In this document: piece after piece, positions 1-64,000 of the stretch
Layout: the number at the start of each line of letters is the position of its first letter
Numbering within the stretch: the first letter of the stretch is position 1
NCBI RefSeq assembly: GCF_012163145.1
Contig: NZ_JAAVTX010000002.1
Coordinates: forward strand, 682,001-746,000
Direction of reading: 5' to 3'
Source: Falsiroseomonas frigidaquae
Lineage (GTDB): Bacteria; Pseudomonadota; Alphaproteobacteria; Acetobacterales; Acetobacteraceae
DNA length: 64,000 nucleotides
Made by a program: the position numbers and the translations under genes
Notes under the pieces: generated by a model
Told to the model about the DNA's origin: nothing
The model's database searches: none
Seen by the model: only the letters and a program-made list of their open reading frames with translations

Positions 1-8
1 CGCCCGCT

Positions 9-1361
9 TCAGCCTGTTTCGATCCGCGTCGCTTCCTCCGTCACCCGTGGCCGCAATAGCGCATAGCCGAGCAGGATCAGCACGATCAGCCCGGCGGCCA
101 GGGCCGGCGCCCGCCAATCCGTGCTGACCAGCCGGTTCACCAGCAGCACGGCGCAGACCAGGGCGCCGGCGGCCGGCACCGGCCAGGGCACCTCGAAGCC
201 GCCCTTCGCCTCCCCCTTCCGGCGCTGCAGCACCAGCAGCGCCACATTCACCACGGTGAACACCGCCAGCAGCAGCAGCACGGTCGCGGAGGCCAGCTCG
301 CCGATATTGCCGGCCAGCACCAGCGCCACCAGCACCGGCAGCAGCGCCAGGATCGCCATATGCGGCGTGCGCCGCTTGGCATGCACGCGGGCCAGCGTCT
401 TCGGCAGCAGCCCCTGCCGCGCCATGCCGTACAACAGGCGGGAGGCGGTGACGTAGTTCAGCAGCGCGGTGTTCGCGACCGCGAAGATGGTGATGGCGAC
501 ATAGCCCCAGCCTGGCACCCAGGGCGCGGCGCGGGCCATCACCTCCGCCAGCGGGCCGGGCGCCTCGGCCAGTTCCCGCCACGGCACCACGGACACCGCG
601 GTGATGGCGACCGCGATGTACAGCACCGTCGCCGCCAGCATGGCGGTGACGATGCCGATCGGCAGGGTCCGGCGCGGGTCGCGCGCCTCCTCCGCCACGT
701 TGATCGTGTCCTCGAAGCCGATGAAGGCGAAGAAGGTCAGGATGGCGCCGGTCATCAGGAAGGAGATGCCGATGCCATCCGGGCTCGGCGTCTCCCACAG
801 GTCGACGCCGCCCCAGTAGGGAATGCCCACCGCGATCACCAGCAGCAGCCCCGCCGCCTCCACCGCCGTGCACAGGATGTTGACCCACATGCTTTCGCGG
901 ATGCCGCGCAGCACGATGCCGCAGACCAGCAGCAGGAAGCCGAGCGACAGCGCGATCGCCGGCACCCCCTCCAGCCCCGCCAGCCGCAGCAGGTTTTCCG
1001 CCACCACGCGGGATTGCGTGGCGACGGAGGTGAGGCCGGAGGCCATCACCGCCAGCCCCACCACCCAGGTCAGCAGCGGCCGGGCGAAGGCGCGCTGGGT
1101 GATATTGGCCGCCCCGCCCGCCTGCGGGTAGCGGCTGCCGAGTGAGGCATAGGACAGGCCGGTCAGCAGGGCGGCGACCATCGCCACCAGGAAGCCGAGC
1201 CAGACGGCATTGCCCAGATTGCCCGCCGCCCGCCCCACCAGGCCATAGATCCCGGCCCCCAGCATGCCGCCCAGCGTATAGGCGAAAAGCTGGAACGGCC
1301 CGATCGCCCGCGCCAGCGTCGGCTGGTCCTGCGTGGATGGGGCGGTGTTCGGTTCGGGCAT
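9..1361 (-). CDS. APC-family amino acid permease
   Basis: This is a 450-residue inner-membrane protein with about twelve hydrophobic segments spread over the whole length, the usual size for the amino acid-polyamine-organocation family. The N-terminal region carries the glycine-rich stretch GGMLGAGIYGLVGRAAG in the first membrane helix, where this family binds the substrate backbone. A conserved FFAFIGFEDTINVAEE segment lies near the middle. It probably imports an amino acid or amine by proton or cation symport; the substrate cannot be told from sequence. It is transcribed away from the tctCBA operon across a 141-bp gap. The product family is clear, the specificity is not. Confidence 0.88.
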   Translation of the reverse strand: MPEPNTAPSTQDQPTLARAIGPFQLFAYTLGGMLGAGIYGLVGRAAGNLGNAVWLGFLVAMVAALLTGLSYASLGSRYPQAGGAANITQRAFARPLLTWVVGLAVMASGLTSVATQSRVVAENLLRLAGLEGVPAIALSLGFLLLVCGIVLRGIRESMWVNILCTAVEAAGLLLVIAVGIPYWGGVDLWETPSPDGIGISFLMTGAILTFFAFIGFEDTINVAEEARDPRRTLPIGIVTAMLAATVLYIAVAITAVSVVPWRELAEAPGPLAEVMARAAPWVPGWGYVAITIFAVANTALLNYVTASRLLYGMARQGLLPKTLARVHAKRRTPHMAILALLPVLVALVLAGNIGELASATVLLLLAVFTVVNVALLVLQRRKGEAKGGFEVPWPVPAAGALVCAVLLVNRLVSTDWRAPALAAGLIVLILLGYALLRPRVTEEATRIETG

Positions 1362-1450
1362 CTGGCGGGCCTCCCTGCTCAGGCAGGACGCGTGACGAAT
1401 GGGAAAGGTTTCATGACCTCCGGCCCCGGCCGGCCACGCCGCCCTTCCGG

Positions 1451-1464
1451 AGCCGTCAACGGCT
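1451..1464. promoter_or_regulatory. Palindrome in divergent APC/tctC spacer
   Basis: AGCCGT and ACGGCT form a perfect 6-bp inverted repeat around CA, about 40 bp before the tctC start and about 90 bp before the permease start. It could be a regulator site. No clear -35/-10 pair accompanies it, so this is only a candidate. Confidence 0.25.
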
Positions 1465-1502
1465 GATTAAGGTATGCGGGAACCGTGTCCACCGGAGGAA
1501 AC

Positions 1503-2474
1503 ATGACAAGCCGCCGCACCCTGATCGCCGCGACCGCCGGCCTTGCCGCGGCCGGGCTCTCCAGCCGCTCCGCCGTGGCGCAGCAGCGCTTCGACAGCAT
1601 GTTCGTCTTCGTCCCCGCCGGCCCTGGTGGCGGCTGGGATGGGCTGGGCCGGGCGCTGGAGCAGGCCTCCCGCGCCGCCGGCCTGGTCGGCAGCTTCCAG
1701 TTCGAGAATGTCGGCGGTGCCGGCGGCATGGTCGGCCTGCCGCGCTTCATCAGCCAGCGCCGCGGCCGCCCCAATGCCCTGATGGTGGGCGGCGCCGTCA
1801 TGGTCGGCGCCGGCATCACCAACCGCACCCCGGTCAGCATCCGCGACGTGGTGCCGATCGCGCGCATGACCTCGGAGCCCGGCATCATCGTGGTGCCGGC
1901 CAGCAGCGAGTTCCAGAAGCTGTCGGACCTGACGGATGCGCTGAAGGCCAATCCGGGCGGCGTCGCGGTGGCGGGCGGCAGCGCCGGCGGCATCGACCAC
2001 ATCATCCTGGGCCTGATGCTGAAGTCACTCGGCCGCAATGCGCGGGAAGCCAGCTACGTGGCCTTCGCCGGCGGCGGCCCCGCCCAGGCGGCGATCCTCG
2101 GCGCGCAGGTCAAGGCCGGGATTTCCGGCGTCTCGGAATTCGCCGAGCAGGTGAAGGCCGGCCGCATGCGGGCGCTGGCCACCACCGGCGAGACGCGCAG
2201 CCTGGATGGCGTGCCGACGCTGAAGGAAAGCGGCATCGACATCGTGATGGGCAATTGGCGCGGCCTGTTCGGCGCCCCCGGCATCAATGCCACGCAGCGC
2301 CAGGCGCTGGTCGATTATGTCTCCGCGGTGCACGCCACGCCGGCCTGGCGCGAGATCGTGACCACCCGCGGCTGGGACGATGCCTTCCTGGTCGGGGATG
2401 CCTTCGCGCAGTTCCTGCTGCGCGACCACAACGAGACCGAGCAGGTGCTGCGCGACATCGGCCTGGCCAGCTGA
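1503..2474 (+). CDS. tctC: Bug-family periplasmic receptor (TctC-like)
   Basis: This 323-residue protein is the extracytoplasmic solute receptor of a tripartite tricarboxylate transporter. It begins with an arginine-containing export signal ([12 protein letters not shown], ending near AVAQQ). The Bug fold signature [11 protein letters not shown] follows, then ENVGGAGG. The ATG at 1503 is preferred over an in-frame GTG at 1485 because GGAGG sits about 5 bp upstream of it. TctB follows after 2 bp and TctA overlaps TctB, so this is a complete transporter operon. The ligand is probably a small carboxylate; the exact compound is not readable from sequence. Confidence 0.9.
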
Positions 2475-2476
2475 GC

Positions 2477-2995
2477 ATGAACCGACGCCAAGCCGGGACC
2501 GGACGCTCCGGCACCGGTCCCGACCTGGCCGCGGCGCTGTTCGTGCTTGCACTCGGCCTGCTGGCGCTCTGGCAGACCGCCGTCATCCCGGCCTCGCCGA
2601 TCTACGCGCAGGTCGGGCCGCAGCTCGTGCCCTACCTCGTCTCCGGCTTCCTGGTGCTGATCGGCGCCGGGCTGGTGGCGACGGCGCTGCGCGGCGGCTG
2701 GTCCGCGAACATCGAGGAACTGCGCGACGCCCCGCCGATCAACCCGCGCGCGCTCGGCCTGCTGCTGGCGGCACTGCTGGCCAACCTCGTGCTGATCGAG
2801 CCTTTCGGCTTCACCATCGCCGCCACCGCGCAATTCGTGCTGGTGGCGGCCGCCTTCGGGTCGCGCGCCCTGCTGCGCAACCTGGTCATCGCCTTCATCG
2901 TGTCGCTGTCCGCCTACGGGCTTTTCGTGAAGGGGCTCGGCGTGAACATCGGCGCGGGCATGGTGGAATCCCTGGTCTTCGGAGCCCCCTTCTGA
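2477..2995 (+). CDS. tctB: TctB small membrane subunit
   Basis: This 172-residue protein has four hydrophobic segments, the size and pattern of the TctB subunit of tripartite tricarboxylate transporters. The basic N-terminus is followed by a helix with [14 protein letters not shown]. Three more helices follow, with VVxGAPF-like ending VFGAPF. The ATG starts 2 bp after the receptor stop, and the TGA shares a base with the TctA ATG, which points to translational coupling. TctB is thought to help couple the receptor to the TctA channel. Sequence is weakly conserved in this family, so the call rests on topology and context. Confidence 0.85.
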
Positions 2996-4491
2996 TGGGG
3001 GCGATCGACGGGCTGATCCTTGGCTTCGGCCATGCGCTGACGCTGTCCAACCTGGGCTGGGCGCTGCTCGGCTGCTTCCTCGGCACCGCCATCGGCGTGC
3101 TGCCCGGCATCGGCCCGGCGCTGACCATCGCGCTGCTGCTGCCGATCACCTTCAGCGTCTCCGCTACCGGCGCCTTCATCCTGTTCTGCGGCATCTTCTA
3201 CGGCGCGATGTATGGCGGATCGACCACCTCCATCCTGCTGAACACGCCGGGCGAATCGGGGTCCATCATCACCGCCCTCGAAGGGGCGAAGATGGCGAAG
3301 AACGGCCGCGCCGGGCCGGCACTCGCCACCTCCGCCATCGGCAGCTTCATTGCCGGCACGGTGGGCACGCTGGGCATCGCCTTCATCGGGCCGATCGTCG
3401 TCGAATACGCGCTGATGCTCGGCCCGGCCGAGTACTTCATGCTGATGGTGCTGTGCTTCGTCACCGTCTCCGCCGTGCTCGGCGGATCAGCCCTGCGCGG
3501 GCTGGCCAGCCTCGGCTTCGGGCTGCTGCTGGGGCTGGTCGGCGTGGATCTGCAGACCGGCCAGCCGCGCCTGACCTTCGGCGTGCCGGAATTGCTGGAC
3601 GGCGTGAACGTGGTGCTGGTCGCCGTCGCGCTATTCGCGGTGGGGGAGACGCTGTACCTGGCCTGGCGCCATGTCGAAGGCCCGGTCGAGGTGCGCGATG
3701 TCGGGCGCATCATGATGACGCGCAGCGACTGGAAGCGGTCCTTCTGGCCCTGGGTGCGCGGCGCCGGGCTCGGCTTTCCCTTCGGCGTGATGCCGGCCGG
3801 CGGGTCCGAGATGCCGACCATGCTGAGCTACTTCCTGGAACGGAAGCTGGTGAAGCCTGAACACGCCGCGGAATTCGGCACGACCGGCGCCATCGAAGGC
3901 GTGGCCGGCCCCGAAGCCGCGAACAACGCCGCAGCCGCCGGCGTGCTGGTGCCGATGCTGACACTCGGCCTGCCGACCAGCGCCACCGCCGCCATCATGC
4001 TCTCCGCCTTCCAGTCCTACGGCATCCAGCCCGGGCCGCTGCTGTTCACCAGCCAGCCGGACCTGGTCTGGACCCTGATCGCCAGCCTGTTCATCGCCAA
4101 CGTCATGCTGGTGGTGCTGAACCTGCCCCTGGTCGGGCTGTGGGCGCGCATCCTGAAGATCCCGCCGCCGCAACTCTACGCCGGCATCCTGGTCTTCGCG
4201 ACCATCGGCACCTACGGCATCAGCAACTCCATCATCGACCTGATGCTGCTCTACGGCATCGGCATCATCGCCATGTTCATGCGCCGCTTCGACTTCCCGG
4301 TCGCACCCGTCGTCATCGGCATGATCCTCGGCCCGATGGCCGAACAGGCCATGCGCCAGGCCATGACCATCAGCCAAGGCGACTGGACCGTGTTCTTCAC
4401 CCGCCCCGTCAGCCTGATCCTGCTGCTGCTCGCCCTGACCGCCCTGCTCGGCCCCCACCTGTACACAGCCTGGCGCCGCCGGGGGGCGTGA
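2995..4491 (+). CDS. tctA: TctA large permease subunit
   Basis: This 498-residue protein is the transport channel of the TctCBA system, with about twelve membrane segments. The family signature [21 protein letters not shown] is visible near residue 30, followed by [18 protein letters not shown], both diagnostic of TctA. A second inverted-repeat half contains [15 protein letters not shown] and [13 protein letters not shown]. The start shares its A with the TctB stop codon. Together with the upstream receptor and TctB it makes a complete secondary carboxylate importer. A five-hairpin repeat element begins 24 bp after the stop. Confidence 0.95.
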
Positions 4492-4515
4492 GGCGGACGG
4501 GTTGCGCTGGTGATG

Positions 4516-4722
4516 GCAGGGGGACGCTGTCCCCCTGCACCCCCTGCCAGGGGCCTCGGGCCCCTGGACCGCGAGGACTTTAAGCGGAGAAGCGGAGGGG
4601 GCCGGCGGTACCGCTGCACAAGCGGTCGCTTCGGCCCCCTCCGCTTCTCCGCTTATGATTCATGGGTTCAAAGGGCCAAAGCCCTTTGCGGGAGGGTGCA
4701 GGGAGGGCAGCGCCCTCCCTGC
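4516..4722. repeat. Five-hairpin palindromic element, copy 1
   Basis: This 207-bp intergenic element has five successive hairpins. A is 4516-4538 (9-bp stem, loop CGCTG). B is 4547-4567 (9 bp, loop TCG). C is a 23-bp perfect stem, 4582-4604 with 4632-4654, plus a closing T-A pair. Its 27-nt loop holds a smaller hairpin (ACCGCT/AGCGGT). B' is 4669-4688 (8 bp, loop CAAA). A' is 4698-4722 (11 bp, loop AGC). The two halves also mirror each other, with TGCACCCC on the left and GGGTGCA on the right. It fills the gap between two convergent genes. Copy 2 is at 46154-46365 and keeps every stem although the stem sequences differ. Confidence 0.85.
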
Positions 4723-4748
4723 GAACAACCCGCACAGACCCTCGCCTC

Positions 4749-7193
4749 TCACCCCCCTGGCAGGGCGTAGGCGATGACGTGGTCGCCGGCGGTGGTGCCG
4801 AGGGAGCCGTGGCCGCCGGCGATGACCAGCAGGTATTGGCGGTTGTCGGTGCCGGTGTAGGTCATGGGGGTGGCTTGGCCGCCGGCGGGCAGGCGGTGTT
4901 CCCAGAGTTGTGCGCCGGTGGTGGCGTCGTAGCCGCGCACGTAGTTGTCGAGCGTGCCGGACATGAAGGCGACGCCGCCGCGGGTCAGGATCGGCCCGCC
5001 GAGGTCGGGCACGCCCATGCGGAAGGGCAGCGGCACGGGGGACAGGTCGCGCACGGTGCCGTTGCGGTGCTGCCAGGCGATCTGGCCGGTGGTGAGGTCC
5101 GCGCCGGCCACATAGCCCCAGGGCGGGCGCTGGCAGGGCAGGCCGATGGGCGACAGGAAGGGGTAGAGCTGGACGGCGTAGGGCGCGCCGAAATTCTCGT
5201 TCAGCGCGGGCAGGCTGCCTGGGGGGCGGTTCTCGCCCTGGACATACAGCGTGGTGGCATCCTCGCGCGGGACGAGGCGGGAGACGAAGGCGAGGTAGGC
5301 TGGCGTGGTGAAGGCGATCTGCCGTTCCGGGTCCACGGCAATGCCGCCCCAGTTGAAGACGCCGAAATTGCCCGGATAGACGATGGAGCCCTGCAGCGAG
5401 GGCGGCGTGTAGCGGCCCTCATATCGCAGCCGGCGCAGCTGGATGCGGCAGGCGAGCTGGTCGAACAGCGTGGCCCCCCACATGTCCCGCCCGCGCAGCA
5501 TCGGCGGGTCGAAGGACAGGGCGGAGACGGGCTGGGTGGGTGCGGTGGTGTCGCCCGGCGCGGCGCCCTGCGGGGCGGGCACCTCGCGGATCGGCAGGAT
5601 GGCTTCGCCGGTGCGGCGGTCCAGCACGTACAGCTCGCCCTGCTTGGTCGGCTGCACCAAGGCGGGCACGGTCTGGCCCTCCACCGTCAGGTCGATCAGC
5701 GTGGGCTGGGAGGGGACGTCGTAGTCCCACAGGTCGTGGTGCACGGTCTGGAAGGCCCAGCGCAGGCTGCCATCCGCTAGGTCCAGCGCCACCACGGCGG
5801 AGGAGAAGCGCTCCACCGCCGGGCTGCGGTTGCCGCCGAACTGGTCCGGCGGCTGGTTGCCCAGCGGCACATAGACCAGGCCGAGCGCGGCATCGACGCT
5901 GAGGATCGACCAGGCATTGGGGGAGTTGGGCGTGTAGGTGGCATCCGGCGCGATCGGCGCGGTGTTGTCCGGCGCGCCCGAATCCCAGTTCCACAGCAGC
6001 GCGCCGCTGCGCGCATCATAGCCGCGGATGACGCCCGATTGTTCGCTGGTGGAGACGTTGTCGAGTACCGTGCCGCCCACCACCAGCACGCCATTGGCGA
6101 CCACGGGCGGGGAGGTGGAGTAGTAGCCGCCCGGCCGGACGTTGGGCATGTTGGCCCAGAGGTTGATCTGCCCTGTGCCGTCGCCGAAGTTGCTGCACAC
6201 GGCGCCAGTCTCGGGATCGAGCGCGATGACGCGGCCATCGGCCGTCGGCATGTACAGCCGCGCCCCGCATTCCACCGTCGTCGCGCCCTCGGCCGCGACG
6301 GGCAGGCCGGGCACGGCTTCGCGGGCCGCCGCCACGCGGGCCGGGTCCAGCGGCGCGGGCGGCGCGGCACCGGACTCTGGCGCCGGCAGCCAGCCGAGGC
6401 CGCGGCAGGTCAGGTGCTGCAGGGCCAGGTCGTTCAGGATGGTGGGTTCGTAGCGCCAGATCTCGCCGCCCGTCGTCGCATCCAGCGCGATCACCGCCTG
6501 GTGCGGCGTGCAGAGGAACAGGCGGTTTTCGATCTTCAGCGGCGTGACCTGGAAGGTGGTCTCCTGCGGTTCCCCCGGCTGGCCGCGCATGTCGCCGGTG
6601 CGGTACTGCCAGGCCACCTCCAGCCGCGCCACATTGGCGGGCGTGATCTGGTCCAGTGGCGAGAAGCGCTGGGCCAGGCCGGTGCGGCCATAGGCGTGCC
6701 ATTCCCCATCCGGGATGCCCTGATCCGCCACTGCGAGGCGGCGGGTCGGCAGCGCACCCTCGATGGCATGGGGGTCGCGCAGCATGGCGATGGGCGCGGT
6801 GACGATGCTGGCCAGCACCGCCAGGCTCAGCACCGCGCCGCCGCCGCGCAGCGGGCTGGTGCCGAGCGGGCGGGTGATCCAGGGCGTCAGCAGCAGCAGC
6901 GCCAGCACCACCAGCAGGCCGCCGCGTGGCGCCAGCGCCCACCAGTCCAGCCCCGTCTCCCAGATCGCCCAGGCGAGCGTGACCGCCAGCAGCAGCCCAA
7001 AGACCAGCAGCGCCGCGTCGCGCCCGCGCCACAGCAGGATGCCGGAAGCCAGCATCGCCAGCCCTGCCAGCAGGTAGAACCAGGACCCACCGAGCAGCAC
7101 CAGCCAGGCGCCGCCCCCGGCCAGGCCCAGGCCGGACAGCAGAAGGAAGGCTGCCATCAGGCGCGGCAGCAGCATGGGGCGGGATTGGGGCAT
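4749..7193 (-). CDS. Membrane-bound PQQ-dependent glucose/quinate-type dehydrogenase
   Basis: This 814-residue protein oxidises a sugar or cyclitol on the periplasmic side and passes electrons to ubiquinone. The first 140 residues hold about five membrane helices, and the rest is the PQQ-binding eight-bladed propeller. Family features include GEWHAYGRTGLAQRFSPLDQ at the start of the propeller, WAFQTVHHDLWDYDVPSQP in the middle, and the C-terminal GGHGSLGTTAGDHVIAYALP. The length matches the glucose/quinate/shikimate dehydrogenase family (about 800). No PQQ biosynthesis genes are in the window. Glucose, quinate and shikimate are all possible substrates. Confidence 0.92.
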   Translation of the reverse strand: MPQSRPMLLPRLMAAFLLLSGLGLAGGGAWLVLLGGSWFYLLAGLAMLASGILLWRGRDAALLVFGLLLAVTLAWAIWETGLDWWALAPRGGLLVVLALLLLTPWITRPLGTSPLRGGGAVLSLAVLASIVTAPIAMLRDPHAIEGALPTRRLAVADQGIPDGEWHAYGRTGLAQRFSPLDQITPANVARLEVAWQYRTGDMRGQPGEPQETTFQVTPLKIENRLFLCTPHQAVIALDATTGGEIWRYEPTILNDLALQHLTCRGLGWLPAPESGAAPPAPLDPARVAAAREAVPGLPVAAEGATTVECGARLYMPTADGRVIALDPETGAVCSNFGDGTGQINLWANMPNVRPGGYYSTSPPVVANGVLVVGGTVLDNVSTSEQSGVIRGYDARSGALLWNWDSGAPDNTAPIAPDATYTPNSPNAWSILSVDAALGLVYVPLGNQPPDQFGGNRSPAVERFSSAVVALDLADGSLRWAFQTVHHDLWDYDVPSQPTLIDLTVEGQTVPALVQPTKQGELYVLDRRTGEAILPIREVPAPQGAAPGDTTAPTQPVSALSFDPPMLRGRDMWGATLFDQLACRIQLRRLRYEGRYTPPSLQGSIVYPGNFGVFNWGGIAVDPERQIAFTTPAYLAFVSRLVPREDATTLYVQGENRPPGSLPALNENFGAPYAVQLYPFLSPIGLPCQRPPWGYVAGADLTTGQIAWQHRNGTVRDLSPVPLPFRMGVPDLGGPILTRGGVAFMSGTLDNYVRGYDATTGAQLWEHRLPAGGQATPMTYTGTDNRQYLLVIAGGHGSLGTTAGDHVIAYALPGG

Positions 7194-7339
7194 CGCGGCG
7201 GCTCCGAACCGGTTGCGATGCCAACGTCACAGGCGGCGCAGGTTTCCCCGGCCCGGAGCCTGACCCATGAGATCGGCGGGTCGGTCGAGTGCGGCTTGCC
7301 CGCGCTGGCCGTCAGCCGTCGACCTTATCGGTCAGGCTC

Positions 7340-7969
7340 TCACCCCGGCTGCGGTTCACAGGCGGTGACGATCAGCGCGAGCAGGTCCTCCGCCACCTCC
7401 GTCCCGCGCGGCTCCGGGTGCCACAGGTCGCTGCGCGGCGCCTCCGCCCGTAGGATGCAGAAGCCATGCACGCCGGCCCAGGCCAGCGCCAGCCGGGCCC
7501 GCAGCGCGCGATCCCCGGCGTCCGGCGCAACGGCGTGCATGGCTGCGTCCAGCGGCTCACGCGACCGGCGGGAGGCCTCGGCCCAGGTCGGGTCCGTCGG
7601 GTCGATGAGGTCGGTGCGGAACATCAGGCGGAAATGCGCCGGGTTGTCCCGGGCGAAGGCCATGTAGCCGCGCCCGGTGGCGGCCAGGCGCTCGGCCGGG
7701 CTGGCATCGGCCGGCAGGGCAGCCAGCGCGGCCTCCATCGCGGCGCGCAGGCGCAGCGCCTTCTCCGTGGCGAAGGCGGTCATCAGGCCGCGCTTGTCGC
7801 CGAAATGCGGCGTGGCGGCGGAGTGGGAGACGCCGGCCCGGCGGGCGCATTCGCGGAGCGACACCGCTTCCGGCCCCACCTCCCGCACGATCTCCGCCAC
7901 CGCATCCAGCAGGGCGCGGCGGAGGTCGCCGTGATGGTGGCGGCCGCGGGTTTTCGGGGTGACCGACAT
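7340..7969 (-). CDS. TetR/AcrR-family transcriptional regulator
   Basis: This 209-residue protein has an N-terminal TetR helix-turn-helix (HHHGDLRRALLDAVAEIV, then SLRECARRAGVSHSAATPHF) and a C-terminal ligand domain of the WHG/TetR_C type. The open frame continues upstream, but the ATG at 7969 places the DNA-binding domain at residue 10, as is normal for the family. The region upstream of that ATG carries a strong inverted repeat shared with the divergent ABA4-like gene, so it probably represses itself and that gene. The inducer is unknown. Confidence 0.88.
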   Translation of the reverse strand: MSVTPKTRGRHHHGDLRRALLDAVAEIVREVGPEAVSLRECARRAGVSHSAATPHFGDKRGLMTAFATEKALRLRAAMEAALAALPADASPAERLAATGRGYMAFARDNPAHFRLMFRTDLIDPTDPTWAEASRRSREPLDAAMHAVAPDAGDRALRARLALAWAGVHGFCILRAEAPRSDLWHPEPRGTEVAEDLLALIVTACEPQPG

Positions 7970-7994
7970 GGCCCGACTCTGCCCCCGCGAATCG

Positions 7995-8044
7995 AACTTG
8001 ACAATGGTCAGATTGGGTTGCGAAAAACTGACCATTGGCAAGTT
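7995..8044. promoter_or_regulatory. Probable TetR operator between divergent genes
   Basis: Two 17-bp arms, AACTTGACAATGGTCAG at 7995-8011 and CTGACCATTGGCAAGTT at 8028-8044, are inverted with one mismatch around a 16-bp spacer. Each arm is itself nearly palindromic (TGAC..., ...GTCA or GGCA), so this looks like two dimer sites. It lies 26 bp upstream of the TetR start and 12 bp before the start of the divergent membrane-protein operon. The left arm contains TTGACA, which could be a -35 box, but no good -10 follows. Confidence 0.75.
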
Positions 8045-8056
8045 GAGGCGTGACAC

Positions 8057-8467
8057 ATGACGCTCGAGACCATCTTTTCCGCCGCCGGCATCCTGGCCAT
8101 GGCCGGCTGGCTCGCCCTTCTTGCGGCGCCGGGGCGGCGCTGGGCGAACTGGCTGCTGGCCGGGTTGGCAATCCCGGCGCTGCTGGCCGCGCTCTACACC
8201 CTGCTGCTGGCCTGGCATTGGGGCAGCGCGGAGGGCGGCTTCGGGTCGCTGGCGGAGGTCGCGGCGCTGTTCCGCGACCCGGGCCACCTGCTGGCGGGCT
8301 GGGTGCATTACCTGGCCTTCGACCTGTTCATCGGCGCCTGGATCTGCCGGCGCGGCACGGCGGAGGGGGTGAACCCCTGGCTGATCCGCCTCTGCCTGCC
8401 GCCCACCTTCCTGGCCGGGCCGGCGGGCCTGCTGCTGTTCCTCGGCCTGCGCCTGGTGCGGCGATGA
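8057..8467 (+). CDS. ABA4-like membrane protein (DUF4281)
   Basis: This 136-residue integral membrane protein has four hydrophobic segments. The signature GWVHYLAFDLFIGAWICR, followed by LPPTFLAGPAGLLLF, matches the ABA4-like family, whose plant members are needed for neoxanthin formation. Bacterial members have no firmly known role. Its stop overlaps the next start by ATGA, so the two membrane proteins are co-translated. It lies directly downstream of the TetR operator. A role in carotenoid or lipid metabolism is only inference; no carotenoid gene is in the window. Confidence 0.8.
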   Translation: MTLETIFSAAGILAMAGWLALLAAPGRRWANWLLAGLAIPALLAALYTLLLAWHWGSAEGGFGSLAEVAALFRDPGHLLAGWVHYLAFDLFIGAWICRRGTAEGVNPWLIRLCLPPTFLAGPAGLLLFLGLRLVRR

Positions 8468-9237
8468 GGGCGCTGATCGCGGAGCTGCACCGGCGCCAGA
8501 ACCTGCTCGCCTGGGCCGGATGGGTGGCGGTCGGCTGCCTGGCCTTCAGCCTGGCGGCGATGGCGGTGGATGGGCGGCAGATTTATGGCGTCTCCGTCTG
8601 GACCAAGCCGGCGAAATTCGCCGCCTCCTTCATCCCCTGGTTCTGGACCCTCGCCTGGGCCTGGGGCGTGCTGGCGCCGGCGGCGCGGCGCGGGGCGCTG
8701 GCCGGGCTGGTACTGTGGGGCACGCTGGGCGCGGCGGCCTTCGAGCAGGGCTGGATCACCTGGCGCGCCGCCGCCGGCCTGCCGAGCCATTTTGCGAGCG
8801 ACCCCTTCGGGCAGGTGATGTTCGCGCTGATGGGGCTGGGGGCGACGGTGCTGGTGGCGCTGGCGGCGCTGCTCGGGCTGCTGGTGCTGGTTCGCGGCGA
8901 TACGGTTCAGCCGCGCGGCTGGCGCCTGGCCGTGGGCCTCGGGCTGGTGGTGGCCGGGGTGCTGGGCGGCGTTACCGGCTATGCCATTGCCGGCACCGGC
9001 AGCCCGCTGGTCGGCGGCAGCGGTACGCCCGGCTTCCCGCCCTTCTACTGGTCGCGCGATGGCGGCGATCTGCGCGTGGCGCATTTCCTTGCCGTCCACG
9101 CCATGCAGGCGGTGCCGGGCTTCTGGCTGCTGACCCGCGCGACGAGCTGGCCGGTTGCGGCCGTGACGGCAGCCTGGGCGGCATTTGCCGTGGCAGCCTT
9201 GCGGCTGGCGCAGGCGGGCATGCCGCTGTCGCCGTAA
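8464..9237 (+). CDS. Seven-helix membrane protein, function unknown
   Basis: This 257-residue protein has about seven hydrophobic segments. I do not recognise a characterised family. Visible features are VSVWTKPAKFAASF near residue 45, a GVTGYAIAGTG segment and a loop FYWSRDGGDLRVAHFLAVHAMQ with conserved-looking histidines that might bind a cofactor. It is coupled by a 4-bp overlap to the ABA4-like gene and is probably under the same TetR control. The next gene starts 20 bp later and may belong to the same transcript. Confidence 0.65.
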   Translation: MRALIAELHRRQNLLAWAGWVAVGCLAFSLAAMAVDGRQIYGVSVWTKPAKFAASFIPWFWTLAWAWGVLAPAARRGALAGLVLWGTLGAAAFEQGWITWRAAAGLPSHFASDPFGQVMFALMGLGATVLVALAALLGLLVLVRGDTVQPRGWRLAVGLGLVVAGVLGGVTGYAIAGTGSPLVGGSGTPGFPPFYWSRDGGDLRVAHFLAVHAMQAVPGFWLLTRATSWPVAAVTAAWAAFAVAALRLAQAGMPLSP

Positions 9238-9257
9238 CGGCGCCATCATCCGGCGGC

Positions 9258-10940
9258 ATGGCTCCGACGATGCCGCCCGAATCGCCCCTGCTCCGCCGAT
9301 CCCTGTTCGCCCTGCTGGTCGCGGCGATCGCCGTTTTGCTGCTGGTCTTGCTGCTGCGGGCCCTGCTGCCTGGCGGTATGGCCCCGCTGGAATGGGCGAT
9401 CCTGGCCTGCATCGGGCTGACCACACCCTGGGCGGCGCTGTCGGCGGCCAATGCGCTGGCGGGGCTGGTGATACTGCTGCGCGCGCCGAACCCGCCCGCC
9501 GCCGTGCTGCCCGCCCTGGCCCGCGCCAAGCCCGGCCCGCCCGGCGCCCTCACCGCCCTGTTCGTCTGCCTGCGGAACGAGGACCTGTCCCAGGTCCTGC
9601 CGCCACTCGCCGTGCTGCTGCAGGGGCTGGACCAGGCGGGTGCCAGGGACCGTTTTCGCCTCTGGCTGCTGTCTGACACGCAGGACCCGCAGGCCGTCGC
9701 TGACGAGGAAACTGCGGTGCAGGCATTCCTCGCCGCCCACCCCACCGCCCGCTACCGCCGCCGCGCCCAAAACACCGGCTACAAGGCCGGCAATGTGATG
9801 GACGCGCTGGACCATCATCTGACCGACGAGGCCTTCTTCCTGACGCTGGACGCCGACAGCGTGATGACCCCCGCCGCCGTGCTGCGCCTGGTCGCGGTGA
9901 TGGAGGCAGATCCGCGGCTCGCCATCGTGCAGCAGCTCATCGTCGGCCGCCCGGCGACGGCCGCCTTCCCGCGCCTGTTCCAGTTCGGCATGCGCGCCGG
10001 CATGCGCGCCTGGGCCACCGGACAGGCCTGGTGGCAGATGGATGCCGGCCCCTATTGGGGCCACAACGCGATCCTCCGTGTCGCCCCCTTCCGCGACCAT
10101 GCGAAGCTGGAGGCGCTGCCCGATGGCAGCCGGATCCTGAGCCACGACATGGTGGAATCCGTGCGGCTGCAATCCGCCGGCTGGGCCGTGCGCTGCCTGC
10201 CGGCGGAGGATGGCAGCCTGGAGTCCAACCCGCCCGCTTTGCCCGAATTTTTGGGCCGCGATGAACGCTGGGGCGCGGGCAACATGCAGTACTTTCATCT
10301 GTTCCGCCTGCCGGGGATGACCTGGCTCGGCCGGCTGCAGCTGGCGCAGGCGATCCTGCTGTTCCTCGGCGCGCCGCTTTATGTGCTGGCGCTGATCCTC
10401 GCCGCGGCGAACGGGCTGGGCGGCGGCGGCGCGGGCACGCCGATGGGGGCGCTGGCGCTCGCCGTGCTGGCGCATTGGCTGTGCTACTTCGCGCCGAAGC
10501 TGGCCGGCTATGCGCAGGTGCTGATCCAGCGCCGTGCCGCCGCCACCTATGGCGGCCGCGCCGCCTTCGCCCGCGGCGCGCTGGCGGAGCTGGTCTTCAT
10601 GCAGCTGTTCGAGCCGCTGTCGAACCTCAACAAGGCGATCTTCCTGGCCCTGCTACCCTTCGGCGCGAAGCCCGGCTGGCTGCCGCAGAACCGCGCCGAT
10701 CGTGGCGTGTCCTGGCGCGACGCCACGCGGCTGCTCTGGCCGCACACCGTCGTTGGCCTGCTGCTGACCGCCGCCTTCGCCGGCCTGTCCTGGCCCGCCT
10801 TGGCGCTGGCGCTGCCCTTCACCGCGGGCATGATCCTGGCCGTGCCGCTGTGTGTGCTGACCGCCGACCCGCGCGCCTCCGCCTGGCTGCGCGCGCGCGG
10901 CATCGCGGCGACACCCGAGGAGCTGGCCGCGCCCCGCTAA
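9258..10940 (+). CDS. mdoH: Glucans biosynthesis glucosyltransferase (OpgH/MdoH-like)
   Basis: This 560-residue inner-membrane GT2-family enzyme resembles the OpgH/MdoH transferase that builds beta-1,2 osmoregulated periplasmic glucans from UDP-glucose. It has N-terminal membrane helices, then a cytoplasmic domain with LDADSVMTP (DxD), SHDMVES and GRDERWGAGN (the QxxRW-like acceptor motif). A C-terminal block of helices follows. It is shorter than the enterobacterial enzyme (about 850) but close to alphaproteobacterial forms. No opgG partner is present in the window. Its end overlaps the convergent amidohydrolase by 4 bp. Confidence 0.85.
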   Translation: MAPTMPPESPLLRRSLFALLVAAIAVLLLVLLLRALLPGGMAPLEWAILACIGLTTPWAALSAANALAGLVILLRAPNPPAAVLPALARAKPGPPGALTALFVCLRNEDLSQVLPPLAVLLQGLDQAGARDRFRLWLLSDTQDPQAVADEETAVQAFLAAHPTARYRRRAQNTGYKAGNVMDALDHHLTDEAFFLTLDADSVMTPAAVLRLVAVMEADPRLAIVQQLIVGRPATAAFPRLFQFGMRAGMRAWATGQAWWQMDAGPYWGHNAILRVAPFRDHAKLEALPDGSRILSHDMVESVRLQSAGWAVRCLPAEDGSLESNPPALPEFLGRDERWGAGNMQYFHLFRLPGMTWLGRLQLAQAILLFLGAPLYVLALILAAANGLGGGGAGTPMGALALAVLAHWLCYFAPKLAGYAQVLIQRRAAATYGGRAAFARGALAELVFMQLFEPLSNLNKAIFLALLPFGAKPGWLPQNRADRGVSWRDATRLLWPHTVVGLLLTAAFAGLSWPALALALPFTAGMILAVPLCVLTADPRASAWLRARGIAATPEELAAPR

Positions 10941-12319
10941 AGCGGCCGGAAACCCGGCGGCACCGCGATCCCGGGATTCTCCGCGAAGAGCCGCGCCCAG
11001 GCCCGCCCGGCGATTTCCTCCGCCTCCCGCACCACGCGCGCCTCATCCATCGTCAGCACCACACGGTCGCGCATCACCCAGGCGCCATCGACCATGACAT
11101 CGTCGATATCCGCAGCCTGGCCCTGATGCACGAAGACCGCGACCGCGCGCAGGAAGGGCGCCAGATGAGCGCGGCCGGTCCGCAGCATGACCAGGTCCGC
11201 CAGGTTGCCCTCCGCCAGCCAGCCGCCATCCGCCACGCCCATGGCGCGGTAGCCGTTGCGGGTCGCCCAGCGCAGCGCCTCCTCCGGCGTCGGGCTGCGG
11301 CCGTCCTGGCGGCGGATGCGTTCCATGAACAGGCCGGTGCGCATCACCTCCACCATGTCCTCCGCCATGTTGTCGGTACCCATGCCGATATTGCAGCCGG
11401 CCTGCTCCAGCTCGCACACCCGCGGGCTGAGGCCGCGCCGGGCGGCGATGGCGGCGTTGAAGGCGACATGCACCTTGTGCCGGCCGAGGATCTTCTCCTC
11501 CAGCGGCGCCATGCAGCGGCAATGCGCGGCGACCAGCCGGTCGTTCAGGAAGCCGATGCTGTCGAGGTATTCGCTCGGCAGCATGCCGCGATGCGCCTGC
11601 ACCGCCGCGACCTCCCCCCAGATCTGGTTGAGGTGGATGGTGCAGACCACATCCAGTCTCTGGCGCAGGGCTTCCACCGCCCGAAGCAGCTCCGGCGAGC
11701 ACATGTCCGGCGCCCAGGCGGCGATGCCGACCTGGATGCGGCCCGCACCGGCGCCGTGCCAGCGGCGGTGCAATGCCTCCATCCGCGCCAGCCCGGCCTC
11801 ACCCAGCGCCGGGTCCTGGCGGAACTCGGCAGGGTCGCCGATGCCGGCACCCGCACGGTCCCAGCAGCGCTCCGCCAACACCATGCGCAGGCCGGTCTCC
11901 ACCATCTGCGGCGCATAATCCTCGATGCCGGAGGCATCCTCGAGCAGCGCGGTGGTGCCGGAGCGGATCGCCTCCAGCGCACCCAATTGGCACATCACCG
12001 CCTGTTCGGACGGGGACAGCACGGGCAGCGGAATCGGCGAGAGGCCGCCGCAGAAGGGCGGGTTATGTGGCGGCGACAGATCCTCGAAGACGCCGCGCGC
12101 CAGCGTCATACCGAGATGGGTGTGGATATTGGCGAAGCCCGGGAAGACCACGCGGCCGCTGCCATCGACCTCCTCCGCCTCGGGGAAGCGCGCCGCGATC
12201 TCCGCATCCGGGCCGATGGCGGCGATGCGGTTGCCCTGGACGGCGAGCGCCGCGCCGTAATGGATGGTGCCGGCCGCATCGCCGGTGACGATGGTGGTGT
12301 TGCGGATCAGCAGCGTCAT
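10937..12319 (-). CDS. Amidohydrolase / chlorohydrolase-like metal-dependent deaminase
   Basis: This 460-residue protein belongs to the SsnA/AtzA/S-adenosylhomocysteine-deaminase branch of the amidohydrolase superfamily, which remove amino or halogen groups from purines, triazines and similar rings. The metal motif HxH is at residues 66-68 (NIHTHLGM). Further ligands are in TIHLNQ, AAHCRCM and GTDNMAED, and the family C-terminal stretch GNLADLVML is present. It is the last gene of the seven-gene minus-strand operon, 15 bp after the MFS gene. In that setting it may hydrolyse an amine or amide of an N-heterocycle. The substrate is unknown. Confidence 0.88.
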   Translation of the reverse strand: MTLLIRNTTIVTGDAAGTIHYGAALAVQGNRIAAIGPDAEIAARFPEAEEVDGSGRVVFPGFANIHTHLGMTLARGVFEDLSPPHNPPFCGGLSPIPLPVLSPSEQAVMCQLGALEAIRSGTTALLEDASGIEDYAPQMVETGLRMVLAERCWDRAGAGIGDPAEFRQDPALGEAGLARMEALHRRWHGAGAGRIQVGIAAWAPDMCSPELLRAVEALRQRLDVVCTIHLNQIWGEVAAVQAHRGMLPSEYLDSIGFLNDRLVAAHCRCMAPLEEKILGRHKVHVAFNAAIAARRGLSPRVCELEQAGCNIGMGTDNMAEDMVEVMRTGLFMERIRRQDGRSPTPEEALRWATRNGYRAMGVADGGWLAEGNLADLVMLRTGRAHLAPFLRAVAVFVHQGQAADIDDVMVDGAWVMRDRVVLTMDEARVVREAEEIAGRAWARLFAENPGIAVPPGFRPL

Positions 12320-12334
12320 GACCTGTGTCCCCCT

Positions 12335-13540
12335 TTATCCCCGTCCACCCGCCAGCCGCGCCGCATCGGCGCTGCGACCGAGGCGCAGCATGGCGAGACA
12401 CCCCAGCGCCGGCCCCAGCGCCAGCACGGCGAAGGCGCCACCCCAGCCCAGCGCCTGCACCATGGGCGGCATCAGGTGGATCGTCACCAGGGTCAGCGCG
12501 AAGCCCAGGCTGGTCTGCACCGTCAGCATGGTGCCGGTCAGCCCCGGCTCCGACAGCTCCGCCACGCTGGCGGAGAACTGTGCCGAATCCGCCACCACCG
12601 CCACGCCCCAGACCAGGCCGAGCAGCATCACCAGCGCCGGATGCAGCCCGAAGAACGGCCCCGCCAGCAGGCAGCAGGCGCCCGAGACCGCCATGGCCGC
12701 GACCGTCACCCGCACCCGCCCGATGCGGTCCGCCGCCAGCCCGGCGGCAACCGAGCCCAGCGCCCCAACGGCGATGACGGCGAAGGTGGCCAGCGCGGCC
12801 TCCGTCGGCCTTGGCGCATCGCCGCGCCAGGCGGCGAAGCTGGCGGCGAAATACAGGCCGACCCAGGCCCACATCGCATAGAGCTCCCACATGTGCCCGA
12901 GATAGCCGAGCGTCGCGAGCCGCGTGCCCCGGTTGCGGAACAGCCCGAGCGCCGCTTCCGGTCGGAAGGGCGGTGCCGGCGCATGGCGCGGACCGAGCCG
13001 CACCAGCCCCACCAGCAGCGCCGCCGCAACCGCCGTGCCCGACGCCACCGCCAGCACCGGCCGCCAGGCCACGCCGCCCAAGGCCGAGACCAGATGCGGC
13101 GCGGCGGAACCGAGCGTCAGCCCGCCCACCAGCAGCCCCACCACCAGCCCCATATCGCCCCGGTCCGCCCAGCCGGCCGCCAGCTTCATCCCCACCGGAT
13201 AGACCCCGGCGAGCGCCATGCCGGTCGCGAAGCGCGCCGCGATCACCGCCTCCGCCCCCGGCGGCAGCAGCAGGATGGCGCCATTCGCCGTGGCGCCCAG
13301 CAGTGCCGCGAGGGCGAAGACGCGGCGTGGGTCGAAGCGATCCGGCAGCGCCAGCGCGGCGCTGACCAGCGTGCCGAGCACGAAGCCGGCCTGCACCGCG
13401 CTGGTCAGCAGCGCCTGGTAGACATGCCCGCGCGCCGGTGCCTCCAGCAGCATGGCCGGGCCTGCGGCGGTGGAGGAGAACCACAGTGACAGCGCCAGCA
13501 CCTGCGCCAGGGTGATCAGCGCGATGTTCCGGCGTTTCAT
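12335..13540 (-). CDS. MFS transporter
   Basis: This 401-residue protein has about twelve membrane helices and loop motifs of the major facilitator superfamily (ALPDRFDPRRVFALAALLG between helices 2 and 3). The start chosen is MKRRNIALITLAQ at 13540. That ATG overlaps the TGA of the flavin monooxygenase gene (ATGA), so the two are translationally coupled. Position in the catabolic operon suggests uptake of its substrate or export of an intermediate. Which of these applies cannot be read from sequence. Confidence 0.87.
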   Translation of the reverse strand: MKRRNIALITLAQVLALSLWFSSTAAGPAMLLEAPARGHVYQALLTSAVQAGFVLGTLVSAALALPDRFDPRRVFALAALLGATANGAILLLPPGAEAVIAARFATGMALAGVYPVGMKLAAGWADRGDMGLVVGLLVGGLTLGSAAPHLVSALGGVAWRPVLAVASGTAVAAALLVGLVRLGPRHAPAPPFRPEAALGLFRNRGTRLATLGYLGHMWELYAMWAWVGLYFAASFAAWRGDAPRPTEAALATFAVIAVGALGSVAAGLAADRIGRVRVTVAAMAVSGACCLLAGPFFGLHPALVMLLGLVWGVAVVADSAQFSASVAELSEPGLTGTMLTVQTSLGFALTLVTIHLMPPMVQALGWGGAFAVLALGPALGCLAMLRLGRSADAARLAGGRG

Positions 13541-14874
13541 GCCCAGCGGTGGCGCGCGGCCGGGTGGCCCTCCGGCAGCAGCCTGCCGGCGCCGAACAGT
13601 TTCTCGCGGTAGGTGCCGGGGGTGTAGGCGGTCTTGTACAACCCGCGTTCCTGCAGCACCGGCACCACCAGCGCGACGAAGCTTTCCAGGCATTCCGGCA
13701 TCACGGTGCGGGACAGGTTGAAGCCATCCACATCCGCCGCCTGCATCCAGCCGGCCAGCGCATCCGCCACCTGCACGGGATCGCCCACGATCGGCGGCTG
13801 GCGGCTGCCGAGCACCGATTGCGCCAGCAGCATGCGCGGCGTCCAGTCCGGCCCGGCGACCTTGGCCATCGCCTCGACATTGGAGCGGATCGCCTGGCTT
13901 TCGCCGGCCCGCACCGGCTCATCCATGCCGAACTTCTTCAAATCGATGCCGAGCGAGGCGGAGGCATGGGCGAGGCAGCCCTCCGCACTCGCCCAGGACG
14001 CGTAATCCGCGAGCAGGTCGCGCGCCTCGGCCTCGGTCCGGCCGACCACTACGGTGGCGCCGGCGAAGACCTGGATGGGGCGCGGCGCGGCGGCGGCGCG
14101 CAGCTGCGCGACCAGCCGCGCGACCACGGCAGGGTTGGTGCCGTTCACGAAAACGCATTCGGCATGGGTGCCGGCGAAGCGGCGGCCGCGCTCGCTGGCG
14201 CCGGCCTGGTACAGCACGGGGGTGCGCTGCGGCGAGGGTTCGGCCAGGTGGATCGCATCGATGTGGTATTGCGGGCCGGCATGGTGGATGCGGCGCACGC
14301 GGGATGCGTCGGTGAAGATGCCGCCCTGGCGGTCGCGCTTCACGGCATCCTCGGCCCAGCTTCCCTCCCACAGCGCATAGACCGCCTGCATGTATTCATC
14401 GGCCAGGTCATAGCGGTCATCGTGCCGCATCTGCTCGGCATGGCCCAGCGCGCGGGCGGCGCTGTCGAGGTAGCCGGTCACGATGTTCCAGCCGATGCGG
14501 CCGCCGGTCAGGTGGTCCAGCGTGCTCATCCGCCGGGCAAACAGGTAGGGCGGTTCATAGGCCAGGTTGCAGGTGACGCCAAAGCCGAGGTGCTGCGTGA
14601 CCGCCGCCATGGCCGGCACCAACAGCACCGGGTCCAGCAGCGGCACCTGCACGCCGCCGCGCAAGGCCGCATCCGGGCTGCCGCCATGGACATCATAGAT
14701 GCCGAGCACATCGGCCAGGAACAACCCGTCGAACAGCCCGCGCTCCAGCAGCCGGGCGAGGCCGGTCCAGTGCTCCAGGTTTCGGTAGTTCGCGGCGGTG
14801 TCGCGCGGATGGCGCCACATTCCCTGCTGGATATGGCCGGGGGTCGCCATGTCGAAGGCGTTCAGGCGCATCAT
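13537..14874 (-). CDS. FMN-dependent LLM-class monooxygenase (NtaA/SnaA type)
   Basis: This 445-residue protein fits the two-component flavin monooxygenases that use reduced FMN (NtaA, SnaA, DszA). Recognisable parts are GLFDGLFLADVLGIYDVHGG, the TARRM-like LFARRMSTLDHLTGGRIGWNIVTG stretch (in pieces), and VLYQAGASERGRRFAGTHAECVF in the C-terminal half. Two adjacent ATG codons could start it; GAGGA lies about 12 bp upstream. No flavin reductase gene is adjacent, so the partner must be elsewhere. In this operon it probably hydroxylates or cleaves a ring or C-N/C-S bond ahead of ring opening. Confidence 0.88.
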   Translation of the reverse strand: MMRLNAFDMATPGHIQQGMWRHPRDTAANYRNLEHWTGLARLLERGLFDGLFLADVLGIYDVHGGSPDAALRGGVQVPLLDPVLLVPAMAAVTQHLGFGVTCNLAYEPPYLFARRMSTLDHLTGGRIGWNIVTGYLDSAARALGHAEQMRHDDRYDLADEYMQAVYALWEGSWAEDAVKRDRQGGIFTDASRVRRIHHAGPQYHIDAIHLAEPSPQRTPVLYQAGASERGRRFAGTHAECVFVNGTNPAVVARLVAQLRAAAAPRPIQVFAGATVVVGRTEAEARDLLADYASWASAEGCLAHASASLGIDLKKFGMDEPVRAGESQAIRSNVEAMAKVAGPDWTPRMLLAQSVLGSRQPPIVGDPVQVADALAGWMQAADVDGFNLSRTVMPECLESFVALVVPVLQERGLYKTAYTPGTYREKLFGAGRLLPEGHPAARHRWA

Positions 14875-14924
14875 GCGGGGCGTTTCCTCGGGCCGGCTAT
14901 CCCGATCATGCCCGGTTTCGCGGT

Positions 14925-16316
14925 TCAGGCCAGCAGGCTGCGCAGCTTTGCGACCTCGACCTTGCCGAGCGCGGTGCGCGGCAGGGCGGGCACGGTGACC
15001 ACGGCGCGGGGAATCTTGAAGCGGGCGATCTGGCCCTCGAAATGCGCCAGCACGCGGGCCGCGTCGAAGCCCTCGGCCGGGACGACGACGGCGACCGGCA
15101 CCTCCCCCCAGCGCGGATCGGGGCGGCCGATGATGGCGCCTTCCGCGATGCCGGGCGCGCTGCGCAACAGGCGCTCGACCTCCGCCGGGTAGATGTTCTC
15201 CCCGCCCGAGATGATCACGTGCTTCAGCCGGTCGGTGAACCACCAGCGCCCCTGCGGGTCGAGGCGCCCGACATCGCCGGTGGCGAACCAGCCTTCCGCA
15301 TCCAGCGCCGGTACATCCGGCCAGTAGCGGCGCAGCGTGGCCGGGCCGCGGATCTGGATCTCGCCCTCGGCCGCGCCGCCGGCGATGCGGGCTTCCGCAT
15401 GCAAAGCGGGACGGCCGAGCGAGCCGGGGGCGGCCAGCGCCTCCGCGCGGTCCTGGAGGATGGCGATGGGGCAGGTTTCGGTCGCGCCATAGACCTGCTG
15501 CACGGGAATTTTCCGAGTATGAAACGCCTCGATCAGCGGAAGCGGCACGTCGGAGGAGCCGGCGCCGATGGCGCGCAGGCTCGAAAGATCGGCCGAGGCC
15601 CAGCGCGGATGGCTGACCAGGGCCTGCATCACCGCGGGCACCAGCAAGGTGAGGGTCGGGCGGTGGCGCGCGACGTCGTCGAAGAAGGCCTCCGCATCGA
15701 AGCGCGGATGCAGCAGCACCTCCGCACCCGCCATCAGCGCCGGCGTGGTCTGGATATTGAGGCCGCCGACATGGAACAGCGGCAGCACGGTCAGCACGCG
15801 GTCGGCCTGCGTCAGCTCGAAGGCGTGCTGCGCGCTCAGGGCATTGTGGCGCAGCGCGCACTGGTCCAGCACCGCGCCCTTCGGCCGGCCGGTGGTGCCG
15901 CTGGTATAGACCAGCAGCACCGGGTCATGCTCCGCGCCCTCATCCGGCGCGTCGCCGGAAGCGGTGAGGGTGGTGACATCCACCGCCTGGTCCGGCACGG
16001 CCGGGAGCATTTCGGGCGTCGCCAACAGCAGCCGCACGCCGGCATCGTCCAGGATGAAGCGCCATTCCGGCGCAGCCAGGCGCCAGTTCAGCGGCAGCAG
16101 CAGCGCGCCGAGCCGGGCGCAGGCGAAGAGCGCGACGATCTGCGACGGATGGTTCTGGCCGAGGAAGCCCACGCGATCCCCATGCCGCACGCCGCGCGCC
16201 GCCAGCGCCGCCGCCATGGCGCGCGCCTGCGCGTGCAGTTCACCATAGGTCAGCGCCGCATCGCCGAAGCGCAGCGCGATGCGGCCGGGCGGATGCGCGG
16301 CGAGCCAGTCTTTCAC
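14925..16316 (-). CDS. Class I adenylate-forming acyl-CoA ligase
   Basis: This 463-residue enzyme activates a carboxylic acid with ATP and loads it on coenzyme A. The AMP-binding motifs are clear: VYTSGTTGRPKGAV, YGATETCP, GWFATGDVGRLD, then the hinge DRLKHVIISGGENIYPAEVE and a C-terminal catalytic lysine in ALGKVEV. It is slightly shorter than typical (about 500). The start is a GTG that overlaps the acyl-CoA dehydrogenase stop (GTGA). With that dehydrogenase it would form a CoA-dependent lower pathway. The acid is not identifiable. Confidence 0.9.
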   Translation of the reverse strand: MKDWLAAHPPGRIALRFGDAALTYGELHAQARAMAAALAARGVRHGDRVGFLGQNHPSQIVALFACARLGALLLPLNWRLAAPEWRFILDDAGVRLLLATPEMLPAVPDQAVDVTTLTASGDAPDEGAEHDPVLLVYTSGTTGRPKGAVLDQCALRHNALSAQHAFELTQADRVLTVLPLFHVGGLNIQTTPALMAGAEVLLHPRFDAEAFFDDVARHRPTLTLLVPAVMQALVSHPRWASADLSSLRAIGAGSSDVPLPLIEAFHTRKIPVQQVYGATETCPIAILQDRAEALAAPGSLGRPALHAEARIAGGAAEGEIQIRGPATLRRYWPDVPALDAEGWFATGDVGRLDPQGRWWFTDRLKHVIISGGENIYPAEVERLLRSAPGIAEGAIIGRPDPRWGEVPVAVVVPAEGFDAARVLAHFEGQIARFKIPRAVVTVPALPRTALGKVEVAKLRSLLA

Positions 16317-17554
16317 TGGTCCGTCTCGCCCTTCTCATACAGCGCGTCGCGGCCGATGCGGTCGATGCAGAGTTCCGCCGTCCAGGGCAGCATCAGCGCA
16401 CCGCAGCGGCTGTCGCGAAAGATGCGTTCCAGCGGCAGGGATTTCAGCATCGCCTGGCCGCCGCAGGTGCGGATGGCGAGGCTGGCGATGGCCTGGGCGT
16501 TCTCCATCACCGTATGCTGCGCGGCCAGCGCCCGCAGCATCTGCTCCTTGGAGGGATCGGGCCCGGCCTCCGTGATGGCCTGGAACCACAGCGCCTTGGT
16601 CTGTTCCAGCATCACGCGCATCTGCGCCACGGCGATCTGCTTGGTGGGGTACATGCGGCGCTTCACCGGCGGCGTGCCGGGCTGTTCGCCGCGCAGGTAG
16701 CGCACGCAGAAATCATAACCCGCCTGCGCCAGCCCCATATAGGTGGGCGAGAGCGTCAGGAACATGTGCGGCCAGCGCATCGCCGCCTGGAAATAAAGGC
16801 CCGGCGGCATCAGCGCCGCATCCTCCGCCACGAAGACATCCTCGAAGATCAGGGTGCGGGAGACGGTGCCGCGCATGCCCAGCGGGTCCCATTCCCCCGT
16901 CACGGTGACGCCCGGCGCATCCGCCGGCACGCCGAGATACAGCGTGTTCTTTCGCGACGCCTTCTCGCCCGGCAGCATTTCCGTGCAGAGGATGCCGTAG
17001 GTATCCGCATGGCCGGCGAGACTCGCGAAAATCTTCTTGCCGTTGATCCGAAACCCGCCAGGCACGCGCACCGCCGTGGTGCCGAAGGCCGCAGCCCCCG
17101 CCGCCGCCGCGCCGCCCTCCGAGAAGGGCTGCGAGAAGATCTTTCCGTCGCGCAGGATGGTGTCGTAGTGCAGGCGGCGGCGGCGGCGGTGTTCCGCGCG
17201 CGTGGCCTCGTCCATCTCCAGGTCTTCGGTCAGCGCGCCGGTCCAGAGCGTGGAACAGACATGCATGTTCCAGGTCAGCGCCGTGGCACCGCAGTACCGC
17301 CCAAGCTCCGCCGCGGTCATGCAATAGGCGCGGAAATCGGCGCCGAGCCCGCCTTCCTCCGCCGGGATGCAGATGCCCAAAAGGCCTTCGCGATGCATGT
17401 CGCGGTAGTTGTCGATCGGGAAGGTCGCGTCGCGATCCCATCGCGCGGCGCGCGGCGCCAGCACGCGGGCGCCGAAATCGCGGGCGCGGGCGGTCAATTC
17501 GGCCTCGAAGGACGTCAGCCGGAAGGCCTTGGGGTCGAAGATCGGCGCATCCAT
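16313..17554 (-). CDS. Acyl-CoA dehydrogenase family protein
   Basis: This 413-residue flavoprotein has the three-domain layout of acyl-CoA dehydrogenases. An N-terminal helical domain (GICIPAEEGGLGADF) is followed by a beta domain (FRINGKKIFASLAGHADTYG, WDPLGMRGTVS). The C-terminal helical domain ends with CGGQAMLKSLPLERIFRDSR. The ATG at 17554 begins MDAPIFDPKAF, 5 bp after the hydrolase stop. Some members of this superfamily act as flavin monooxygenases, so oxidation of a non-CoA substrate is possible. The neighbouring CoA ligase favours a true acyl-CoA substrate. Confidence 0.9.
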   Translation of the reverse strand: MDAPIFDPKAFRLTSFEAELTARARDFGARVLAPRAARWDRDATFPIDNYRDMHREGLLGICIPAEEGGLGADFRAYCMTAAELGRYCGATALTWNMHVCSTLWTGALTEDLEMDEATRAEHRRRRRLHYDTILRDGKIFSQPFSEGGAAAAGAAAFGTTAVRVPGGFRINGKKIFASLAGHADTYGILCTEMLPGEKASRKNTLYLGVPADAPGVTVTGEWDPLGMRGTVSRTLIFEDVFVAEDAALMPPGLYFQAAMRWPHMFLTLSPTYMGLAQAGYDFCVRYLRGEQPGTPPVKRRMYPTKQIAVAQMRVMLEQTKALWFQAITEAGPDPSKEQMLRALAAQHTVMENAQAIASLAIRTCGGQAMLKSLPLERIFRDSRCGALMLPWTAELCIDRIGRDALYEKGETDQ

Positions 17555-17559
17555 GGGTG

Positions 17560-18261
17560 TCACGCCTTCAGGAAGGGCAGCAGCGCGGCCCGGAAAGGCT
17601 CGGGCGCTTCCAGATGGATCAGGTGCCCGGCGCCCGGCACCACGACGATCCGCGCGCCCGGAATCGCCTCCGCCATGCGCTGCATGGTCTTCAGCGGCGC
17701 CGCCTGGTCGCGCTCGCCGGCGATCAGGAGCGTGGGCACGGCGATGCGCGCCATGTCGGCGCGGCGGTCGAAGGTGGTGAGGCAGCGCAAGGTAGCGCGA
17801 TACACCTCCTCCGGGATGGCGCGCATCGCGGCCAGGGCCCGCGGAAGCGCATCCGGCGGCGCGCTGTCGGCGAGCATCCCGGCCATCAGATCCGGCGCCG
17901 CATCCTGCATCGAGCGTCCCTCCAGCGGGCCAAGGCGCGCGGCCAGGAACTGCTCGGCGAAGGACGGGTCGCGGCCGCCGAAGGCGGGCGTGGTGCCGTA
18001 GAGCACCAGCTTCGCCACCCGCTCCGGACAGCGCGCGACGAATTCCTGCGCCAGCATGCCGCCCATCGAATGGCCGACCAGCGTCACGCGGTCCAGCCCG
18101 CGCGCATCCAGCGCATCGCGCAGCGAATCCGCCAGCGCCGGGAAGGTCATCTCGGGCAGCGGCGCGGTGCCGCAGAAGCCGGGCATCGGCCAGTCGATCG
18201 CGCCCGGGATCATGCCGTCCCAGGACGGGCCGCCGATACCGTGCAGCAGGATGGTGGTCAT
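17560..18261 (-). CDS. Alpha/beta hydrolase (NicD- or enol-lactonase-like)
   Basis: This 233-residue protein has the alpha/beta hydrolase fold. The nucleophile elbow GHSMGG places serine at residue 65, the oxyanion region is LLHGIGG near the N-terminus, and the acid and histidine are in IAGERDQAAP and GAGHLIHLE. Its start overlaps the NicX-like gene by 4 bp (ATGA). In nicotinate degraders a small hydrolase of this fold, NicD, deformylates N-formylmaleamate, the product of NicX. That role fits the context, but 3-oxoadipate enol-lactonases and other esterases look similar. Confidence 0.85.
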   Translation of the reverse strand: MTTILLHGIGGPSWDGMIPGAIDWPMPGFCGTAPLPEMTFPALADSLRDALDARGLDRVTLVGHSMGGMLAQEFVARCPERVAKLVLYGTTPAFGGRDPSFAEQFLAARLGPLEGRSMQDAAPDLMAGMLADSAPPDALPRALAAMRAIPEEVYRATLRCLTTFDRRADMARIAVPTLLIAGERDQAAPLKTMQRMAEAIPGARIVVVPGAGHLIHLEAPEPFRAALLPFLKA

Positions 18262-19295
18262 GCCAGCAAGTCTCCTTCGCGGACCACCACCTCGCCATCC
18301 AGGGCGATGGTGCAGCCGAAAACGGGGATGTCGAAATGGCCCTCGGTGAAGCGGCCGGCGAATTCATTCGCGCCCGTCGAGAACAGGAAATTCCCCGCCG
18401 AGGCACGCAGCTCCGTGCCGTTCAGGTCGCCCCTGTCGTGGAACAGCAGGCCCTCGCGCCGCGCGCGGCGGTTCATGCCCCAGCCGACATGGCTGACGGC
18501 ATAGGCGCCGGGGTCGCCCCAGGCGGCCAGGTAGTCGCGCATCAGGCGCGCATCGACGCCCTCGCCTTCCACCGCCACCACATGGTCGTCGCGCAAGGTC
18601 AGCCGCACGGGCTGCTCGATGTAGCGCTTGAAGGTCAGGTTGGCGTCGCCCGGCGCCAGCACCAGCGTGCCGGCGACGCTGCCGGCGGCAGGGAAGGACA
18701 CCACCACGCCGCCCGGCCAATGCGCGATGGTGCCCGGCCGGTCCGTGAAACCCCAGACGCCGGCGGTGGTGGCCCCCGCCATCGCCACGGTCAGGTCGGT
18801 GCCCGCCGCGCTGGTCACGCGCATCTCCCGCGCCGCGCGCAGCCGCTTCACGGCGGCCTTCACCGGCGCCGCATCCTCCGCGCGCGGCACCAGGCGTTCC
18901 AGCACATCCGGATGCTCGTCGCTGACCATCAGCACCCGCGCGCCACTGGCGAGGATTCCCTTCAGCTCCGGCGCATGCAGCAGCCCCTCCCGCGTCAGAT
19001 CCAGGATGAGGGAGGAAGCGCCGAGCGCCGCCAGCACGGAGGGATGCCCCGCCAAGGCGCGCGACGCGCCGGTGGACCGCACCGGCACCGGCGCCGTCTG
19101 CCGCGGCGTCGGCACCTCCAGCCGGAAGGGCCGGCAGCCCAGGCGATGCGCCGCAAGCTCCGCCAGGTCGATGTTCAGCCGCCGCGACTGGCTCTCGGAC
19201 AGCAGGCACACCGTCTCCCCCGGCTGCGCCGCGCAGAGCCGCAGCACCGCCTCGAAGGCCTCGATCCATTGCGGCTCGATCCGGTCATCGCGCAA
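18258..19295 (-). CDS. NicX-like ring-opening dioxygenase (2,5-dihydroxypyridine dioxygenase family)
   Basis: This 345-residue protein resembles 2,5-dihydroxypyridine 5,6-dioxygenase, an iron enzyme with an M29-aminopeptidase-like fold that opens the pyridine ring to N-formylmaleamate. The NicX iron ligands, as I recall them, are His265, His318 and Asp320. Here the equivalent residues appear to be His269 (SHVGWG), His320 and Asp322 (GHFDIP), with nearly the same spacing and protein length (about 350). It is the first gene of a seven-gene operon, divergent from a MarR regulator, as nicotinate genes often are. Many family members are uncharacterised, so the ring substrate is inferred, not shown. 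Confidence 0.7.
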   Translation of the reverse strand: MRDDRIEPQWIEAFEAVLRLCAAQPGETVCLLSESQSRRLNIDLAELAAHRLGCRPFRLEVPTPRQTAPVPVRSTGASRALAGHPSVLAALGASSLILDLTREGLLHAPELKGILASGARVLMVSDEHPDVLERLVPRAEDAAPVKAAVKRLRAAREMRVTSAAGTDLTVAMAGATTAGVWGFTDRPGTIAHWPGGVVVSFPAAGSVAGTLVLAPGDANLTFKRYIEQPVRLTLRDDHVVAVEGEGVDARLMRDYLAAWGDPGAYAVSHVGWGMNRRARREGLLFHDRGDLNGTELRASAGNFLFSTGANEFAGRFTEGHFDIPVFGCTIALDGEVVVREGDLLA

Positions 19296-19366
19296 TCCGC
19301 TGCCCTCCCTGGCTGGGGCTCACGCTAGCGGTGGCGCCGACACATGAAAAGTCATATGTTCACCGC

Positions 19367-19786
19367 GTGACCACCCCGCCCCGCTTCGTCGAGGATTATC
19401 TCCTCGCCCTGCTGGCCCAGGCCTCGCACGCCGCCTCGGCCGATTTCCATGCGCGGCTGAAGGCGCGCGGGGTTGCCGTGCCGGTCTGGCGGGTGCTGGC
19501 AACGCTGCATGGCGCGGCGGCGGGCGCGACGGTCGGGCAGTTGGGCAAGACCTGCCTGATGCAGCAGCCGACCATGTCCAAGCTGCTGGACCGGATGGCT
19601 GCCGATGGCTTGCTCGCCCGCACCCGCCAGGGCCGCCAGACCCGCATCGCCCTGACTTCTACCGGCGCCGCACTCGCCGATTCCCTGGTGGCCGAGGCTC
19701 GCGCGCATGAGGCCGCGCTGCTGGCCCGCCACGCGGAAGCCGCCCCCGCCTTGAAGGCCCTGCTGCGCGCGATCATCTCCGGCTGA
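19367..19786 (+). CDS. MarR-family transcriptional regulator
   Basis: This protein of about 139 residues has the winged-helix fold of MarR repressors: VWRVLATLHGAAAGATVGQLG, then the recognition segment QQPTMSKLLDRMAADGLL and the wing TRQGRQTRIALTSTG. I prefer the GTG at 19367. An earlier in-frame GTG at 19331 would add 12 residues and run through the likely control region, which contains TGAA and TTCA half sites around CATATG. It diverges from the NicX-like operon 71 bp away and probably represses it. NicR of nicotinate degraders is also a MarR protein. Confidence 0.85.
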   Translation: MTTPPRFVEDYLLALLAQASHAASADFHARLKARGVAVPVWRVLATLHGAAAGATVGQLGKTCLMQQPTMSKLLDRMAADGLLARTRQGRQTRIALTSTGAALADSLVAEARAHEAALLARHAEAAPALKALLRAIISG

Positions 19787-19875
19787 TGCCGCCCATCTCC
19801 ACCCTGTCGAAAATCGTCCTGGTCCTGCTGGTGGTCTCCGCCCTGGTGCAGATCCTGGTCCTCGTCTTGCGCTGA
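19786..19875 (+). CDS. 29-residue single-helix membrane peptide
   Basis: The ATG shares its A with the MarR stop codon (TGATG), and the frame encodes 29 residues: MPPISTLSK, then a hydrophobic run IVLVLLVVSALVQILVLVL and a final arginine. This is one membrane helix with a basic N-flank. The start-stop overlap and clean hydrophobicity make a real small gene plausible. There is no independent ribosome site, so translation would depend on MarR. I do not recognise a family. Confidence 0.5.
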   Translation: MPPISTLSKIVLVLLVVSALVQILVLVLR

Positions 19876-19918
19876 ACGCCGCCGCCCGCCAGCCTTGCGC
19901 GATCAGGGAGAGATGACG

Positions 19919-20836
19919 ATGCAGGTGGCGGTGATCGGCCTCGGGGCCATGGGCATGGGGGCGGCGCTGTCCTGCCTGCGGGCAGGTCTGGCCGTGACGG
20001 GCTGCGATTTCTCGGAAACCGCGCGCGACAGTTTTGCCGGTGCCGGCGGGCAGGTCGCCGCCAGCGCGGATGCAATCGCACCCGGGACACAGGCCGTGCT
20101 GCTGCTGGTGGTGAACGCCGCGCAGACCGAAGCCGCGCTGTTCGGCCCCGCCGGCTGCACGAAGCGCCTGGCGCCCGGCGCCGTCATCATCGCCTCCGCC
20201 ACCATGGGCCCGGATGACGCCCGCCGGCTGGCGGCGCGAGCCGAGGCGGCGGGCTTCCTCTACCTCGATGCCCCCGTCTCTGGTGGTGCGGCCAAGGCCG
20301 CGACCGGAGAGATGACGGTCATGGCCTCCGGCAGCCCCGCCGCCTTCGCAAAGGCGAAGCCGGTGCTGGATGCGGTGGCGACCAAGGTGTGGGAGCTGGG
20401 CGAGGCGCCCGGCATCGGCGCGACGGTGAAGGTGGTGCACCAGCTTCTGGCCGGCGTGCATATCGCCGTGGCGGCGGAGGCGATGTCGCTCGGCATCCGC
20501 GCCGGGGCGGACCCGCAGAAGCTCTACGACGTGGTGACCAGCGCCGCCGGCAACAGCTGGATGTTCGAGAACCGCATGGCCCGCGTGCTGGAGGGCGACG
20601 ACGCCCCGCGCAGCGCCGTGGACATCTTCGTGAAGGATCTCGGCCTGGTGGCGCAGATGGCGCGCGGGCTGGACCATCCGGTGCCGCTGGCCAGCCAGGC
20701 GCAGCAATTGTTCACCGCCGCCAGCGCCATGGGCCATGGACGCGCCGATGATGGCTTCGTCATCCGGGTGTGGCAGGCGCTTACCGGCATCGCCCTGCCC
20801 GGCGAGAACCAGAAGCGCGAGAAGCCGAAGGGCTGA
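19919..20836 (+). CDS. Beta-hydroxyacid dehydrogenase (3-hydroxyisobutyrate / L-threonate dehydrogenase type)
   Basis: This 305-residue NAD(P)-dependent oxidoreductase begins with the Rossmann motif QVAVIGLGAMGMG. Family motifs follow: DAPVSGGAAKAATGEM and the catalytic lysine region GATVKVVHQLLAGVH, then KDLGLVAQMARGL near the C-terminus. The ATG at 19919 has AGGGAG about 8 bp upstream; an ATG six bases earlier is too close to that site. It oxidises a beta-hydroxy acid such as 3-hydroxyisobutyrate, tartronate or L-threonate. It follows the MarR and small-peptide genes after 43 bp and could share their transcript. Confidence 0.88.
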   Translation: MQVAVIGLGAMGMGAALSCLRAGLAVTGCDFSETARDSFAGAGGQVAASADAIAPGTQAVLLLVVNAAQTEAALFGPAGCTKRLAPGAVIIASATMGPDDARRLAARAEAAGFLYLDAPVSGGAAKAATGEMTVMASGSPAAFAKAKPVLDAVATKVWELGEAPGIGATVKVVHQLLAGVHIAVAAEAMSLGIRAGADPQKLYDVVTSAAGNSWMFENRMARVLEGDDAPRSAVDIFVKDLGLVAQMARGLDHPVPLASQAQQLFTAASAMGHGRADDGFVIRVWQALTGIALPGENQKREKPKG

Positions 20837-21037
20837 TCAGCCCAGCGCGGTGATGACCACCGCGATCAGCACGAACAGGGCGGCCAGCGCGCCCCCGGCC
20901 CGCACCAGCTCCCCCGCCTTCTCCCGCGTCACCAGCGGGCCCGGCGGCGGGCGCGGCGCCGGTGGCCCGGCCGGGGTGTCGGCATAGGGGTCGTGCAGAC
21001 CCAGGAATTCGGACCGCGGCCTTTGAGCCTGCGACAT
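20837..21037 (-). CDS. Small membrane protein with C-terminal helix
   Basis: This 66-residue protein has a proline-rich N-terminal half (PAGPPAPRPPPGP) and one C-terminal membrane helix (LAALFVLIAVVITALG), so it is probably tail-anchored. Its stop directly abuts that of the convergent dehydrogenase. The upstream 99 bp is richer in A and T than the surroundings and can hold its promoter. No function can be assigned. Confidence 0.55.
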   Translation of the reverse strand: MSQAQRPRSEFLGLHDPYADTPAGPPAPRPPPGPLVTREKAGELVRAGGALAALFVLIAVVITALG

Positions 21038-21136
21038 GGCGCCCCGTCGGGTGAAAGTTCCTTGATCCTAACGATCACCGAATTAACGGAAAACCAACTC
21101 TGGGTTGTGCAACCGGAGCGCGAAACACAACCGAAG

Positions 21137-21982
21137 TCAACCGAGGCGAGGGTAGGTCTCCGCCCGCACCTCCTCCAGGAATGGCGCGCGCAGCCCTGCG
21201 GGGCCTACCAGTTCGGTCTCGACATGGTCGGCATGCAGCGTATGGCGCAGGAAGCCGCCGACGCGGTCGCCGGGCAGGCCCGGCTGGATCTCCGGCTCGC
21301 AGATGAAGGAGGCCGGGGGCGCCCAGGCATAGGCCACCTCCCCCCGCCGCTCCATGCGGTGCAGATGCAGATGGCCGGAGGCGACGAGCCGCAGCGCGGG
21401 GTGGTGCAGCAGCGGCGCCAGCGCCGGACGCGCCTCCGGCGGTACGGACCAGTAGTCGAAGGCGTCGTCCGGCCCGTTCACGAAGACCGGCTTGTGCAGG
21501 AAGGCGGCGATGCGGCGGCGGCCGAGGCCGGACAGCGCCTGCCCCAGCCAAGCGGCCTGCTCGGCCTCCTGCGCCAGGCCGGTGCCCATGATTTCCGTGT
21601 TGAGGCCGATCAGCCGCCAGGCCTCGCCGCCCGGCCCGTCCAGGTCCTGCAGGAAGCGATCGGCGCCGAACTGCGCCTGCCAGCGCGCCAGGCGGCCGGC
21701 ATCCACCGGCTGGGTCGGCATAGTGCGCGGGTCGCTGCCGACATCGTGGTTGCCCGGAATCGCCAGCAACGGAGCGGCACCGGCCATGCGGCGGAAGGCA
21801 CTCGCGGCGAAGGACAGATCCGCATCGCGGTCCGCGCCATCCAGCGACAGGTCGCCGCTGGCCACCAGCGCCTGCGGCGGGGCTGCGTGCAGCACCTGCT
21901 CGATGCGCGCCATATTGGCCTGGAACACGGTGGTGCGGGGCCCGAGATGGGCATCCGAAACCTGGGCGACGATCAGCGGCAT
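21137..21982 (-). CDS. Calcineurin-like metallophosphoesterase (CpdA type)
   Basis: This 281-residue phosphoesterase has the full metal-binding set: SDAHLGP (DxH) near the N-terminus, ASGDLSLDG, PGNHDVG and GHLHLHR near the C-terminus. These are arranged as in class III cyclic nucleotide phosphodiesterases such as CpdA. It would hydrolyse cAMP or another phosphodiester in the cytoplasm. Its ATG shares a base with the LacI regulator stop, so the two are co-translated. That coupling of a regulator with a possible second-messenger hydrolase is noteworthy. Confidence 0.85.
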   Translation of the reverse strand: MPLIVAQVSDAHLGPRTTVFQANMARIEQVLHAAPPQALVASGDLSLDGADRDADLSFAASAFRRMAGAAPLLAIPGNHDVGSDPRTMPTQPVDAGRLARWQAQFGADRFLQDLDGPGGEAWRLIGLNTEIMGTGLAQEAEQAAWLGQALSGLGRRRIAAFLHKPVFVNGPDDAFDYWSVPPEARPALAPLLHHPALRLVASGHLHLHRMERRGEVAYAWAPPASFICEPEIQPGLPGDRVGGFLRHTLHADHVETELVGPAGLRAPFLEEVRAETYPRLG

Positions 21983-23082
21983 CAGGGGGCCTTTGCGGGT
22001 GGTGCGGTGGAGGCGCGGACGACCAGTTCCGGCACCAGCCGAATGCTTTGCCGCGCCAGGCCCGGCTCGGCCATTTCCGCCAGCAGGATGCAGGCGGCCT
22101 GGCGGCCCATGGCGTCGTGCTGGATGCGGATGGTGGTCAGCGCCGGGTGGATGCGATCGACGAAGGGCATGTCGTTGAAGCCGGTGACGGAGATGTCCGC
22201 CGCCACGCGCCGCCCCGCCGCCTCCATCGCATCATAGACGCCGAGGCAGAGCATGTCGTTCGCCACCGCCACCGCGGTGCAGCCCGGCTCGTTACCAGAT
22301 GGCCCGGTACCCGCTGGCCCCTGCAGCAGCGCCGCCATCGCCGCGCGCCCTGCCTCCCGCGTATAGGCCGCCGCGGTGGTGATTTCCGCCGGCTCCAGCC
22401 CGTGATGGCGCATCCGGTCGAGGAATCCGGTGCGGCGGTCCCGCGCGGTGGAGACGCCCTGCGGCCCGGCCAGATGCGCGATCCGCCGGTGCCCGAGCGC
22501 CACCAGGTGGTCCACCGCCAGGCCGATGCCGTGGATGTCGTCATTGGTGACGGCGGAGACGGCGGCGCAGCCCGCGCCTTCCGGCATGCGCCGGTTGATC
22601 AGCACCGCCGGGATGCCGAAGCGGGCACAGAGCGACAGCGCATCGGTCCCCGCGGCGGCGGAGGCCAGGATCAGCCCATCCACCAGATGCGTCGCCATGC
22701 GCTCGATCAGCAGCGATTCGCGCGCCGCGTCGTTATCCGTGTTCGCCACCAGCGTGACGTAGCCCTGCGTCGCCAGCACGGTTTCCACCGCATGCAGGAT
22801 GGGCGGGAAGATCGGGTTGATCAGGTCCGGCACCAGGATGCCGATGGTGCGCGACTTGCGCGTGCGCAGCCCGGCGGCGACCGCGGAGGGCCGCCAGCCC
22901 AGGCGGTCCGCCACCTCCGTCACGCGCTGGGCCACCGCCTCCGTCACCATGCCGCGGGTGGCCGGGTTCAGGGCGCGGGAGACGGTGGAGGCATGCACGC
23001 CGGCTTCGCGGGCGACATCGGCAATGGTGGCCCGCAGGGGCGATGGGACGCCCCGCAGGGGCGATGGGGCGGGTGGCTGCAT
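21982..23082 (-). CDS. LacI-family transcriptional regulator
   Basis: This 366-residue protein has the LacI helix-turn-helix after a short N-terminal extension (TIADVAREAGVHASTVSRAL, residues 19-38) and the hinge TRGMVTEAVAQRV. A periplasmic-binding-protein-like effector domain follows (TIGILVPDLINPIFPPILH). The extension PSPLRGVPSPLR comes from a short duplicated stretch of DNA, and the true start could lie inside it. A perfect 16-bp operator lies 37 bp upstream, in the gap shared with the divergent catabolic operon, which it most likely represses. Confidence 0.9.
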   Translation of the reverse strand: MQPPAPSPLRGVPSPLRATIADVAREAGVHASTVSRALNPATRGMVTEAVAQRVTEVADRLGWRPSAVAAGLRTRKSRTIGILVPDLINPIFPPILHAVETVLATQGYVTLVANTDNDAARESLLIERMATHLVDGLILASAAAGTDALSLCARFGIPAVLINRRMPEGAGCAAVSAVTNDDIHGIGLAVDHLVALGHRRIAHLAGPQGVSTARDRRTGFLDRMRHHGLEPAEITTAAAYTREAGRAAMAALLQGPAGTGPSGNEPGCTAVAVANDMLCLGVYDAMEAAGRRVAADISVTGFNDMPFVDRIHPALTTIRIQHDAMGRQAACILLAEMAEPGLARQSIRLVPELVVRASTAPPAKAP

Positions 23083-23119
23083 CGGCGCCGCTATAGCGCA
23101 ACCGGTCGCTTAGCGGGCG

Positions 23120-23135
23120 CTGCAATCGATTGCAG
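23120..23135. promoter_or_regulatory. LacI-type operator
   Basis: CTGCAATCGATTGCAG is a perfect 16-bp palindrome with the central CG typical of LacI/GalR operators. It lies in the 115-bp gap between the lacI-type gene and the divergent dioxygenase operon. A possible -35 box TTGACC for the operon follows at 23143-23148. A bound repressor would sit just upstream of that promoter. Confidence 0.8.
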
Positions 23136-23197
23136 ATTTTTCTTGACCCTTTCCGCGGCGAAGCCTACCGATCCGTCAACGGAGGATTCGACCCGCC

Positions 23198-24229
23198 ATG
23201 AACGATGCCCCCCCGAATGCGGGTCAGGCGCCGGCCGCGCAGAAGCTGAAGCACGCCCCCGCCTTGCGCTTCGCCGCCTTCGGTGGGCCGGAGGTGCTGG
23301 CGTGCCAGGATGTGGCGGTGGCCAGCCCCGGCACGGCGGAGGCCCTGGTGCGGGTGCATGCGGCCTCCGTGAACCCTTCGGATGTGAAGAACGTCGCCGG
23401 CCGCATGCGCCAGACCGTGCCGCCGCGCACCCCCGGCCGGGATTTCGCCGGGGTGGTGGTGGAGGGGCCGGCCGAATGGTGCGGCGCGGAAGTCTGGGGC
23501 ACCGGCGGCGATATCGGCTTCACGCGGGACGGCAGCCATGCGCGCTTCCTGCACCTGCCGGTGGCGGCGCTGGCGCGCAAGCCGGCCAATCTCAGCTTCG
23601 CACAGGCCGGCGCGGTCGGCGTGAACTACGTCACCGCCTGGATCGGCCTGGACTACGCGCAGCTGCAGCCCGGCGAGACGCTGCTGGTGCTGGGCGCCAC
23701 CGGCGGCGTCGGCGGTGCGGCCTGTGGCATCGGCGCGGCGCGCGGCTGCAGCGTGATCGCGGCAGTGCGCGGCGAGGCGCCGGCGGACAGCCCGGCCCGG
23801 CATGCAACCCAGAGCTTCATCGATGTGAACCGGGATGACGTGGCCGCCCAGATCGCCGCCGCCACCGGCGGGCGCGGCGTGGATGTGGTGTATGACTGCG
23901 TCGGCAAGCCCGCGCTGACCGAGGCGGCGCTGGCGGCACTCGCCTTCGGCGGGCGCATGATCGTCATCGCCGGCACGCCGGGTGAGCAGGTGAAGTTCGA
24001 GCTGATCCCGTTCTATCGCCGCGAATGCCGCCTGCTGGGCGTGGACAGTCTGAAGCGCTCCGCCGCCGCCTGCGCGCCGATGATGGAAGCGCTGCGCACG
24101 GGCTTCGAATCCGGCGCCTATCCGCCCCCCGCCATCGTCGAATCCTACCCGTTGGCGCGTGGCGCCGAGGCCTATGCTGCCGTCGCCCGCGGCACCCGCG
24201 GTCGCGTCGTGCTGACCATGGGCGATTAA
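23198..24229 (+). CDS. Zinc-free MDR quinone oxidoreductase-like protein
   Basis: This 343-residue protein is a medium-chain dehydrogenase/reductase of the NADPH:quinone oxidoreductase group. It has an N-terminal GroES-like domain (VRVHAASVNPSDVKNVAGRM, RTPGRDFAGVV) and a nucleotide domain with LGATGGVGGAACG. It lacks the cysteine-rich structural zinc loop of alcohol dehydrogenases. GGAGG lies about 14 bp before the ATG. It is the first gene of the LacI-controlled operon, where it may reduce a quinone or an unsaturated ring-cleavage product. A maleylacetate-reductase-like job is possible but unproven. Confidence 0.87.
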   Translation: MNDAPPNAGQAPAAQKLKHAPALRFAAFGGPEVLACQDVAVASPGTAEALVRVHAASVNPSDVKNVAGRMRQTVPPRTPGRDFAGVVVEGPAEWCGAEVWGTGGDIGFTRDGSHARFLHLPVAALARKPANLSFAQAGAVGVNYVTAWIGLDYAQLQPGETLLVLGATGGVGGAACGIGAARGCSVIAAVRGEAPADSPARHATQSFIDVNRDDVAAQIAAATGGRGVDVVYDCVGKPALTEAALAALAFGGRMIVIAGTPGEQVKFELIPFYRRECRLLGVDSLKRSAAACAPMMEALRTGFESGAYPPPAIVESYPLARGAEAYAAVARGTRGRVVLTMGD

Positions 24230-24243
24230 GAGGGAAACGCACC

Positions 24244-25092
24244 ATGCCCGAAGGCCACGTCACCTATACCAGCGAGAATCTCACCGAGGCGGTGCTGGGG
24301 CGCATCTCGCCCGAAGCCAGCCCGCGCATGCGCCAGATCATGACCGCCCTCGTCACCCACCTGCATGACTTCGTGCGGGAGGTGGAGCTGACGCCGGAGG
24401 AATGGGAACAGGGGGTCGGCTTCGTCACCGAGCTCGGCCGCTGGTGCGACGACAAGCGGCAGGAGGTGATCCTGCTGTCCGACATCCTCGGCGTCTCCAT
24501 GCTGGTGGACGCGATCGCGCATCGCACCCATGCCAGCGTCAGCGAGACCACCGTGCTCGGCCCCTTCCACCGCGAGAATCCGCCGGTGCTGCAGAACGGG
24601 CAGAACATGTCGCCCGGCGTGGCTGGCGAACCGCTGGAGGTCGAGGTGCGCATCCTGGACGAGGCCGGCCAGCCGCTGGAAGGCGCGCAGGTGGATGTGT
24701 GGCACACCTCGCCGGATGGCTTCTACGACAGCCAGCTCGGCGACGAACACAACATGCGTGGCCGCTTCGTCACCGGCCCGGACGGTCTGCTCGCCTTCCC
24801 CACCGTGATGCCTGCCAGCTACCCGGTGCCGCATGACGGGCCGGTGGGGCGTGTGCTGGCCTCGATGGGCCGCAGCCCGATGCGGCCGACGCATGTGCAT
24901 TTCTGGATCAAGAAGCCCGGCTACCGGGACCTGATCACCCACATCTTCAAGGATGGCGACCCGTACCTGCATGACGATGCGGTGTTCGGCGTGAAGGCGA
25001 GCCTGGTGACGGACTGGGATGCGCCGAAGGCGGCAGGCAAGCCGGCCAAACTCAGCTACGAATTCCGCATTCCAAGAGAGGATGCCGCCTGA
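24244..25092 (+). CDS. Intradiol ring-cleavage dioxygenase (hydroxyquinol 1,2-dioxygenase type)
   Basis: This 282-residue non-heme Fe(III) enzyme cleaves a catechol or hydroxyquinol ring between the hydroxyl groups. The four iron ligands are visible: Tyr161 (GFYD), Tyr193 (ASYPVP), His217 and His219 (RPTHVHFW). The N-terminal helical domain with DILGVSMLVDAI and ETTVLGPFHRE matches hydroxyquinol/chlorocatechol enzymes more than protocatechuate enzymes. It starts 14 bp after the oxidoreductase. The expected product from hydroxyquinol is maleylacetate. Catechol 1,2-dioxygenase activity cannot be excluded. Confidence 0.92.
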   Translation: MPEGHVTYTSENLTEAVLGRISPEASPRMRQIMTALVTHLHDFVREVELTPEEWEQGVGFVTELGRWCDDKRQEVILLSDILGVSMLVDAIAHRTHASVSETTVLGPFHRENPPVLQNGQNMSPGVAGEPLEVEVRILDEAGQPLEGAQVDVWHTSPDGFYDSQLGDEHNMRGRFVTGPDGLLAFPTVMPASYPVPHDGPVGRVLASMGRSPMRPTHVHFWIKKPGYRDLITHIFKDGDPYLHDDAVFGVKASLVTDWDAPKAAGKPAKLSYEFRIPREDAA

Positions 25093-25093
25093 A

Positions 25094-25402
25094 ATGTTGT
25101 TCCTGATCCATTGCACCCAGGTCGCCGATGGCGCCGCGATCCGCGAGGCGCATTACGACGCGCACCGCGCCTACCTGAAGGCCAGCCCGGTCGACATCAA
25201 GTTGGCCGGCCCGATGGTGGCCGATGACGGGGAGGCGCGGATCGGGTCCGTGTTCATCGTCGACGTGCCGGACCGTGCGGCGGCGGAAGCCTTCGCCGCC
25301 GGCGACCCCTTCGCGCAGAACGGGCTGTTCGAGACGGTCAGCGTCACCCGTTTCCTCGACATCACCCGCGGCAAGCCCGCCTTCGGCCCGGCGAAGGAAT
25401 AG
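25094..25402 (+). CDS. YCII-related protein
   Basis: This 102-residue protein has the ferredoxin-like YCII fold, related to muconolactone isomerases. The features are MLFLIHCTQ at the start, a conserved histidine in YDAHRAYL and the family tail AFAAGDPFAQNGLFETVSVTRF. It starts 1 bp after the dioxygenase stop. In aromatic operons such proteins may act on ring-cleavage products, but this is inference. A paralogue with the same C-terminal signature is at 54040-54330. Confidence 0.85.
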   Translation: MLFLIHCTQVADGAAIREAHYDAHRAYLKASPVDIKLAGPMVADDGEARIGSVFIVDVPDRAAAEAFAAGDPFAQNGLFETVSVTRFLDITRGKPAFGPAKE

Positions 25403-25406
25403 CAAG

Positions 25407-26297
25407 ATGCGCCGCAAATACATCCTGACCTGCGCCGTCACCGGCAACATCACCACGCCGGAACAGACGCCGCACCTGCCGATCACGCCGGAGCAGATCG
25501 CCAACGCCGCGATCGAGGCCGCCAAGGCCGGTGCCGCCGTCGCCCACATCCATGTGCGCGACCCGGCGACCGGCAAGCCCTCAATGTCCATCGACCTGTA
25601 CCGGGAGGTGATGGACCGCATCCGCGCATCGGGCACCGATGTGGTGATCAACCTGACCACCGGCCCGGGCGGCCGCTACGTGCCTTCGCTGGACAATCCG
25701 CGCGAGGCCGCCGCCGGCTCCACCCTGCTGCCGCCGGATGAGCGCGTTGCGCATATCGTCGCGCTGAAGCCGGAGATCGCGACGCTCGACCTGAACACCA
25801 TGTGGTCCGGTAGCGCCGTGGTGATCAACGCGCCCTGGTCGATCACGCGGATGGCGGAGCTGATCTATTCCGTCGGCACCATCCCGGAGCTCGAGGTCTT
25901 CGATAGCGGCGATATCGGCCTGGCGAAGAAGCTGATGGCGGATGGCGTGCTGAAGGGCCCCTGCCTGTTCCAGGTCTGCATGGGCATCCGCTACGGCTTC
26001 GACTGGGATCCGGCGACGCTGAACTACGCGAAGTCCATCATCCCCCCCGGCAGCCCCTGGGCGGCCTTCGCCATCGGCCGCATGGAATTCCCCATGCTGG
26101 CGCAGGCCTGGCTGCTGGGCGGCCATGTGCGCGTCGGGCTGGAGGACAACATCTACCTGAACAAGGGGGAGCTGGCGGTCAGCAACACCGTCCTCGTCGA
26201 GCGCGCCGTCCGCATCCTGCGCGAGTTCGGCGCGGAGCCGATGACCGCGGCGGAAGCCCGCGCGGAACTATCGCAGGTCGGCGGCTGGTCGCGGTGA
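25407..26297 (+). CDS. Beta-keto acid cleavage enzyme (BKACE, DUF849 family)
   Basis: This 296-residue zinc enzyme belongs to the family of 3-keto-5-aminohexanoate cleavage enzyme (Kce). Members cleave a beta-keto acid with acetyl-CoA to give acetoacetate and a new CoA ester. The metal motif HIHVRD (His47, His49) follows VTGNITTPEQTPHLPITPEQ, and VGLEDNIYLNKGELA with the other ligand is near the C-terminus. It begins 4 bp after the YCII gene and ends overlapping the SDR start (GTGA). In a hydroxyquinol operon its keto acid might be 3-oxoadipate or a related compound. Confidence 0.92.
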   Translation: MRRKYILTCAVTGNITTPEQTPHLPITPEQIANAAIEAAKAGAAVAHIHVRDPATGKPSMSIDLYREVMDRIRASGTDVVINLTTGPGGRYVPSLDNPREAAAGSTLLPPDERVAHIVALKPEIATLDLNTMWSGSAVVINAPWSITRMAELIYSVGTIPELEVFDSGDIGLAKKLMADGVLKGPCLFQVCMGIRYGFDWDPATLNYAKSIIPPGSPWAAFAIGRMEFPMLAQAWLLGGHVRVGLEDNIYLNKGELAVSNTVLVERAVRILREFGAEPMTAAEARAELSQVGGWSR

Positions 26298-27154
26298 CCG
26301 CGTCCGATGACCGCAGCGCCGAAGGGCGCGAAGGGCTGAATCGGCCGCAGGCGGACACCGCGTCCGATGACCGCAGCGCCGAAGGGCGCGAAGGGCTGCA
26401 CCGGCCGCGTCTGGACCACGGGGTCCTGGTCGTCACGGGCGCCGGTCGCGGCATCGGCGCGGCCATTGCCCGCGCCGCGGCAGCGGATGGCTGGAACGTG
26501 GTGGTGAATTTTACCCGCGATGCGGCCTCGGCCGAGGCCACCGTCGCGGCCATCACCGGCGCCGGCGGCCGCGCGCAGGCGGTGCAGGCGGATGTGCAGT
26601 CCGAGGCGGGCATCGAGGCGCTGTTCGCCGCCGCCGATGCCATCGGTCCCATCAAGGGCCTGGTGAACAATGCCGGCGGCAGCGCGGAGGCGAGGATCGC
26701 CGAGATCACCGCCGCCGACTACGACCGCATGATGGACGGCAACCTGCGCACCACCGTCTTCTGTTCCTCCGCGGCGGTGCGGCGCATGGCGACGGATCGC
26801 GGCGGCCAGGGCGGCGTCATCGTCAATATCGGCTCGCGCGCCTCCGTGCTCGGCGGGCAGCCGGGGCGCGTGATGTACGCGGCGGCGAAGGGCGCGGTGG
26901 ATGGGTTCACCGCGGGCCTCGCCAATGAGGTGGGGAAACTCGGCATCCGGGTCTGCTGCGTGCGGCCGGGCGTGATCCGCACCGAAAGCCACGAGGCGCG
27001 CGCCGGCGCCGACCGGCTGAAGGCGATGACCTCGGCCATCGCACTCGGACGGCCCGGCGAGCCGGAGGAGGTGGCGAGCCTGGTCGCTTTCCTGCTCTCG
27101 CCCGGCGCCGCCTACATGACCGGCACGCTGGTGGATATCGGCGGCGGTCGCTGA
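26294..27154 (+). CDS. Short-chain dehydrogenase/reductase with duplicated N-terminus
   Basis: This 286-residue SDR begins at a GTG overlapping the BKACE stop. The core has the NAD(P) motif VTGAGRGIGAA, NNAGG, and the catalytic YAAAK with a serine upstream. It ends PGAAYMTGTLVDIGGG, the usual length being about 250. The extra 40 residues at the front are a duplicated 20-residue unit, TASDDRSAEGREGLNRPQAD and a near copy, encoded by a 60-bp tandem repeat. That extension is unlike SDRs and looks like inserted repeat DNA kept in frame. The core could instead start downstream, but no good start is visible. Confidence 0.85.
   Translation: MTASDDRSAEGREGLNRPQADTASDDRSAEGREGLHRPRLDHGVLVVTGAGRGIGAAIARAAAADGWNVVVNFTRDAASAEATVAAITGAGGRAQAVQADVQSEAGIEALFAAADAIGPIKGLVNNAGGSAEARIAEITAADYDRMMDGNLRTTVFCSSAAVRRMATDRGGQGGVIVNIGSRASVLGGQPGRVMYAAAKGAVDGFTAGLANEVGKLGIRVCCVRPGVIRTESHEARAGADRLKAMTSAIALGRPGEPEEVASLVAFLLSPGAAYMTGTLVDIGGGR
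26297..26408. repeat. 60-bp tandem duplication inside the SDR 5' end
   Basis: The 42 bp at 26297-26338 recur exactly at 26357-26398, and CGGCCGC follows in both. The period is 60 bp, a multiple of three, so the reading frame is kept. Each unit contains GCGCCGAAGGGCGCGAAGG-type self-complementary sequence, which suggests a mobile or slipped repeat. Confidence 0.9.
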
Positions 27155-27332
27155 GGCCGCGAGAGACGGCGCAGCCCGCCTCACCCGCGTCGGCCTGGCG
27201 CATCGCGCCAAGCCTGCGCAGCCCTCTCCGCCGACAGGGGGAGAGGGTCCGGGTGAGGGGGCGGCGGAGGATCAAGACAAACCAGGCCGGAAAACCGGCC
27301 ACCCCATGACGTCCAAGGGAGAATCCAGGAAG
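27155..27332. other. Intergenic spacer with hairpins
   Basis: This 178-bp gap separates the SDR from the Bug receptor. It holds CCCTCTCC facing GGGGAGAGGG around 27222-27247 and a perfect hairpin GGCCGG-AAAA-CCGGCC at 27285-27300. Neither is followed by a T run, so they are not convincing terminators. An in-frame ATG at 27306 could extend the next gene by nine residues. Confidence 0.5.
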
Positions 27333-28328
27333 ATGACCATCCAGACCACCCGCCGAAGCCTGCTCGGCGCAGCCCTCGCCACCCCCGCGCTGCTCGCCGG
27401 CACCGCCCGCGCGCAATCCGCCTGGCCCGGCGGCCAGCCCATCACCCTCGTCATCCCCTTCGCCCCTGGCGGCCCCACCGATGCGGTCGGCCGCATGCTG
27501 GCGGAAGCGATGTCGCGCGACCTCGGCGTCAATGTCGTGGCGCAGAATGTCGGCGGCGCCGGCGGCACCATCGGCGTGAACCGCGTGGCCCAGGCGCGGC
27601 CGGATGGCCACACCATCCTGCTGCACAATATCGGCATGTCCACCGCGCCGACGCTGTATCGCCGCCTGCCCTACAACCCGCTGACCGCCTTCGAGATGCT
27701 GGGCCTGGTCACCGCCACCCCGATGGTCTGGCTGACCCGCCCCGATTTCCCCGCCGCCAATTTCGGCGAGATGATCCGCCTGATCCGCGAGGGCGGGGAG
27801 CGCATCAACCTCGGCAATGCCGGCCTCGGCTCCGCCAGCCAGCTCTGCGGCACGCTGCTGCAGGCCAGCCTCGGCACGCGCTTCACCACCGTGTCCTTCG
27901 CCGGATCGGGCCCGATCTATCCGGAGCTGATGGCCAATCGCCTCGACATCTATTGCGACCAGACCACCAGCGCGATTCCCTTCATCCAGGCTGGCCAGAT
28001 CAAGGCGCTGGCCGTCACCACGCCCGCGCCGCTGCCCGCCGTTCCCGGCGTGCCCACCGCCGTCCAGGGCGGCCTGCCGGGCTTCGAGGTCGCGATCTGG
28101 CACGGCCTCTACGCGCCGGCCGGCACGCCGAAGCCGGTGCAGGACCGGCTGAACGCCGCGCTGCGCTTCGCGCTCGCCGATCCGCGGGTGGTCGAGCGCA
28201 TGACCGGCCTCGGCAGCCCGCCGGAGCCCGTCTCGCGCCAGAATGGCGAGGTGCATCGCGCCCACCTGGCCGCCGAGATCGAGCGCTGGCGCCCGATCCT
28301 GCAGGCCGCCGGCCAGTTCGCGGACTGA
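27333..28328 (+). CDS. Bug-family solute receptor
   Basis: This 331-residue periplasmic binding protein is of the tripartite tricarboxylate transporter receptor type. It starts with an export signal carrying two arginines (TTRRSLLGAALATPALLAG...ARAQ). The Bug motifs VIPFAPGGPTDAVGRM and NVGGAGGTIG follow. The ATG at 27333 is chosen because AGGAAG and GGGAGA lie just upstream. No tctA or tctB is nearby, which is common for Bug receptors. It may bind an aromatic or dicarboxylic acid handled by this operon. Confidence 0.9.
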   Translation: MTIQTTRRSLLGAALATPALLAGTARAQSAWPGGQPITLVIPFAPGGPTDAVGRMLAEAMSRDLGVNVVAQNVGGAGGTIGVNRVAQARPDGHTILLHNIGMSTAPTLYRRLPYNPLTAFEMLGLVTATPMVWLTRPDFPAANFGEMIRLIREGGERINLGNAGLGSASQLCGTLLQASLGTRFTTVSFAGSGPIYPELMANRLDIYCDQTTSAIPFIQAGQIKALAVTTPAPLPAVPGVPTAVQGGLPGFEVAIWHGLYAPAGTPKPVQDRLNAALRFALADPRVVERMTGLGSPPEPVSRQNGEVHRAHLAAEIERWRPILQAAGQFAD

Positions 28329-28335
28329 ACGCGCC

Positions 28336-29337
28336 ATGCCCCGCATCACACGGAGAAGCGCGATGACCCTGGCCGCAGCCCTGGCGGCCGGCGCCGCCCA
28401 GACGCAGACGCAAGCACAGGCGCAAGCGCTGGCGAAGCTGAACGTGGTGGCCTTCGCCGGCGCCTCCAACCTGGCGATCTGGGCCGGCCAGCAGCAGGGC
28501 ATCTTCGCCCGGCATGGGCTGGAGGTGGCGCTGGAGCTGACGCCGAATTCGCGCGCCATGGCGTCCGACCTCTATTCGGGGAAGTACGACCTGGCGCTGA
28601 CTTCGGTCGACAACATCGTCGCCTACAACGAGGGCCAGGGCGAGGCGCGGCTGCCGGGTCCATCCGACTTCACCGCCTTCTTCGGCGTCGATGACGGCAT
28701 GCTCTCCGTCATGGCGGCGGCGGATGTGCCGGATCTCGCGGCGCTGCGGGGCAAGGTGGTGTCGGTGGACGCCATGACGACCGGCTTCGCCTTCGTGCTG
28801 CGCGAAGTGCTGGGCCAGGCCGGCATCGCCGACCAGGTGGAATGGGTCGCCGTCGGCGGCGGCGCGCAACGGCTGGCGGCGCTGCTGGAGGGCAAGCAGG
28901 CGGCCACCCTGCTGAACACGCCGCTGGATCTCGCGGCGGAGGCCCGCGGCTTCCGGCGCCTGGCCCGTGGGCGGGATGCGGTCGGCGCCTACCAGGGCAT
29001 CGTCGCCGCCGCGCGGCGCGGCACGCTGGCGGCGAAGCGGGACCAGCTCATCGGCTTCACGCGTGGTTTCCGCGAAAGCCTGGTGTGGCTCGATGCCAAC
29101 CGCGCCGAGGCGGCGGGCATCCTCACCGCGCGGGCCAATATGCCGCCGCCGGTCGCCGCCCGCGCCGCCACGGCGCTGCTGGATCCGGAACGCGGCATCT
29201 TCCGCGACCTGCGGATCGACGAGGCCGGGCTGCGCACGGTGCTGCGCCTGCGCAGCAAATACGCGCAGCCGCAGAAGGAACTGACCGACATCGCGCGCTA
29301 TATCGACCCTTCGATCCGCGCGGCGACCTTCGGCTGA
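28336..29337 (+). CDS. ABC transporter substrate-binding protein (SsuA/NitT-TauT type)
   Basis: This 333-residue periplasmic receptor has a twin-arginine-like start (ITRRSAMTLAAALAAGAA), a low-complexity QTQTQAQAQA linker and then the NMT1/SsuA fold (LAIWAGQQQGIFARHGLEVAL). That fold is used for sulfonates, nitrate, thiamine precursors and aromatic acids. It lies 7 bp after the Bug gene. Neither its permease nor its ATPase is in the window, so it must work with components encoded elsewhere or act as a sensor. Its stop directly abuts the convergent next gene. Confidence 0.85.
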   Translation: MPRITRRSAMTLAAALAAGAAQTQTQAQAQALAKLNVVAFAGASNLAIWAGQQQGIFARHGLEVALELTPNSRAMASDLYSGKYDLALTSVDNIVAYNEGQGEARLPGPSDFTAFFGVDDGMLSVMAAADVPDLAALRGKVVSVDAMTTGFAFVLREVLGQAGIADQVEWVAVGGGAQRLAALLEGKQAATLLNTPLDLAAEARGFRRLARGRDAVGAYQGIVAAARRGTLAAKRDQLIGFTRGFRESLVWLDANRAEAAGILTARANMPPPVAARAATALLDPERGIFRDLRIDEAGLRTVLRLRSKYAQPQKELTDIARYIDPSIRAATFG

Positions 29338-30111
29338 CTATCGGCCGGTGGCGAAGCTGTAGCTGAGATAGGCGGCCAGGCGCAGGCGGGGTGAATCGCG
29401 GTTCAGCCCGGCGCCGGCCGTCAGGCCGACGCTGGTGGAATCGCTGATGCTGCGGATGAAGCCGGCTTCCACCAGGCTGAAGTCGCGATCGCCCTCGTCC
29501 TGCGTCTGCTGCGAATAGGCGGCGACCAGCACAGTCTCCGGGTTCACCACATGGCTGACGGCGGCGCCGGCCAGCCAGCCCGTGCGGCGCTCACCCGGCT
29601 CCGGGTCCAGCGTGGCCAGGAAGCCGGCGTTCAGGTGCAGCCCCCAGCTGCCGGGACCCTCGCCGGTGACCCAGGTGGTCGCCGCGACCAGGCTGGTGCC
29701 GGTGCCGCCATGGCCCGGCCCGTAGGGCACGGTGGCGCCGAGGCTGAGCGACACCGTCGGCAGCAGGCCCTCCTGGTCCGCCAGCCGCGCCGTCAGCGCC
29801 GGGCCGATGCTGCCCTGGTTCACGCCGGAACCATTGCCGAAGCCGTAATCGGTGCCGAGGCTGAGTTCGAGCCGGTCATTCAGCCCGTATTTCAGCGTCG
29901 GTGCCGGCCGGAAATCCTCCCGTCCGCCCCGCGCGCGCTCATAGCCGAAGACGCCCTCGACGGTGAATTCACCGGCGCCGGAGGTATAGGCATCGCCCAC
30001 CGAGAAGGGCGCGCCGGCGCCGGGCGTGGTGCCTTCCTGCGCCCGGGCGGCGGCCGGCAGCAGCAGGGCCGCCGCGACGAACAGGATGGGCGTGGTGCGG
30101 GAAGCGCGCAT
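29338..30111 (-). CDS. Probable outer-membrane beta-barrel protein (phenol-degradation MetA-like)
   Basis: This 257-residue protein has a Sec signal (TTPILFVAAALLLPAAARAQ) followed by repeating amphipathic strands with aromatic and glycine residues. It ends RLAAYLSYSFATGR, typical of an outer-membrane barrel. The pattern resembles the Phenol_MetA_deg family found beside aromatic catabolic genes. The start at 30111 is the ATG directly ahead of the signal peptide. Transport of hydrophobic compounds is possible, but the family has no proven function. Confidence 0.65.
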   Translation of the reverse strand: MRASRTTPILFVAAALLLPAAARAQEGTTPGAGAPFSVGDAYTSGAGEFTVEGVFGYERARGGREDFRPAPTLKYGLNDRLELSLGTDYGFGNGSGVNQGSIGPALTARLADQEGLLPTVSLSLGATVPYGPGHGGTGTSLVAATTWVTGEGPGSWGLHLNAGFLATLDPEPGERRTGWLAGAAVSHVVNPETVLVAAYSQQTQDEGDRDFSLVEAGFIRSISDSTSVGLTAGAGLNRDSPRLRLAAYLSYSFATGR

Positions 30112-30175
30112 CCCAGGGGTTCCCTCTTCTGCTGGCTGCCCCGGTGTAACCGCCGGGCGGGCCGTGGGTTGCGCG

Positions 30176-31234
30176 CTACCTTTCACACCGCAGCAGCACC
30201 GTCGAGCGGTTGGCGATGTCGCCGACATCCGCCGCGCTGCGATCGGCGCCGCTGCTCTGCGCGGCCTGGAAGGCGTGGCCGGCGCGGCGCAGGAAGGCCT
30301 GGGCTGCCTCCCCCTTCACGGCGAAGTTCACATTGTCCACGTTCTGCACGCGGCGGCTGTCCAGCTTCGCCACCACCACGCCGACCACATGGCCCTGCAT
30401 GTCCAGCAGCGGACCGCCGGAATTGCCGGGCTGCACCTCCGCGCTGATCTGATAGGTGTTCTGGTCGTTGCGCAGCCCGCCCAGCGCGTTGATCTCGCCG
30501 CGGGTCAGCTTCGGGTCGGCGGAGAGCAGGCCGCTGAGCGGGAAGCCGTAGGCGACCACGCCCTCCCCACGCCGCACGGCCGGGCCGGCGCGGAAGGACA
30601 GCGCCGGGCCGGGATTGCCCGGAATGTGGAGGATGGATAGGTCCAGCGCCCGGTCCACCTGCGCCGGCGGCACGGCGGCCAGCCAGCGGCCATCCGGCGT
30701 GCGCGCCAGGATGCGGTCGCAGCCATCGACCACATGCTGGTTGGTCAGCACCCGGTCCGGCGCCACGACGAAGCCGGTCCCGGTGGAAACCCGCCGCGCC
30801 TGGGCATTCGGCCGCGCCTGCGCCACGCCGGGGACTGGCGTGGGCGTGGTGATGATGCCCGGCGGCGCGGCGGCCACGGCGGTGTACAGCTCGACCCGCG
30901 GCGTGGCGCAGATGTCCTGGTTGCGTGCCAGGGCCTCCCGCCCATCGGCCAGCACCAGGCGCACATCGAACCGGCAGCCGGCGGCGGCGTTCGGGCGCAT
31001 GGCGAAGGCGGCGTTGTTCGGCAGCGGGCCGCGGTTCAGCAGGTTGCCGCCCCAATCCGTCCGGCCGCTGCGCACCGCGTGCAGGGCGGTGGCTGGCTGG
31101 CCGGTGCGGTTGACGATGCGCACCGGCCAATCCTGCGCCGGAGCTGCGGCCGGGCTCTGGGCCGGGGCCGGGGTGGGGCCGAGCACCGGCAGCAGCCAGG
31201 CCAGGAGAAGGGCGACGCGCAGTCTTTGGGGCAT
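30176..31234 (-). CDS. Secreted trypsin-like serine protease
   Basis: This 352-residue protein has a signal peptide (LRVALLLAWLLPVLGPTPAPA), an N-terminal domain of about 110 residues and a chymotrypsin-fold domain. The catalytic triad is visible as His167 (TNQHVVDG), Asp198 (RALDLSIL) and Ser272 (PGNSGGPLL). It resembles HtrA proteases but lacks a PDZ domain. It probably acts in the periplasm. It is divergent from copA across a 163-bp gap. The start at 31234 places the signal at the N-terminus. Confidence 0.88.
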   Translation of the reverse strand: MPQRLRVALLLAWLLPVLGPTPAPAQSPAAAPAQDWPVRIVNRTGQPATALHAVRSGRTDWGGNLLNRGPLPNNAAFAMRPNAAAGCRFDVRLVLADGREALARNQDICATPRVELYTAVAAAPPGIITTPTPVPGVAQARPNAQARRVSTGTGFVVAPDRVLTNQHVVDGCDRILARTPDGRWLAAVPPAQVDRALDLSILHIPGNPGPALSFRAGPAVRRGEGVVAYGFPLSGLLSADPKLTRGEINALGGLRNDQNTYQISAEVQPGNSGGPLLDMQGHVVGVVVAKLDSRRVQNVDNVNFAVKGEAAQAFLRRAGHAFQAAQSSGADRSAADVGDIANRSTVLLRCER

Positions 31235-31360
31235 GGCGCAACGGTGTCGCCCCGGCACCGCGCGTCGTCAACCGATGTCACAAACCTGCGCTGGATCAAT
31301 GAAGCCGCCACCGCGGGCCGGCATCCTTGCGGCGTGCTCCGGCGATCATCCCGCCGGGTC

Positions 31361-31391
31361 TTGACCTTCCCATACTGGGAAACACCATCTT
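31361..31391 (+). promoter_or_regulatory. CueR-type promoter of copA
   Basis: TTGACC (31361-31366) and CATCTT (31386-31391) are separated by 19 bp, the stretched spacing used by MerR-family activators. The spacer holds the palindrome TTCCCATACTGGGAA (31367-31381), close to the known CueR site of copA promoters. The ATG of copA begins 6 bp after the -10 box, so the transcript is probably leaderless or nearly so. Confidence 0.8.
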
Positions 31392-31397
31392 CGCTGA

Positions 31398-33854
31398 ATG
31401 GAACACCAGCCCCAGATGCCCGAGGCCTCGCCTCAGACCCTTCCCCGCCTGTCCCTGCCGATCGAGGGGATGACCTGCGCGAGCTGCGCCGGGCGTGTGG
31501 AACGTGCGCTGCTCGCCGTGCCCGGCACGGTGGAGGCCCGCGTGAACCTGGCCTCCGAACGGGCGCAGGTGCAGGGCAGCGCGCCGGTGGAGGCGCTGGC
31601 CGCCGCGGTGCAGCGCGCCGGCTATGTGGTGCCGGAGACGCAGCGCCGCATCGGGGTGGAGGGCATGACCTGCGCCAGCTGTGCCGGCCGCGTCGAGCGG
31701 GCGCTGGCCGCGGTGCCGGGGGTGGCCTCCGCCTCGGTCAACCTCGCCTCGGAACAGGCGACGCTGCGGCTGCTGCTGCCGGTGGAGGACAGCGTGCTGG
31801 CCGCCGCGCTGGCCCGCGCCGGCTACCGCCTTGCCGCGACGCCGGAGGATGGCGCGGCGGAGGAAGCGGCGGCGACCGCGAAGCTCTCCGCCCAGCGGCG
31901 CGACCTGCTGGTGGCGGCGCTGCTGGCGGCGCCCTTCCTGGCCGGCATGGTGGGCATGGGGCTGGGCCAGGACTGGATGCCGAATGGCTGGGTCCAGCTC
32001 GCGCTGGCCCTGCCCATGCAGTTCTGGTTCGGCGCCCGCTTCTACCGCGCCGGCTGGGCGGCACTGCGCGCCGGCACCGGCAACATGGACCTGCTGGTCG
32101 CCATCGGCACCTCCGCCGCCTTCGGCCTGTCCCTGGTGCTGCTGCTGCAGCATGGCGGCGGGCACAGTCACGCCCAAGGGGACATGCTGTACTTCGAGGC
32201 GGCGGTCGTCGTCATCCTGTTCGTGATGCTCGGCAAGCACCTGGAAGCCCGCGCCCGCCGCGGCACCGGCGCCGCGCTGCGCGCCCTGCTCGACCTGCGC
32301 CCCCGCACCGCCCGCCTGCTGGCCGAGGATGGCACGGAGCGCGAGGTACCGGCGGCATCCCTGGTGGTAGGCGACGTGGTGGTGCTGCGCCCGGGGGAAA
32401 GCGTGCCGGTGGACGGCACGGTGGAACAGGGCGAGGCCGGCGTCGATGAAAGCGCGCTGACCGGCGAAAGCCGCCCGGTGGAAAAGGCGCCCGGTGCGAA
32501 GCTGTCCACCGGTACACTGGTGCTGGATGGCCGCCTGGTGCTGCGCGCCACGGCGGTGGGCGGCGATACCACGCTGGCCCGCGTCGCCGCGCTCGTCTCC
32601 GCCGCCCAGGCCAGCCGCGCCCCGGTGCAGAAGCTGGTGGACCGGGTGGCGGCGGTCTTCGTGCCCGTCGTCATCCTGATCGCCGCCGGCACGCTGGGCT
32701 ACTGGCTGCTGGCGGGCGCGGGGGTGGAGGCGGCGCTGCTGCATGCGGTGGCGGTGCTGGTCATCGCCTGCCCCTGCGCGCTCGGCCTGGCCACGCCGGC
32801 CGCCATCATGGCCGGCACCGGGGCAGCCGCCCGCGCCGGCATCCTGGTTCGCGATGCGGAGGCGATCGAGCGCGGCCAGAGCATCACGCTGGTCGCCTTC
32901 GACAAGACGGGCACGCTGACCGAGGGCCAGCCGCGCCTGGCCGCCCTGCACCCCGCGAAGGGCATGGAGAGGCACAAGCTGCTGAACCTGGCCGCCGCCT
33001 TGCAGGCCGGCTCCGAACATCCTCTCGCCCGTGCCGTGCTGGCCGCGCAACGCCAGGAGGCAGGCGTCATCCCCGCCGTCACCGGCTTCCGCGCCCTGCC
33101 CGGGCGCGGCGTGGAGGCGATGGTTGAGGGCCAGCGCCTGGTGCTCGGCTCGCCCCGCATGCTGGCCGAATCCGGGCTGGAGGCGCGGGAGCTGGCCGAA
33201 TGGGGCCGTGCCGAGGCCACCGCCGGGCGCAGCCTCGCCTGGCTGCTGGCGCCCCAGGCTGGCCAGGTGCTCGGCCTGCTGGCCTTCGAGGATGCGCTGA
33301 AGCCGCAGGCCGCCGGCGCCGTGCAGGCGTTGCGCGACCTGAAGGTGGAGGTCGCCATGCTGTCCGGCGACAGCCCCGCCGCCGCGCAGGCCGCCGCCCG
33401 TGCGCTCGGCATCACCCGGGTCGAATCCGAGGTGCTGCCGCAGCACAAGCTGGAGGCCATCGAGGCCTGGCGCCGCGACGGCGCCCGCGTCGCCATGGTC
33501 GGCGATGGCGTGAACGACGCACCGGCCCTGGCCGCCGCCGATCTCGGCATCGCCATGGGCACCGGCACCGATGTCGCCATGGCGGCGGCCGGAATCACCC
33601 TGATGCGGGGGGACCCGGCGCTGGTGCCGGCGGCCCTCGACATCACCCGTCGAACCTACCGCAAGCTGCAGGAGAATTTGGCATGGGCCTTCGCATACAA
33701 CCTGCTCGGCATCCCATTGGCGGCGGCCGGGCTGCTGTCGCCGCCCTTGGCGGGGGCGGCGATGGCGCTGTCCTCGGTCTCGGTCCTGACCAACGCGCTG
33801 CTGCTGTCCCGCTGGCGGCCGGCAAAGCCAGGGGCACAGGCCTCCCGCGCGTGA
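31398..33854 (+). CDS. copA: Copper-exporting P1B-type ATPase CopA
   Basis: This 818-residue inner-membrane pump exports Cu(I) with ATP. Two heavy-metal domains carry GMTCASCAGRVERAL (Cys27/Cys30 and Cys92/Cys95). Eight membrane helices follow. The metal-transport motif is Cys458-Pro-Cys460 (CPCALGLATP), the phosphorylated aspartate is in DKTGTLT near residue 502, and GDGVND is near 702. An HG-rich loop GGGHSHAQGD lies between helices. The ATG has no ribosome-binding site and lies almost at the predicted transcript start. CueR and CopZ follow in one overlapping operon. Confidence 0.97.
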   Translation: MEHQPQMPEASPQTLPRLSLPIEGMTCASCAGRVERALLAVPGTVEARVNLASERAQVQGSAPVEALAAAVQRAGYVVPETQRRIGVEGMTCASCAGRVERALAAVPGVASASVNLASEQATLRLLLPVEDSVLAAALARAGYRLAATPEDGAAEEAAATAKLSAQRRDLLVAALLAAPFLAGMVGMGLGQDWMPNGWVQLALALPMQFWFGARFYRAGWAALRAGTGNMDLLVAIGTSAAFGLSLVLLLQHGGGHSHAQGDMLYFEAAVVVILFVMLGKHLEARARRGTGAALRALLDLRPRTARLLAEDGTEREVPAASLVVGDVVVLRPGESVPVDGTVEQGEAGVDESALTGESRPVEKAPGAKLSTGTLVLDGRLVLRATAVGGDTTLARVAALVSAAQASRAPVQKLVDRVAAVFVPVVILIAAGTLGYWLLAGAGVEAALLHAVAVLVIACPCALGLATPAAIMAGTGAAARAGILVRDAEAIERGQSITLVAFDKTGTLTEGQPRLAALHPAKGMERHKLLNLAAALQAGSEHPLARAVLAAQRQEAGVIPAVTGFRALPGRGVEAMVEGQRLVLGSPRMLAESGLEARELAEWGRAEATAGRSLAWLLAPQAGQVLGLLAFEDALKPQAAGAVQALRDLKVEVAMLSGDSPAAAQAAARALGITRVESEVLPQHKLEAIEAWRRDGARVAMVGDGVNDAPALAAADLGIAMGTGTDVAMAAAGITLMRGDPALVPAALDITRRTYRKLQENLAWAFAYNLLGIPLAAAGLLSPPLAGAAMALSSVSVLTNALLLSRWRPAKPGAQASRA

Positions 33855-33862
33855 ACCAGGGG

Positions 33863-34255
33863 ATGAATATCGGCGAGGCCGCCGCCGGCTCCGGCGTCTC
33901 GGCAAAGATGATCCGCCACTATGAGGCGATCGGTCTCATCGAGGCGACGCGCCGGCCGAACGGCTATCGCAGCTACGGCCCGCAGGACGTGGCGGTGCTG
34001 CGCTTCATCCGCCATGCGCGGGACCTCGCCTTCCCGCTGGAGGATATCCGCCGGCTGCTGGCGCTGTGGCGCGACCGGTCGCGGGCCAGCGCCGATGTGA
34101 AGCAGATGGCGCTGGACCATGTGGCGGCGCTGGAGAGCAAGGCGGCCTCGCTGCAGGCGGTGGCTGACAGCCTTCGCCACCTGGCGCAGCATTGCAACGG
34201 CGACGACCGGCCGGATTGCCCGATCATCGCGGAGCTGGAGGGCATACGGGAGTGA
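33863..34255 (+). CDS. cueR: Copper-responsive MerR regulator CueR
   Basis: This 130-residue regulator has the MerR helix-turn-helix (NIGEAAAGSGVSAKMIRHYEAIGLI), a dimerisation helix and the CueR Cu(I) site. The two metal cysteines are Cys111 and Cys119 in HCNGDDRPDCPII. The start MNIGEAA is normal for CueR. An in-frame GTG at 33851 overlaps the copA stop and would add four residues. It activates copA from the site at 31361-31391 when copper is high, and since it is in the same transcript it amplifies its own expression. Confidence 0.93.
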   Translation: MNIGEAAAGSGVSAKMIRHYEAIGLIEATRRPNGYRSYGPQDVAVLRFIRHARDLAFPLEDIRRLLALWRDRSRASADVKQMALDHVAALESKAASLQAVADSLRHLAQHCNGDDRPDCPIIAELEGIRE

Positions 34256-34449
34256 CCGAGGAATTGAAGGTTGCCGGGATGACCTGCGGTCACTGCGTGC
34301 GCGCAGTGACCCAGGCGATCCAGGCGCGCGACCCGCAGGCGCGGGTGCAGGTGGACCTGCCCGGCGGGCTGGTCCGCGCCGAGACCAGCCTGGACCGCGC
34401 CGAACTGGCCGCGCTGGTGACGGCAGAGGGCTACGCCGTCACCGGCTGA
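34252..34449 (+). CDS. copZ: Copper chaperone CopZ (HMA domain)
   Basis: This 65-residue single-domain protein carries the copper motif GMTCGHC (Cys12, Cys15) in a heavy-metal-associated fold and would deliver Cu(I) to CopA in the cytoplasm. It begins with a GTG that overlaps the CueR stop (GTGA). Its stop codon lies inside the first unit of the tandem repeat that follows. The copA-cueR-copZ order makes a complete copper-efflux operon. Confidence 0.92.
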   Translation: MTEELKVAGMTCGHCVRAVTQAIQARDPQARVQVDLPGGLVRAETSLDRAELAALVTAEGYAVTG

Positions 34450-34636
34450 GCCGCCTCCGGCGCAGGGGCTGAGCGCGCCTCCAGCGCAAGGGCTGAGCGC
34501 GCCTCCAGCGCAAGGGCTGAGCGCGCCTCCAGCGCAAGGGCTGAGCGCGCCTCCAGCGGACGGGTTGACTGCCTCCGGCCCAGGGGGGCTGAGCGCGCCT
34601 TCGGCGAAAGGGCTGACCGCGCCTCGGGCGCAACGC
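34446..34636. repeat. 24-bp tandem repeat after copZ, eight units
   Basis: Eight head-to-tail units of 23-24 bp start at 34446, 34469, 34493, 34517, 34541, 34565, 34589 and 34613. Each begins CTGAGCGCGCCTCC or a close variant and ends in a G run. Units 2-4 are identical; the outer units are more diverged. The first unit includes the copZ stop codon. There are no unique spacers, so this is not a CRISPR array. Copy number is likely variable between strains. Confidence 0.92.
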
Positions 34637-34687
34637 CCCGCCCCGCCCCGCGTTGGGCCCGCTCAACCGGCAGGCGGGCGCGTGAAG

Positions 34688-34993
34688 ATGGGGTTGGCGG
34701 AAATCCTCAAATGGATGGCGACGGGCTGCACCATCTGCGGTGCCGGCATGACCGCGGCCGATCTCGGCCGCCGCGCCACCGGCTGGGGCTTCGCCGTGCT
34801 GGCCACTGGGTCCGCCTGCTGGCTGGGCGCCGCGCAACTGGAACAGGAAAGCCAGCTCGGTCTGACCAACCTGGTGCTGCTGGTGCTGAACGCCGCCGGC
34901 GTCTATCGCTGGCTGGTCCGGAAGGCGCCCGCTGCCGGCCGCGCCGGGCCGGCCGGTGAAGCCCCGGCCGCCGGCGCCGCCAGCAGCCCGTGA
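34688..34993 (+). CDS. Small two-helix membrane protein
   Basis: This 101-residue protein starts MGLAEILKWMATGCTICGAGMTAADLG (a GTG two codons earlier is an alternative). It has two hydrophobic segments (WGFAVLATGSACWLGAAQL and LTNLVLLVLNAAGVYRWLV) and a flexible alanine/proline tail. The tail overlaps the convergent glycosyltransferase by 91 bp, so one of the two ends may be wrong. The two cysteines in GCTICGAG could bind metal. I do not recognise a family. Confidence 0.55.
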   Translation: MGLAEILKWMATGCTICGAGMTAADLGRRATGWGFAVLATGSACWLGAAQLEQESQLGLTNLVLLVLNAAGVYRWLVRKAPAAGRAGPAGEAPAAGAASSP

Positions 34994-36123
34994 TACAGTC
35001 GTACCAGCCGCGCCGCCTCCGCCGCCCAGCCGAAGCGCCCTAGCGCCGCCCGCCGGCCACGCGCGCCGAGCCTGGCCCGCAGCGCCGGATCGGCCAGCGC
35101 GCGCACGGCCTCGGCAAGGCGCGGCACCTCCGCCACATCCACCACCAGGCCGCAATCGGCCTCCCGCACCACCGCGCGGACCTCCTCGGCGAAATCAGGC
35201 ACGATCACCGGCAGGCCCGCCAGCATGCAGTCGAACAGCTTGTGCGGCAGCGCCAGGCGGTGGTTTTCCAGCCCGGGCTGGAACAGCACCAGGCCGATGT
35301 CGCATGCCGCCGCCACCCGCAGCGCCGCCTCCCGCTCCATCCAGCCCAGCGCCTCGATCCGCCCGGCGACGCCGAGCGCCCGGGCACGGGACCAGAATTC
35401 GGTCTCGCTGCCATCGGTGAAGCGGCCGACCAGCCGCAGCCGCGCACCGGGCAGCCGCGCCAGCAGCGCCGGCAGCAGCAGCGCGCCGCGGCTGGCGCCC
35501 AGCGCGCCCAGATGCAGCAGGATCGGCGGCCCGGCGGCGTGACGGCGCGGCGTGACCTGCACCGGGTTGGCGTAGTTCCGCACCGCGATGCAGCGCCGCG
35601 CGCCGGCGAAATCCGCCGCCAGCCCATCCTTCGCCAGCACCACCGCATCCGCCCGCGCCGCCATCGCCCGGCAGGCCAGCCGCATCGCCGCGCGGGCCAG
35701 CGGCGCCAGCAGCGGCCGCAGCGCCGCCGGCAGCGCGGGGTCGAGGCGGGAGGGGTAGTGCTCGTGCACATCCAGCACCACCCGCGCGCCGCAGCGCCGT
35801 GCCGCCAGCAGCGCGGCGAGCCAGCTATCCGGCTCATGCGCGTGGATCACGGCCGGCCGCAGCGCGGCCGCCCGGCGCGCCAGGGCGGGGATGCCGCACA
35901 GCCGGCCGGCCCAGCGGCGCGGCCCGGCGAAGGTCTCCAGCGCCACCCCGTGCAGGCTCTCGGGCACGGCGCCGGCCAAAGCGGGTGCCGAGCTTGGCGC
36001 CAGGTGGCGCAGCCGGAAGCCGGCGGCGGCCAGCGCCGCGCCTTCCTTGGCCACGATCCGCACATCCGTGGCGGGATGCGCCGCCGACAGCATCAGCAGC
36101 AGGGGCGGCCCGGGCCCGGTCAT
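34903..36123 (-). CDS. GT4-type glycosyltransferase (polysaccharide locus)
   Basis: This 406-residue enzyme has two Rossmann-like domains of the GT-B fold. The donor-site region is GLENHRLALPHKLFDCMLAGLPVIV, typical of family GT4 retaining transferases, and VIHAHEPDSWLAALLAAR is in the N-terminal half. It lies 10 bp after another GT4 gene and would add a sugar to the lipid-linked repeat unit in the cytoplasm. Its sugar is unknown. The last 30 residues overlap the convergent small membrane protein. Confidence 0.87.
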   Translation of the reverse strand: MTGPGPPLLLMLSAAHPATDVRIVAKEGAALAAAGFRLRHLAPSSAPALAGAVPESLHGVALETFAGPRRWAGRLCGIPALARRAAALRPAVIHAHEPDSWLAALLAARRCGARVVLDVHEHYPSRLDPALPAALRPLLAPLARAAMRLACRAMAARADAVVLAKDGLAADFAGARRCIAVRNYANPVQVTPRRHAAGPPILLHLGALGASRGALLLPALLARLPGARLRLVGRFTDGSETEFWSRARALGVAGRIEALGWMEREAALRVAAACDIGLVLFQPGLENHRLALPHKLFDCMLAGLPVIVPDFAEEVRAVVREADCGLVVDVAEVPRLAEAVRALADPALRARLGARGRRAALGRFGWAAEAARLVRLYHGLLAAPAAGASPAGPARPAAGAFRTSQR

Positions 36124-36133
36124 CACAACTGGC

Positions 36134-37546
36134 TCATCCCGCCTGCGCGCGGTCGCGCCGTGGCGTCGCCCGGCGCGGCGCGTGGCCGGCCACCGCCTCC
36201 ACCACCGCCACCAGCCGCGCGGCGATCCGCCGCTGGTCGAACTGCCGCTCCGCCACGATGCGCGCGGCGCGGGCCATGGCCTGGCGCCGCGGCGGGTCGG
36301 TCGCCAGAGCCAGCAGCGCCGCCGCCAGCGCATCCGCATCGCCCGCCGGCACGGCCAGGCCGCAGCCCCCCTCGGCCAGCAGCCGCGCCGCGCGGCCGGG
36401 CACGTTGGTGACCATCGGCAGGCCGGAAGCCAGCCCCTCCGCCAGCTTGTTCGGCGCCGTCCATTCGGCGAATTCCGGCACCGGGGCCAGGCACAGCAGG
36501 CCGATCTCGGCCGCCGCCAGCAGCCGGGCGAGATGCGCCTTCGGCATTGGCTCCAGGAAGGTGACGGGAAGCTGTTCCGCCGCGGCGCGGGCCATCAGCG
36601 CCGGCTTTTCGGCACCCTCCCCCACCAGCACCAGGTGCAGGCCGGTGCGCCGCAGCCGCGCGGCGGCGTCGAGCAGCTGGTGCAGGCCATTCGCCCTGCC
36701 ATGCGCGCCGGCATAGACCGCCATCGATTCCTGCACCGAGATGCCGGGCGGGCGCCAGGGCGCGATGCCCGGGTGGAACAGCACCAGGTCGGCGCCCTGC
36801 GGCAGCACCCGCAGCCGGTCCGGCTCCGTGCCGCGCTCCAGCGCGACGCGCGCCATGCCCTCGGTCAGCGCCACCACGGCAGCGGCGTGGCGGCAGGCGG
36901 CATCGGCCAGCAGGCCCATCAGCCGCAGCACGGGCCGCGGCACCACCCCGCCGCGCGGCGGTGCCTCCCGGCCAGGAAGTGGCAGTTGCCCGCTGCGGCG
37001 GGACAGCGCCTCCGGCAGTTCGGGCCAGGGGTCGCGGATCTCGAAGATGAAGGGCGTGCCGCGCAGCCGATGCGCCAGCAGCGCCGGGATCACCACCGTC
37101 AGCGGGGTGGAGGAGGCGATGATCATGTCCCAGGCCGTACCCAGCGCCAGCCGGCTGGCGCCGGCAGCGAAGCGCAGGAAGGCGCCGGTGCGGGCCAGAA
37201 GCCCCTGGCTGTTGCCGCAGCGTATGTCGAATTCCACCACCTCGAAGCCAGCGATCCGGCCCTGGCGCCGGCCGCGGCGGAAGGGGCCGTCGAGGCCGGT
37301 GGCGGCGCCGTCGTAGCGGCCGCAGGCGAGCGTCACGGCATGCCCGGCGGCGGCCAGCGCGCCGGCATGGTGCCAGGCGCGGGTGGCGGTGGTGCCGTTG
37401 GGGGTGGAGAAATGCTGGTGCAGGTACAGGATCCGAAGCCCGGCCGGCCCGCCGCCCAATGCTCGCCGCGTCCCAGGCTCCGCACCCGTTCCCGGCCCGG
37501 CCCCGCGGCCGTCGCCGGACAGGTGGCGATCTTCAGCGTCGCGCAT
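36134..37546 (-). CDS. GT4-type glycosyltransferase, WbuB-like
   Basis: This 470-residue transferase begins, after a poorly conserved 37-residue lead, with ILYLHQHFSTPNGTTATRAWHHA, typical of WbuB-like GT4 enzymes. FIFEIRDPWPELPEAL follows. The C-terminal donor site is APNKLAEGLASGLPMVTNVPG. The start overlaps the aminotransferase by 14 bp; a later start nearer residue 38 is possible because the lead looks disordered. It assembles part of the exopolysaccharide repeat unit. Confidence 0.87.
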   Translation of the reverse strand: MRDAEDRHLSGDGRGAGPGTGAEPGTRRALGGGPAGLRILYLHQHFSTPNGTTATRAWHHAGALAAAGHAVTLACGRYDGAATGLDGPFRRGRRQGRIAGFEVVEFDIRCGNSQGLLARTGAFLRFAAGASRLALGTAWDMIIASSTPLTVVIPALLAHRLRGTPFIFEIRDPWPELPEALSRRSGQLPLPGREAPPRGGVVPRPVLRLMGLLADAACRHAAAVVALTEGMARVALERGTEPDRLRVLPQGADLVLFHPGIAPWRPPGISVQESMAVYAGAHGRANGLHQLLDAAARLRRTGLHLVLVGEGAEKPALMARAAAEQLPVTFLEPMPKAHLARLLAAAEIGLLCLAPVPEFAEWTAPNKLAEGLASGLPMVTNVPGRAARLLAEGGCGLAVPAGDADALAAALLALATDPPRRQAMARAARIVAERQFDQRRIAARLVAVVEAVAGHAPRRATPRRDRAQAG

Positions 37547-38726
37547 GGTGGCGCACCACTTGGATCACCCGGTCCTGGTCCGCTGGCGCCATGCCACTGC
37601 CGGAGGGCAGGCAGAGCCCGGTCTCGAACAGCGCCGCGGCGACGCCGCCGCCGGTCTGCGGCGCGTCCCGGAAGGCCGGCTGCAGGTGCAGCGGCTTCCA
37701 GGCCGGGCGGCTTTCGACGCCCGCCGCATCCAGCGCCCGGCGCAGATGCTCCCGGTCCGCGCCGAAGCCGGCGGGGTCCACCCGCAGCACGGTCAGCCAG
37801 CGATTGGCGCGGCCCCAGGCCGGCTCGGCGATGAAGCCGAGGCCGGGCAGGTCGGCCAGCGCCTCGGCATAGGTGGCGAAGATCGCCCGGCGGCGCAGCA
37901 CCCGCGCTTCCAGCGCCGGCAACTGCGCCAGGCCGATGGCGGCGAGGACGGAGGAGATGCCGTAGGCGTAGCCGGTGGTCTCATGCTCGTAATGCGGCCA
38001 GGCTTCGCGGGCCTGGCCGGCCAGGTGCCGGGCGCGGGCGATCAGGGCCGGGTCGTCGCTGGCCAGGGCGCCGCCGCCGCCGGCGGTTATGATCTTGTTG
38101 CCGTTGAAGGAGAACACCGCCAGCCGCGCGCCCCGCCCGGCATGCCGGCCGCCGCGCTGCTGCGCGCCCATCGCGGCGGCACTGTCGCACATCACCGGCA
38201 CGCCCCAGCGGTCGCAGGCGGCGATGATGGCGTCGAGGTCGCAGCACTGGCCGTACAGGTCCACCGGCACCACCACCCGCGGCAGCCTGCCGCGCCGCGC
38301 CGCCGCGGCCAGTTCCTCCGCCAGCAGGGCCGGGTCCATGCCCCAGCCATCCGGCGTCACGTCCAGGAAGCGTGGCACCGCGCCCATCTGCACCGCCGGC
38401 GCCACGGTGGCGACGAAGGTCAGCGCCGGCGCCCAGACCTCATCCTCTGGCTGCACGCCCAGGACGCGGTAGCCCAGGTGCAGCGCCGCGGTGCCGGAGG
38501 TGGTGGCAAGGCTGGCGGCGAAGCCGGTGGTGCGGCCGAGCGCCGCCTCGAAGGCCACCGGCGCGGGACCGGCGGGGGCGAGCCAGCCGGATTCCAGCGT
38601 GGCGCGCAGAGCCTCGATCTCGGTGCCTGCCAGATGCGGCGGGGACAGCGCCAGCCGCAGCGCCGCCTGGCGGCCCGGGAAGGGCAGCACGGCGGCGGCG
38701 GCGGGAAAGGCCTGGGGGAATGCCAT
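37533..38726 (-). CDS. DegT/DnrJ/EryC1/StrS-family sugar aminotransferase
   Basis: This 397-residue PLP enzyme transfers an amino group to a keto-sugar nucleotide. The motifs are TTSGTAALHLGYRVLGV, DEVWAPALTFVATVAP, a PLP aspartate region VPVMCDSAAAMGAQ and the PLP lysine in FSFNGNKIITAGGGG. It implies an amino sugar in the polysaccharide made here. The gene follows a 113-bp AT-rich gap, so it probably starts a transcript with the two GT4 genes downstream. Confidence 0.92.
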   Translation of the reverse strand: MAFPQAFPAAAAVLPFPGRQAALRLALSPPHLAGTEIEALRATLESGWLAPAGPAPVAFEAALGRTTGFAASLATTSGTAALHLGYRVLGVQPEDEVWAPALTFVATVAPAVQMGAVPRFLDVTPDGWGMDPALLAEELAAAARRGRLPRVVVPVDLYGQCCDLDAIIAACDRWGVPVMCDSAAAMGAQQRGGRHAGRGARLAVFSFNGNKIITAGGGGALASDDPALIARARHLAGQAREAWPHYEHETTGYAYGISSVLAAIGLAQLPALEARVLRRRAIFATYAEALADLPGLGFIAEPAWGRANRWLTVLRVDPAGFGADREHLRRALDAAGVESRPAWKPLHLQPAFRDAPQTGGGVAAALFETGLCLPSGSGMAPADQDRVIQVVRHHARR

Positions 38727-38839
38727 GATGAACCAGTAAATAGAATTTGATGCACGACGGATGTCATCATGGTTGATTCGTTAACGTAAGATCAAGCATT
38801 CCCTGAAAGCTGCCCGAAGAATGCAACCGTGCCGGGGAC
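38727..38839 (-). promoter_or_regulatory. AT-rich promoter region of the aminotransferase-GT4 genes
   Basis: This 113-bp gap is much richer in A and T than the rest of the locus. On the minus strand it has TTGATC and several T/A-rich candidates (for example TATTTA near 38740), but no single -35/-10 pair stands out. A palindromic GTTAAC is at 38780-38785. I take it as the promoter region for the three downstream minus-strand genes. Confidence 0.4.
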
Positions 38840-39454
38840 CTACTCGCCCTGCCGGCGCGGGCCGTCCGGCAGTGCGGCAAAGGCAGGCATCGTCGCATGC
38901 CCCGGCGCCGTCGCCCCCTGGCCACGCAGCAGCACCAGCAGGCTGCGCAGCGCCAGCCACAGGTCACGGTGCAGCCGCAGCGGGGCGGCGGCATATTCGG
39001 CCCCCAGCTCCAGCCTTTGCGGCCAGGCGACGGCGTTGCGCCCGGCCGCCACGCCCGGCCCGACCAGCCCCGGCCGCACCCGCAACCCCAGCGCCTGGCG
39101 GGCGGAATAATGCGCCAGGTAGGACAGCGGCAGTGGCCGCGGCCCGACCAGGCTCATCTCCCCGCGCAGCACGTTCACCAGCTGCGGCAGCTCATCCAGC
39201 CCGCTCGCCCGCAGGACCTGGCCGAAGCGGGTCAGCCTTTCGGCGTCCGGGGCCGGACCGGGCGCCATCGATCGGAACTTCAGCAGGGTGAAGGGCTGCC
39301 CGCCCCGCCCGGCACGCGGCTGCACGAACAGCACCGGCCAGCCGAGCCGCAGCCGGACCGCCACTGCCACGGCCAGGAAGACCGGCGCCAGCAGTCCCAG
39401 CAGCAGCAGCGCGCCCACCACGTCCAGCAAGCGCTTGCCGAACCGCTCATACAT
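38840..39454 (-). CDS. Polyprenyl-phosphate sugar-1-phosphate transferase (short, PglC-like)
   Basis: This 204-residue monotopic membrane enzyme starts polysaccharide assembly by moving a sugar-1-phosphate onto undecaprenyl phosphate. The features are the N-terminal membrane hairpin (KRLLDVVGALLLLGLLAPVF), FTLLKFRSM and the catalytic block LDELPQLVNVLRGEMSLVGPRP (in pieces). It is the short catalytic form without the long WcaJ membrane domain. Its start overlaps the O-antigen-ligase-like gene by 8 bp. Confidence 0.92.
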   Translation of the reverse strand: MYERFGKRLLDVVGALLLLGLLAPVFLAVAVAVRLRLGWPVLFVQPRAGRGGQPFTLLKFRSMAPGPAPDAERLTRFGQVLRASGLDELPQLVNVLRGEMSLVGPRPLPLSYLAHYSARQALGLRVRPGLVGPGVAAGRNAVAWPQRLELGAEYAAAPLRLHRDLWLALRSLLVLLRGQGATAPGHATMPAFAALPDGPRRQGE

Positions 39455-40646
39455 CCTGCAACCCCGCTTCTGGCGGGGCGCGCAGCGTCAGGCCGAGGCT
39501 GAGCGCGAGGCCAAGGGCGAACCACGCCATGCGGTTGCCGAGGTCGGTGGACACCATGATGGTCATCGCCACCGGCAGCACCAGCGCCGCGATCCGCGCC
39601 AGCCGCGCCGGCGCCACGCCCGGGGCCAGCGCCGCCATGGCCAGCGCCGCGCCGCCGAAGGCGCCGAGCCACAGCACCAGCCCGGGCAGCCCGCCCTCCG
39701 CCAGCGCCTCCAGCGCATGGTTGTGCGGGTACAGGCCGCGCCATTCGCCATGGCCGGCCGCGATGGTGAAGCCGCCGGTGCCGAGGCCCCAGGGCGCCGC
39801 CAGCCCGGCCCAGCCCAAAGCCGCCTGCCACAGGCCCTGCCGAGCCTCCAGCCCCGCGGGTTCCGCGGTCAGCCGTTCCAGCGTGCGAAGCCCCTCGGCC
39901 AGGTCGGGGTGGCGCAGCAGCCAGACGCTCGCCAGCGCCAGCGCCGCCAGCACCGCCAGCAGCCAGGCAAGCCCGCCGCGCCGCCCGAGCCGCAGCGCCG
40001 GCGCCAACGCCACGCCGAGCACCAGCGCCGCCAGCGCCGTGCGCCCGCCCGGCAGCAGCGCGGCGGCGCCGAGGCCCGCGACCGCCGCCAGCCAGGCCAA
40101 CCGCAGCAGGCCCCGCGCCTCCACCGCCGCCAGCGCCGCCAGCGCCGCGGCACTGGCCAAGGCGAGGCCGGCCAATTGGTGATGCAGCCGCGTCTGCTCC
40201 AGGTCCAGCGCCTGCCAGCCGGCCAGGGCGGACCAGCCGACCAGCCCGCCGAGCAGCAGGCCGATGCCCAGCGTCACCCGGCACAGCGCGGCGCGCGCCA
40301 CCGGCTCCGCCCCCACCAGCAGCCCGGCGGCCAGCATGGCGGGCGCCGCCAGGGCCAGCTCCGGCAGCTTCTGCGTCAGGATGAGGCGGGAGGCGGACCA
40401 GCTTCCCGCCACCACCAGCCACAGCCACAGCAGCGCCGCGGCGGCCAGCGGCAGCGCCAAGGCGGGCGCCACCTGCCAGCGCCGGGTCACCAGCAGCAGC
40501 GCCAGCAACGGCAGCAGCGGCACCAGGCTGAACAGCGTGAGATCGAAGGGCAGCGCCGCCAGCGCCGGTGTGGTCTTCAGCGCGCCGGCCATCTGCAGCA
40601 CCCCGGCCAGCGCGCCGGCAAGCCAGGCGAGCAGCCAGCCACTCAT
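39447..40646 (-). CDS. O-antigen ligase / polymerase-like membrane protein
   Basis: This 399-residue protein has about ten to twelve membrane helices. It carries a periplasmic loop with the Wzy_C/WaaL signature PHNHALEALAEGGLPGLVLW after GLGTGGFTIAAGHGEWRG. Such proteins polymerise repeat units or attach them to an acceptor. Context with a Wzz-like protein favours a polymerase. Its start overlaps the Wzz-like gene stop by ATGA. Confidence 0.83.
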   Translation of the reverse strand: MSGWLLAWLAGALAGVLQMAGALKTTPALAALPFDLTLFSLVPLLPLLALLLVTRRWQVAPALALPLAAAALLWLWLVVAGSWSASRLILTQKLPELALAAPAMLAAGLLVGAEPVARAALCRVTLGIGLLLGGLVGWSALAGWQALDLEQTRLHHQLAGLALASAAALAALAAVEARGLLRLAWLAAVAGLGAAALLPGGRTALAALVLGVALAPALRLGRRGGLAWLLAVLAALALASVWLLRHPDLAEGLRTLERLTAEPAGLEARQGLWQAALGWAGLAAPWGLGTGGFTIAAGHGEWRGLYPHNHALEALAEGGLPGLVLWLGAFGGAALAMAALAPGVAPARLARIAALVLPVAMTIMVSTDLGNRMAWFALGLALSLGLTLRAPPEAGLQDV

Positions 40647-41521
40647 TCCGCCGGCTCCATGCGGTAGGCTTGGTGCGGCATCGCCGGGCCATCCGGCAGC
40701 GGCCGGGCCAGCAGGATGCCGGCGGCGACCACCGCCAGCGCGGCCAGCGGCGCCGTCACCAGCAACAGCAGCAGCAGCAATGGCCGGTTGGGCAGGGAGG
40801 CGCGCTGTTCCACTAGCGGTGCGGAAACCAGCCGCGCCGCCACCGCCTCATCCGCCGCCACCACCAGGCCGACGCGCTGCTGCTGCGCCAGCATCTCGTA
40901 CAGCGACTGGCGGATATACAGGTCCTGTTCCCGCACCAGCCGCGCCTCCAGCGCCACCACCCGGCGGCGGGCCATGTCCTCCAGGTCGGCGCGGACCTTG
41001 GCCTCGGCGAAGGCATGCAGATGGCGCAGCGCGTCCAGCGCCTGGTCCCGATCCGGATGCGCCAGCGACAGCGTCCAGGTCACCGAGCCCAGCGTCTGCG
41101 TCACCGCCAGGTTGCGGGCCAGCCAGTTGCGCGCATCGTCCAGGTCCATTTCCATCCGCAGGCCCAGCGCCCGGCGCAGCGCCCCGGCCGGCCCGGCGGC
41201 GCGCCGTTCGTTCAGCAGCGCCAGCAGCGGCGTCGCCTCCACCAGCCGCATCGCCGCCTCGGCGGAGCGCAGCGCGCCCAGGTAGATGGCGAAGTTGCCG
41301 CTCGGCCGCGGGTCCAGCAGGCCGGAGAAGGCAGGCGAGGCCGAGAGAAGGGAGGAGGTGGCGATGCCCGTCGTCTCCGACGGCGCCACCACGGCCTCCG
41401 CCACGAAGCTGCGCGGCAGGGCGAACAGCGTGCCGGCGCCGGCGCCGGACAGCAGCAGGGCCACCAGCGCCACCCGCAGCCGCAGCCGCCAGAGCCGGAG
41501 GATCAGCACCTCCAGCGGCAT
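40643..41521 (-). CDS. Wzz-like chain-length determinant protein
   Basis: This 292-residue inner-membrane protein has a helix at each end (VALVALLLSGAGAGTLFAL near the N-terminus, and LLLLLLLVTAPLAALAVVAAG near the C-terminus) with a helical periplasmic domain between. This is the layout of polysaccharide co-polymerases. No tyrosine-kinase domain is attached, and none is seen in the window. The ATG shares a base with the heparinase-like gene stop (TGATG). It would set the length of the polymer. Confidence 0.8.
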   Translation of the reverse strand: MPLEVLILRLWRLRLRVALVALLLSGAGAGTLFALPRSFVAEAVVAPSETTGIATSSLLSASPAFSGLLDPRPSGNFAIYLGALRSAEAAMRLVEATPLLALLNERRAAGPAGALRRALGLRMEMDLDDARNWLARNLAVTQTLGSVTWTLSLAHPDRDQALDALRHLHAFAEAKVRADLEDMARRRVVALEARLVREQDLYIRQSLYEMLAQQQRVGLVVAADEAVAARLVSAPLVEQRASLPNRPLLLLLLLVTAPLAALAVVAAGILLARPLPDGPAMPHQAYRMEPAE

Positions 41522-43389
41522 CACGCCTCCTCCCTTTCCGGCAGCCGGATCCACGTCACCAGCCGGGTGACCGGGGCGCGCGCGGTGACGCGCAGCACCG
41601 GGCAGGGCGCGATGACGCCATAGGCGGGGCTGTGCCAGCCACGCTCCAGCGCCAGGGACAGCGCCGCGGGGGCGGCGTCGCTCTCGACCCGGAGCTGCAG
41701 GCGGCCGGCCTCGGCAACCGGGCCGCACAGCCGCCAATCCCCCGCAGGCAGGCGCCAGCGCAGGGTGGCAATGTGGAAGCGGCCGGCCAGTTCATCCGTC
41801 ACGCTCCAGACGCGCCCCCGCACCTGCACGCGGCGCGCATGGCGATGCCCCGCCGCATCCCGCCGCGCCGCGCCATCCGGCAGGTCACGCAGCCTCGGCC
41901 AGCGGGCGAACAGGAAGCGGCCGAGGCGCGGCATCGGCTCGGCCCCGTCGAACAGCACGGCGTTATGTGCGGCGCCGCTGGCCAGCGCCTGCCACCACCA
42001 GGGCGCGGCCGGGTTGTAGGCGCCGGTGCCGCCATCGCGCAGCACCGCGCGGGGCCCGTCGCGCAGGGTGAAATGCAGCAGATCCGGCTGCGAGGGGCGG
42101 AAACGCAGCGGCCCCGGTTTCAGAGTCCCCGTCCTCAAAGGCCCGGTCCGCAGCAGGCCGGTGGCGCCGGCCGCCGCCCAGCCCTGGCTGCCGGATGCCC
42201 GCCAGCGGGCCGGGCGCGGCAGCCGCGACGCGGGTGTGGGCAGGCCAAGCCAAACGCAGCCCGCCTCCTCCGGCAGATCGGCGCCGGCCCCTGCGAAGAT
42301 CCGCGCCGCCCGTTCGACGCTGCCGCGCGCATCGGCCGGCCCGTGCAGGCCGAGATCGGCGAAGGCGGAGTCATCCTCCACCCCCAGCGCCGGGCCGCTG
42401 CCATCCGCCGCCGCCACCACCCGGTGCAGCCAGCCTGCCAGCGCCGCGGCGCGGTCGGCGAGAGGCGCGGGAAAATCCGGCGCGCCATGCCGCCGGCGCA
42501 GCCATTCGGCGATCGACAGCACATCCAGCGCCAGCCGCGCATAGCCGGCCGAGACCTGGGCGAAGCCGCCATCCGGCGCCACCAGCCGCGCCACGGCTGC
42601 CGAGAGATGCCGTGCGGCCCGACCGGCGGCGGCGGCATCGCGCCGCAGCAGGGCGCAGGCGAAGGCGCCGGCAGGCTCGGAGATGGCGTGGTTGTTGTCC
42701 TGCGCCGCGGCATAGGCCGGCGTCGCAGCGATGCGCTGCTCGCAGAGCGCCAGCAGGCCGCGCGCGGCCGGCGGCGGATCCCGGTCCGCATCCAGCAATG
42801 CGAGTGCCAGGGCCAGCGACAGCGCCCGCAGCGCGGCTTCCTGGCCACAGGCCCAGGCCGGGCCACGGAAGGCGGGATTGGCGGCACACCAGGACGCCAG
42901 CATCGCCTCCGCCTGCGCCAGATGGCCGCCGCGGGGGTCGATCCGCGCCGCCTGGGCCAGCAGCAGCAGCCCGCCGAGGCGGCTCGCCTCCCACACCGGG
43001 CGGATGTCGCCGCCGGCGAACAGGTCCAGCCCGAGCGCGGGGGCGGCAGGGTCGTACCCGCCATGCCAGTCGGGCCTCGCCGGCAGGGTGGCGACGGCGG
43101 CCCGCAGACGGCCTGCCATCCCGGCCGGAAGGGCCGGCGCCGGGGCGGCGGTGCGGGGCAGGAAATGGCCGGCCGGAACCGCGCCGACCGCCAGGCGGCG
43201 CTGCGGCAGGCCAGCGGCAAGGCTGGCGCGGTGCAGCAGCATCAGCCCGACCGGCCGGGCGCCCAGCCGCCAGGCGACATCCGCCTTGAACCACAACCAG
43301 CCGAGCCTGCCCGCGGCACGACGGAGACGATCCGCCGCGGTTGCAACCCAGGCGTCCTGTTCAGGAGTGAATGGGAGTTGGTCAGACAT
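41521..43389 (-). CDS. Heparinase II/III-like protein
   Basis: This 622-residue protein has the alpha/alpha toroid domain in the N-terminal half (WRLGARPVGL, SCHEMES-like WxxNNHxxS seen as AQDNNHAISEPAG) and a beta-sandwich C-terminal domain (FDGAEPMPRLGRFLFARWP). This matches the heparinase II/III family of polysaccharide lyases. I see no signal peptide, although lyases of this type are often periplasmic. In exopolysaccharide loci such proteins may trim or modify the polymer. It is the first gene of the minus-strand run. Confidence 0.85.
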   Translation of the reverse strand: MSDQLPFTPEQDAWVATAADRLRRAAGRLGWLWFKADVAWRLGARPVGLMLLHRASLAAGLPQRRLAVGAVPAGHFLPRTAAPAPALPAGMAGRLRAAVATLPARPDWHGGYDPAAPALGLDLFAGGDIRPVWEASRLGGLLLLAQAARIDPRGGHLAQAEAMLASWCAANPAFRGPAWACGQEAALRALSLALALALLDADRDPPPAARGLLALCEQRIAATPAYAAAQDNNHAISEPAGAFACALLRRDAAAAGRAARHLSAAVARLVAPDGGFAQVSAGYARLALDVLSIAEWLRRRHGAPDFPAPLADRAAALAGWLHRVVAAADGSGPALGVEDDSAFADLGLHGPADARGSVERAARIFAGAGADLPEEAGCVWLGLPTPASRLPRPARWRASGSQGWAAAGATGLLRTGPLRTGTLKPGPLRFRPSQPDLLHFTLRDGPRAVLRDGGTGAYNPAAPWWWQALASGAAHNAVLFDGAEPMPRLGRFLFARWPRLRDLPDGAARRDAAGHRHARRVQVRGRVWSVTDELAGRFHIATLRWRLPAGDWRLCGPVAEAGRLQLRVESDAAPAALSLALERGWHSPAYGVIAPCPVLRVTARAPVTRLVTWIRLPEREEA

Positions 43390-43423
43390 GAATCACATGC
43401 TTATGCTACACACAGGCTGAACA
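43390..43423. promoter_or_regulatory. 34-bp divergent promoter region
   Basis: Only 34 bp separate the divergent starts of the heparinase-like gene and the SLBB export gene. The plus strand has TATGCT at 43402-43407, about 16 bp before the SLBB ATG, so its leader would be very short. The minus strand has TAGCAT in the same stretch. The two promoters must overlap each other and probably use coding DNA for their -35 boxes. Confidence 0.4.
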
Positions 43424-46126
43424 ATGAAAATGCAATTCATCCTGGAGTTGATATTTCGCTGCCGGCACGGCTTGGCTGGGGGCCTGCTGGGGGCCCTGCT
43501 GGCGGCCGGCGCCCCGGCGCATGCGCAGTTCTCCGGCCAGGGTTCGGAAGGCGCGACGCTGGCGCCGCCTGCCCTGCCCTCCCTGCTGCCCGGCGGGCTC
43601 CCGGTGCCGACCCTGCCGCTGGCGGCGCAGCAGGAAATCCTGCAGCGCATGCGCGACGCCGCCACCGGGCGCAGCCCGGTTTCGGGCGGTCCGGTCTCAC
43701 CCGGCCCGCTGCCCGCACCCAGCGCGCCCGCCTTCCCCACCGCCCCGGCCGCCGCCGCACCACCGGCCAGCGAGGCGCCGTCCCACACCGAGGCCTTCTT
43801 CGCCGAACGCCTCGGCCTGGCCCTGCGGCAATTCGGCTATGACAGCTTCACCAGCACCAGCCGCGCCCCGAGCCAATCCGGCGCCCTGCCGGAGGACTAC
43901 CTCATCGGCCGGGAGGATGAGCTGGTGCTGGCGCTGCGCGGCCGCACCCGCGCCACGCTGAACCTGCGGGTGCAGCGCGACGGCACCATCCTGACCCCGG
44001 ACCTGCCACCGATCCCGGCCGCCGGCCGCACCCTGGGCGCGCTGCGCGCCGACCTCGAGGCCCGCGTGGCGCGGGACATGCCGGGCACCGAGATATTCCT
44101 CTCGATCGGCCAGGTGCGGCAGATCGCCATCTTCGTGGCCGGCGAGGTGCAGCGGCCGGGCATGCAGACGGTCACCGCGCTGTCCTCCGTGCTCGATGCT
44201 CTGATGCAGGCCGGCGGGCCGCGCCGCACCGGCAGCCTGCGCGCCATCCGCGTCGAAGGCCCCCGCGGCCGCCGCATCATCGACCTCTACGCCGTGATCA
44301 CCGGCGAAGGGGCGGAGGTGGATCTGGCGCTGCGCGAAGGCGAGCGCATCATCGTGCCGCCGCTCGGCAGCGTCGTCGCCGTGGCCGGGGAGGTGACGCG
44401 CCCGGGCATCTACGAACTGCCCGCCCGCGCCACCAGCGCGCCGCTCGCCACCCTGCTGCGCCTGGCCGGCGACCCGCTGCGCCCGGCCGGCAACCGCTTC
44501 CTGGTGCAGGGCACCCAGGCCGGTGGCGGCCGCAGCTTCGCAGAGATCGGGCCGCGCGATGCCGTGCGCCGCGGCGACAGCGTGCTGGTGCAACCCGGCG
44601 CCGATGTGGTGGCGAACCAGCTTCGCCTCGCCGGCCACGTCTCCGCCCCCGTCACCCGCGCCGTCGGCCGCGGCGGCGCCACGCTGCGATCACTGCTGAG
44701 CGACGCCAGGCTGGTGCGGCCGGACCCCTATCCGCGGCTGTCCGTCATCCTGCGGCTGGACCCGGTCACGCGCAGCCGCAGCTTCATCCCCTTCGACCTG
44801 TCCCGCACCCTGCAAGGCACCAGCGACCTTGCGCTGGCCGAGGGCGACGAGGTGATCGTGCTCGGCAACAGCGACATCGCCTGGCTCGCAAGCCCGCCGG
44901 TGCAGCGGGCGCTGCGTGGGGAGGCGCCGGGCGAGGACGCCTGCCCGGCGCTGACCCAGCTCGCCATCGCCACCCGCAGCGCCCCCGCCCGCTTCGCCCA
45001 CGCCCGCGGCGCCGGCTTCCCGGATATCGGCGCGCCGGGCTGCCCGCAGGTATTCCTCGACTATCCGCAGCTGCTGGGCTTCCTGCTGGATTCCGCGGTG
45101 CTGCTGAGCGGCGAGGTACGCCAGCCCGGCCTGTTCCCGCTGCTGGACGACACCGGGCTGGACCTGCTGCTGGCCGCCGCCGGCGGCGCCACCGATGGCG
45201 CCGACCTGTCCGCCGTGGAGTTGGCCCGCGAGCCCACCGACCAATCCGGCGCGCAGCCGCTGTCCCGCCTGCTGCTGGACCTGCGATCCCGCAATTTCCG
45301 CGCCGTGCGGCTTTCACCGCGCGACGTGCTGCGCGTGCCGCGCGGCTTCTCGGACCGCGAAAGCGGCCCCGTGGTGCTGGCCGGCGAGGCACTCCGCCCC
45401 GGCAGCTACGACATCCGCCGTGGCGAGCGCCTGTCCGAATTGCTGGCCCGCGCCGGCGGGCTGACACCCCAGGCCTACCCCTACGGCGCCGTCTTCACCC
45501 GGGACAGCGTACGCCGCCGCCAGCAGGAAGGTTTTGCGCGGACGGCGCGCGACCTGGAAACCTCCCTGGTCCAGGTGGCCGCCGGGCAGGCGGTGGCCGG
45601 CGGGCGCGCGCAGGGGGTGGATGTCGGCAGCGCCATCACCGCCGGGCGCGAACTCGCCGCCTCGCTGCGCCAGGCGCAGGCCGCCGGACGCATGGTGGTG
45701 GAGGCCGACCCGGTGCAACTCGCCGCCCACCCGGAACGCGACGTGCTGCTGGAACCGGGCGACCTGATCGTCATTCCGAAACGCCCCAACGAGGTGACGG
45801 TTGTCGGCGCCGTGCTGAACCCGGGCAGCCTGCAATTCCGATCCGGCTGGCGCGCCAGCGACTACGCCCGCGCCGCCGGCGGCGCCCAGCGCTTCGCCGA
45901 CAGCGCCCGCGCCTTCGTCGTGCTGCCGAACGGCCAGGCCGCCCCGGCGGGACTTTCGGGCTGGCAGGCCGGCGGCCCACCCATCCCCCCCGGCAGCCTG
46001 GTCGTCGTGCCCCAGGACCCCTCCCCCTACGAAACCTGGGGCTTCATCCGCGACCTGACCCAGGTGCTGAGCCAGGTCACCATCTCCTCCGCCGCCTTGG
46101 CCGTGATCGCGCGGGAGCTGCGTTGA
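43424..46126 (+). CDS. SLBB-domain polysaccharide export protein (Wza-like)
   Basis: This 900-residue protein has a signal peptide (residues 1-37, ending APAHAQ) and a proline-rich linker. A polysaccharide-export domain follows (DYLIGREDELVLALRGRT). Several SLBB domains come next (VFVAGEVQRPGM, VAVAGEVTRPGIYEL, LLSGEVRQPGLFPL, VVLAGEALRPGSYDI, VTVVGAVLNPGSLQF). It would form the outer-membrane channel for the polymer. It is larger than Wza (about 380) because of the extra SLBB copies. It has no lipobox that I can see. The yjbH gene follows with a hairpin element between. Confidence 0.92.
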   Translation: MKMQFILELIFRCRHGLAGGLLGALLAAGAPAHAQFSGQGSEGATLAPPALPSLLPGGLPVPTLPLAAQQEILQRMRDAATGRSPVSGGPVSPGPLPAPSAPAFPTAPAAAAPPASEAPSHTEAFFAERLGLALRQFGYDSFTSTSRAPSQSGALPEDYLIGREDELVLALRGRTRATLNLRVQRDGTILTPDLPPIPAAGRTLGALRADLEARVARDMPGTEIFLSIGQVRQIAIFVAGEVQRPGMQTVTALSSVLDALMQAGGPRRTGSLRAIRVEGPRGRRIIDLYAVITGEGAEVDLALREGERIIVPPLGSVVAVAGEVTRPGIYELPARATSAPLATLLRLAGDPLRPAGNRFLVQGTQAGGGRSFAEIGPRDAVRRGDSVLVQPGADVVANQLRLAGHVSAPVTRAVGRGGATLRSLLSDARLVRPDPYPRLSVILRLDPVTRSRSFIPFDLSRTLQGTSDLALAEGDEVIVLGNSDIAWLASPPVQRALRGEAPGEDACPALTQLAIATRSAPARFAHARGAGFPDIGAPGCPQVFLDYPQLLGFLLDSAVLLSGEVRQPGLFPLLDDTGLDLLLAAAGGATDGADLSAVELAREPTDQSGAQPLSRLLLDLRSRNFRAVRLSPRDVLRVPRGFSDRESGPVVLAGEALRPGSYDIRRGERLSELLARAGGLTPQAYPYGAVFTRDSVRRRQQEGFARTARDLETSLVQVAAGQAVAGGRAQGVDVGSAITAGRELAASLRQAQAAGRMVVEADPVQLAAHPERDVLLEPGDLIVIPKRPNEVTVVGAVLNPGSLQFRSGWRASDYARAAGGAQRFADSARAFVVLPNGQAAPAGLSGWQAGGPPIPPGSLVVVPQDPSPYETWGFIRDLTQVLSQVTISSAALAVIARELR

Positions 46127-46153
46127 GGAAGAAGGGTCTGCGCGGGTGGCTTC

Positions 46154-46365
46154 GCAGGAGGGGCTTTGCCCCCCTGCACCCCCCACCAGGAGGCAGTGGC
46201 CTCCTGGACCACAGGACCTTTGAGCAGGACGGGAGAGGGGGCCGGAGCGCCCGCCGGTCCAGCGCGACCGCGAGCCCCCTCTCCCGTCCTGCTCATGAAT
46301 CAAGGGGTTCCAAGGGTCCATTGACCCTTGGCAGGGGGGTGCAGGGGGGACAGCGTCCCTCCTGC
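46154..46365. repeat. Five-hairpin palindromic element, copy 2
   Basis: This 212-bp element repeats the architecture of 4516-4722. A is 46154-46177 (loop TTT, one bulged A). B is 46186-46207 (9 bp, loop AGTG). C is a 21-bp perfect stem, 46222-46242 with 46274-46294, plus a T-A closing pair. B' is 46310-46331 (9 bp, loop CATT). A' is 46341-46365 (11 bp with one G-T pair, loop AGC). Linkers after B (GGACC, AGGAC, TTT) and after C (ATGA, TCA, GGGTTC) are shared with copy 1. It lies between two same-strand genes, and the reading frame of yjbH stays open through it. Confidence 0.85.
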
Positions 46366-48447
46366 AAATCACGCCGCGCCGCCCTCGCCCTCACGCTGTT
46401 CCTGCCCGCTACCGCCGTGGCGCAGGAGGTGCCGGGGACGGGGTCCAGCTATGGCGGCGTTGGACTGATCGAGATGCGGAATGCGCGGTTCCGGCCGGAT
46501 GGGGTGGTGGAGGCCGGGTCGTCCCTGCGGCATCAGCGGCGCTTTCACTTCCTGAACTGGCAGGCCCTGCCGTGGCTGGAGACGAGTTTCCGGCTGGCGG
46601 AGCGGCTTGATGGGACGAGTGGCGCGGGGATGACCACGGACCGGTCCTTCGATGTGAAGCTGCGGCTATTGACGGAGTCGGATTGGGTGCCGGCGGTGGC
46701 TGTGGGGCTGCAGGATTTCATCGGCACCGGGCTGTATTCCGGCGAGTATGTCGTGGCGTCCAAGCGCTTCGGGAATTGGGATGCGACGCTGGGCATCGGC
46801 TGGGGACGGCTGGGCACCGGGGATGATCTCGGCAATCCGCTGACCAGCCTGTCGCCGCGTTTCGAGGATCGGCCGCGGGATGTGGGAGAGGGTGGCTCGA
46901 TCAACACCTTCCCCTTCTTCCGGGGCGAGCAGGCGGCGGTGTTCGGCGGGCTGGAGTATTCGCTGCCGGAGCTTTGGACCCCGTTCGGCGGCATCGAGGG
47001 CCTGCGCGCCAAGGTCGAGTATTCGGGCGATGCGCTGCGCGATGAGCGTGGCGGCTGGCCGGCGCGGACCACGGGGTTGCGCGGCGAGGCGCGGAGCCGG
47101 CTGAATTACGGGCTGCACTGGTCGAATGGCTGGCTGGATGCCGGGCTGGACTGGGTGCATGGCACGGATTTGCTGTTTCGGCTGTCCGCCCGCTTCGACC
47201 CCGACCGGGTGCCGGAGCGGGCGGCGCTGCCGGCGCTCGGCGCGCGCCCTGTTTCGCCCCCGGCACCCGAGGCTGCGATGCGGGAGGCCTTGCGCCGGGC
47301 CGGCTTTCGCCCGGTGGCGGTGGAGATCGCGGGCGCCGAGGCGCGGATTGCTGTGGCGGGCGGCCGCCAACGCCGGCTGGCGGGGGCTGCGGGACGGGTT
47401 CTGCGCGCGGTGCAGCCGCATCTGCCACGGGGGTTCGAGAGGCTGCGCCTGTCCTGGCGCCAGGCGGGGGTGGAGGTGGCCCGCCTGACCCTGCCGCGCC
47501 GCGCGATGGAGGCGGCGAGCCGTGGCGATGGCAGTGCGGAGGAGCTGTTCTTCGCCAGCACGCTGGAGCCGGCCGGCGCCGATCGCTTCGGGCTGATGGG
47601 CGGCGGGTCCGGCTTCGCCTGGGGCGCGGAGCCGCGGCTTTCGGTGCTGCTCGGCGATCCGTCCCGCACGCTGCGCTGGCAGGCCGCGGCCGTGCTGGGG
47701 GCGCGCTGGGAGATCGGGCAGGGATTCGCCGTGGCCGGCAGCCTCTCCCGCGCCCTGGCCGGTAACCTGGCGGGCGCGCCGCCCTCGGACAGCCTGCTGC
47801 CGCGCGTGCGCAGCGAAGCCGCGCGCTATGCGCGGGAGGGGGAGACGGCGATCCCGGCACTGTATGGCGAAGGCATCTGGGGGCTGGGGCCGGATCTCTT
47901 CGGCCGCGTCACCGCGGGTTATCTGGAGCCGATGTTCGCGGGCGTGTCCGCGGAGGTGCTGTGGCGGCCGCATGACCGGCCCTGGGCGCTCGGCGTGGAT
48001 GTCGCGCAGGTGGCGCAGCGGGATTACGACCAGCAGCTCGGCGTGCTCGGCTATCATGTGACCACCGGGCATGTCTCAGCCTATGCCGACCTGCCCTGGC
48101 ACAATCTGCAGGGCGTGGTCCGGGCCGGGCGATACCTGGCCGGGGATTGGGGGGCGACGGTCGAGCTCTCGCGCCGCTTCGCCAGCGGCATCGAGATCGG
48201 CGGCTTCGCCACGCTGACCGACGTGCCCTTCAGCCAGTTCGGCGAGGGCAGCTTCGACCGTGGCATCTTCATCCGCATCCCGCTCGACCTGTTCGGCATC
48301 GAGACCCGCGCGGTGGCGCCGGTGGTGGTGCGCGGCGTGACGCGCGATGGCGGCGCCAGGCTCGCCGTGGACAACCCGCTATGGGAGGTGACGCGGGAAG
48401 GGCGGAGCCAGGCGCTGCAGGACGGGTTTCGCGACTTTTTGCGCTGA
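46339..48447 (+). CDS. yjbH: YjbH-family exopolysaccharide outer-membrane protein
   Basis: This protein of about 702 residues matches the YjbH family, whose genes accompany exopolysaccharide loci. SSYGGVGLIEMRNARFRPDG opens the mature domain and the rest is rich in beta strands, ending in a barrel-like region. No ordinary start precedes the signal peptide (KSRRAALALTLFLPATAVAQ). The best choice is a GTG at 46339 that lies inside hairpin-element copy 2 and supplies the residues QGGQRPSC before the basic stretch. A TTG at 46123, coupled to the SLBB stop, would add 72 residues encoded by the element. So the N-terminus looks rewritten by the repeat. Confidence 0.8.
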   Translation: MQGGQRPSCKSRRAALALTLFLPATAVAQEVPGTGSSYGGVGLIEMRNARFRPDGVVEAGSSLRHQRRFHFLNWQALPWLETSFRLAERLDGTSGAGMTTDRSFDVKLRLLTESDWVPAVAVGLQDFIGTGLYSGEYVVASKRFGNWDATLGIGWGRLGTGDDLGNPLTSLSPRFEDRPRDVGEGGSINTFPFFRGEQAAVFGGLEYSLPELWTPFGGIEGLRAKVEYSGDALRDERGGWPARTTGLRGEARSRLNYGLHWSNGWLDAGLDWVHGTDLLFRLSARFDPDRVPERAALPALGARPVSPPAPEAAMREALRRAGFRPVAVEIAGAEARIAVAGGRQRRLAGAAGRVLRAVQPHLPRGFERLRLSWRQAGVEVARLTLPRRAMEAASRGDGSAEELFFASTLEPAGADRFGLMGGGSGFAWGAEPRLSVLLGDPSRTLRWQAAAVLGARWEIGQGFAVAGSLSRALAGNLAGAPPSDSLLPRVRSEAARYAREGETAIPALYGEGIWGLGPDLFGRVTAGYLEPMFAGVSAEVLWRPHDRPWALGVDVAQVAQRDYDQQLGVLGYHVTTGHVSAYADLPWHNLQGVVRAGRYLAGDWGATVELSRRFASGIEIGGFATLTDVPFSQFGEGSFDRGIFIRIPLDLFGIETRAVAPVVVRGVTRDGGARLAVDNPLWEVTREGRSQALQDGFRDFLR

Positions 48448-48451
48448 CCTC

Positions 48452-49249
48452 TCAGGGCAAGGTCTGCAACTGCCGCTCCACCACCGGGCGCCAGGGTGCT
48501 TCCGGCGGCGCCTCGGCCAGCAACGATTGCCAGATGCGGCGGGCGTTCTCGGCGCGACCGGCGCGCGCCTCCGCCAGGCCGGACAGGAAGCGCAGCCGCG
48601 GTTCCTGCGGGGAGGACCCGAGCGCGCGGGCGATCAGCGCGCTGGCGGCTTCGGTCTCGCCGCGCTCGATCTCCAGCTCCGCCAGGTCACCGGCCAGTTC
48701 CGGGTCGAAGCGTGCGGCCAGCGCGGCGCGGTAGGCGGTCGCGGCCTCTGCCATGCGGCCACGGGACCGTTCGGCATTGCCGAGCAGGATGCGACCCTGG
48801 CGGCCCATCTCGCTGGCGGGGTCCAGCGTGCCGACGCGGGCGCGGAGCGTCTCCAGCATCCGGTCCTCCGCTTCCGCCAGGCGCTGGCGTTCCGCGAAGG
48901 GCACCGCGGGCATGTCCGGCGTGCCGCGCACCAGATACAGGCCGAGCGCCGCGGCGGGCAGCAGGAACAGCAGGGCAGCGAGCAGCGCCGGGGTGCGGCC
49001 TTGCGTGCCGATATCGGCCGCGTCGCCCGGCGCGGCCAGGATGCGGCGCTGCACTTCCAGCCGCGCCGCCTGGTGCTGCGCGGCATCGAGCCGCCCGGTC
49101 TCCAACTCCCGGTCCAGCTCCGCCAGCTGGGCCTGGTACAAGGCGAGATCCGCCTCCGCCCGGCCGCGCAGGCGCGCGGGGCGCATCAGCATCCAGCCCA
49201 ACGGCGCCAAAGCGAGCACCGTGAGGCCGCCGAGCAGAAGCCAGATCAC
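48452..49249 (-). CDS. ccmI: Cytochrome c biogenesis protein CcmI
   Basis: This 265-residue protein is the apocytochrome c chaperone of system I maturation. It has two membrane helices (IWLLLGGLTVLALAPLGWML and LLAALLFLLPAAALGLYLV) around a cytoplasmic coiled stretch (ADLALYQAQLAELDRELETGRL). A periplasmic TPR-like domain follows (AATAYRAALAARFDPELAGDLAELE). Its start overlaps CcmH by 4 bp. It closes the ccm operon and presents the apocytochrome haem-binding site to the ligation complex. Confidence 0.9.
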   Translation of the reverse strand: MIWLLLGGLTVLALAPLGWMLMRPARLRGRAEADLALYQAQLAELDRELETGRLDAAQHQAARLEVQRRILAAPGDAADIGTQGRTPALLAALLFLLPAAALGLYLVRGTPDMPAVPFAERQRLAEAEDRMLETLRARVGTLDPASEMGRQGRILLGNAERSRGRMAEAATAYRAALAARFDPELAGDLAELEIERGETEAASALIARALGSSPQEPRLRFLSGLAEARAGRAENARRIWQSLLAEAPPEAPWRPVVERQLQTLP

Positions 49250-49713
49250 GCCTTGGTTCCGTCCTTGAGCTTGAGCGCGGCCTCGATCTCCGCCAGGCGG
49301 CGCTGTTCCTCCGCACTCAGCGGCGCGGGGGGTGCGATGCCGGCGGTGCCGCGGCGGGCCAGCAGGATCAGGCCGAAGCCTACCAGCAGCGCGACCAGCG
49401 GCGTGGCCCAGAGGATCAGCGTGTTCCAGGCAAAGGGCGGGCGCAGCAGCACGAAATCGCCGTAGCGGGCGTGCAGGAAGTCCTTCACCTGCGCGTCGCT
49501 GTCGCCGGCCGAGATGCGTTCGCGCACCAGCAGCCGCAGGTCACGGGCCAGGCCGACCTCGCTGTCCTCGATCGACTGGTTCTGGCAGACCATGCAGCGG
49601 ATTTCGCGGCCCAGCGTGCGGGCGCGTTCCTCCTGCGCCGCATCGGGCAGCATGTCGGCGGGGCTGGTGACGGCGAGGGCCGGGCCGGCCAGCAGCAAAA
49701 GAAGGAACGCCAT
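49246..49713 (-). CDS. ccmH: Cytochrome c maturation thioreductase CcmH
   Basis: This 155-residue membrane-anchored protein has a signal-like N-terminus (AFLLLLLAGPALA), the redox motif RCMVCQNQSIEDS (Cys40, Cys43) and one C-terminal helix (ILWATPLVALLVGFGLILL). It reduces the apocytochrome CXXCH site. The frame is open upstream, but the ATG at 49713 puts the signal sequence at the front. No Shine-Dalgarno site is seen, and a 7-bp perfect hairpin (49716-49732) lies just ahead of the start, which could limit translation. Confidence 0.92.
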   Translation of the reverse strand: MAFLLLLLAGPALAVTSPADMLPDAAQEERARTLGREIRCMVCQNQSIEDSEVGLARDLRLLVRERISAGDSDAQVKDFLHARYGDFVLLRPPFAWNTLILWATPLVALLVGFGLILLARRGTAGIAPPAPLSAEEQRRLAEIEAALKLKDGTKA

Positions 49714-49885
49714 GCGGCCCGCAAAGCGGGCCGAACGCGCGAAAGCGCGCCGCGCCCAGACCAACCGTGCGGCCGGGCATGCCAGTCCAGGGCGCGCAGG
49801 CAAGGCGGCGGAGCCGCCGCCCGCCGTCTGAGGGTTTGAATCAGGCAAGGCGGCGGAGCCGCCGCCCGCCGTCTGAGGGCATGAC
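49714..49885. other. Hairpin-rich gap inside the ccm operon
   Basis: This 172-bp gap separates ccmG from ccmH, although the other ccm genes overlap or nearly abut. It holds a hairpin GGCCCGC-AAA-GCGGGCC (49716-49732), a second CGCGC-GAAA-GCGCG (49736-49749) and the 45-bp direct repeat described separately. It may set differential expression of ccmHI. Confidence 0.7.
49797..49879. repeat. Direct repeat of a hairpin unit, 45-bp period
   Basis: A 38-bp stretch at 49797-49834 recurs exactly at 49842-49879, with a 7-bp spacer. Each unit contains the hairpin GGCGGC-GGA-GCCGCC followed by CGCCGTCTGAGGG. It looks like a REP-type element in tandem. Confidence 0.9.
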
Positions 49886-50449
49886 TTAAGCATGACGACG
49901 GAGGAGAATGCGGAGGTCCTGTTCCAGCACTTCGTCGGTGATCGGCCCGGCATAGCGCCAGCGGATGATGCCCTGGGAATCCAGCAGGTAGCTTTCCGGT
50001 ACGCCATAGACGCCCCAGTCGATGGCGACGCGGCCGGGCACATCCTGCGCCAGGCGGTGGAACGGGTTGCCGTGGCGGCGGATGAACTGGAGGCTGTCGG
50101 GCGCCTTGTCCTTGTAGGCGATGCCGAAGACCGGCACGCCCTCGCGCGACAGCTTCATCAGCTGCGGGTGTTCGATGATGCAGGGCACGCACCAGCTCGC
50201 CCAGAAATTCACCAGAACCGGCCGGCCCAGGCCGCGCAGATCCTCGGCGCCGAAGGCCTCGACGCCCGACTCCGGCAGCGGCGGCAGGCTGAAGGCCGGC
50301 GGGGCCTGGCCGAGCAGGGCGGAGGGCACGCCGCGCGGGTTGTAGGCGCCGGAACGCTGGCGCTGCAGCGCGGTGTAGAAGCCGACGCCCCCCGCCGCGG
50401 CGATGGCGAAGGGCGCGGCCAGCAGCAAGCGGCGGCTGGTCGGTGTCAT
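49886..50449 (-). CDS. ccmG: Thiol:disulfide interchange protein CcmG/DsbE
   Basis: This 187-residue protein is tethered by an N-terminal helix (RRLLLAAPFAIAAAGGVGF) and has a periplasmic thioredoxin domain. The active site is WASWCVPC (Cys87, Cys90), and YGVPESYLLDSQG carries the cis-proline. It keeps CcmH and the apocytochrome reduced. Its ATG overlaps the CcmF stop (ATGA). Confidence 0.94.
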   Translation of the reverse strand: MTPTSRRLLLAAPFAIAAAGGVGFYTALQRQRSGAYNPRGVPSALLGQAPPAFSLPPLPESGVEAFGAEDLRGLGRPVLVNFWASWCVPCIIEHPQLMKLSREGVPVFGIAYKDKAPDSLQFIRRHGNPFHRLAQDVPGRVAIDWGVYGVPESYLLDSQGIIRWRYAGPITDEVLEQDLRILLRRHA

Positions 50450-52425
50450 GCGCGCGCCGCCCCGGTGGCGCGGATCGCCGCGCGGTTGGGGGCGGAGACG
50501 CGCACCCGCCGGTCGGCCAGCGACAGGCCGCCGCCGAGGGCCATGATGGCGGCGCCGAGCCAGATCCAGGGCGCCAGCAGGTTGTAGTGCAGGCGGATCA
50601 CGGCGCGGCCGGTCGCGGCCTCCTCCTCCCCGATCACGGCGTAGAGGTCGGCGATGAGGTTGGTGTGGATGGCGACCTCGGTGGTGTTCTGGCGGGCGAG
50701 CGGGAAGAAGCGGCGGGCGGGGGTCATCACCCGCACCTCCGCCCCGTCGCGCAGCAGGGTGATGTGGGCGCGGCGGGCGGTCCAGTTCGGGCCCACCTCG
50801 TCCCGGACGCTGTCGAGCCGCCATTCATAGCCGGCGAGCGTGGTGGATTCGCCCGGAGCCAGCGAGACCAGCCGTTCCTGCGCCAGCCCCATGCCGGCGA
50901 TCCCGGCGGCGGTGATGCCGATGCCGGCATGGGCAATGGCCGCGCCCCAGGCCGCGCGCGGCAGGCCCTTCGCCCGGCTGAAGGCATTTCTCAAATTGGT
51001 CCGGAACAGCGCGGTGCGGTCGGCGATATCGGCAAAGGCGGCGCCGATGACCCATGCGGCGAAGGCGAAGCCCACCGCCGGCAAGACCTTCTGGCCCGAG
51101 GCCAGCAGCGCCAGGAAGAAGACGCCGAAGGCGATCACCGCCACCCACCACAGCTTCATCACGATTGGAAAAAACTGCGCGCGCTTCCAGGGCATCAGCG
51201 GCCCCGCCGCCATGGCCAGCAGCAGCGGCACCACCAGCGGGAAGCTGGCCGAGTTGAAGAAGGGCGGCCCGACCGAGACCTTGGTGCCGAACAGCGCATC
51301 CGCGAACAGCGGCCACAGCGTGCCGACGAACACCACCGCGGTGATGGAGCAGATCAGCAGGTTGTTCAGCACGATCGCGCCCTCGCGGGACACCGGCGCG
51401 AAGATCCCGGTGGGGATCATGGCGCGTGCGCGGAAGGCGAAAAGCAGGAAGGCGCCGGCCAGGTAGAACATCAGCAGGCCGAGGATGAACAGCCCGCGCT
51501 CCGGGTCATTGGCGAAGGAATGCACCGAGTTCAGCACGCCCGAGCGCACCAGGAAGGTGCCGAGCAGGGACATGCCGAAGGCGATGATCGCCAGCAGGAT
51601 GGTCCAGGTCTTCAGCGCCTCCCGCTTCTCCACCACGATGGCGGAATGCAGCAGGGCGGTACCGATCAGCCAAGGCAGCAGGGAGGCGTTCTCGACCGGG
51701 TCCCAGAACCAGTAGCCGCCCCAGCCGAGCTCGTAATAGGCCCACCAGGACCCCAGCGCGATGCCGAGCGTCAGGAAGGACCAGGCGGCCAGCGACCAGG
51801 GCCGCACCCAGCGGCCCCAGGCGGCATCGACGCGGCCCTCGATCAGGGCGGCGATGGCGAAGGCGAAGGTGACGGCGTAGCCGACATAGCCGAGGTAGAG
51901 CAGCGGTGGATGCATCGCCAGCCCGATATCCTGCAGGATCGGGTTCAGCCCCTGCCCATCCGGCGCCGGCGGCCACACCCGCTCGAAGGGGTTCGAGGTG
52001 CGGATGGTGAAGGCGAGGAAGCCGACCGAGATCAGGCCGAGCACGCCGAGCACGCGGGCGCGGAGCGCGGTGGGAAGCTCGCGCCCGAAGGCGGAAACCG
52101 CCGCGCCGCAAATTCCCAAAATCATGATCCAGAGGAGGAGGGAGCCCTCGTGGTTTCCCCAGGTGCCGGTGATCTTGTACAGCATCGGCTTGGCCGAATG
52201 GCTGTTCTGCACGACGTTCACCACCGTCGTGTCGTTGATCGCATAGGAATACATCAGGCAGCCGAAGGCGGTGGCGATCGCCAGGCACTGGCCGAGCGCC
52301 AGGGGCGCGCCGGTGGCCATCATCCGCCCGTTCCGCATCTCCGCCCCCAGCAGCGGCAGGATCGCCTGTGCCAGCGCCAGGATCAGGCCCAGCGCCAGCG
52401 CGAAATGACCGAGCTCGGCGATCAT
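50446..52425 (-). CDS. ccmF: Haem lyase subunit CcmF
   Basis: This 659-residue inner-membrane protein has about fifteen hydrophobic segments and the haem-handling WWD motif [20 protein letters not shown]. Conserved histidines are at [17 protein letters not shown] and VLNSVHSFA. With CcmH and CcmI it attaches haem to apocytochrome c in the periplasm. The start [13 protein letters not shown] is chosen because it overlaps the CcmE stop by ATGA. Confidence 0.95.
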
Positions 52426-52955
52426 GTGCCGCTGCCGCCCGTGCGGGTGGGTTGCCCCGCCGCTGGCTGCAGCGTGTTCCAGGTGGCGGCCGGCGGTGGC
52501 GTGCCCTGTTCGGGCTGCCAATGGCCGGCGCGCTTCAGCGCATCCGCGACCTCGGGGGGCATGTAGGTCTCATCGTGGCGGGCCAGCACCTCGGTCGCGC
52601 GGAACATGCCATCCAGCCCGAAGCGACCGGCGGTGACCACGCCCTGGCCCTCCCGGAACAGGTCCGGCAGCACGCCCTGGTAGGTGACGGGGATGGTGTT
52701 GGCGCCATCCGTCACGCGGAAGCGGATGGTCGGGCGATCTCCCGCCGCGGCCTGCTCCCGCTCCACGCTGCCGGCCTCGACCAGCCCGCCGAGGCGGAAG
52801 GACCGTTCCGGCGCCGGGCGCTCCGCCACGATGTCGGAGGGGGAACGGAAGAAGACGATATTGTCCTGGAAGGCGGTGAGGGTCAGCGCGGTGGCGCTGC
52901 CCACGCCGATGGCACACAGCAGCAGGATCCAGAGGCGCCGGCGCTTGCGGGTCAT
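52422..52955 (-). CDS. ccmE: Haem chaperone CcmE
   Basis: This 177-residue periplasmic haem carrier has one N-terminal anchor helix ([19 protein letters not shown]) and an OB-fold domain. The haem-binding motif HDETY gives covalent haem attachment at His127 with Tyr131 as nearby ligand. A flexible proline/threonine tail follows. Start and stop overlap CcmD and CcmF by 4 bp each. Confidence 0.94.
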
Positions 52956-53098
52956 GTCTCTCTCTCACCCCGGGGATCGAGGCGCTTCAGTTTCGCCACC
53001 GCCTGGCGCTGCCGCAGCACCGCGGCCAGTGCCATGCCGCCGAAGACAGCCAGCGTACCGGCCCAGGATAGCGTGATGTGAATCCAGTGGCTTGTCAT
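52952..53098 (-). CDS. ccmD: Haem exporter small subunit CcmD
   Basis: This 48-residue single-helix protein ([20 protein letters not shown], then [20 protein letters not shown]) has the CcmD pattern: one membrane helix followed by a basic cytoplasmic tail. It lies between ccmC and ccmE, the normal place, and its stop overlaps the ccmE start by 4 bp. It helps release haem-loaded CcmE from the CcmC complex. Confidence 0.88.
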
Positions 53099-53101
53099 GG
53101 A

Positions 53102-53899
53102 TCAACCCGCCTGCGCGTTCATATCGGCGCGGCGGGCACGGGCCGTTTCCAGCGCGCGGATGCGGCGTTCCATCACCGCGGAGCGGGTTCGGGCCAGCAC
53201 CACGGCGCCGAACAGCAGCGAAAACCCCAGGGCGCAGACCAGCAGCGGATACAGCATGTCCACATGCATCCCCGGCGCATCCAGCCGGGTGACGCTGGCC
53301 GGCTGGTGCAGGGTATTCCACCAATCGACGGAGAATTTCACGATCGGCAGGTTCACCAGCCCGACCAGGGCCAGGATGGCGCCCGCGCGCGCCCCCCGAT
53401 CGGCCTCGTCGAAGGCGCGCACCAGCGCGGCATGGCCGAGCCACAGGAAGAACAGCACCAGCACGCTGGTCAGCCGCGCATCCCAGACCCACCAGGTGCC
53501 CCACATCGGCTTGCCCCATAGGCTGCCGGTGGCCAGGCAGAGCGCGGTGACGGCGGCGCCGACCGGCGACAGTTCCCGCGCCGCCAGGTCCGCCAGCGGG
53601 TGCCGCCAGATCAGCGACATGATGGAAAGGATGCCGAGGCCGAAATAGCCGCCCATGGCGAGCCAGGCCATCGGCACATGGACATACATGATCCGCACCG
53701 TCTCGCCCTGCTGCCAATCGGCCGGGGCGAAGCCCAGCGCCCAGGCGGTGCCCCAGGCGGTGACGCCGAGCGCCAGCGCCCAGAGCCAGGGCATGAGCCG
53801 CCCGGTCATCCGCAGGAAGCGCCCCGGATTGGCAAAGCGATGCAGGGACCGCGCGCCCGCTGGCGGGGCGGCGATGGGCTGGCCCGGTTCGCGGGGCAT
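53102..53899 (-). CDS. ccmC: Haem transporter CcmC
   Basis: This protein of about 265 residues has six membrane helices and the WWD motif KPMWGTWWVWDARLTS, flanked by the periplasmic histidines YVHVPMAW and NTLHQPAS. It delivers haem to CcmE. The ATG at 53899 is used; an in-frame GTG at 53917 would add six residues. It is the first ccm gene in the window, ccmA and ccmB are absent and must lie elsewhere. Confidence 0.94.
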   Translation of the reverse strand: MPREPGQPIAAPPAGARSLHRFANPGRFLRMTGRLMPWLWALALGVTAWGTAWALGFAPADWQQGETVRIMYVHVPMAWLAMGGYFGLGILSIMSLIWRHPLADLAARELSPVGAAVTALCLATGSLWGKPMWGTWWVWDARLTSVLVLFFLWLGHAALVRAFDEADRGARAGAILALVGLVNLPIVKFSVDWWNTLHQPASVTRLDAPGMHVDMLYPLLVCALGFSLLFGAVVLARTRSAVMERRIRALETARARRADMNAQAG

Positions 53900-54039
53900 G
53901 AGGGGTCTGGCGTCCACGCCCCTAGAGTAAGGGTGCTTCGCGCCGGATTGAAGCCGTTGCCCGGGGGCGTTAGGTCTGTTTATTGCAACCGCTGCTTTCC
54001 AGCCCTGCCCATTTGAACCTGTCCCGCCGGGAGACGTCC

Positions 54040-54330
54040 ATGCTGTTCGCCATCACCTGCACCGACAAGCCCAATTCCCTGGACCTCCGCATGGCCACGC
54101 GGCCGACGCATCTGGAATACCTGAAGTCCGAAATGGCGCGCTTCGTGGTGGTCGGGCCCGTGCTGGATGCCGAGGGCAAGCCCTGCGGCAGCCTGCTGGT
54201 GGTGGAAGCCGAGGACCAGGCGGCCGCGGAGGCCTTCGCCGCCGGCGACCCCTACGCCAAGGCCGGGCTGTTCGAGACGGTGCAGGTGCGGCCCTTCCGC
54301 ATGGTCTTCAAGGACGGGGCGATGGTCTGA
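54040..54330 (+). CDS. YCII-related protein
   Basis: This 96-residue protein has the YCII fold (MLFAITCTDKPNSLDLR, a histidine in RPTHLEYL, and the tail AFAAGDPYAKAGLFETVQVRPF). GGGAGA is 5 bp before the ATG. Its stop overlaps the EVE-domain gene start (TGATG). It is a paralogue of the protein at 25094-25402. The function of this small enzyme-like family is not established. Confidence 0.88.
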   Translation: MLFAITCTDKPNSLDLRMATRPTHLEYLKSEMARFVVVGPVLDAEGKPCGSLLVVEAEDQAAAEAFAAGDPYAKAGLFETVQVRPFRMVFKDGAMV

Positions 54331-54767
54331 TGCCATCCGCACGCCAGTACTGGCTGGTGAAGTCGGAGCCGGACGCATTTTCCTGGGACCAGCAGGTGGC
54401 GAACGGCATCGAGCCCTGGACCGGCGTGCGGAACCACATGGCCAAGGCCAACCTGAAGGCGATGAAGCAGGACGACCTGGCCTTCTTCTACCACTCCAAT
54501 ATCGGCAAGGAGATCGTGGGCGTGGTGGAGGTGGCGCGCGAGGCCTACCCCGACCCGTCCGTGGAGCCGGGCACCAAGGGGGAGTGGGTCTGCGTCGACA
54601 TGAAGGCGGTGGGGCCGATGCCGAAGCCGGTGACGCTGGCCGAGATCAAGGCGGACCCGGATTTCACCGAACTCGCCTTGGTCCGGATGTCGCGGCTTTC
54701 GGTGATGCCGGTCTCGGCCGAGCATTGGAAGAAGCTCTGCAAACTGGGTGGCTGGAAAGGGAAGTAA
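54330..54767 (+). CDS. EVE-domain protein
   Basis: This 145-residue protein is a single EVE domain, a PUA-like fold thought to bind modified nucleobases in RNA or DNA. Motifs are YWLVKSEPDAFSWD at the start, GVRNHMAKANLKAMKQDDLAFFYHSN and the C-terminal LSVMPVSAEHWKKL. It is co-translated with the YCII gene. A nucleic-acid modification role is known for the family only in general terms. Confidence 0.93.
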   Translation: MPSARQYWLVKSEPDAFSWDQQVANGIEPWTGVRNHMAKANLKAMKQDDLAFFYHSNIGKEIVGVVEVAREAYPDPSVEPGTKGEWVCVDMKAVGPMPKPVTLAEIKADPDFTELALVRMSRLSVMPVSAEHWKKLCKLGGWKGK

Positions 54768-54771
54768 GGCG

Positions 54772-55257
54772 ATGCGGCTGGAAGGCTCGTGCCATTGCGG
54801 CAAGGTGGGATTCCGCTGCGAAAGCGCGCATCCCTACCCCTACCAGCGCTGCTACTGCTCGATCTGCCGCAAGACCCAGGGTGGCGGCGGCTATGCCATC
54901 AACATCTCCGCCGACGCGGCAACGCTGCGGGTGCGCGGCGCGAAGCACCTGAAGGTCTACAACGCGCGGCTGCGGGAGCCTGGCCAGCGCACGCGCAAAA
55001 GCCCCGGCCAGCGCCATTTCTGCGGCGAATGCGGCAGCGCGCTGTGGCTGTTCGACCCGCGCTGGCCCGAATTGCTGCACCCCTTCGCCTCCGCCATCGA
55101 CACGAAGCTGCCGGTGCCGCCGGAACACACCCACCTGATGCTCGGCTCCAAGGCGAGTTGGGTGGAGCCCTGCTTCGCCGATGGCGACCGGCGCCACCGC
55201 GAATACCCGAAGGAAAGCATCGCCGAATGGCATGCACGGCTGGGACTGGAGAAATGA
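54772..55257 (+). CDS. GFA-family zinc-binding protein
   Basis: This 161-residue protein belongs to the glutathione-dependent formaldehyde-activating (Gfa) family. The zinc cysteines are seen in GSCHCGKV, YCSICRKTQG and HFCGECGSALW. It starts 4 bp after the EVE gene stop. Gfa itself speeds formation of S-hydroxymethylglutathione, but many homologues have other or unknown roles. Its stop overlaps the Rieske start (ATGA). Confidence 0.9.
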   Translation: MRLEGSCHCGKVGFRCESAHPYPYQRCYCSICRKTQGGGGYAINISADAATLRVRGAKHLKVYNARLREPGQRTRKSPGQRHFCGECGSALWLFDPRWPELLHPFASAIDTKLPVPPEHTHLMLGSKASWVEPCFADGDRRHREYPKESIAEWHARLGLEK

Positions 55258-55619
55258 TGAGCGAGGTGGCGGCCGATGAACGGGTGCTGTGCCGGCTGGA
55301 GGACATCCCCGATGGCGAAAGCCGCGGCTTCAACCCGGCGCCGGGCGCCTTCACCGGCCTGTTCGCGATCCGCCGCGGGGCGCAGGTCTTCGTCTATGTG
55401 AATTCCTGCCCGCATATCGGCCTGCCACTGGACCCGGCGCCGCATCGCTTCCTGGATGCCAAGCGCAGCGCCATCATCTGCTCCGCCCATGGCGCGCGGT
55501 TCCGGATCGAGGATGGGGAATGCACCTCCGGCCCCTGCTACGGGGAAAGCCTGGAATCGGTGCCGGCGCGGGTGGATGCGGATGGGCGCGTGATCGTGCC
55601 GGCCGGCGCGGGGCTGTAG
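55254..55619 (+). CDS. Rieske [2Fe-2S] ferredoxin-like protein
   Basis: This 121-residue soluble protein has the Rieske cluster motifs CPHIGLPL (Cys52, His54) and CSAHGARF (Cys76, His79), with no membrane anchor, like the ferredoxin parts of dioxygenases or NirD. Two adjacent ATGs could start it. As the last gene of the YCII-EVE-GFA-Rieske run it might supply electrons to a partner not seen here. Confidence 0.92.
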   Translation: MMSEVAADERVLCRLEDIPDGESRGFNPAPGAFTGLFAIRRGAQVFVYVNSCPHIGLPLDPAPHRFLDAKRSAIICSAHGARFRIEDGECTSGPCYGESLESVPARVDADGRVIVPAGAGL

Positions 55620-55719
55620 CCGACTTCACGGACCGAGGGCGACGAATCCGGCGCCGCGCTGCCGGCAAGGCGCGCAGCTTTTGCGCGGGCGCGCGTCAGG
55701 GAGAAAATTCGTCTTTCGT

Positions 55720-55748
55720 TTGACCGCTCCGGACGGTTTGGAGAAAAT
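55720..55748 (+). promoter_or_regulatory. Candidate promoter of the Bug receptor gene
   Basis: TTGACC (55720-55725) and GAAAAT (55743-55748) have a 17-bp spacer in an AT-richer part of the 197-bp gap. The spacer holds ACCG and CGGT half sites around TCCGGA, which could bind a regulator. The rest of the gap shows nothing else clear. Confidence 0.35.
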
Positions 55749-55816
55749 ATCTTCCAAGAACAGCCGGATTTTGCGCCCGACAGCGTCGGCGCGATCCGCA
55801 GCCCCCGGAGATTGTC

Positions 55817-56821
55817 ATGCCCCTTCCCACGTCGCAGCGGTTCCGCCGCCGCCTGCTGCTGCAGACCCTGGCCGCCGCCGGCAGCCTGCCTCTCCTCGCG
55901 CCCCAGGCCCGCGCCGCCGCCTATCCGGACCGGCCAATCCGTCTGGTGGTGCCCTGGCCGCCGGGCGGCGCGGTGGGGGTGCTGGCGCGCATCCTGCAGC
56001 CGGCGCTGGCGGCGGAGCTGGGCCAGCCCATCGTCGTCGAGAATATCGGCGGCGCCGCCGGACGGGTCGGCGGGCAGGCCGCGGCGCGGGCCGCGGCGGA
56101 TGGCCACACCATCCTGCTGGCGAACGACACCTTCGCCGCGACCGAGGCGCTGCCGGTGGACGGCGCCCCGGCGCTGCGCCGGGCCTTCGTGCCGATCACC
56201 CAGGTGATCACCGCCGCGCAGGCGATCTTCACCCATCCGAAATCGGGCCTCGCCAGCATCCAGGATTTCGCCGCCGCCGCCCGTGCGCGGCCGGGGGCGC
56301 TGAATGTCGGCGTGCCGGGCATCGGCGCCTCGCAGCACCTGACCAGCGAATTGCTGCTGCGCGCGGCGGGCGGGCTGCGGGTGGAGCATGTGCCCTATCG
56401 CGGCGGCGGCCCGGTGGTGCAGGACCTGCTGGCCGGCATCCTCGATGCCGCCGTGCTGACCTTCAGCGCCGGCCTGCCGCATGCGCAATCCGGCCTGCTG
56501 GTGCCGCTCGCCGTCACCGGCGCGGAGCGGCCCGCAAGCCTGCCATCGGTGCCGACGGCGGCGGAGACCATCGCGCCCGGCTTCGTGCAGGACACCTGGA
56601 TCGGGCTGTTCGCCCCCGCCGGCACGCCCGCCCCCATCCAGGCGCGGCTGCACCAGGCGATCCTGGCCGCGCTGGCCGATGCGACGGTGCGGGAAAGGCT
56701 GGCCGAGCTGGGCTTCGCGCCCTCCGGCCTCGGCCCGGCGGAATTCGCCGCGCAGTTCGACGGCACCATCGACACCTTCGCCGCCATCGCGCGGGAGCGG
56801 GGGATCACGGCGCAGAGCTGA
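55817..56821 (+). CDS. Bug-family solute receptor (orphan)
   Basis: This 334-residue protein has an arginine-rich export signal (RFRRRLLLQTLAAAGSLPLLAPQARA) and the Bug motifs VVPWPPGGAVGVLARIL and NIGGAAGRVG. It would bind a small carboxylate in the periplasm. No TctA/TctB genes are close, so it must share a membrane component. The window holds three such receptors but only one TctBA pair. Its end overlaps the convergent methyltransferase by 17 bp. Confidence 0.9.
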   Translation: MPLPTSQRFRRRLLLQTLAAAGSLPLLAPQARAAAYPDRPIRLVVPWPPGGAVGVLARILQPALAAELGQPIVVENIGGAAGRVGGQAAARAAADGHTILLANDTFAATEALPVDGAPALRRAFVPITQVITAAQAIFTHPKSGLASIQDFAAAARARPGALNVGVPGIGASQHLTSELLLRAAGGLRVEHVPYRGGGPVVQDLLAGILDAAVLTFSAGLPHAQSGLLVPLAVTGAERPASLPSVPTAAETIAPGFVQDTWIGLFAPAGTPAPIQARLHQAILAALADATVRERLAELGFAPSGLGPAEFAAQFDGTIDTFAAIARERGITAQS

Positions 56822-57533
56822 CCAGGTCAGGCTTGCGCCACTCCATGATGTGGAAATAGGGCACGCGGCGGTAGCGCGCCGCCGCGTGCGGGTCGCCGCC
56901 CTCGCGCGGCGCCGGTTCATCGAAATGGGTCAGCACCAGACCCTGGCCCAGCAGCAGGGCCATGTAGCGGCTCATCGGCCGGTGCCAGTTGCGGATGCGG
57001 ATGCCGCGCCAGCCAACCCACTCGGCGCGCTCCTCCAGGTAGTGGTCGATGGCGAAATGCGCGGCATCGCCGTGCCGCACCCAGCCATCCGGCAGCCCCG
57101 CGGTGAAGAAGGGGTTCAGGTTGGCGATCAGCAGGCGGCCGCCAGGGGCCAGCACGCGGGACATTTCCGCGATGGCGGCGGGCAGATCCGGGATGTCGAT
57201 CAGGCTGAGATAGCTCACCACCAGGTCGCAGGCGCCATCCGGCAGGGGCAGCGCCTCCGCCCGCGCCGCGCGGTAGTCGCCCTCCGGATCGCGGCGCCTG
57301 GCTTCCTCCAGCAGCGGCTCGGTCGGGTCGATGCCGATGGTGGCGATGCCGCGGGCGCGCAGCATGCGGCAGAACCGACCCTCGCCGCAGCCGACATCCA
57401 GCGCCAGGCGCGCCGGTGCCAGATCCACCCGTGCCAGCATCGGCGCATCCAGCACGAAGCGGCGGCCGTAATCGCCAGCTTCGCCCTGGCACGCGATCCA
57501 GGACGCGGCCGAGTCGCGCCAGCCATCCTCCAT
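56805..57533 (-). CDS. SAM-dependent class I methyltransferase
   Basis: This protein of about 242 residues has the SAM-binding motif LALDVGCGEGRFCRML. An acidic residue follows the second strand (TIGIDPTE), and the Methyltransf_11 pattern (DLVVSYLSLIDIPD, then LAPGGRLLIANLNPF) completes the fold. The ATG at 57533 has AGGAG 8 bp upstream; an ATG two codons earlier is too close to that site. The methyl acceptor is unknown. Confidence 0.88.
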   Translation of the reverse strand: MEDGWRDSAASWIACQGEAGDYGRRFVLDAPMLARVDLAPARLALDVGCGEGRFCRMLRARGIATIGIDPTEPLLEEARRRDPEGDYRAARAEALPLPDGACDLVVSYLSLIDIPDLPAAIAEMSRVLAPGGRLLIANLNPFFTAGLPDGWVRHGDAAHFAIDHYLEERAEWVGWRGIRIRNWHRPMSRYMALLLGQGLVLTHFDEPAPREGGDPHAAARYRRVPYFHIMEWRKPDLVSSAP

Positions 57534-57609
57534 CCCCATCGCTCCTGCCGCCCGTCCTCGTGCCGGTTGACGCAGCACAACGCCGCGTGCCCCATTCGCC
57601 CTGTATGAA

Positions 57610-57625
57610 CCGGCCAATAGGCCGG
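57610..57625. promoter_or_regulatory. Palindrome upstream of acs
   Basis: CCGGCC and GGCCGG form a perfect 6-bp inverted repeat around AATA, 48 bp before the acs start, in the gap shared with the divergent methyltransferase. It could be a regulator site or a leader hairpin. Confidence 0.3.
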
Positions 57626-57673
57626 AACGAGATGCGCCGGTAAGACCCGGCGTAGAGACCTGGGGGACGCCCG

Positions 57674-59617
57674 ATGACCGAAACCACCCTGATCGCCGTG
57701 AAGCCCGGCATCGCCGCGCGCGCCCATGTGGACGCGGCCGGCTACAAGGCGATGTACGCGGAAGCCGCCGCCAACCCGGACGCCTTCTGGGCGAAGGAGG
57801 CGCAGCGCATAGCCTGGATGCAGGCGCCGACGGTCATCAAGAACACGGATTTCGGCGGCGAATCAGGAAAGGTTTCGATCAAGTGGTTCGAGGATGGCGT
57901 GCTCAACGCCTCCGTCTCCTGCCTCGACCGGCACCTGGCGACGCGTGGCGACCAGGTGGCGATCATCTGGGAGGGCGACGACCCGGCCAGCGACGCCAAG
58001 GTGACCTACCGGGAGCTGCATGCCCGCGTCTGCCAGCTGGCCAACGCCATGCGCGGCATGGGCGTGCAGAAGGGCGACCGGGTCTGCATCTACCTGCCGA
58101 TGATCGTCGAGGCCGCGGTCGCCATGCTGGCCTGCGCCCACATCGGCGCGGTGCATTCCATCGTCTTCGGCGGCTTTTCCCCGGACAGCCTGGCGTCCCG
58201 GATCCAGGATTCGGATTGCGTGATGCTGATCACGGCCGATGAGGGCCGCCGCGGCGGCCGCAAGGTGCCGCTGAAGGCCAATGCGGATGAGGCGCTGAAG
58301 ACCTGCCCCTCGATCCGCCATGTCATCGTCGCGAAGAACACCGGCGGCGCGGTGCAGATGGCAGCCGGGCGCGACCATTGGTGGTCGGATGCCTGCGACA
58401 GCCAGCCGCAAACCGCGGAGCCGGAGAAGATGAACGCGGAGGACCCGCTGTTCATCCTCTACACCAGCGGCAGCACGGGCAAGCCGAAGGGCGTGCTGCA
58501 CACCACCGGCGGCTACATGGTCTGGGCCAGCTTCACCCACCAGAACGTCTTCGACTATCGCGACGGCGAGATCTACTGGTGCACCGCCGATGTCGGCTGG
58601 GTGACCGGCCACACCTACATCGTCTACGGCCCGCTCGCGAATGGCGCGACCACGCTGATGTTCGAGGGCGTGCCGAACTACCCGACCGTGTCCCGGTTCT
58701 GGGAGGTGGTGGACAAGCACCAGGTCAACATTTTCTACACCGCCCCCACCGCCATCCGCGCCCTGATGCGGGATGGGGAAGCCCCGGTGAAGAAGACCAG
58801 CCGGGCCAGCCTGCGGATCCTGGGCAGCGTCGGCGAGCCGATCAATCCCGAGGCCTGGCTCTGGTACTACCGCGTGGTGGGCGATGAGCGCTGCCCGATC
58901 GTGGACACCTGGTGGCAGACGGAAACCGGCGGCATCCTGATCTCGCCGCTGCCCGGCGCCATCGCCCAGAAGCCCGGCTCCGCCACCCTGCCGCTGCCCG
59001 GCGTGAAGCCGGCGCTGGTGGACAATGACGGCAACCTCCTGGAGGGCGCGACCGAGGGGAACCTGGTGCTGCTGGATAGCTGGCCCGGCCAGATGCGGAC
59101 GGTCTATGGCGACCATGACCGCTTCGTGCAGACCTATTTCTCCACCTTCAAGGGCACCTATTTCACCGGCGACGGCGCCCGCCGGGACGCGGATGGCTAT
59201 TGGTGGATCACCGGCCGGGTGGACGACGTGATCAACGTCGCCGGCCACCGCATGGGCACGGCGGAGGTCGAATCCGCCCTCGTCGCCCACCCCAAGGTGG
59301 CGGAGGCCGCGGTGGTCGGCATGCCGCATGAGATCAAGGGCCAGGGCATCTACGCCTATGTCACCCTGAAGACCGGCGAGGAGCCGACCGAGGCGCTGCG
59401 GAAGGAGCTCATCGCCTGGGTCCGCAAGGAGATCGGCCCGATCGCCAGCCCCGACGCCATCCAATGGGCCCCGGGCCTGCCGAAGACCCGCTCCGGCAAG
59501 ATCATGCGCCGCATCCTCCGCAAGATCGCGGCGAATGAGACGGATGCGCTGGGCGATACCTCGACGCTGGCCGACCCCGGCGTGGTGCAGGATCTGGTGG
59601 ACAACCGGGTCGGCTAG
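57674..59617 (+). CDS. acs: Acetyl-CoA synthetase
   Basis: This 647-residue enzyme makes acetyl-CoA from acetate, ATP and CoA. Length and motifs match Acs: [53 protein letters not shown] (P-loop), [11 protein letters not shown] and [20 protein letters not shown]. The acetylation-controlled lysine is in [11 protein letters not shown] near the C-terminus. GGGGGA lies before the ATG. It could feed acetyl-CoA to the beta-keto acid cleavage enzyme of the LacI-controlled operon. Confidence 0.97.
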
Positions 59618-59645
59618 GCCGCTTCCTGTCGCGGTTTCCGTGGCA

Positions 59646-60386
59646 TCAGGCGATCTCGGCCGACCTGATGCCGAACGGCCGCGGCACCACCGGCACCGGC
59701 AGCGCCCGGAACCCCGGCCGGGCGAACAGGTAGCCCTGCATCGCCCGCACGCCGAGGCGACGCAGCGCGGCCAATTCGCCCGGCGTCTCGATGCCCTCCA
59801 CCACCGGCGCCATGCCGAAGGCCTGCAGCTGTTCCAGCGTCGCCCGCACCCGCTCGAACCGCGCTTCGTCCTGGTCCAGGCCCATGATGACCTCCCGCGC
59901 GATCTTGGCGCCGTCCGGGCGCCACAGCATCAGCAGCGGGATGCGCGCATGGCCGGTGCCGACATCATCCAGCGCCACGCGGATGCCGCGCCGCTGCAGC
60001 GCCGTCAGGGCGTGGGCCAGCGCCTGCGGGTCCTCCACCGCCTCCATCTCGCTGATCTCGAACACCAGGCGATCTGCCGGGAAGCCCATCGCCTCGGCCT
60101 CCGCCACGGTGCGGCTGGCGCAGCAATCGGGCTGGCCGATGCAGCCGGGGAAGATGTTCAGGGTCAGCGCCGCGCCGGTGGCGGGCAGGCCGAGGCGCAT
60201 CGCTTCCGCCACCGCCTCCCGCCGGATTTCCACATCCGCGGCGTAGCGCTCCTCCGGCAGGATGGCGCCGAGCACGCTGGCGGCGGGTTCACCCCCCGGA
60301 CCGCGCACCAGCGCCTCCTGCGCCAGGGTCTGGCCGGTCTCGACATCGACAATGGGCTGGAAGGCGGTGGCAAAGCGCGGGGTCAC
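59646..60386 (-). CDS. Stand-alone EAL-domain protein
   Basis: This 246-residue protein is a single EAL domain with no sensor. The signature is QEALVRG (Glu24-Ala-Leu). Further motifs are LTLNIFPG, FEISEMEAVED, LDDVGTGHAR, VVEGIE and QGYLFARP, so most residues for cyclic-di-GMP binding and hydrolysis are present. The usual KID triplet is KIA, which might affect activity. The start is a GTG. It is convergent with acs. It may degrade c-di-GMP or only bind it. Confidence 0.87.
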   Translation of the reverse strand: MTPRFATAFQPIVDVETGQTLAQEALVRGPGGEPAASVLGAILPEERYAADVEIRREAVAEAMRLGLPATGAALTLNIFPGCIGQPDCCASRTVAEAEAMGFPADRLVFEISEMEAVEDPQALAHALTALQRRGIRVALDDVGTGHARIPLLMLWRPDGAKIAREVIMGLDQDEARFERVRATLEQLQAFGMAPVVEGIETPGELAALRRLGVRAMQGYLFARPGFRALPVPVVPRPFGIRSAEIA

Positions 60387-60532
60387 GGGCGGATCATCCA
60401 GGAAAAGATAAATTAGTCATGAATTTCTACACCACGCCACGGGCTTGTTGAAAGCGTAACCGCTCGTCGCCCATCAGGGTTGCAGAGCGCGCGGTTGCGA
60501 AAGGGGCCGGTTTGCCCGCAGCATCAGTCCCG

Positions 60533-61702
60533 ATGGCCGAACCTTTCGATAGGCGGCAGACCCGCCGCCTGATTCTCGTCCTCGGCCTGGCCTGCCTCGC
60601 CTCCAACCTGGCCACCCGCGCCTACGACCCGCTGGTGGGCGTGCTGGCGCAGGATTTCATGGCGAGCCCCGCCACCATCGCGCTGCTGTCCACTGCCTTC
60701 GCCCTGCCCTATGCGCTGGTGCAGCCGGTGCTCGGGCCGCTGGGCGATGCGGCGGGCAAGCGCCGGATCATCCGGCTGTGCCTGATCGCCCTGGCCGTGG
60801 CACTGGCCGCCGCCGCCATGGCGCCGGATCTCGGCACCCTCACCGTGCTGCGCATCCTGGCCGGCGCGGCGGCAGGCGGCATCTTCCCGCTCGCCATCGC
60901 CGCCATTGGCGACCACGTGCCGATGGAGCGCCGGCAGGTGGCGCTGTCGCGGCTGCTGGTGGCGGGGCTGACCGGCTCGGCCGGTGGCGCCCTGCTTTCC
61001 GCGGCGCTGGAGCCCTGGATCGGCTGGCGCGGTGTCACCCTGGTCTGCGCCACCGCGGCGCTGGCGGCGCTGCCCATGCTGCGCTCGCCGCCCGGCAAGC
61101 CGGAGCTGCGCGGGCCGAAGCTCAACCTCGGCGAGTCGCTGCGGCGCTACCGCCAGATCATCAGCCTGCCGGCGGCCCGCGTGCTGTATGCCGCGGTGTT
61201 CCTGGAAGGCATGCTGATCTTCGGCATCTTCCCCTTCATCGCACCCCTGCTGGCGGAACGCGCCCTGGGCGGCGTGGCGGAGGCCGGCTTCGCGGTCGCC
61301 GCCTTCGGCATCGGCGGCTTCGTCTTCGCGGCCCTCGCCGGGCTGATGCTGCGCCGGATCGGCCAGTCCCGCATGGTGCTGCTGGGCGGCCTGCTGGCGG
61401 CGCTGGGCCTGGCGGCACAGGCCTTCGCGCCGCATGCGGCGGTGCTGGTGGCCGGCTGCCTGGTGCTCGGCCTCGGCTTCTACATGATGCACAGCTCCAT
61501 CCAGACCCGGGTGACGGAGGTGGCGCCGATGGCGCGCGGCAGCGCGGTGGCGCTGCACGCCTTCAGCTTCTTCCTCGGCCAGTCGCTGGGCCCCGCCGCC
61601 ATGGGCGCCGGGCGGGCGACGATCGGCCCGGAGGCGGCGATGGTGATCGCCGGGCTGGGGTTGCTCGGGCTGGGCTTCTGGCTGTCCCGCCGCGGGCGAT
61701 AG
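60533..61702 (+). CDS. MFS transporter
   Basis: This 389-residue protein has twelve hydrophobic segments and the MFS loop GPLGDAAGKRRIIRLCL between helices 2 and 3. RLLVAGLTGSAGG follows. It resembles drug or sugar efflux permeases of the Bcr/AraJ type. I use the ATG at 60533 (MAEPFDRRQTRRLIL); an upstream TTG would add seven residues. The 146-bp gap before it has a short AT-rich stretch (60403-60432) that probably serves the divergent EAL gene. The substrate is unknown. Confidence 0.88.
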   Translation: MAEPFDRRQTRRLILVLGLACLASNLATRAYDPLVGVLAQDFMASPATIALLSTAFALPYALVQPVLGPLGDAAGKRRIIRLCLIALAVALAAAAMAPDLGTLTVLRILAGAAAGGIFPLAIAAIGDHVPMERRQVALSRLLVAGLTGSAGGALLSAALEPWIGWRGVTLVCATAALAALPMLRSPPGKPELRGPKLNLGESLRRYRQIISLPAARVLYAAVFLEGMLIFGIFPFIAPLLAERALGGVAEAGFAVAAFGIGGFVFAALAGLMLRRIGQSRMVLLGGLLAALGLAAQAFAPHAAVLVAGCLVLGLGFYMMHSSIQTRVTEVAPMARGSAVALHAFSFFLGQSLGPAAMGAGRATIGPEAAMVIAGLGLLGLGFWLSRRGR

Positions 61703-61962
61703 GGTCCGGAGGACAAAGGGTGGCGCGTGTTCCGGTTCGCGATTCGCCCCTGCCCTGGAACGCAGGGTGAATCGTGCGCCGCGCCTGCGGCAGACGCACG
61801 TTTCGAATCAAGCCACTGGTCCGAGTCGCGGGAACGAATCGCTGACTCGCGCAATTCGTTCCCCGGCCACAAGATCTGGGGGCCGCCCGGCCAGCGGGCC
61901 ACAAGCGCGTTCCCCGAGTCGCAGCCGAGTCGCGGCCCGAGTCGCGGAACACGCCGTGACGC
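61703..61962. other. Intergenic region with nine GANTC sites
   Basis: This 260-bp gap between convergent genes holds nine GANTC sites at 61741, 61769, 61805, 61823, 61836, 61844, 61916, 61927 and 61939. It also has a 10-bp perfect stem GGGAACGAAT/ATTCGTTCCC (61830-61839 with 61854-61863) and several CGAGTCGC repeats. No coding frame looks real. GANTC is the target of the CcrM methylase in alphaproteobacteria. Confidence 0.85.
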
Positions 61963-62289
61963 CTAGAAGTCGGTGACGCGGCCCTTCTGTTCCCAGTCGC
62001 CATAGCGCGTCGGCTCCGGCCCCTTCGGCCCGCCGATCTCCGGCGGCAGCGCCAGCCGGATCGGCTTCTCCGTCGGCGGGTCGCCGGCCGGCGGGGGCGG
62101 CGTCTCGCCCGGGATCGGGATGCCGTCGGGCGGCGGCTCGACCGGCGCCGGCGGCACCTCCGGCACCGGCATCCCGGGCGGCGCGGTCGGCGGCTCCGGC
62201 GGCGGCAGGGGTACCTGCTGGGCGGAGAGAGGAAGATTGGCGGGCGGCATGGGCCGTCCCTCGTGATTCGCGTTGGTCATATCCCACAT
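61963..62289 (-). CDS. DUF1674 protein (succinate dehydrogenase assembly factor 4 type)
   Basis: This 108-residue protein ends with the DUF1674/SDHAF4 motif EIGGPKGPEPTRYGDWEQKG followed by RVTDF. In eukaryotes and some bacteria such proteins help insert flavinylated SdhA. The first 75 residues are very proline-rich and look disordered. The ATG at 62289 is preferred because AGGGGA is 8 bp upstream; an ATG at 62280 is an alternative. It is divergent from htpX. Confidence 0.85.
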   Translation of the reverse strand: MWDMTNANHEGRPMPPANLPLSAQQVPLPPPEPPTAPPGMPVPEVPPAPVEPPPDGIPIPGETPPPPAGDPPTEKPIRLALPPEIGGPKGPEPTRYGDWEQKGRVTDF

Positions 62290-62365
62290 GTAGGTCGTCC
62301 CCTGCCGGCTGCGGAGTGCCAACGCGCCAGAGCCCCAGGGTTTAGCGCGGAGGAGTGGAGGCGAG

Positions 62366-63328
62366 ATGAGCGGCTATCTGCGGACGGCGATCCTGCTGGC
62401 GGGCCTGACCGCCCTGTTCGTCGGCGTCGGCTTCATGATCGGCGGTCAGCAGGGCATGGTGATCGCCTTCCTGGTCGCCTGCGGCATGAATGTCTTCGCC
62501 TGGTGGAACAGCGACCGGATGCTGCTGCGCATGCACAACGCGCAGCCGATCGGCCCGAATGACGCGCCGCGCCTGTACCAGATGACCCAGCGCCTGGCCG
62601 CCAATGCCGGCCTGCCCATGCCGGCGCTGTACGTGATCCATGAGGACCAGCCCAACGCCTTCGCCACCGGCCGCAGCCCGGAACGGGCGGCGGTGGCGCT
62701 GAACACCGGCCTGCTGGACCTGATGCCGGAGCGTGAGGTGGCAGGCGTGATCGCGCATGAACTCGCCCACATCAAGAACCACGACACGCTGATCATGACC
62801 ATGACGGCGACCATCGCAGGTGCCATCGGCATGCTGGCGCAGTTCGGCTTCCTGTTCGGCCGGGGCGACAACCGCCAGAACCCCTTCGGGATGATCGGCA
62901 CCATCCTGATGATCGTCCTCGCGCCGCTCGCCGCCATGGTGGTGCAGATGGCGATCAGCCGGTCACGCGAATATGAGGCGGACCGGATCGGCGCTGAAAT
63001 CGCCGGCGACGCGGAAGGCCTGGCCTCCGCCCTGCTGCATCTGGAGGGCTACAAGGCCGGCCGGGTGAACCAGTCGGCGGAGGCCAATCCCGCCACCGCG
63101 CATATGTTCATCATCAACCCGCTATCGGGCCTTCGCATGGACGGGCTGTTCTCCACCCATCCGAAGACGGAAAACCGCGTCGCCGCGCTGCGGGCGCTGG
63201 CCGGCCGGATGGGTCCGCCCGCGGCCCCCGCGCGACCCGTGGTTGCCACGAAAGCCACATCGGGCCGCCCCGGCCCCTGGTCCAGCGCGCCCCGTGGCAC
63301 CCCACCGCGCCGCAATCCCTGGGGCTGA
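62366..63328 (+). CDS. htpX: Membrane zinc protease HtpX
   Basis: This 320-residue M48-family protease degrades misfolded membrane proteins. The zinc motif HELAH is at 131-135, with the third ligand Glu204 in [10 protein letters not shown]. Four membrane helices are visible, two at the N-terminus and two after the active site. It has a longer proline/arginine tail than E. coli HtpX (293). GGAGGCGAG lies before the ATG. It is probably heat- or envelope-stress inducible. Confidence 0.96.
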
Positions 63329-63409
63329 ACCGGAGGCTGGCATGACCGCCGCAACCCTCGGCCGCCGCCTTGCGTTGGTTGGAACCTCTCCCTGGCTGGA
63401 GGTTCCGCC

Positions 63410-63748
63410 ATGTCGCCGCCCGTCTTCTGGCGAAGGATGCCCCGGTTGATCCGCTTCGTGCTGATCCATGGCGCCACCGGCTTCGGCATCGCCGCGCTGG
63501 CCCTGGCGGGGCTGCTGCTGGCCGATCCGGGCGATGCGCGCTTCCTGCTGCTGCGATCCGCCGGGCATTGGTGGCCGGCGGCGCTGCTCTGGGTGTTCCT
63601 GGGCCTGACCTTCGGCGCGGTGCAGATCGGCATCGGCACCGCCCTGCTGGCCTCGCCGGACCCGCCGCCGCCGCGCGGCCGCCCGCGGCCGGTGCTGCAA
63701 CCCTTGCTGGCGCCGATCCCGGTCCCGGTGCGGGAGCGCCGCCGCTGA
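63410..63748 (+). CDS. Small membrane protein of unknown function
   Basis: This 112-residue protein has two membrane helices (FGIAALALAGLLLADPG preceded by VLIHGATG, and WWPAALLWVFLGLTFGAVQIGIG) and a proline-rich C-terminal tail. I do not recognise a characterised family. It lies 82 bp after htpX. Its stop abuts the convergent DedA-type gene. Confidence 0.7.
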   Translation: MSPPVFWRRMPRLIRFVLIHGATGFGIAALALAGLLLADPGDARFLLLRSAGHWWPAALLWVFLGLTFGAVQIGIGTALLASPDPPPPRGRPRPVLQPLLAPIPVPVRERRR

Positions 63749-64000
63749 TCAGGAGCGGCGGCGGACCCGGGTTGTCCAGATGTGCCAGACATAGGTGGCG
63801 ATGAAGCCGCCGATGACGACATAGGCCAGCGGCTCCAGCCAGCCCTCGATCCGGTCGTACTGGTCTTCCATCAGGTAGCCGGCGAAGGTCAGGAAGGTGA
63901 TCCAGACGGCGCTGCCGAGCAGGGTCCACAGATAGAAAACCGCGCGCGGAATGCGGATCAGCCCGGCGGGAATGGAGATGACGGTGCGGATGCCCGGCAG
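63749..64000 (-). CDS. DedA-family membrane protein, C-terminal part
   Basis: The last 83 residues of a DedA/VTT-domain protein are visible, and its start lies beyond the window. PGIRTVISIPAGLIRIP is the conserved DedA motif, followed by a helix TLLGSAVWITFLTFAGYLM, an EDQYDRIEGWLEPL linker and a final helix. DedA proteins are membrane proteins linked to envelope integrity and lipid (polyprenyl phosphate) transport. The fragment ends at a normal stop. Confidence 0.87.
   Translation of the reverse strand: MPGIRTVISIPAGLIRIPRAVFYLWTLLGSAVWITFLTFAGYLMEDQYDRIEGWLEPLAYVVIGGFIATYVWHIWTTRVRRRS

Follow-up and report, generated by a model that had tools for sequence, protein, structure and literature searches.

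Within the 64,000-nucleotide stretch of Falsiroseomonas frigidaquae DNA analysed here (hereafter the window), two segments at positions 4516-4722 (copy 1) and 46154-46365 (copy 2) share a layout of five hairpins in the order A-B-C-B'-A' [Table 1] while differing in the sequence of their stems. A first-pass annotation had described them as a two-copy element; the common order holds for both, but the genome turned out to carry 16 loci rather than two. The C stems, of 24 pairs in copy 1 and 22 pairs in copy 2, contain no mismatch and, under settings that allowed loops of up to 62 nt and required 15 net pairs or more, are the only such stems in the window. Aligned over 22 positions, and not 21 as originally counted, they differ at eight, all of which are Watson-Crick paired in both copies (8/8), six of the differences being transition-type and two transversion-type. 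Covariation of the long stem is thus upheld in all but the aligned length. The B and B' stems were said to behave like C, and their differences between copies are likewise compensated; not every stem is perfect, however, A and A' of copy 2 having one mismatch each.

A and A' are flanked on the outside by inverted ends of loose conservation (consensus near GCGC-GGTG-TT), so that each element may be viewed as two inverted half-units placed around C. When 169 overlapping slices of the window were submitted to a strict five-hairpin parser, copy 1 alone passed, copy 2 falling below the threshold. The minimum-energy fold of copy 1 as RNA is a long rod pairing A with A' (z -12.1), and that of copy 2 as DNA is also a long A:A' rod, in which B and B' are kept local (z -12.0). 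We ranked this long-rod fold below local hairpins because local complementarity is the better conserved of the two: among 84 family elements retained by the parser (see below), local self-complementarity reached 0.85-0.88, loops included, compared to a cross-complementarity of 0.72 for A:A' and 0.73 for B:B', a comparison that leans toward local pairing since the parser selects local hairpins.

The Rfam collection yielded no match in the window at gathering score. A lax search of five loci returned 55 matches at E ≤ 1, mostly to microRNA models and none at gathering score, which were dismissed as long-hairpin look-alikes. Nor was a five-hairpin composite described in the open-access literature among the matches listed, in agreement with the first-pass statement that no named family has this layout.

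Table 1. Positions in the window of the hairpins, terminal segments and neighbouring genes of the two copies
Feature	Position	Strand	Remarks
TctA family gene (PF01970)	2995..4491	+	stop codon 24 nt before copy 1 hairpin A
Copy 1 left terminal segment, inverted-repeat end, GCGCTGGTG type	4500..4515	+	semi-conserved end on both sides in aligned copies
Copy 1 hairpin A	4516..4538	+	10 bp, perfect
Copy 1 hairpin B	4547..4567	+	9 bp, perfect
Copy 1 hairpin C	4581..4655	+	24 bp; arms 4581-4604 and 4632-4655, inner loop between
Copy 1 hairpin B'	4669..4688	+	8 bp, perfect
Copy 1 hairpin A'	4698..4722	+	11 bp, perfect
Copy 1 right terminal segment	4723..4738	+	semi-conserved end in aligned copies
PQQ dehydrogenase gene (PF01011)	4749..7175	-	convergent; stop 26 nt from copy 1 hairpin A'
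Polysaccharide export gene (Poly_export/SLBB domains)	43430..46126	+	stop 27 nt before copy 2
Copy 2 left terminal segment, GCGCGGGTGGCTTC	46140..46153	+	
Copy 2 hairpin A	46154..46177	+	one mismatch
Copy 2 hairpin B	46186..46207	+	9 bp, perfect
Copy 2 hairpin C	46221..46295	+	22 bp, perfect; arms 46221-46242 and 46274-46295
Copy 2 hairpin B'	46310..46331	+	9 bp, perfect
YjbH family gene (PF06082)	46339..48447	+	likely GTG start and signal-peptide N-region inside copy 2
Copy 2 hairpin A'	46341..46365	+	one mismatch; overlaps probable 5' end of downstream coding sequence
Copy 2 right terminal segment	46366..46379	+	

Copy number, taxonomic spread and placement at gene ends

A DNA search of the source genome (G000) with copy 1 gave 33 matches, both strands counted, the dispersed copies being 86-92% identical to copy 1 over its full length. 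A covariance model of the half-unit, R1, was built from 24 half-units of 12 copies from this genome (86 positions, 20 pairs); its E-values are rough. At E ≤ 1e-4, R1 produced 30 matches in the source genome, corresponding to 16 loci, of which 13 consist of two inverted half-units around C (12 of these being the ones on which R1 was trained), one of two adjoining half-units with no room for C, and two of a single half-unit. Three shortened loci of this genome (L019, L023 and L011) are devoid of C and/or of a half-unit, consistent with internal deletions; in the right half of another (L002), an unrelated small palindrome replaces part of the B'-A' linker.

The same model search, which the first-pass annotation had suggested, detected R1 in all 16 Falsiroseomonas genomes, source genome included, with 12-145 matches each at E ≤ 0.01 from a maximum of 150 scored candidates, and in 148 of 249 sampled family genomes, again including the source genome, from 61 of 102 genera (E ≤ 0.001). 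Class-wide, five of 289 genomes matched at E ≤ 1e-4, a number that includes the source genome. The "family" of these searches, with more than 100 genera, is wider than the NCBI family, Falsiroseomonas being placed by NCBI taxonomy in Roseomonadaceae, Acetobacterales, and many of the genomes compared are draft assemblies. The exact pattern of the B hairpin occurred in five stretches of the named genome collection, all from Falsiroseomonas, and the plasmid collection contained no match to copy 1. Two genomes from one genus of another family in the class (G421 and G518) harbor 6 and 7 half-unit matches. The original observation is thus confirmed with a reach far wider than two copies, many loci and homologues having been found where a search returning the two copies alone had been envisaged as speaking against it.

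To 133 loci, the best-scoring among the matches listed, such that weak copies are under-sampled, we applied the strict five-hairpin parser. Eighty-four passed, some of them mutually orthologous and hence not independent; the 49 that failed include copy 2 and several short or degenerate elements. Median stems in the 84 elements are 11, 9, 22, 9 and 11 bp, for a layout of about 205 bp. Thirty-seven of these elements lie between convergent genes, 46 between tandem genes, none between divergent genes, and one has no gene on one side (edge). An earlier set of 73 loci, overlapping the 84, comprised 43 tandem, 29 convergent and one divergent. Of the 20 gaps between genes in the window that measure 100 bp or more, 7 are divergent. 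The distance between stop codon and A hairpin has a median of 21 nt, with quartiles at 16 and 28, and stays within 40 nt for 111 of the 120 sides that face a stop codon; on the start-codon side the median is 77.5 nt (n = 46). These distances answer a question raised in the first-pass annotation as to where the copies sit relative to gene ends; the gene calls came from a simple codon-position script and were checked by eye on the window only.

Copy 2 is peculiar in that the YjbH-family gene most likely starts at the GTG at 46339, within the element, in which case A' would encode the N-region of the signal peptide, as judged by eye. At the same site (hereafter s2), G015 and G007 have an in-frame GTG at a place like that in copy 2; in other species, the candidate starts vary, some being located elsewhere in the element, and the hydrophobic stretch stays. 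If the gene does start there, copy 2 must be transcribed through. At another site (s3, occupied in the source genome by L010), the element separates two genes that other species carry almost side by side. Thus, transcription probably crosses some copies, which weakens the case for a terminator role. As to copy 1, the only copy around which terminator-like sites (hairpin plus T run) were sought, none was found between 4300 and 4950, and an intrinsic terminator was rejected at this copy for want of a T run. Elsewhere in the window, positions 7995-8044 between divergent genes hold an AT-rich 20-base inverted repeat, 90% complementary, that may be an operator.

Pairing of the stems and orientation at orthologous sites

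The stems of the elements diverge in sequence while the layout is conserved. The C stem has no interior mismatch in 83% of the 84 parsed elements, which between them contain 70 distinct C arms. Sixty-six distinct C stems comprise 18 pairs or more; of their inner 18 pairs, 98.8% are Watson-Crick, 0.25% G-T and 0.59% A-C, and three or four Watson-Crick pair types are found at 17 of the 18 positions. Shuffling the C 3' arms among elements (500 shuffles) brought Watson-Crick pairing down to a mean of 48% and a maximum of 54%; the parser favours paired stems, and the shuffle keeps this selection of elements while breaking the partnership of the arms. Compensated changes no more frequent than chance, the other outcome that was to count against a covarying structure, are therefore not what the family displays. 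In the helices of the R1 training alignment, 95.9% of cells are paired and 10 pairs show double changes, values that none of 500 shuffles equalled; by another of the five covariation measures applied to the half-unit, that of further pair types, 445 of 500 shuffles scored as high. Interior mismatches in the 84 elements number 48 versus 5103 pairs. Read on the sense strand in tandem contexts, they comprise 10 G-T, 9 A-C and 3 other mismatches; in non-tandem contexts, read on the arbitrary strand of the locus, the figures are 7, 16 and 3, which is not perfectly even.

Orthologous elements allowed changes within stems to be followed. The survey covered 33 pairs of orthologous elements that had passed the parser and could be aligned on both flanks; from these, 18 disjoint pairs were hand-picked, one per site, with flanks 83-94% identical. 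Hairpins less than 70% identical were excluded (18 of A/B type and 12 C in the 33 pairs; 2 and 2 in the 18 pairs). The 18 disjoint pairs showed 41 double Watson-Crick changes (26 transition-type and 15 transversion-type), 36 single changes (12 G-T, 10 A-C and 14 other, 15 of the 36 coming from one poorly aligned pair, L003-L319) and one double non-pairing change. About 1.1 complementary doubles would be expected if the arms changed independently, and the 41 observed are thus far above this expectation; selection, too, would raise such an excess. The 33 pairs, which are not independent of one another, gave 59 doubles, 48 singles and 3 double non-pairing changes, and a looser alignment of 49 dependent pairs gave 171 doubles, 92 singles (27 G-T, 20 A-C and 45 other) and 13 double non-pairing changes. 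In four close species (G001, G007, G010 and G014), about 90% identical at the loci compared, four sites yielded 28 doubles, 9 singles and one double non-pairing change from non-independent pairs, and 10 doubles versus 2 singles from disjoint pairs. G-T was not favoured over A-C, whether between orthologues or, on the sense strand, within elements at tandem sites.

Presence of the element at a given site varies among genomes, and stems at the same orthologous site are often quite different in sequence, yet paired. At s2, in a comparison that leaves out G011, G012 and G006, the element is present in 11 genomes, nine of which pass the parser and two of which (G013 and G009) fail; G008 has a shortened element, and in G003 the aligned flanks are separated by 67 bp alone. 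At s3, the element is found in G000, G015, G004 and G013 and, in a degenerate form that fails the parser, in G008. The aligned flanks of this site are 5-19 bp apart in G001, G003, G005, G006, G007, G010 and G014, 63-64 bp apart in G002 and G009, and 89 bp apart (partly coding) in G011; the locus ends at a contig edge in G012. The boundaries of these element-free sites at s3 are too fuzzy for a target-site duplication to be called. At L010 itself, a 14-base flank sequence is present on either side of the element as an inverted copy, as if the copying of the palindrome had overrun the element. Site s1 was compared with G015 only, the other genomes having one alignable flank in the fetched loci.

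The orientation of the elements also varies, and does so at three nested levels, as the C loop, the B-C-B' block and the whole element all occur in either orientation at orthologous sites. The C loop at s2 reads ACTTCG in G001 and G010 and CGAAGT in G014, outer and inner segments being direct, and the whole element is inverted in G007. At a second site (sX), the B-C-B' block is inverted in G001 alone, with A and A' unchanged: direct and inverted identities between G001 and G007 are 0.74 and 0.94 for the inner block and 0.98 and 0.66 for the outer hairpins. Outer and inner orientation vary independently at a third (sY), where direct and inverted identities are 0.90 and 0.69 (outer) and 0.72 and 0.85 (inner) between G001 and G014, and 0.72 and 0.88 (outer) and 0.96 and 0.74 (inner) between G007 and G014. 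At a fourth (sZ), of which the comparison did not include G010, G001 and G014 carry the whole element in opposite orientations, and G007 retains a single A-type hairpin in 64 bp. Scored for outer then inner segments as direct (D) or inverted (I), the 33 pairs distribute as DD 8, II 7, DI 4 and ID 2, with 12 partly or wholly without a call, and the 18 disjoint pairs as DD 6, II 7 and DI 2, with 3 lacking an orientation call. Orientation thus differs at 9 of 15 callable sites, at 7 for the whole element and at 2 for the inner part only. Re-insertion could account for whole flips but is hard to reconcile with those restricted to the inner block or the loop.

Origin and possible role of the elements

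Taken together, these data lead us to favour, with modest confidence, the view that the element is a composite palindromic repeat, BIME-like and lineage-specific, that belongs to the acetic-acid-bacteria group, is positioned about 20 nt after stop codons and has its arms rewritten by template switching. The best reading of the hairpins' perfection is that it is kept mainly at the DNA level. The dynamics of the sequences resemble the arm homogenisation and spacer inversion produced by DNA template switching, as described for coding inverted repeats of yeast in PMC8604942. When a replication fork meets such palindromes, the nascent strand may jump to the other arm and use it as template. Within a stem, a jump of this kind would copy one arm onto the other, yielding perfect stems and double changes; across a stem or linker, it would invert the intervening segment, yielding flips. 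As A and A' are alike in both orientations, recombination between them could delete the middle and leave a solo hairpin such as that seen at sZ in G007. Template switching alone would not prevent the decay or deletion of palindromes, so that selection or amplification would be needed as well, and some selection would still have to retain the element at 3' ends. PMC8794818 similarly attributes the making and maintenance of rRNA hairpins, with loop inversions, to template switching; the multiple compensatory changes and loop inversions it reports in rRNA were significant, whereas single ones did not exceed the null. Against our proposal, single changes were not rare in the present family (36 of 77 changed pairs). 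That the perfect stems owe their maintenance mainly to template switching and not to RNA selection, and that this process is active enough to bring nested segments near random orientation between species about 90% identical, we advance only tentatively.

Several known systems share features with this family. REP/BIME sequences are, according to PMC2817692, high-copy extragenic palindromes arranged in composite arrays of alternating orientation, and the 16 loci of the source genome bear a likeness to them in copy number. PMC12306157 reports that many E. coli REPs are near the 3' ends of open reading frames, that those within 15 nt of the stop codon stall ribosomes (the median here being 21 nt), and that many simple REPs were counted in Lichenicola cladoniae, which NCBI taxonomy assigns to Acetobacteraceae; the CGTC-type REPs of PMC3733652 are reported by that study to be missing in Acetobacteraceae. 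Neither passage describes the present composite. The present elements differ from REP/BIME in their A-B-C-B'-A' layout, hypervariable C stem (median 22 bp) and nested inversions, and membership in the REP/RAYT system was rejected because the Y1 (RAYT) transposase PF01797 was found in none of the 16 genus genomes at E ≤ 1e-5, a control giving a signal in 5 of 14. With the hairpins generated by template switching (PMC8794818 and PMC8604942), they have in common perfect arms, simultaneous double changes beyond independent expectation, and inversion of the loop or spacer with the arms kept (the C loop at s2; the inner block at sX and sY), but those are scattered events in rRNA and yeast coding genes, in contrast to a bacterial repeat family inverting at three nested levels. 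Like MITEs, the elements have terminal inverted repeats, the GCGC-GGTG ends being loosely conserved on both sides, as well as dispersed intergenic copies and occupied and empty sites; the looseness of these ends sets them apart, as does the failure of the Y1 search to identify a transposase, and no target duplication could be made out at the fuzzy boundaries of the s3 sites. Bidirectional intrinsic terminators likewise consist of GC-rich hairpins that lie shortly past the stop codons of converging genes, but the elements have five hairpins, copy 1 has no T run and copy 2 probably holds a start codon.

The same data may be read differently. The elements could be structured 3'-UTR RNAs, acting as bidirectional terminators or stabilisers, in which purifying selection preserves pairing through ordinary compensation one base at a time. 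Their close placement after stop codons with no copy among 83 in divergent position, the strong pairing constraint in C stems and the RNA fold z-score of -12.1 would all fit. One-strand RNA selection, however, should tolerate G-U over A-C mismatches, and the stems do not (10 G-T versus 9 A-C on the tandem sense strand), which argues against such selection; because G-T pairs could also be lost where genes converge and both strands are under selection, it is the tandem subset that matters, and this subset is small. Moreover, 15 of the 41 doubles are transversion-type, for which there is no route through G-U. The inversions of loop, block and whole element, the lack of a terminator-like T run at copy 1 and the lack of an Rfam family at gathering score in the window and in five loci also speak against this explanation. 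We regard it as unlikely. The first-pass annotation had offered selection on structure or arm-copying; covariation holds family-wide and, in light of the lack of G-T excess, the transversion-type doubles and the loop and block inversions, the data lean toward arm-copying or both together, leaving the earlier interpretation partly supported.

Alternatively, the elements may be miniature mobile elements whose ready-made hairpins are swapped or flipped, either through recombination among dispersed copies or through a dedicated recombinase or transposase, and the covariation would then be the outcome of such swapping. If whole modules were taken over from other copies within a genome, both arms would likewise be altered together, and the 86-92% identity of the dispersed copies to copy 1, the occupied and empty sites at s3 and the inverted-repeat ends are in keeping with this explanation, as is L004 (G000:C13:298306-298509), whose poorly paired, chimeric C combines arms of two C types; read by eye, this locus looks like a recombinant of two copies. 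Yet what separates close orthologues is a handful of compensated pairs and not the exchange of entire stems, inversion boundaries at three nested levels are ill-suited to one specific site, and the recombinase search, limited to Y1 (IS200/REP type), recovered no transposase in the 16 genus genomes; we consider this explanation, too, rather improbable. The number of copies, their similarity, the occupied and empty sites and the differences in orientation give no support to the earlier suggestion of an immobile relic. Flips could finally be assembly or library artefacts at palindromes, given the many draft genomes and the near-random orientation at 9 of 15 sites. This is very hard to credit, as the inverted repeats do not exceed about 30 bp while the assembly k-mers of one genome apparently reached 77, the compensated changes occur in stems irrespective of orientation, and related genomes agree at some sites (L163/L164 and L150/L318).

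Returning to the template-switched palindromic repeat that we favour, its strand symmetry, occurrence in both orientations and proximity to stop codons suggest a two-sided 3' boundary, which might slow RNA polymerase or shield mRNA 3' ends rather than act as a U-tract terminator; this assignment of a role is weaker than that of the sequence dynamics. If the proposal is true, the covariation seen here would largely be a by-product of DNA copying and not proof of an RNA function. Compensated changes are usually treated as near-proof of RNA structure; this dispersed family, with its paired evolution of arms and its flipping segments, warns against drawing an RNA function from covariation in palindromic repeats. 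With its many natural replicates per genome, the family, an apparently unnamed and abundant 3'-end element of a large bacterial family, could serve to separate selection from template switching.
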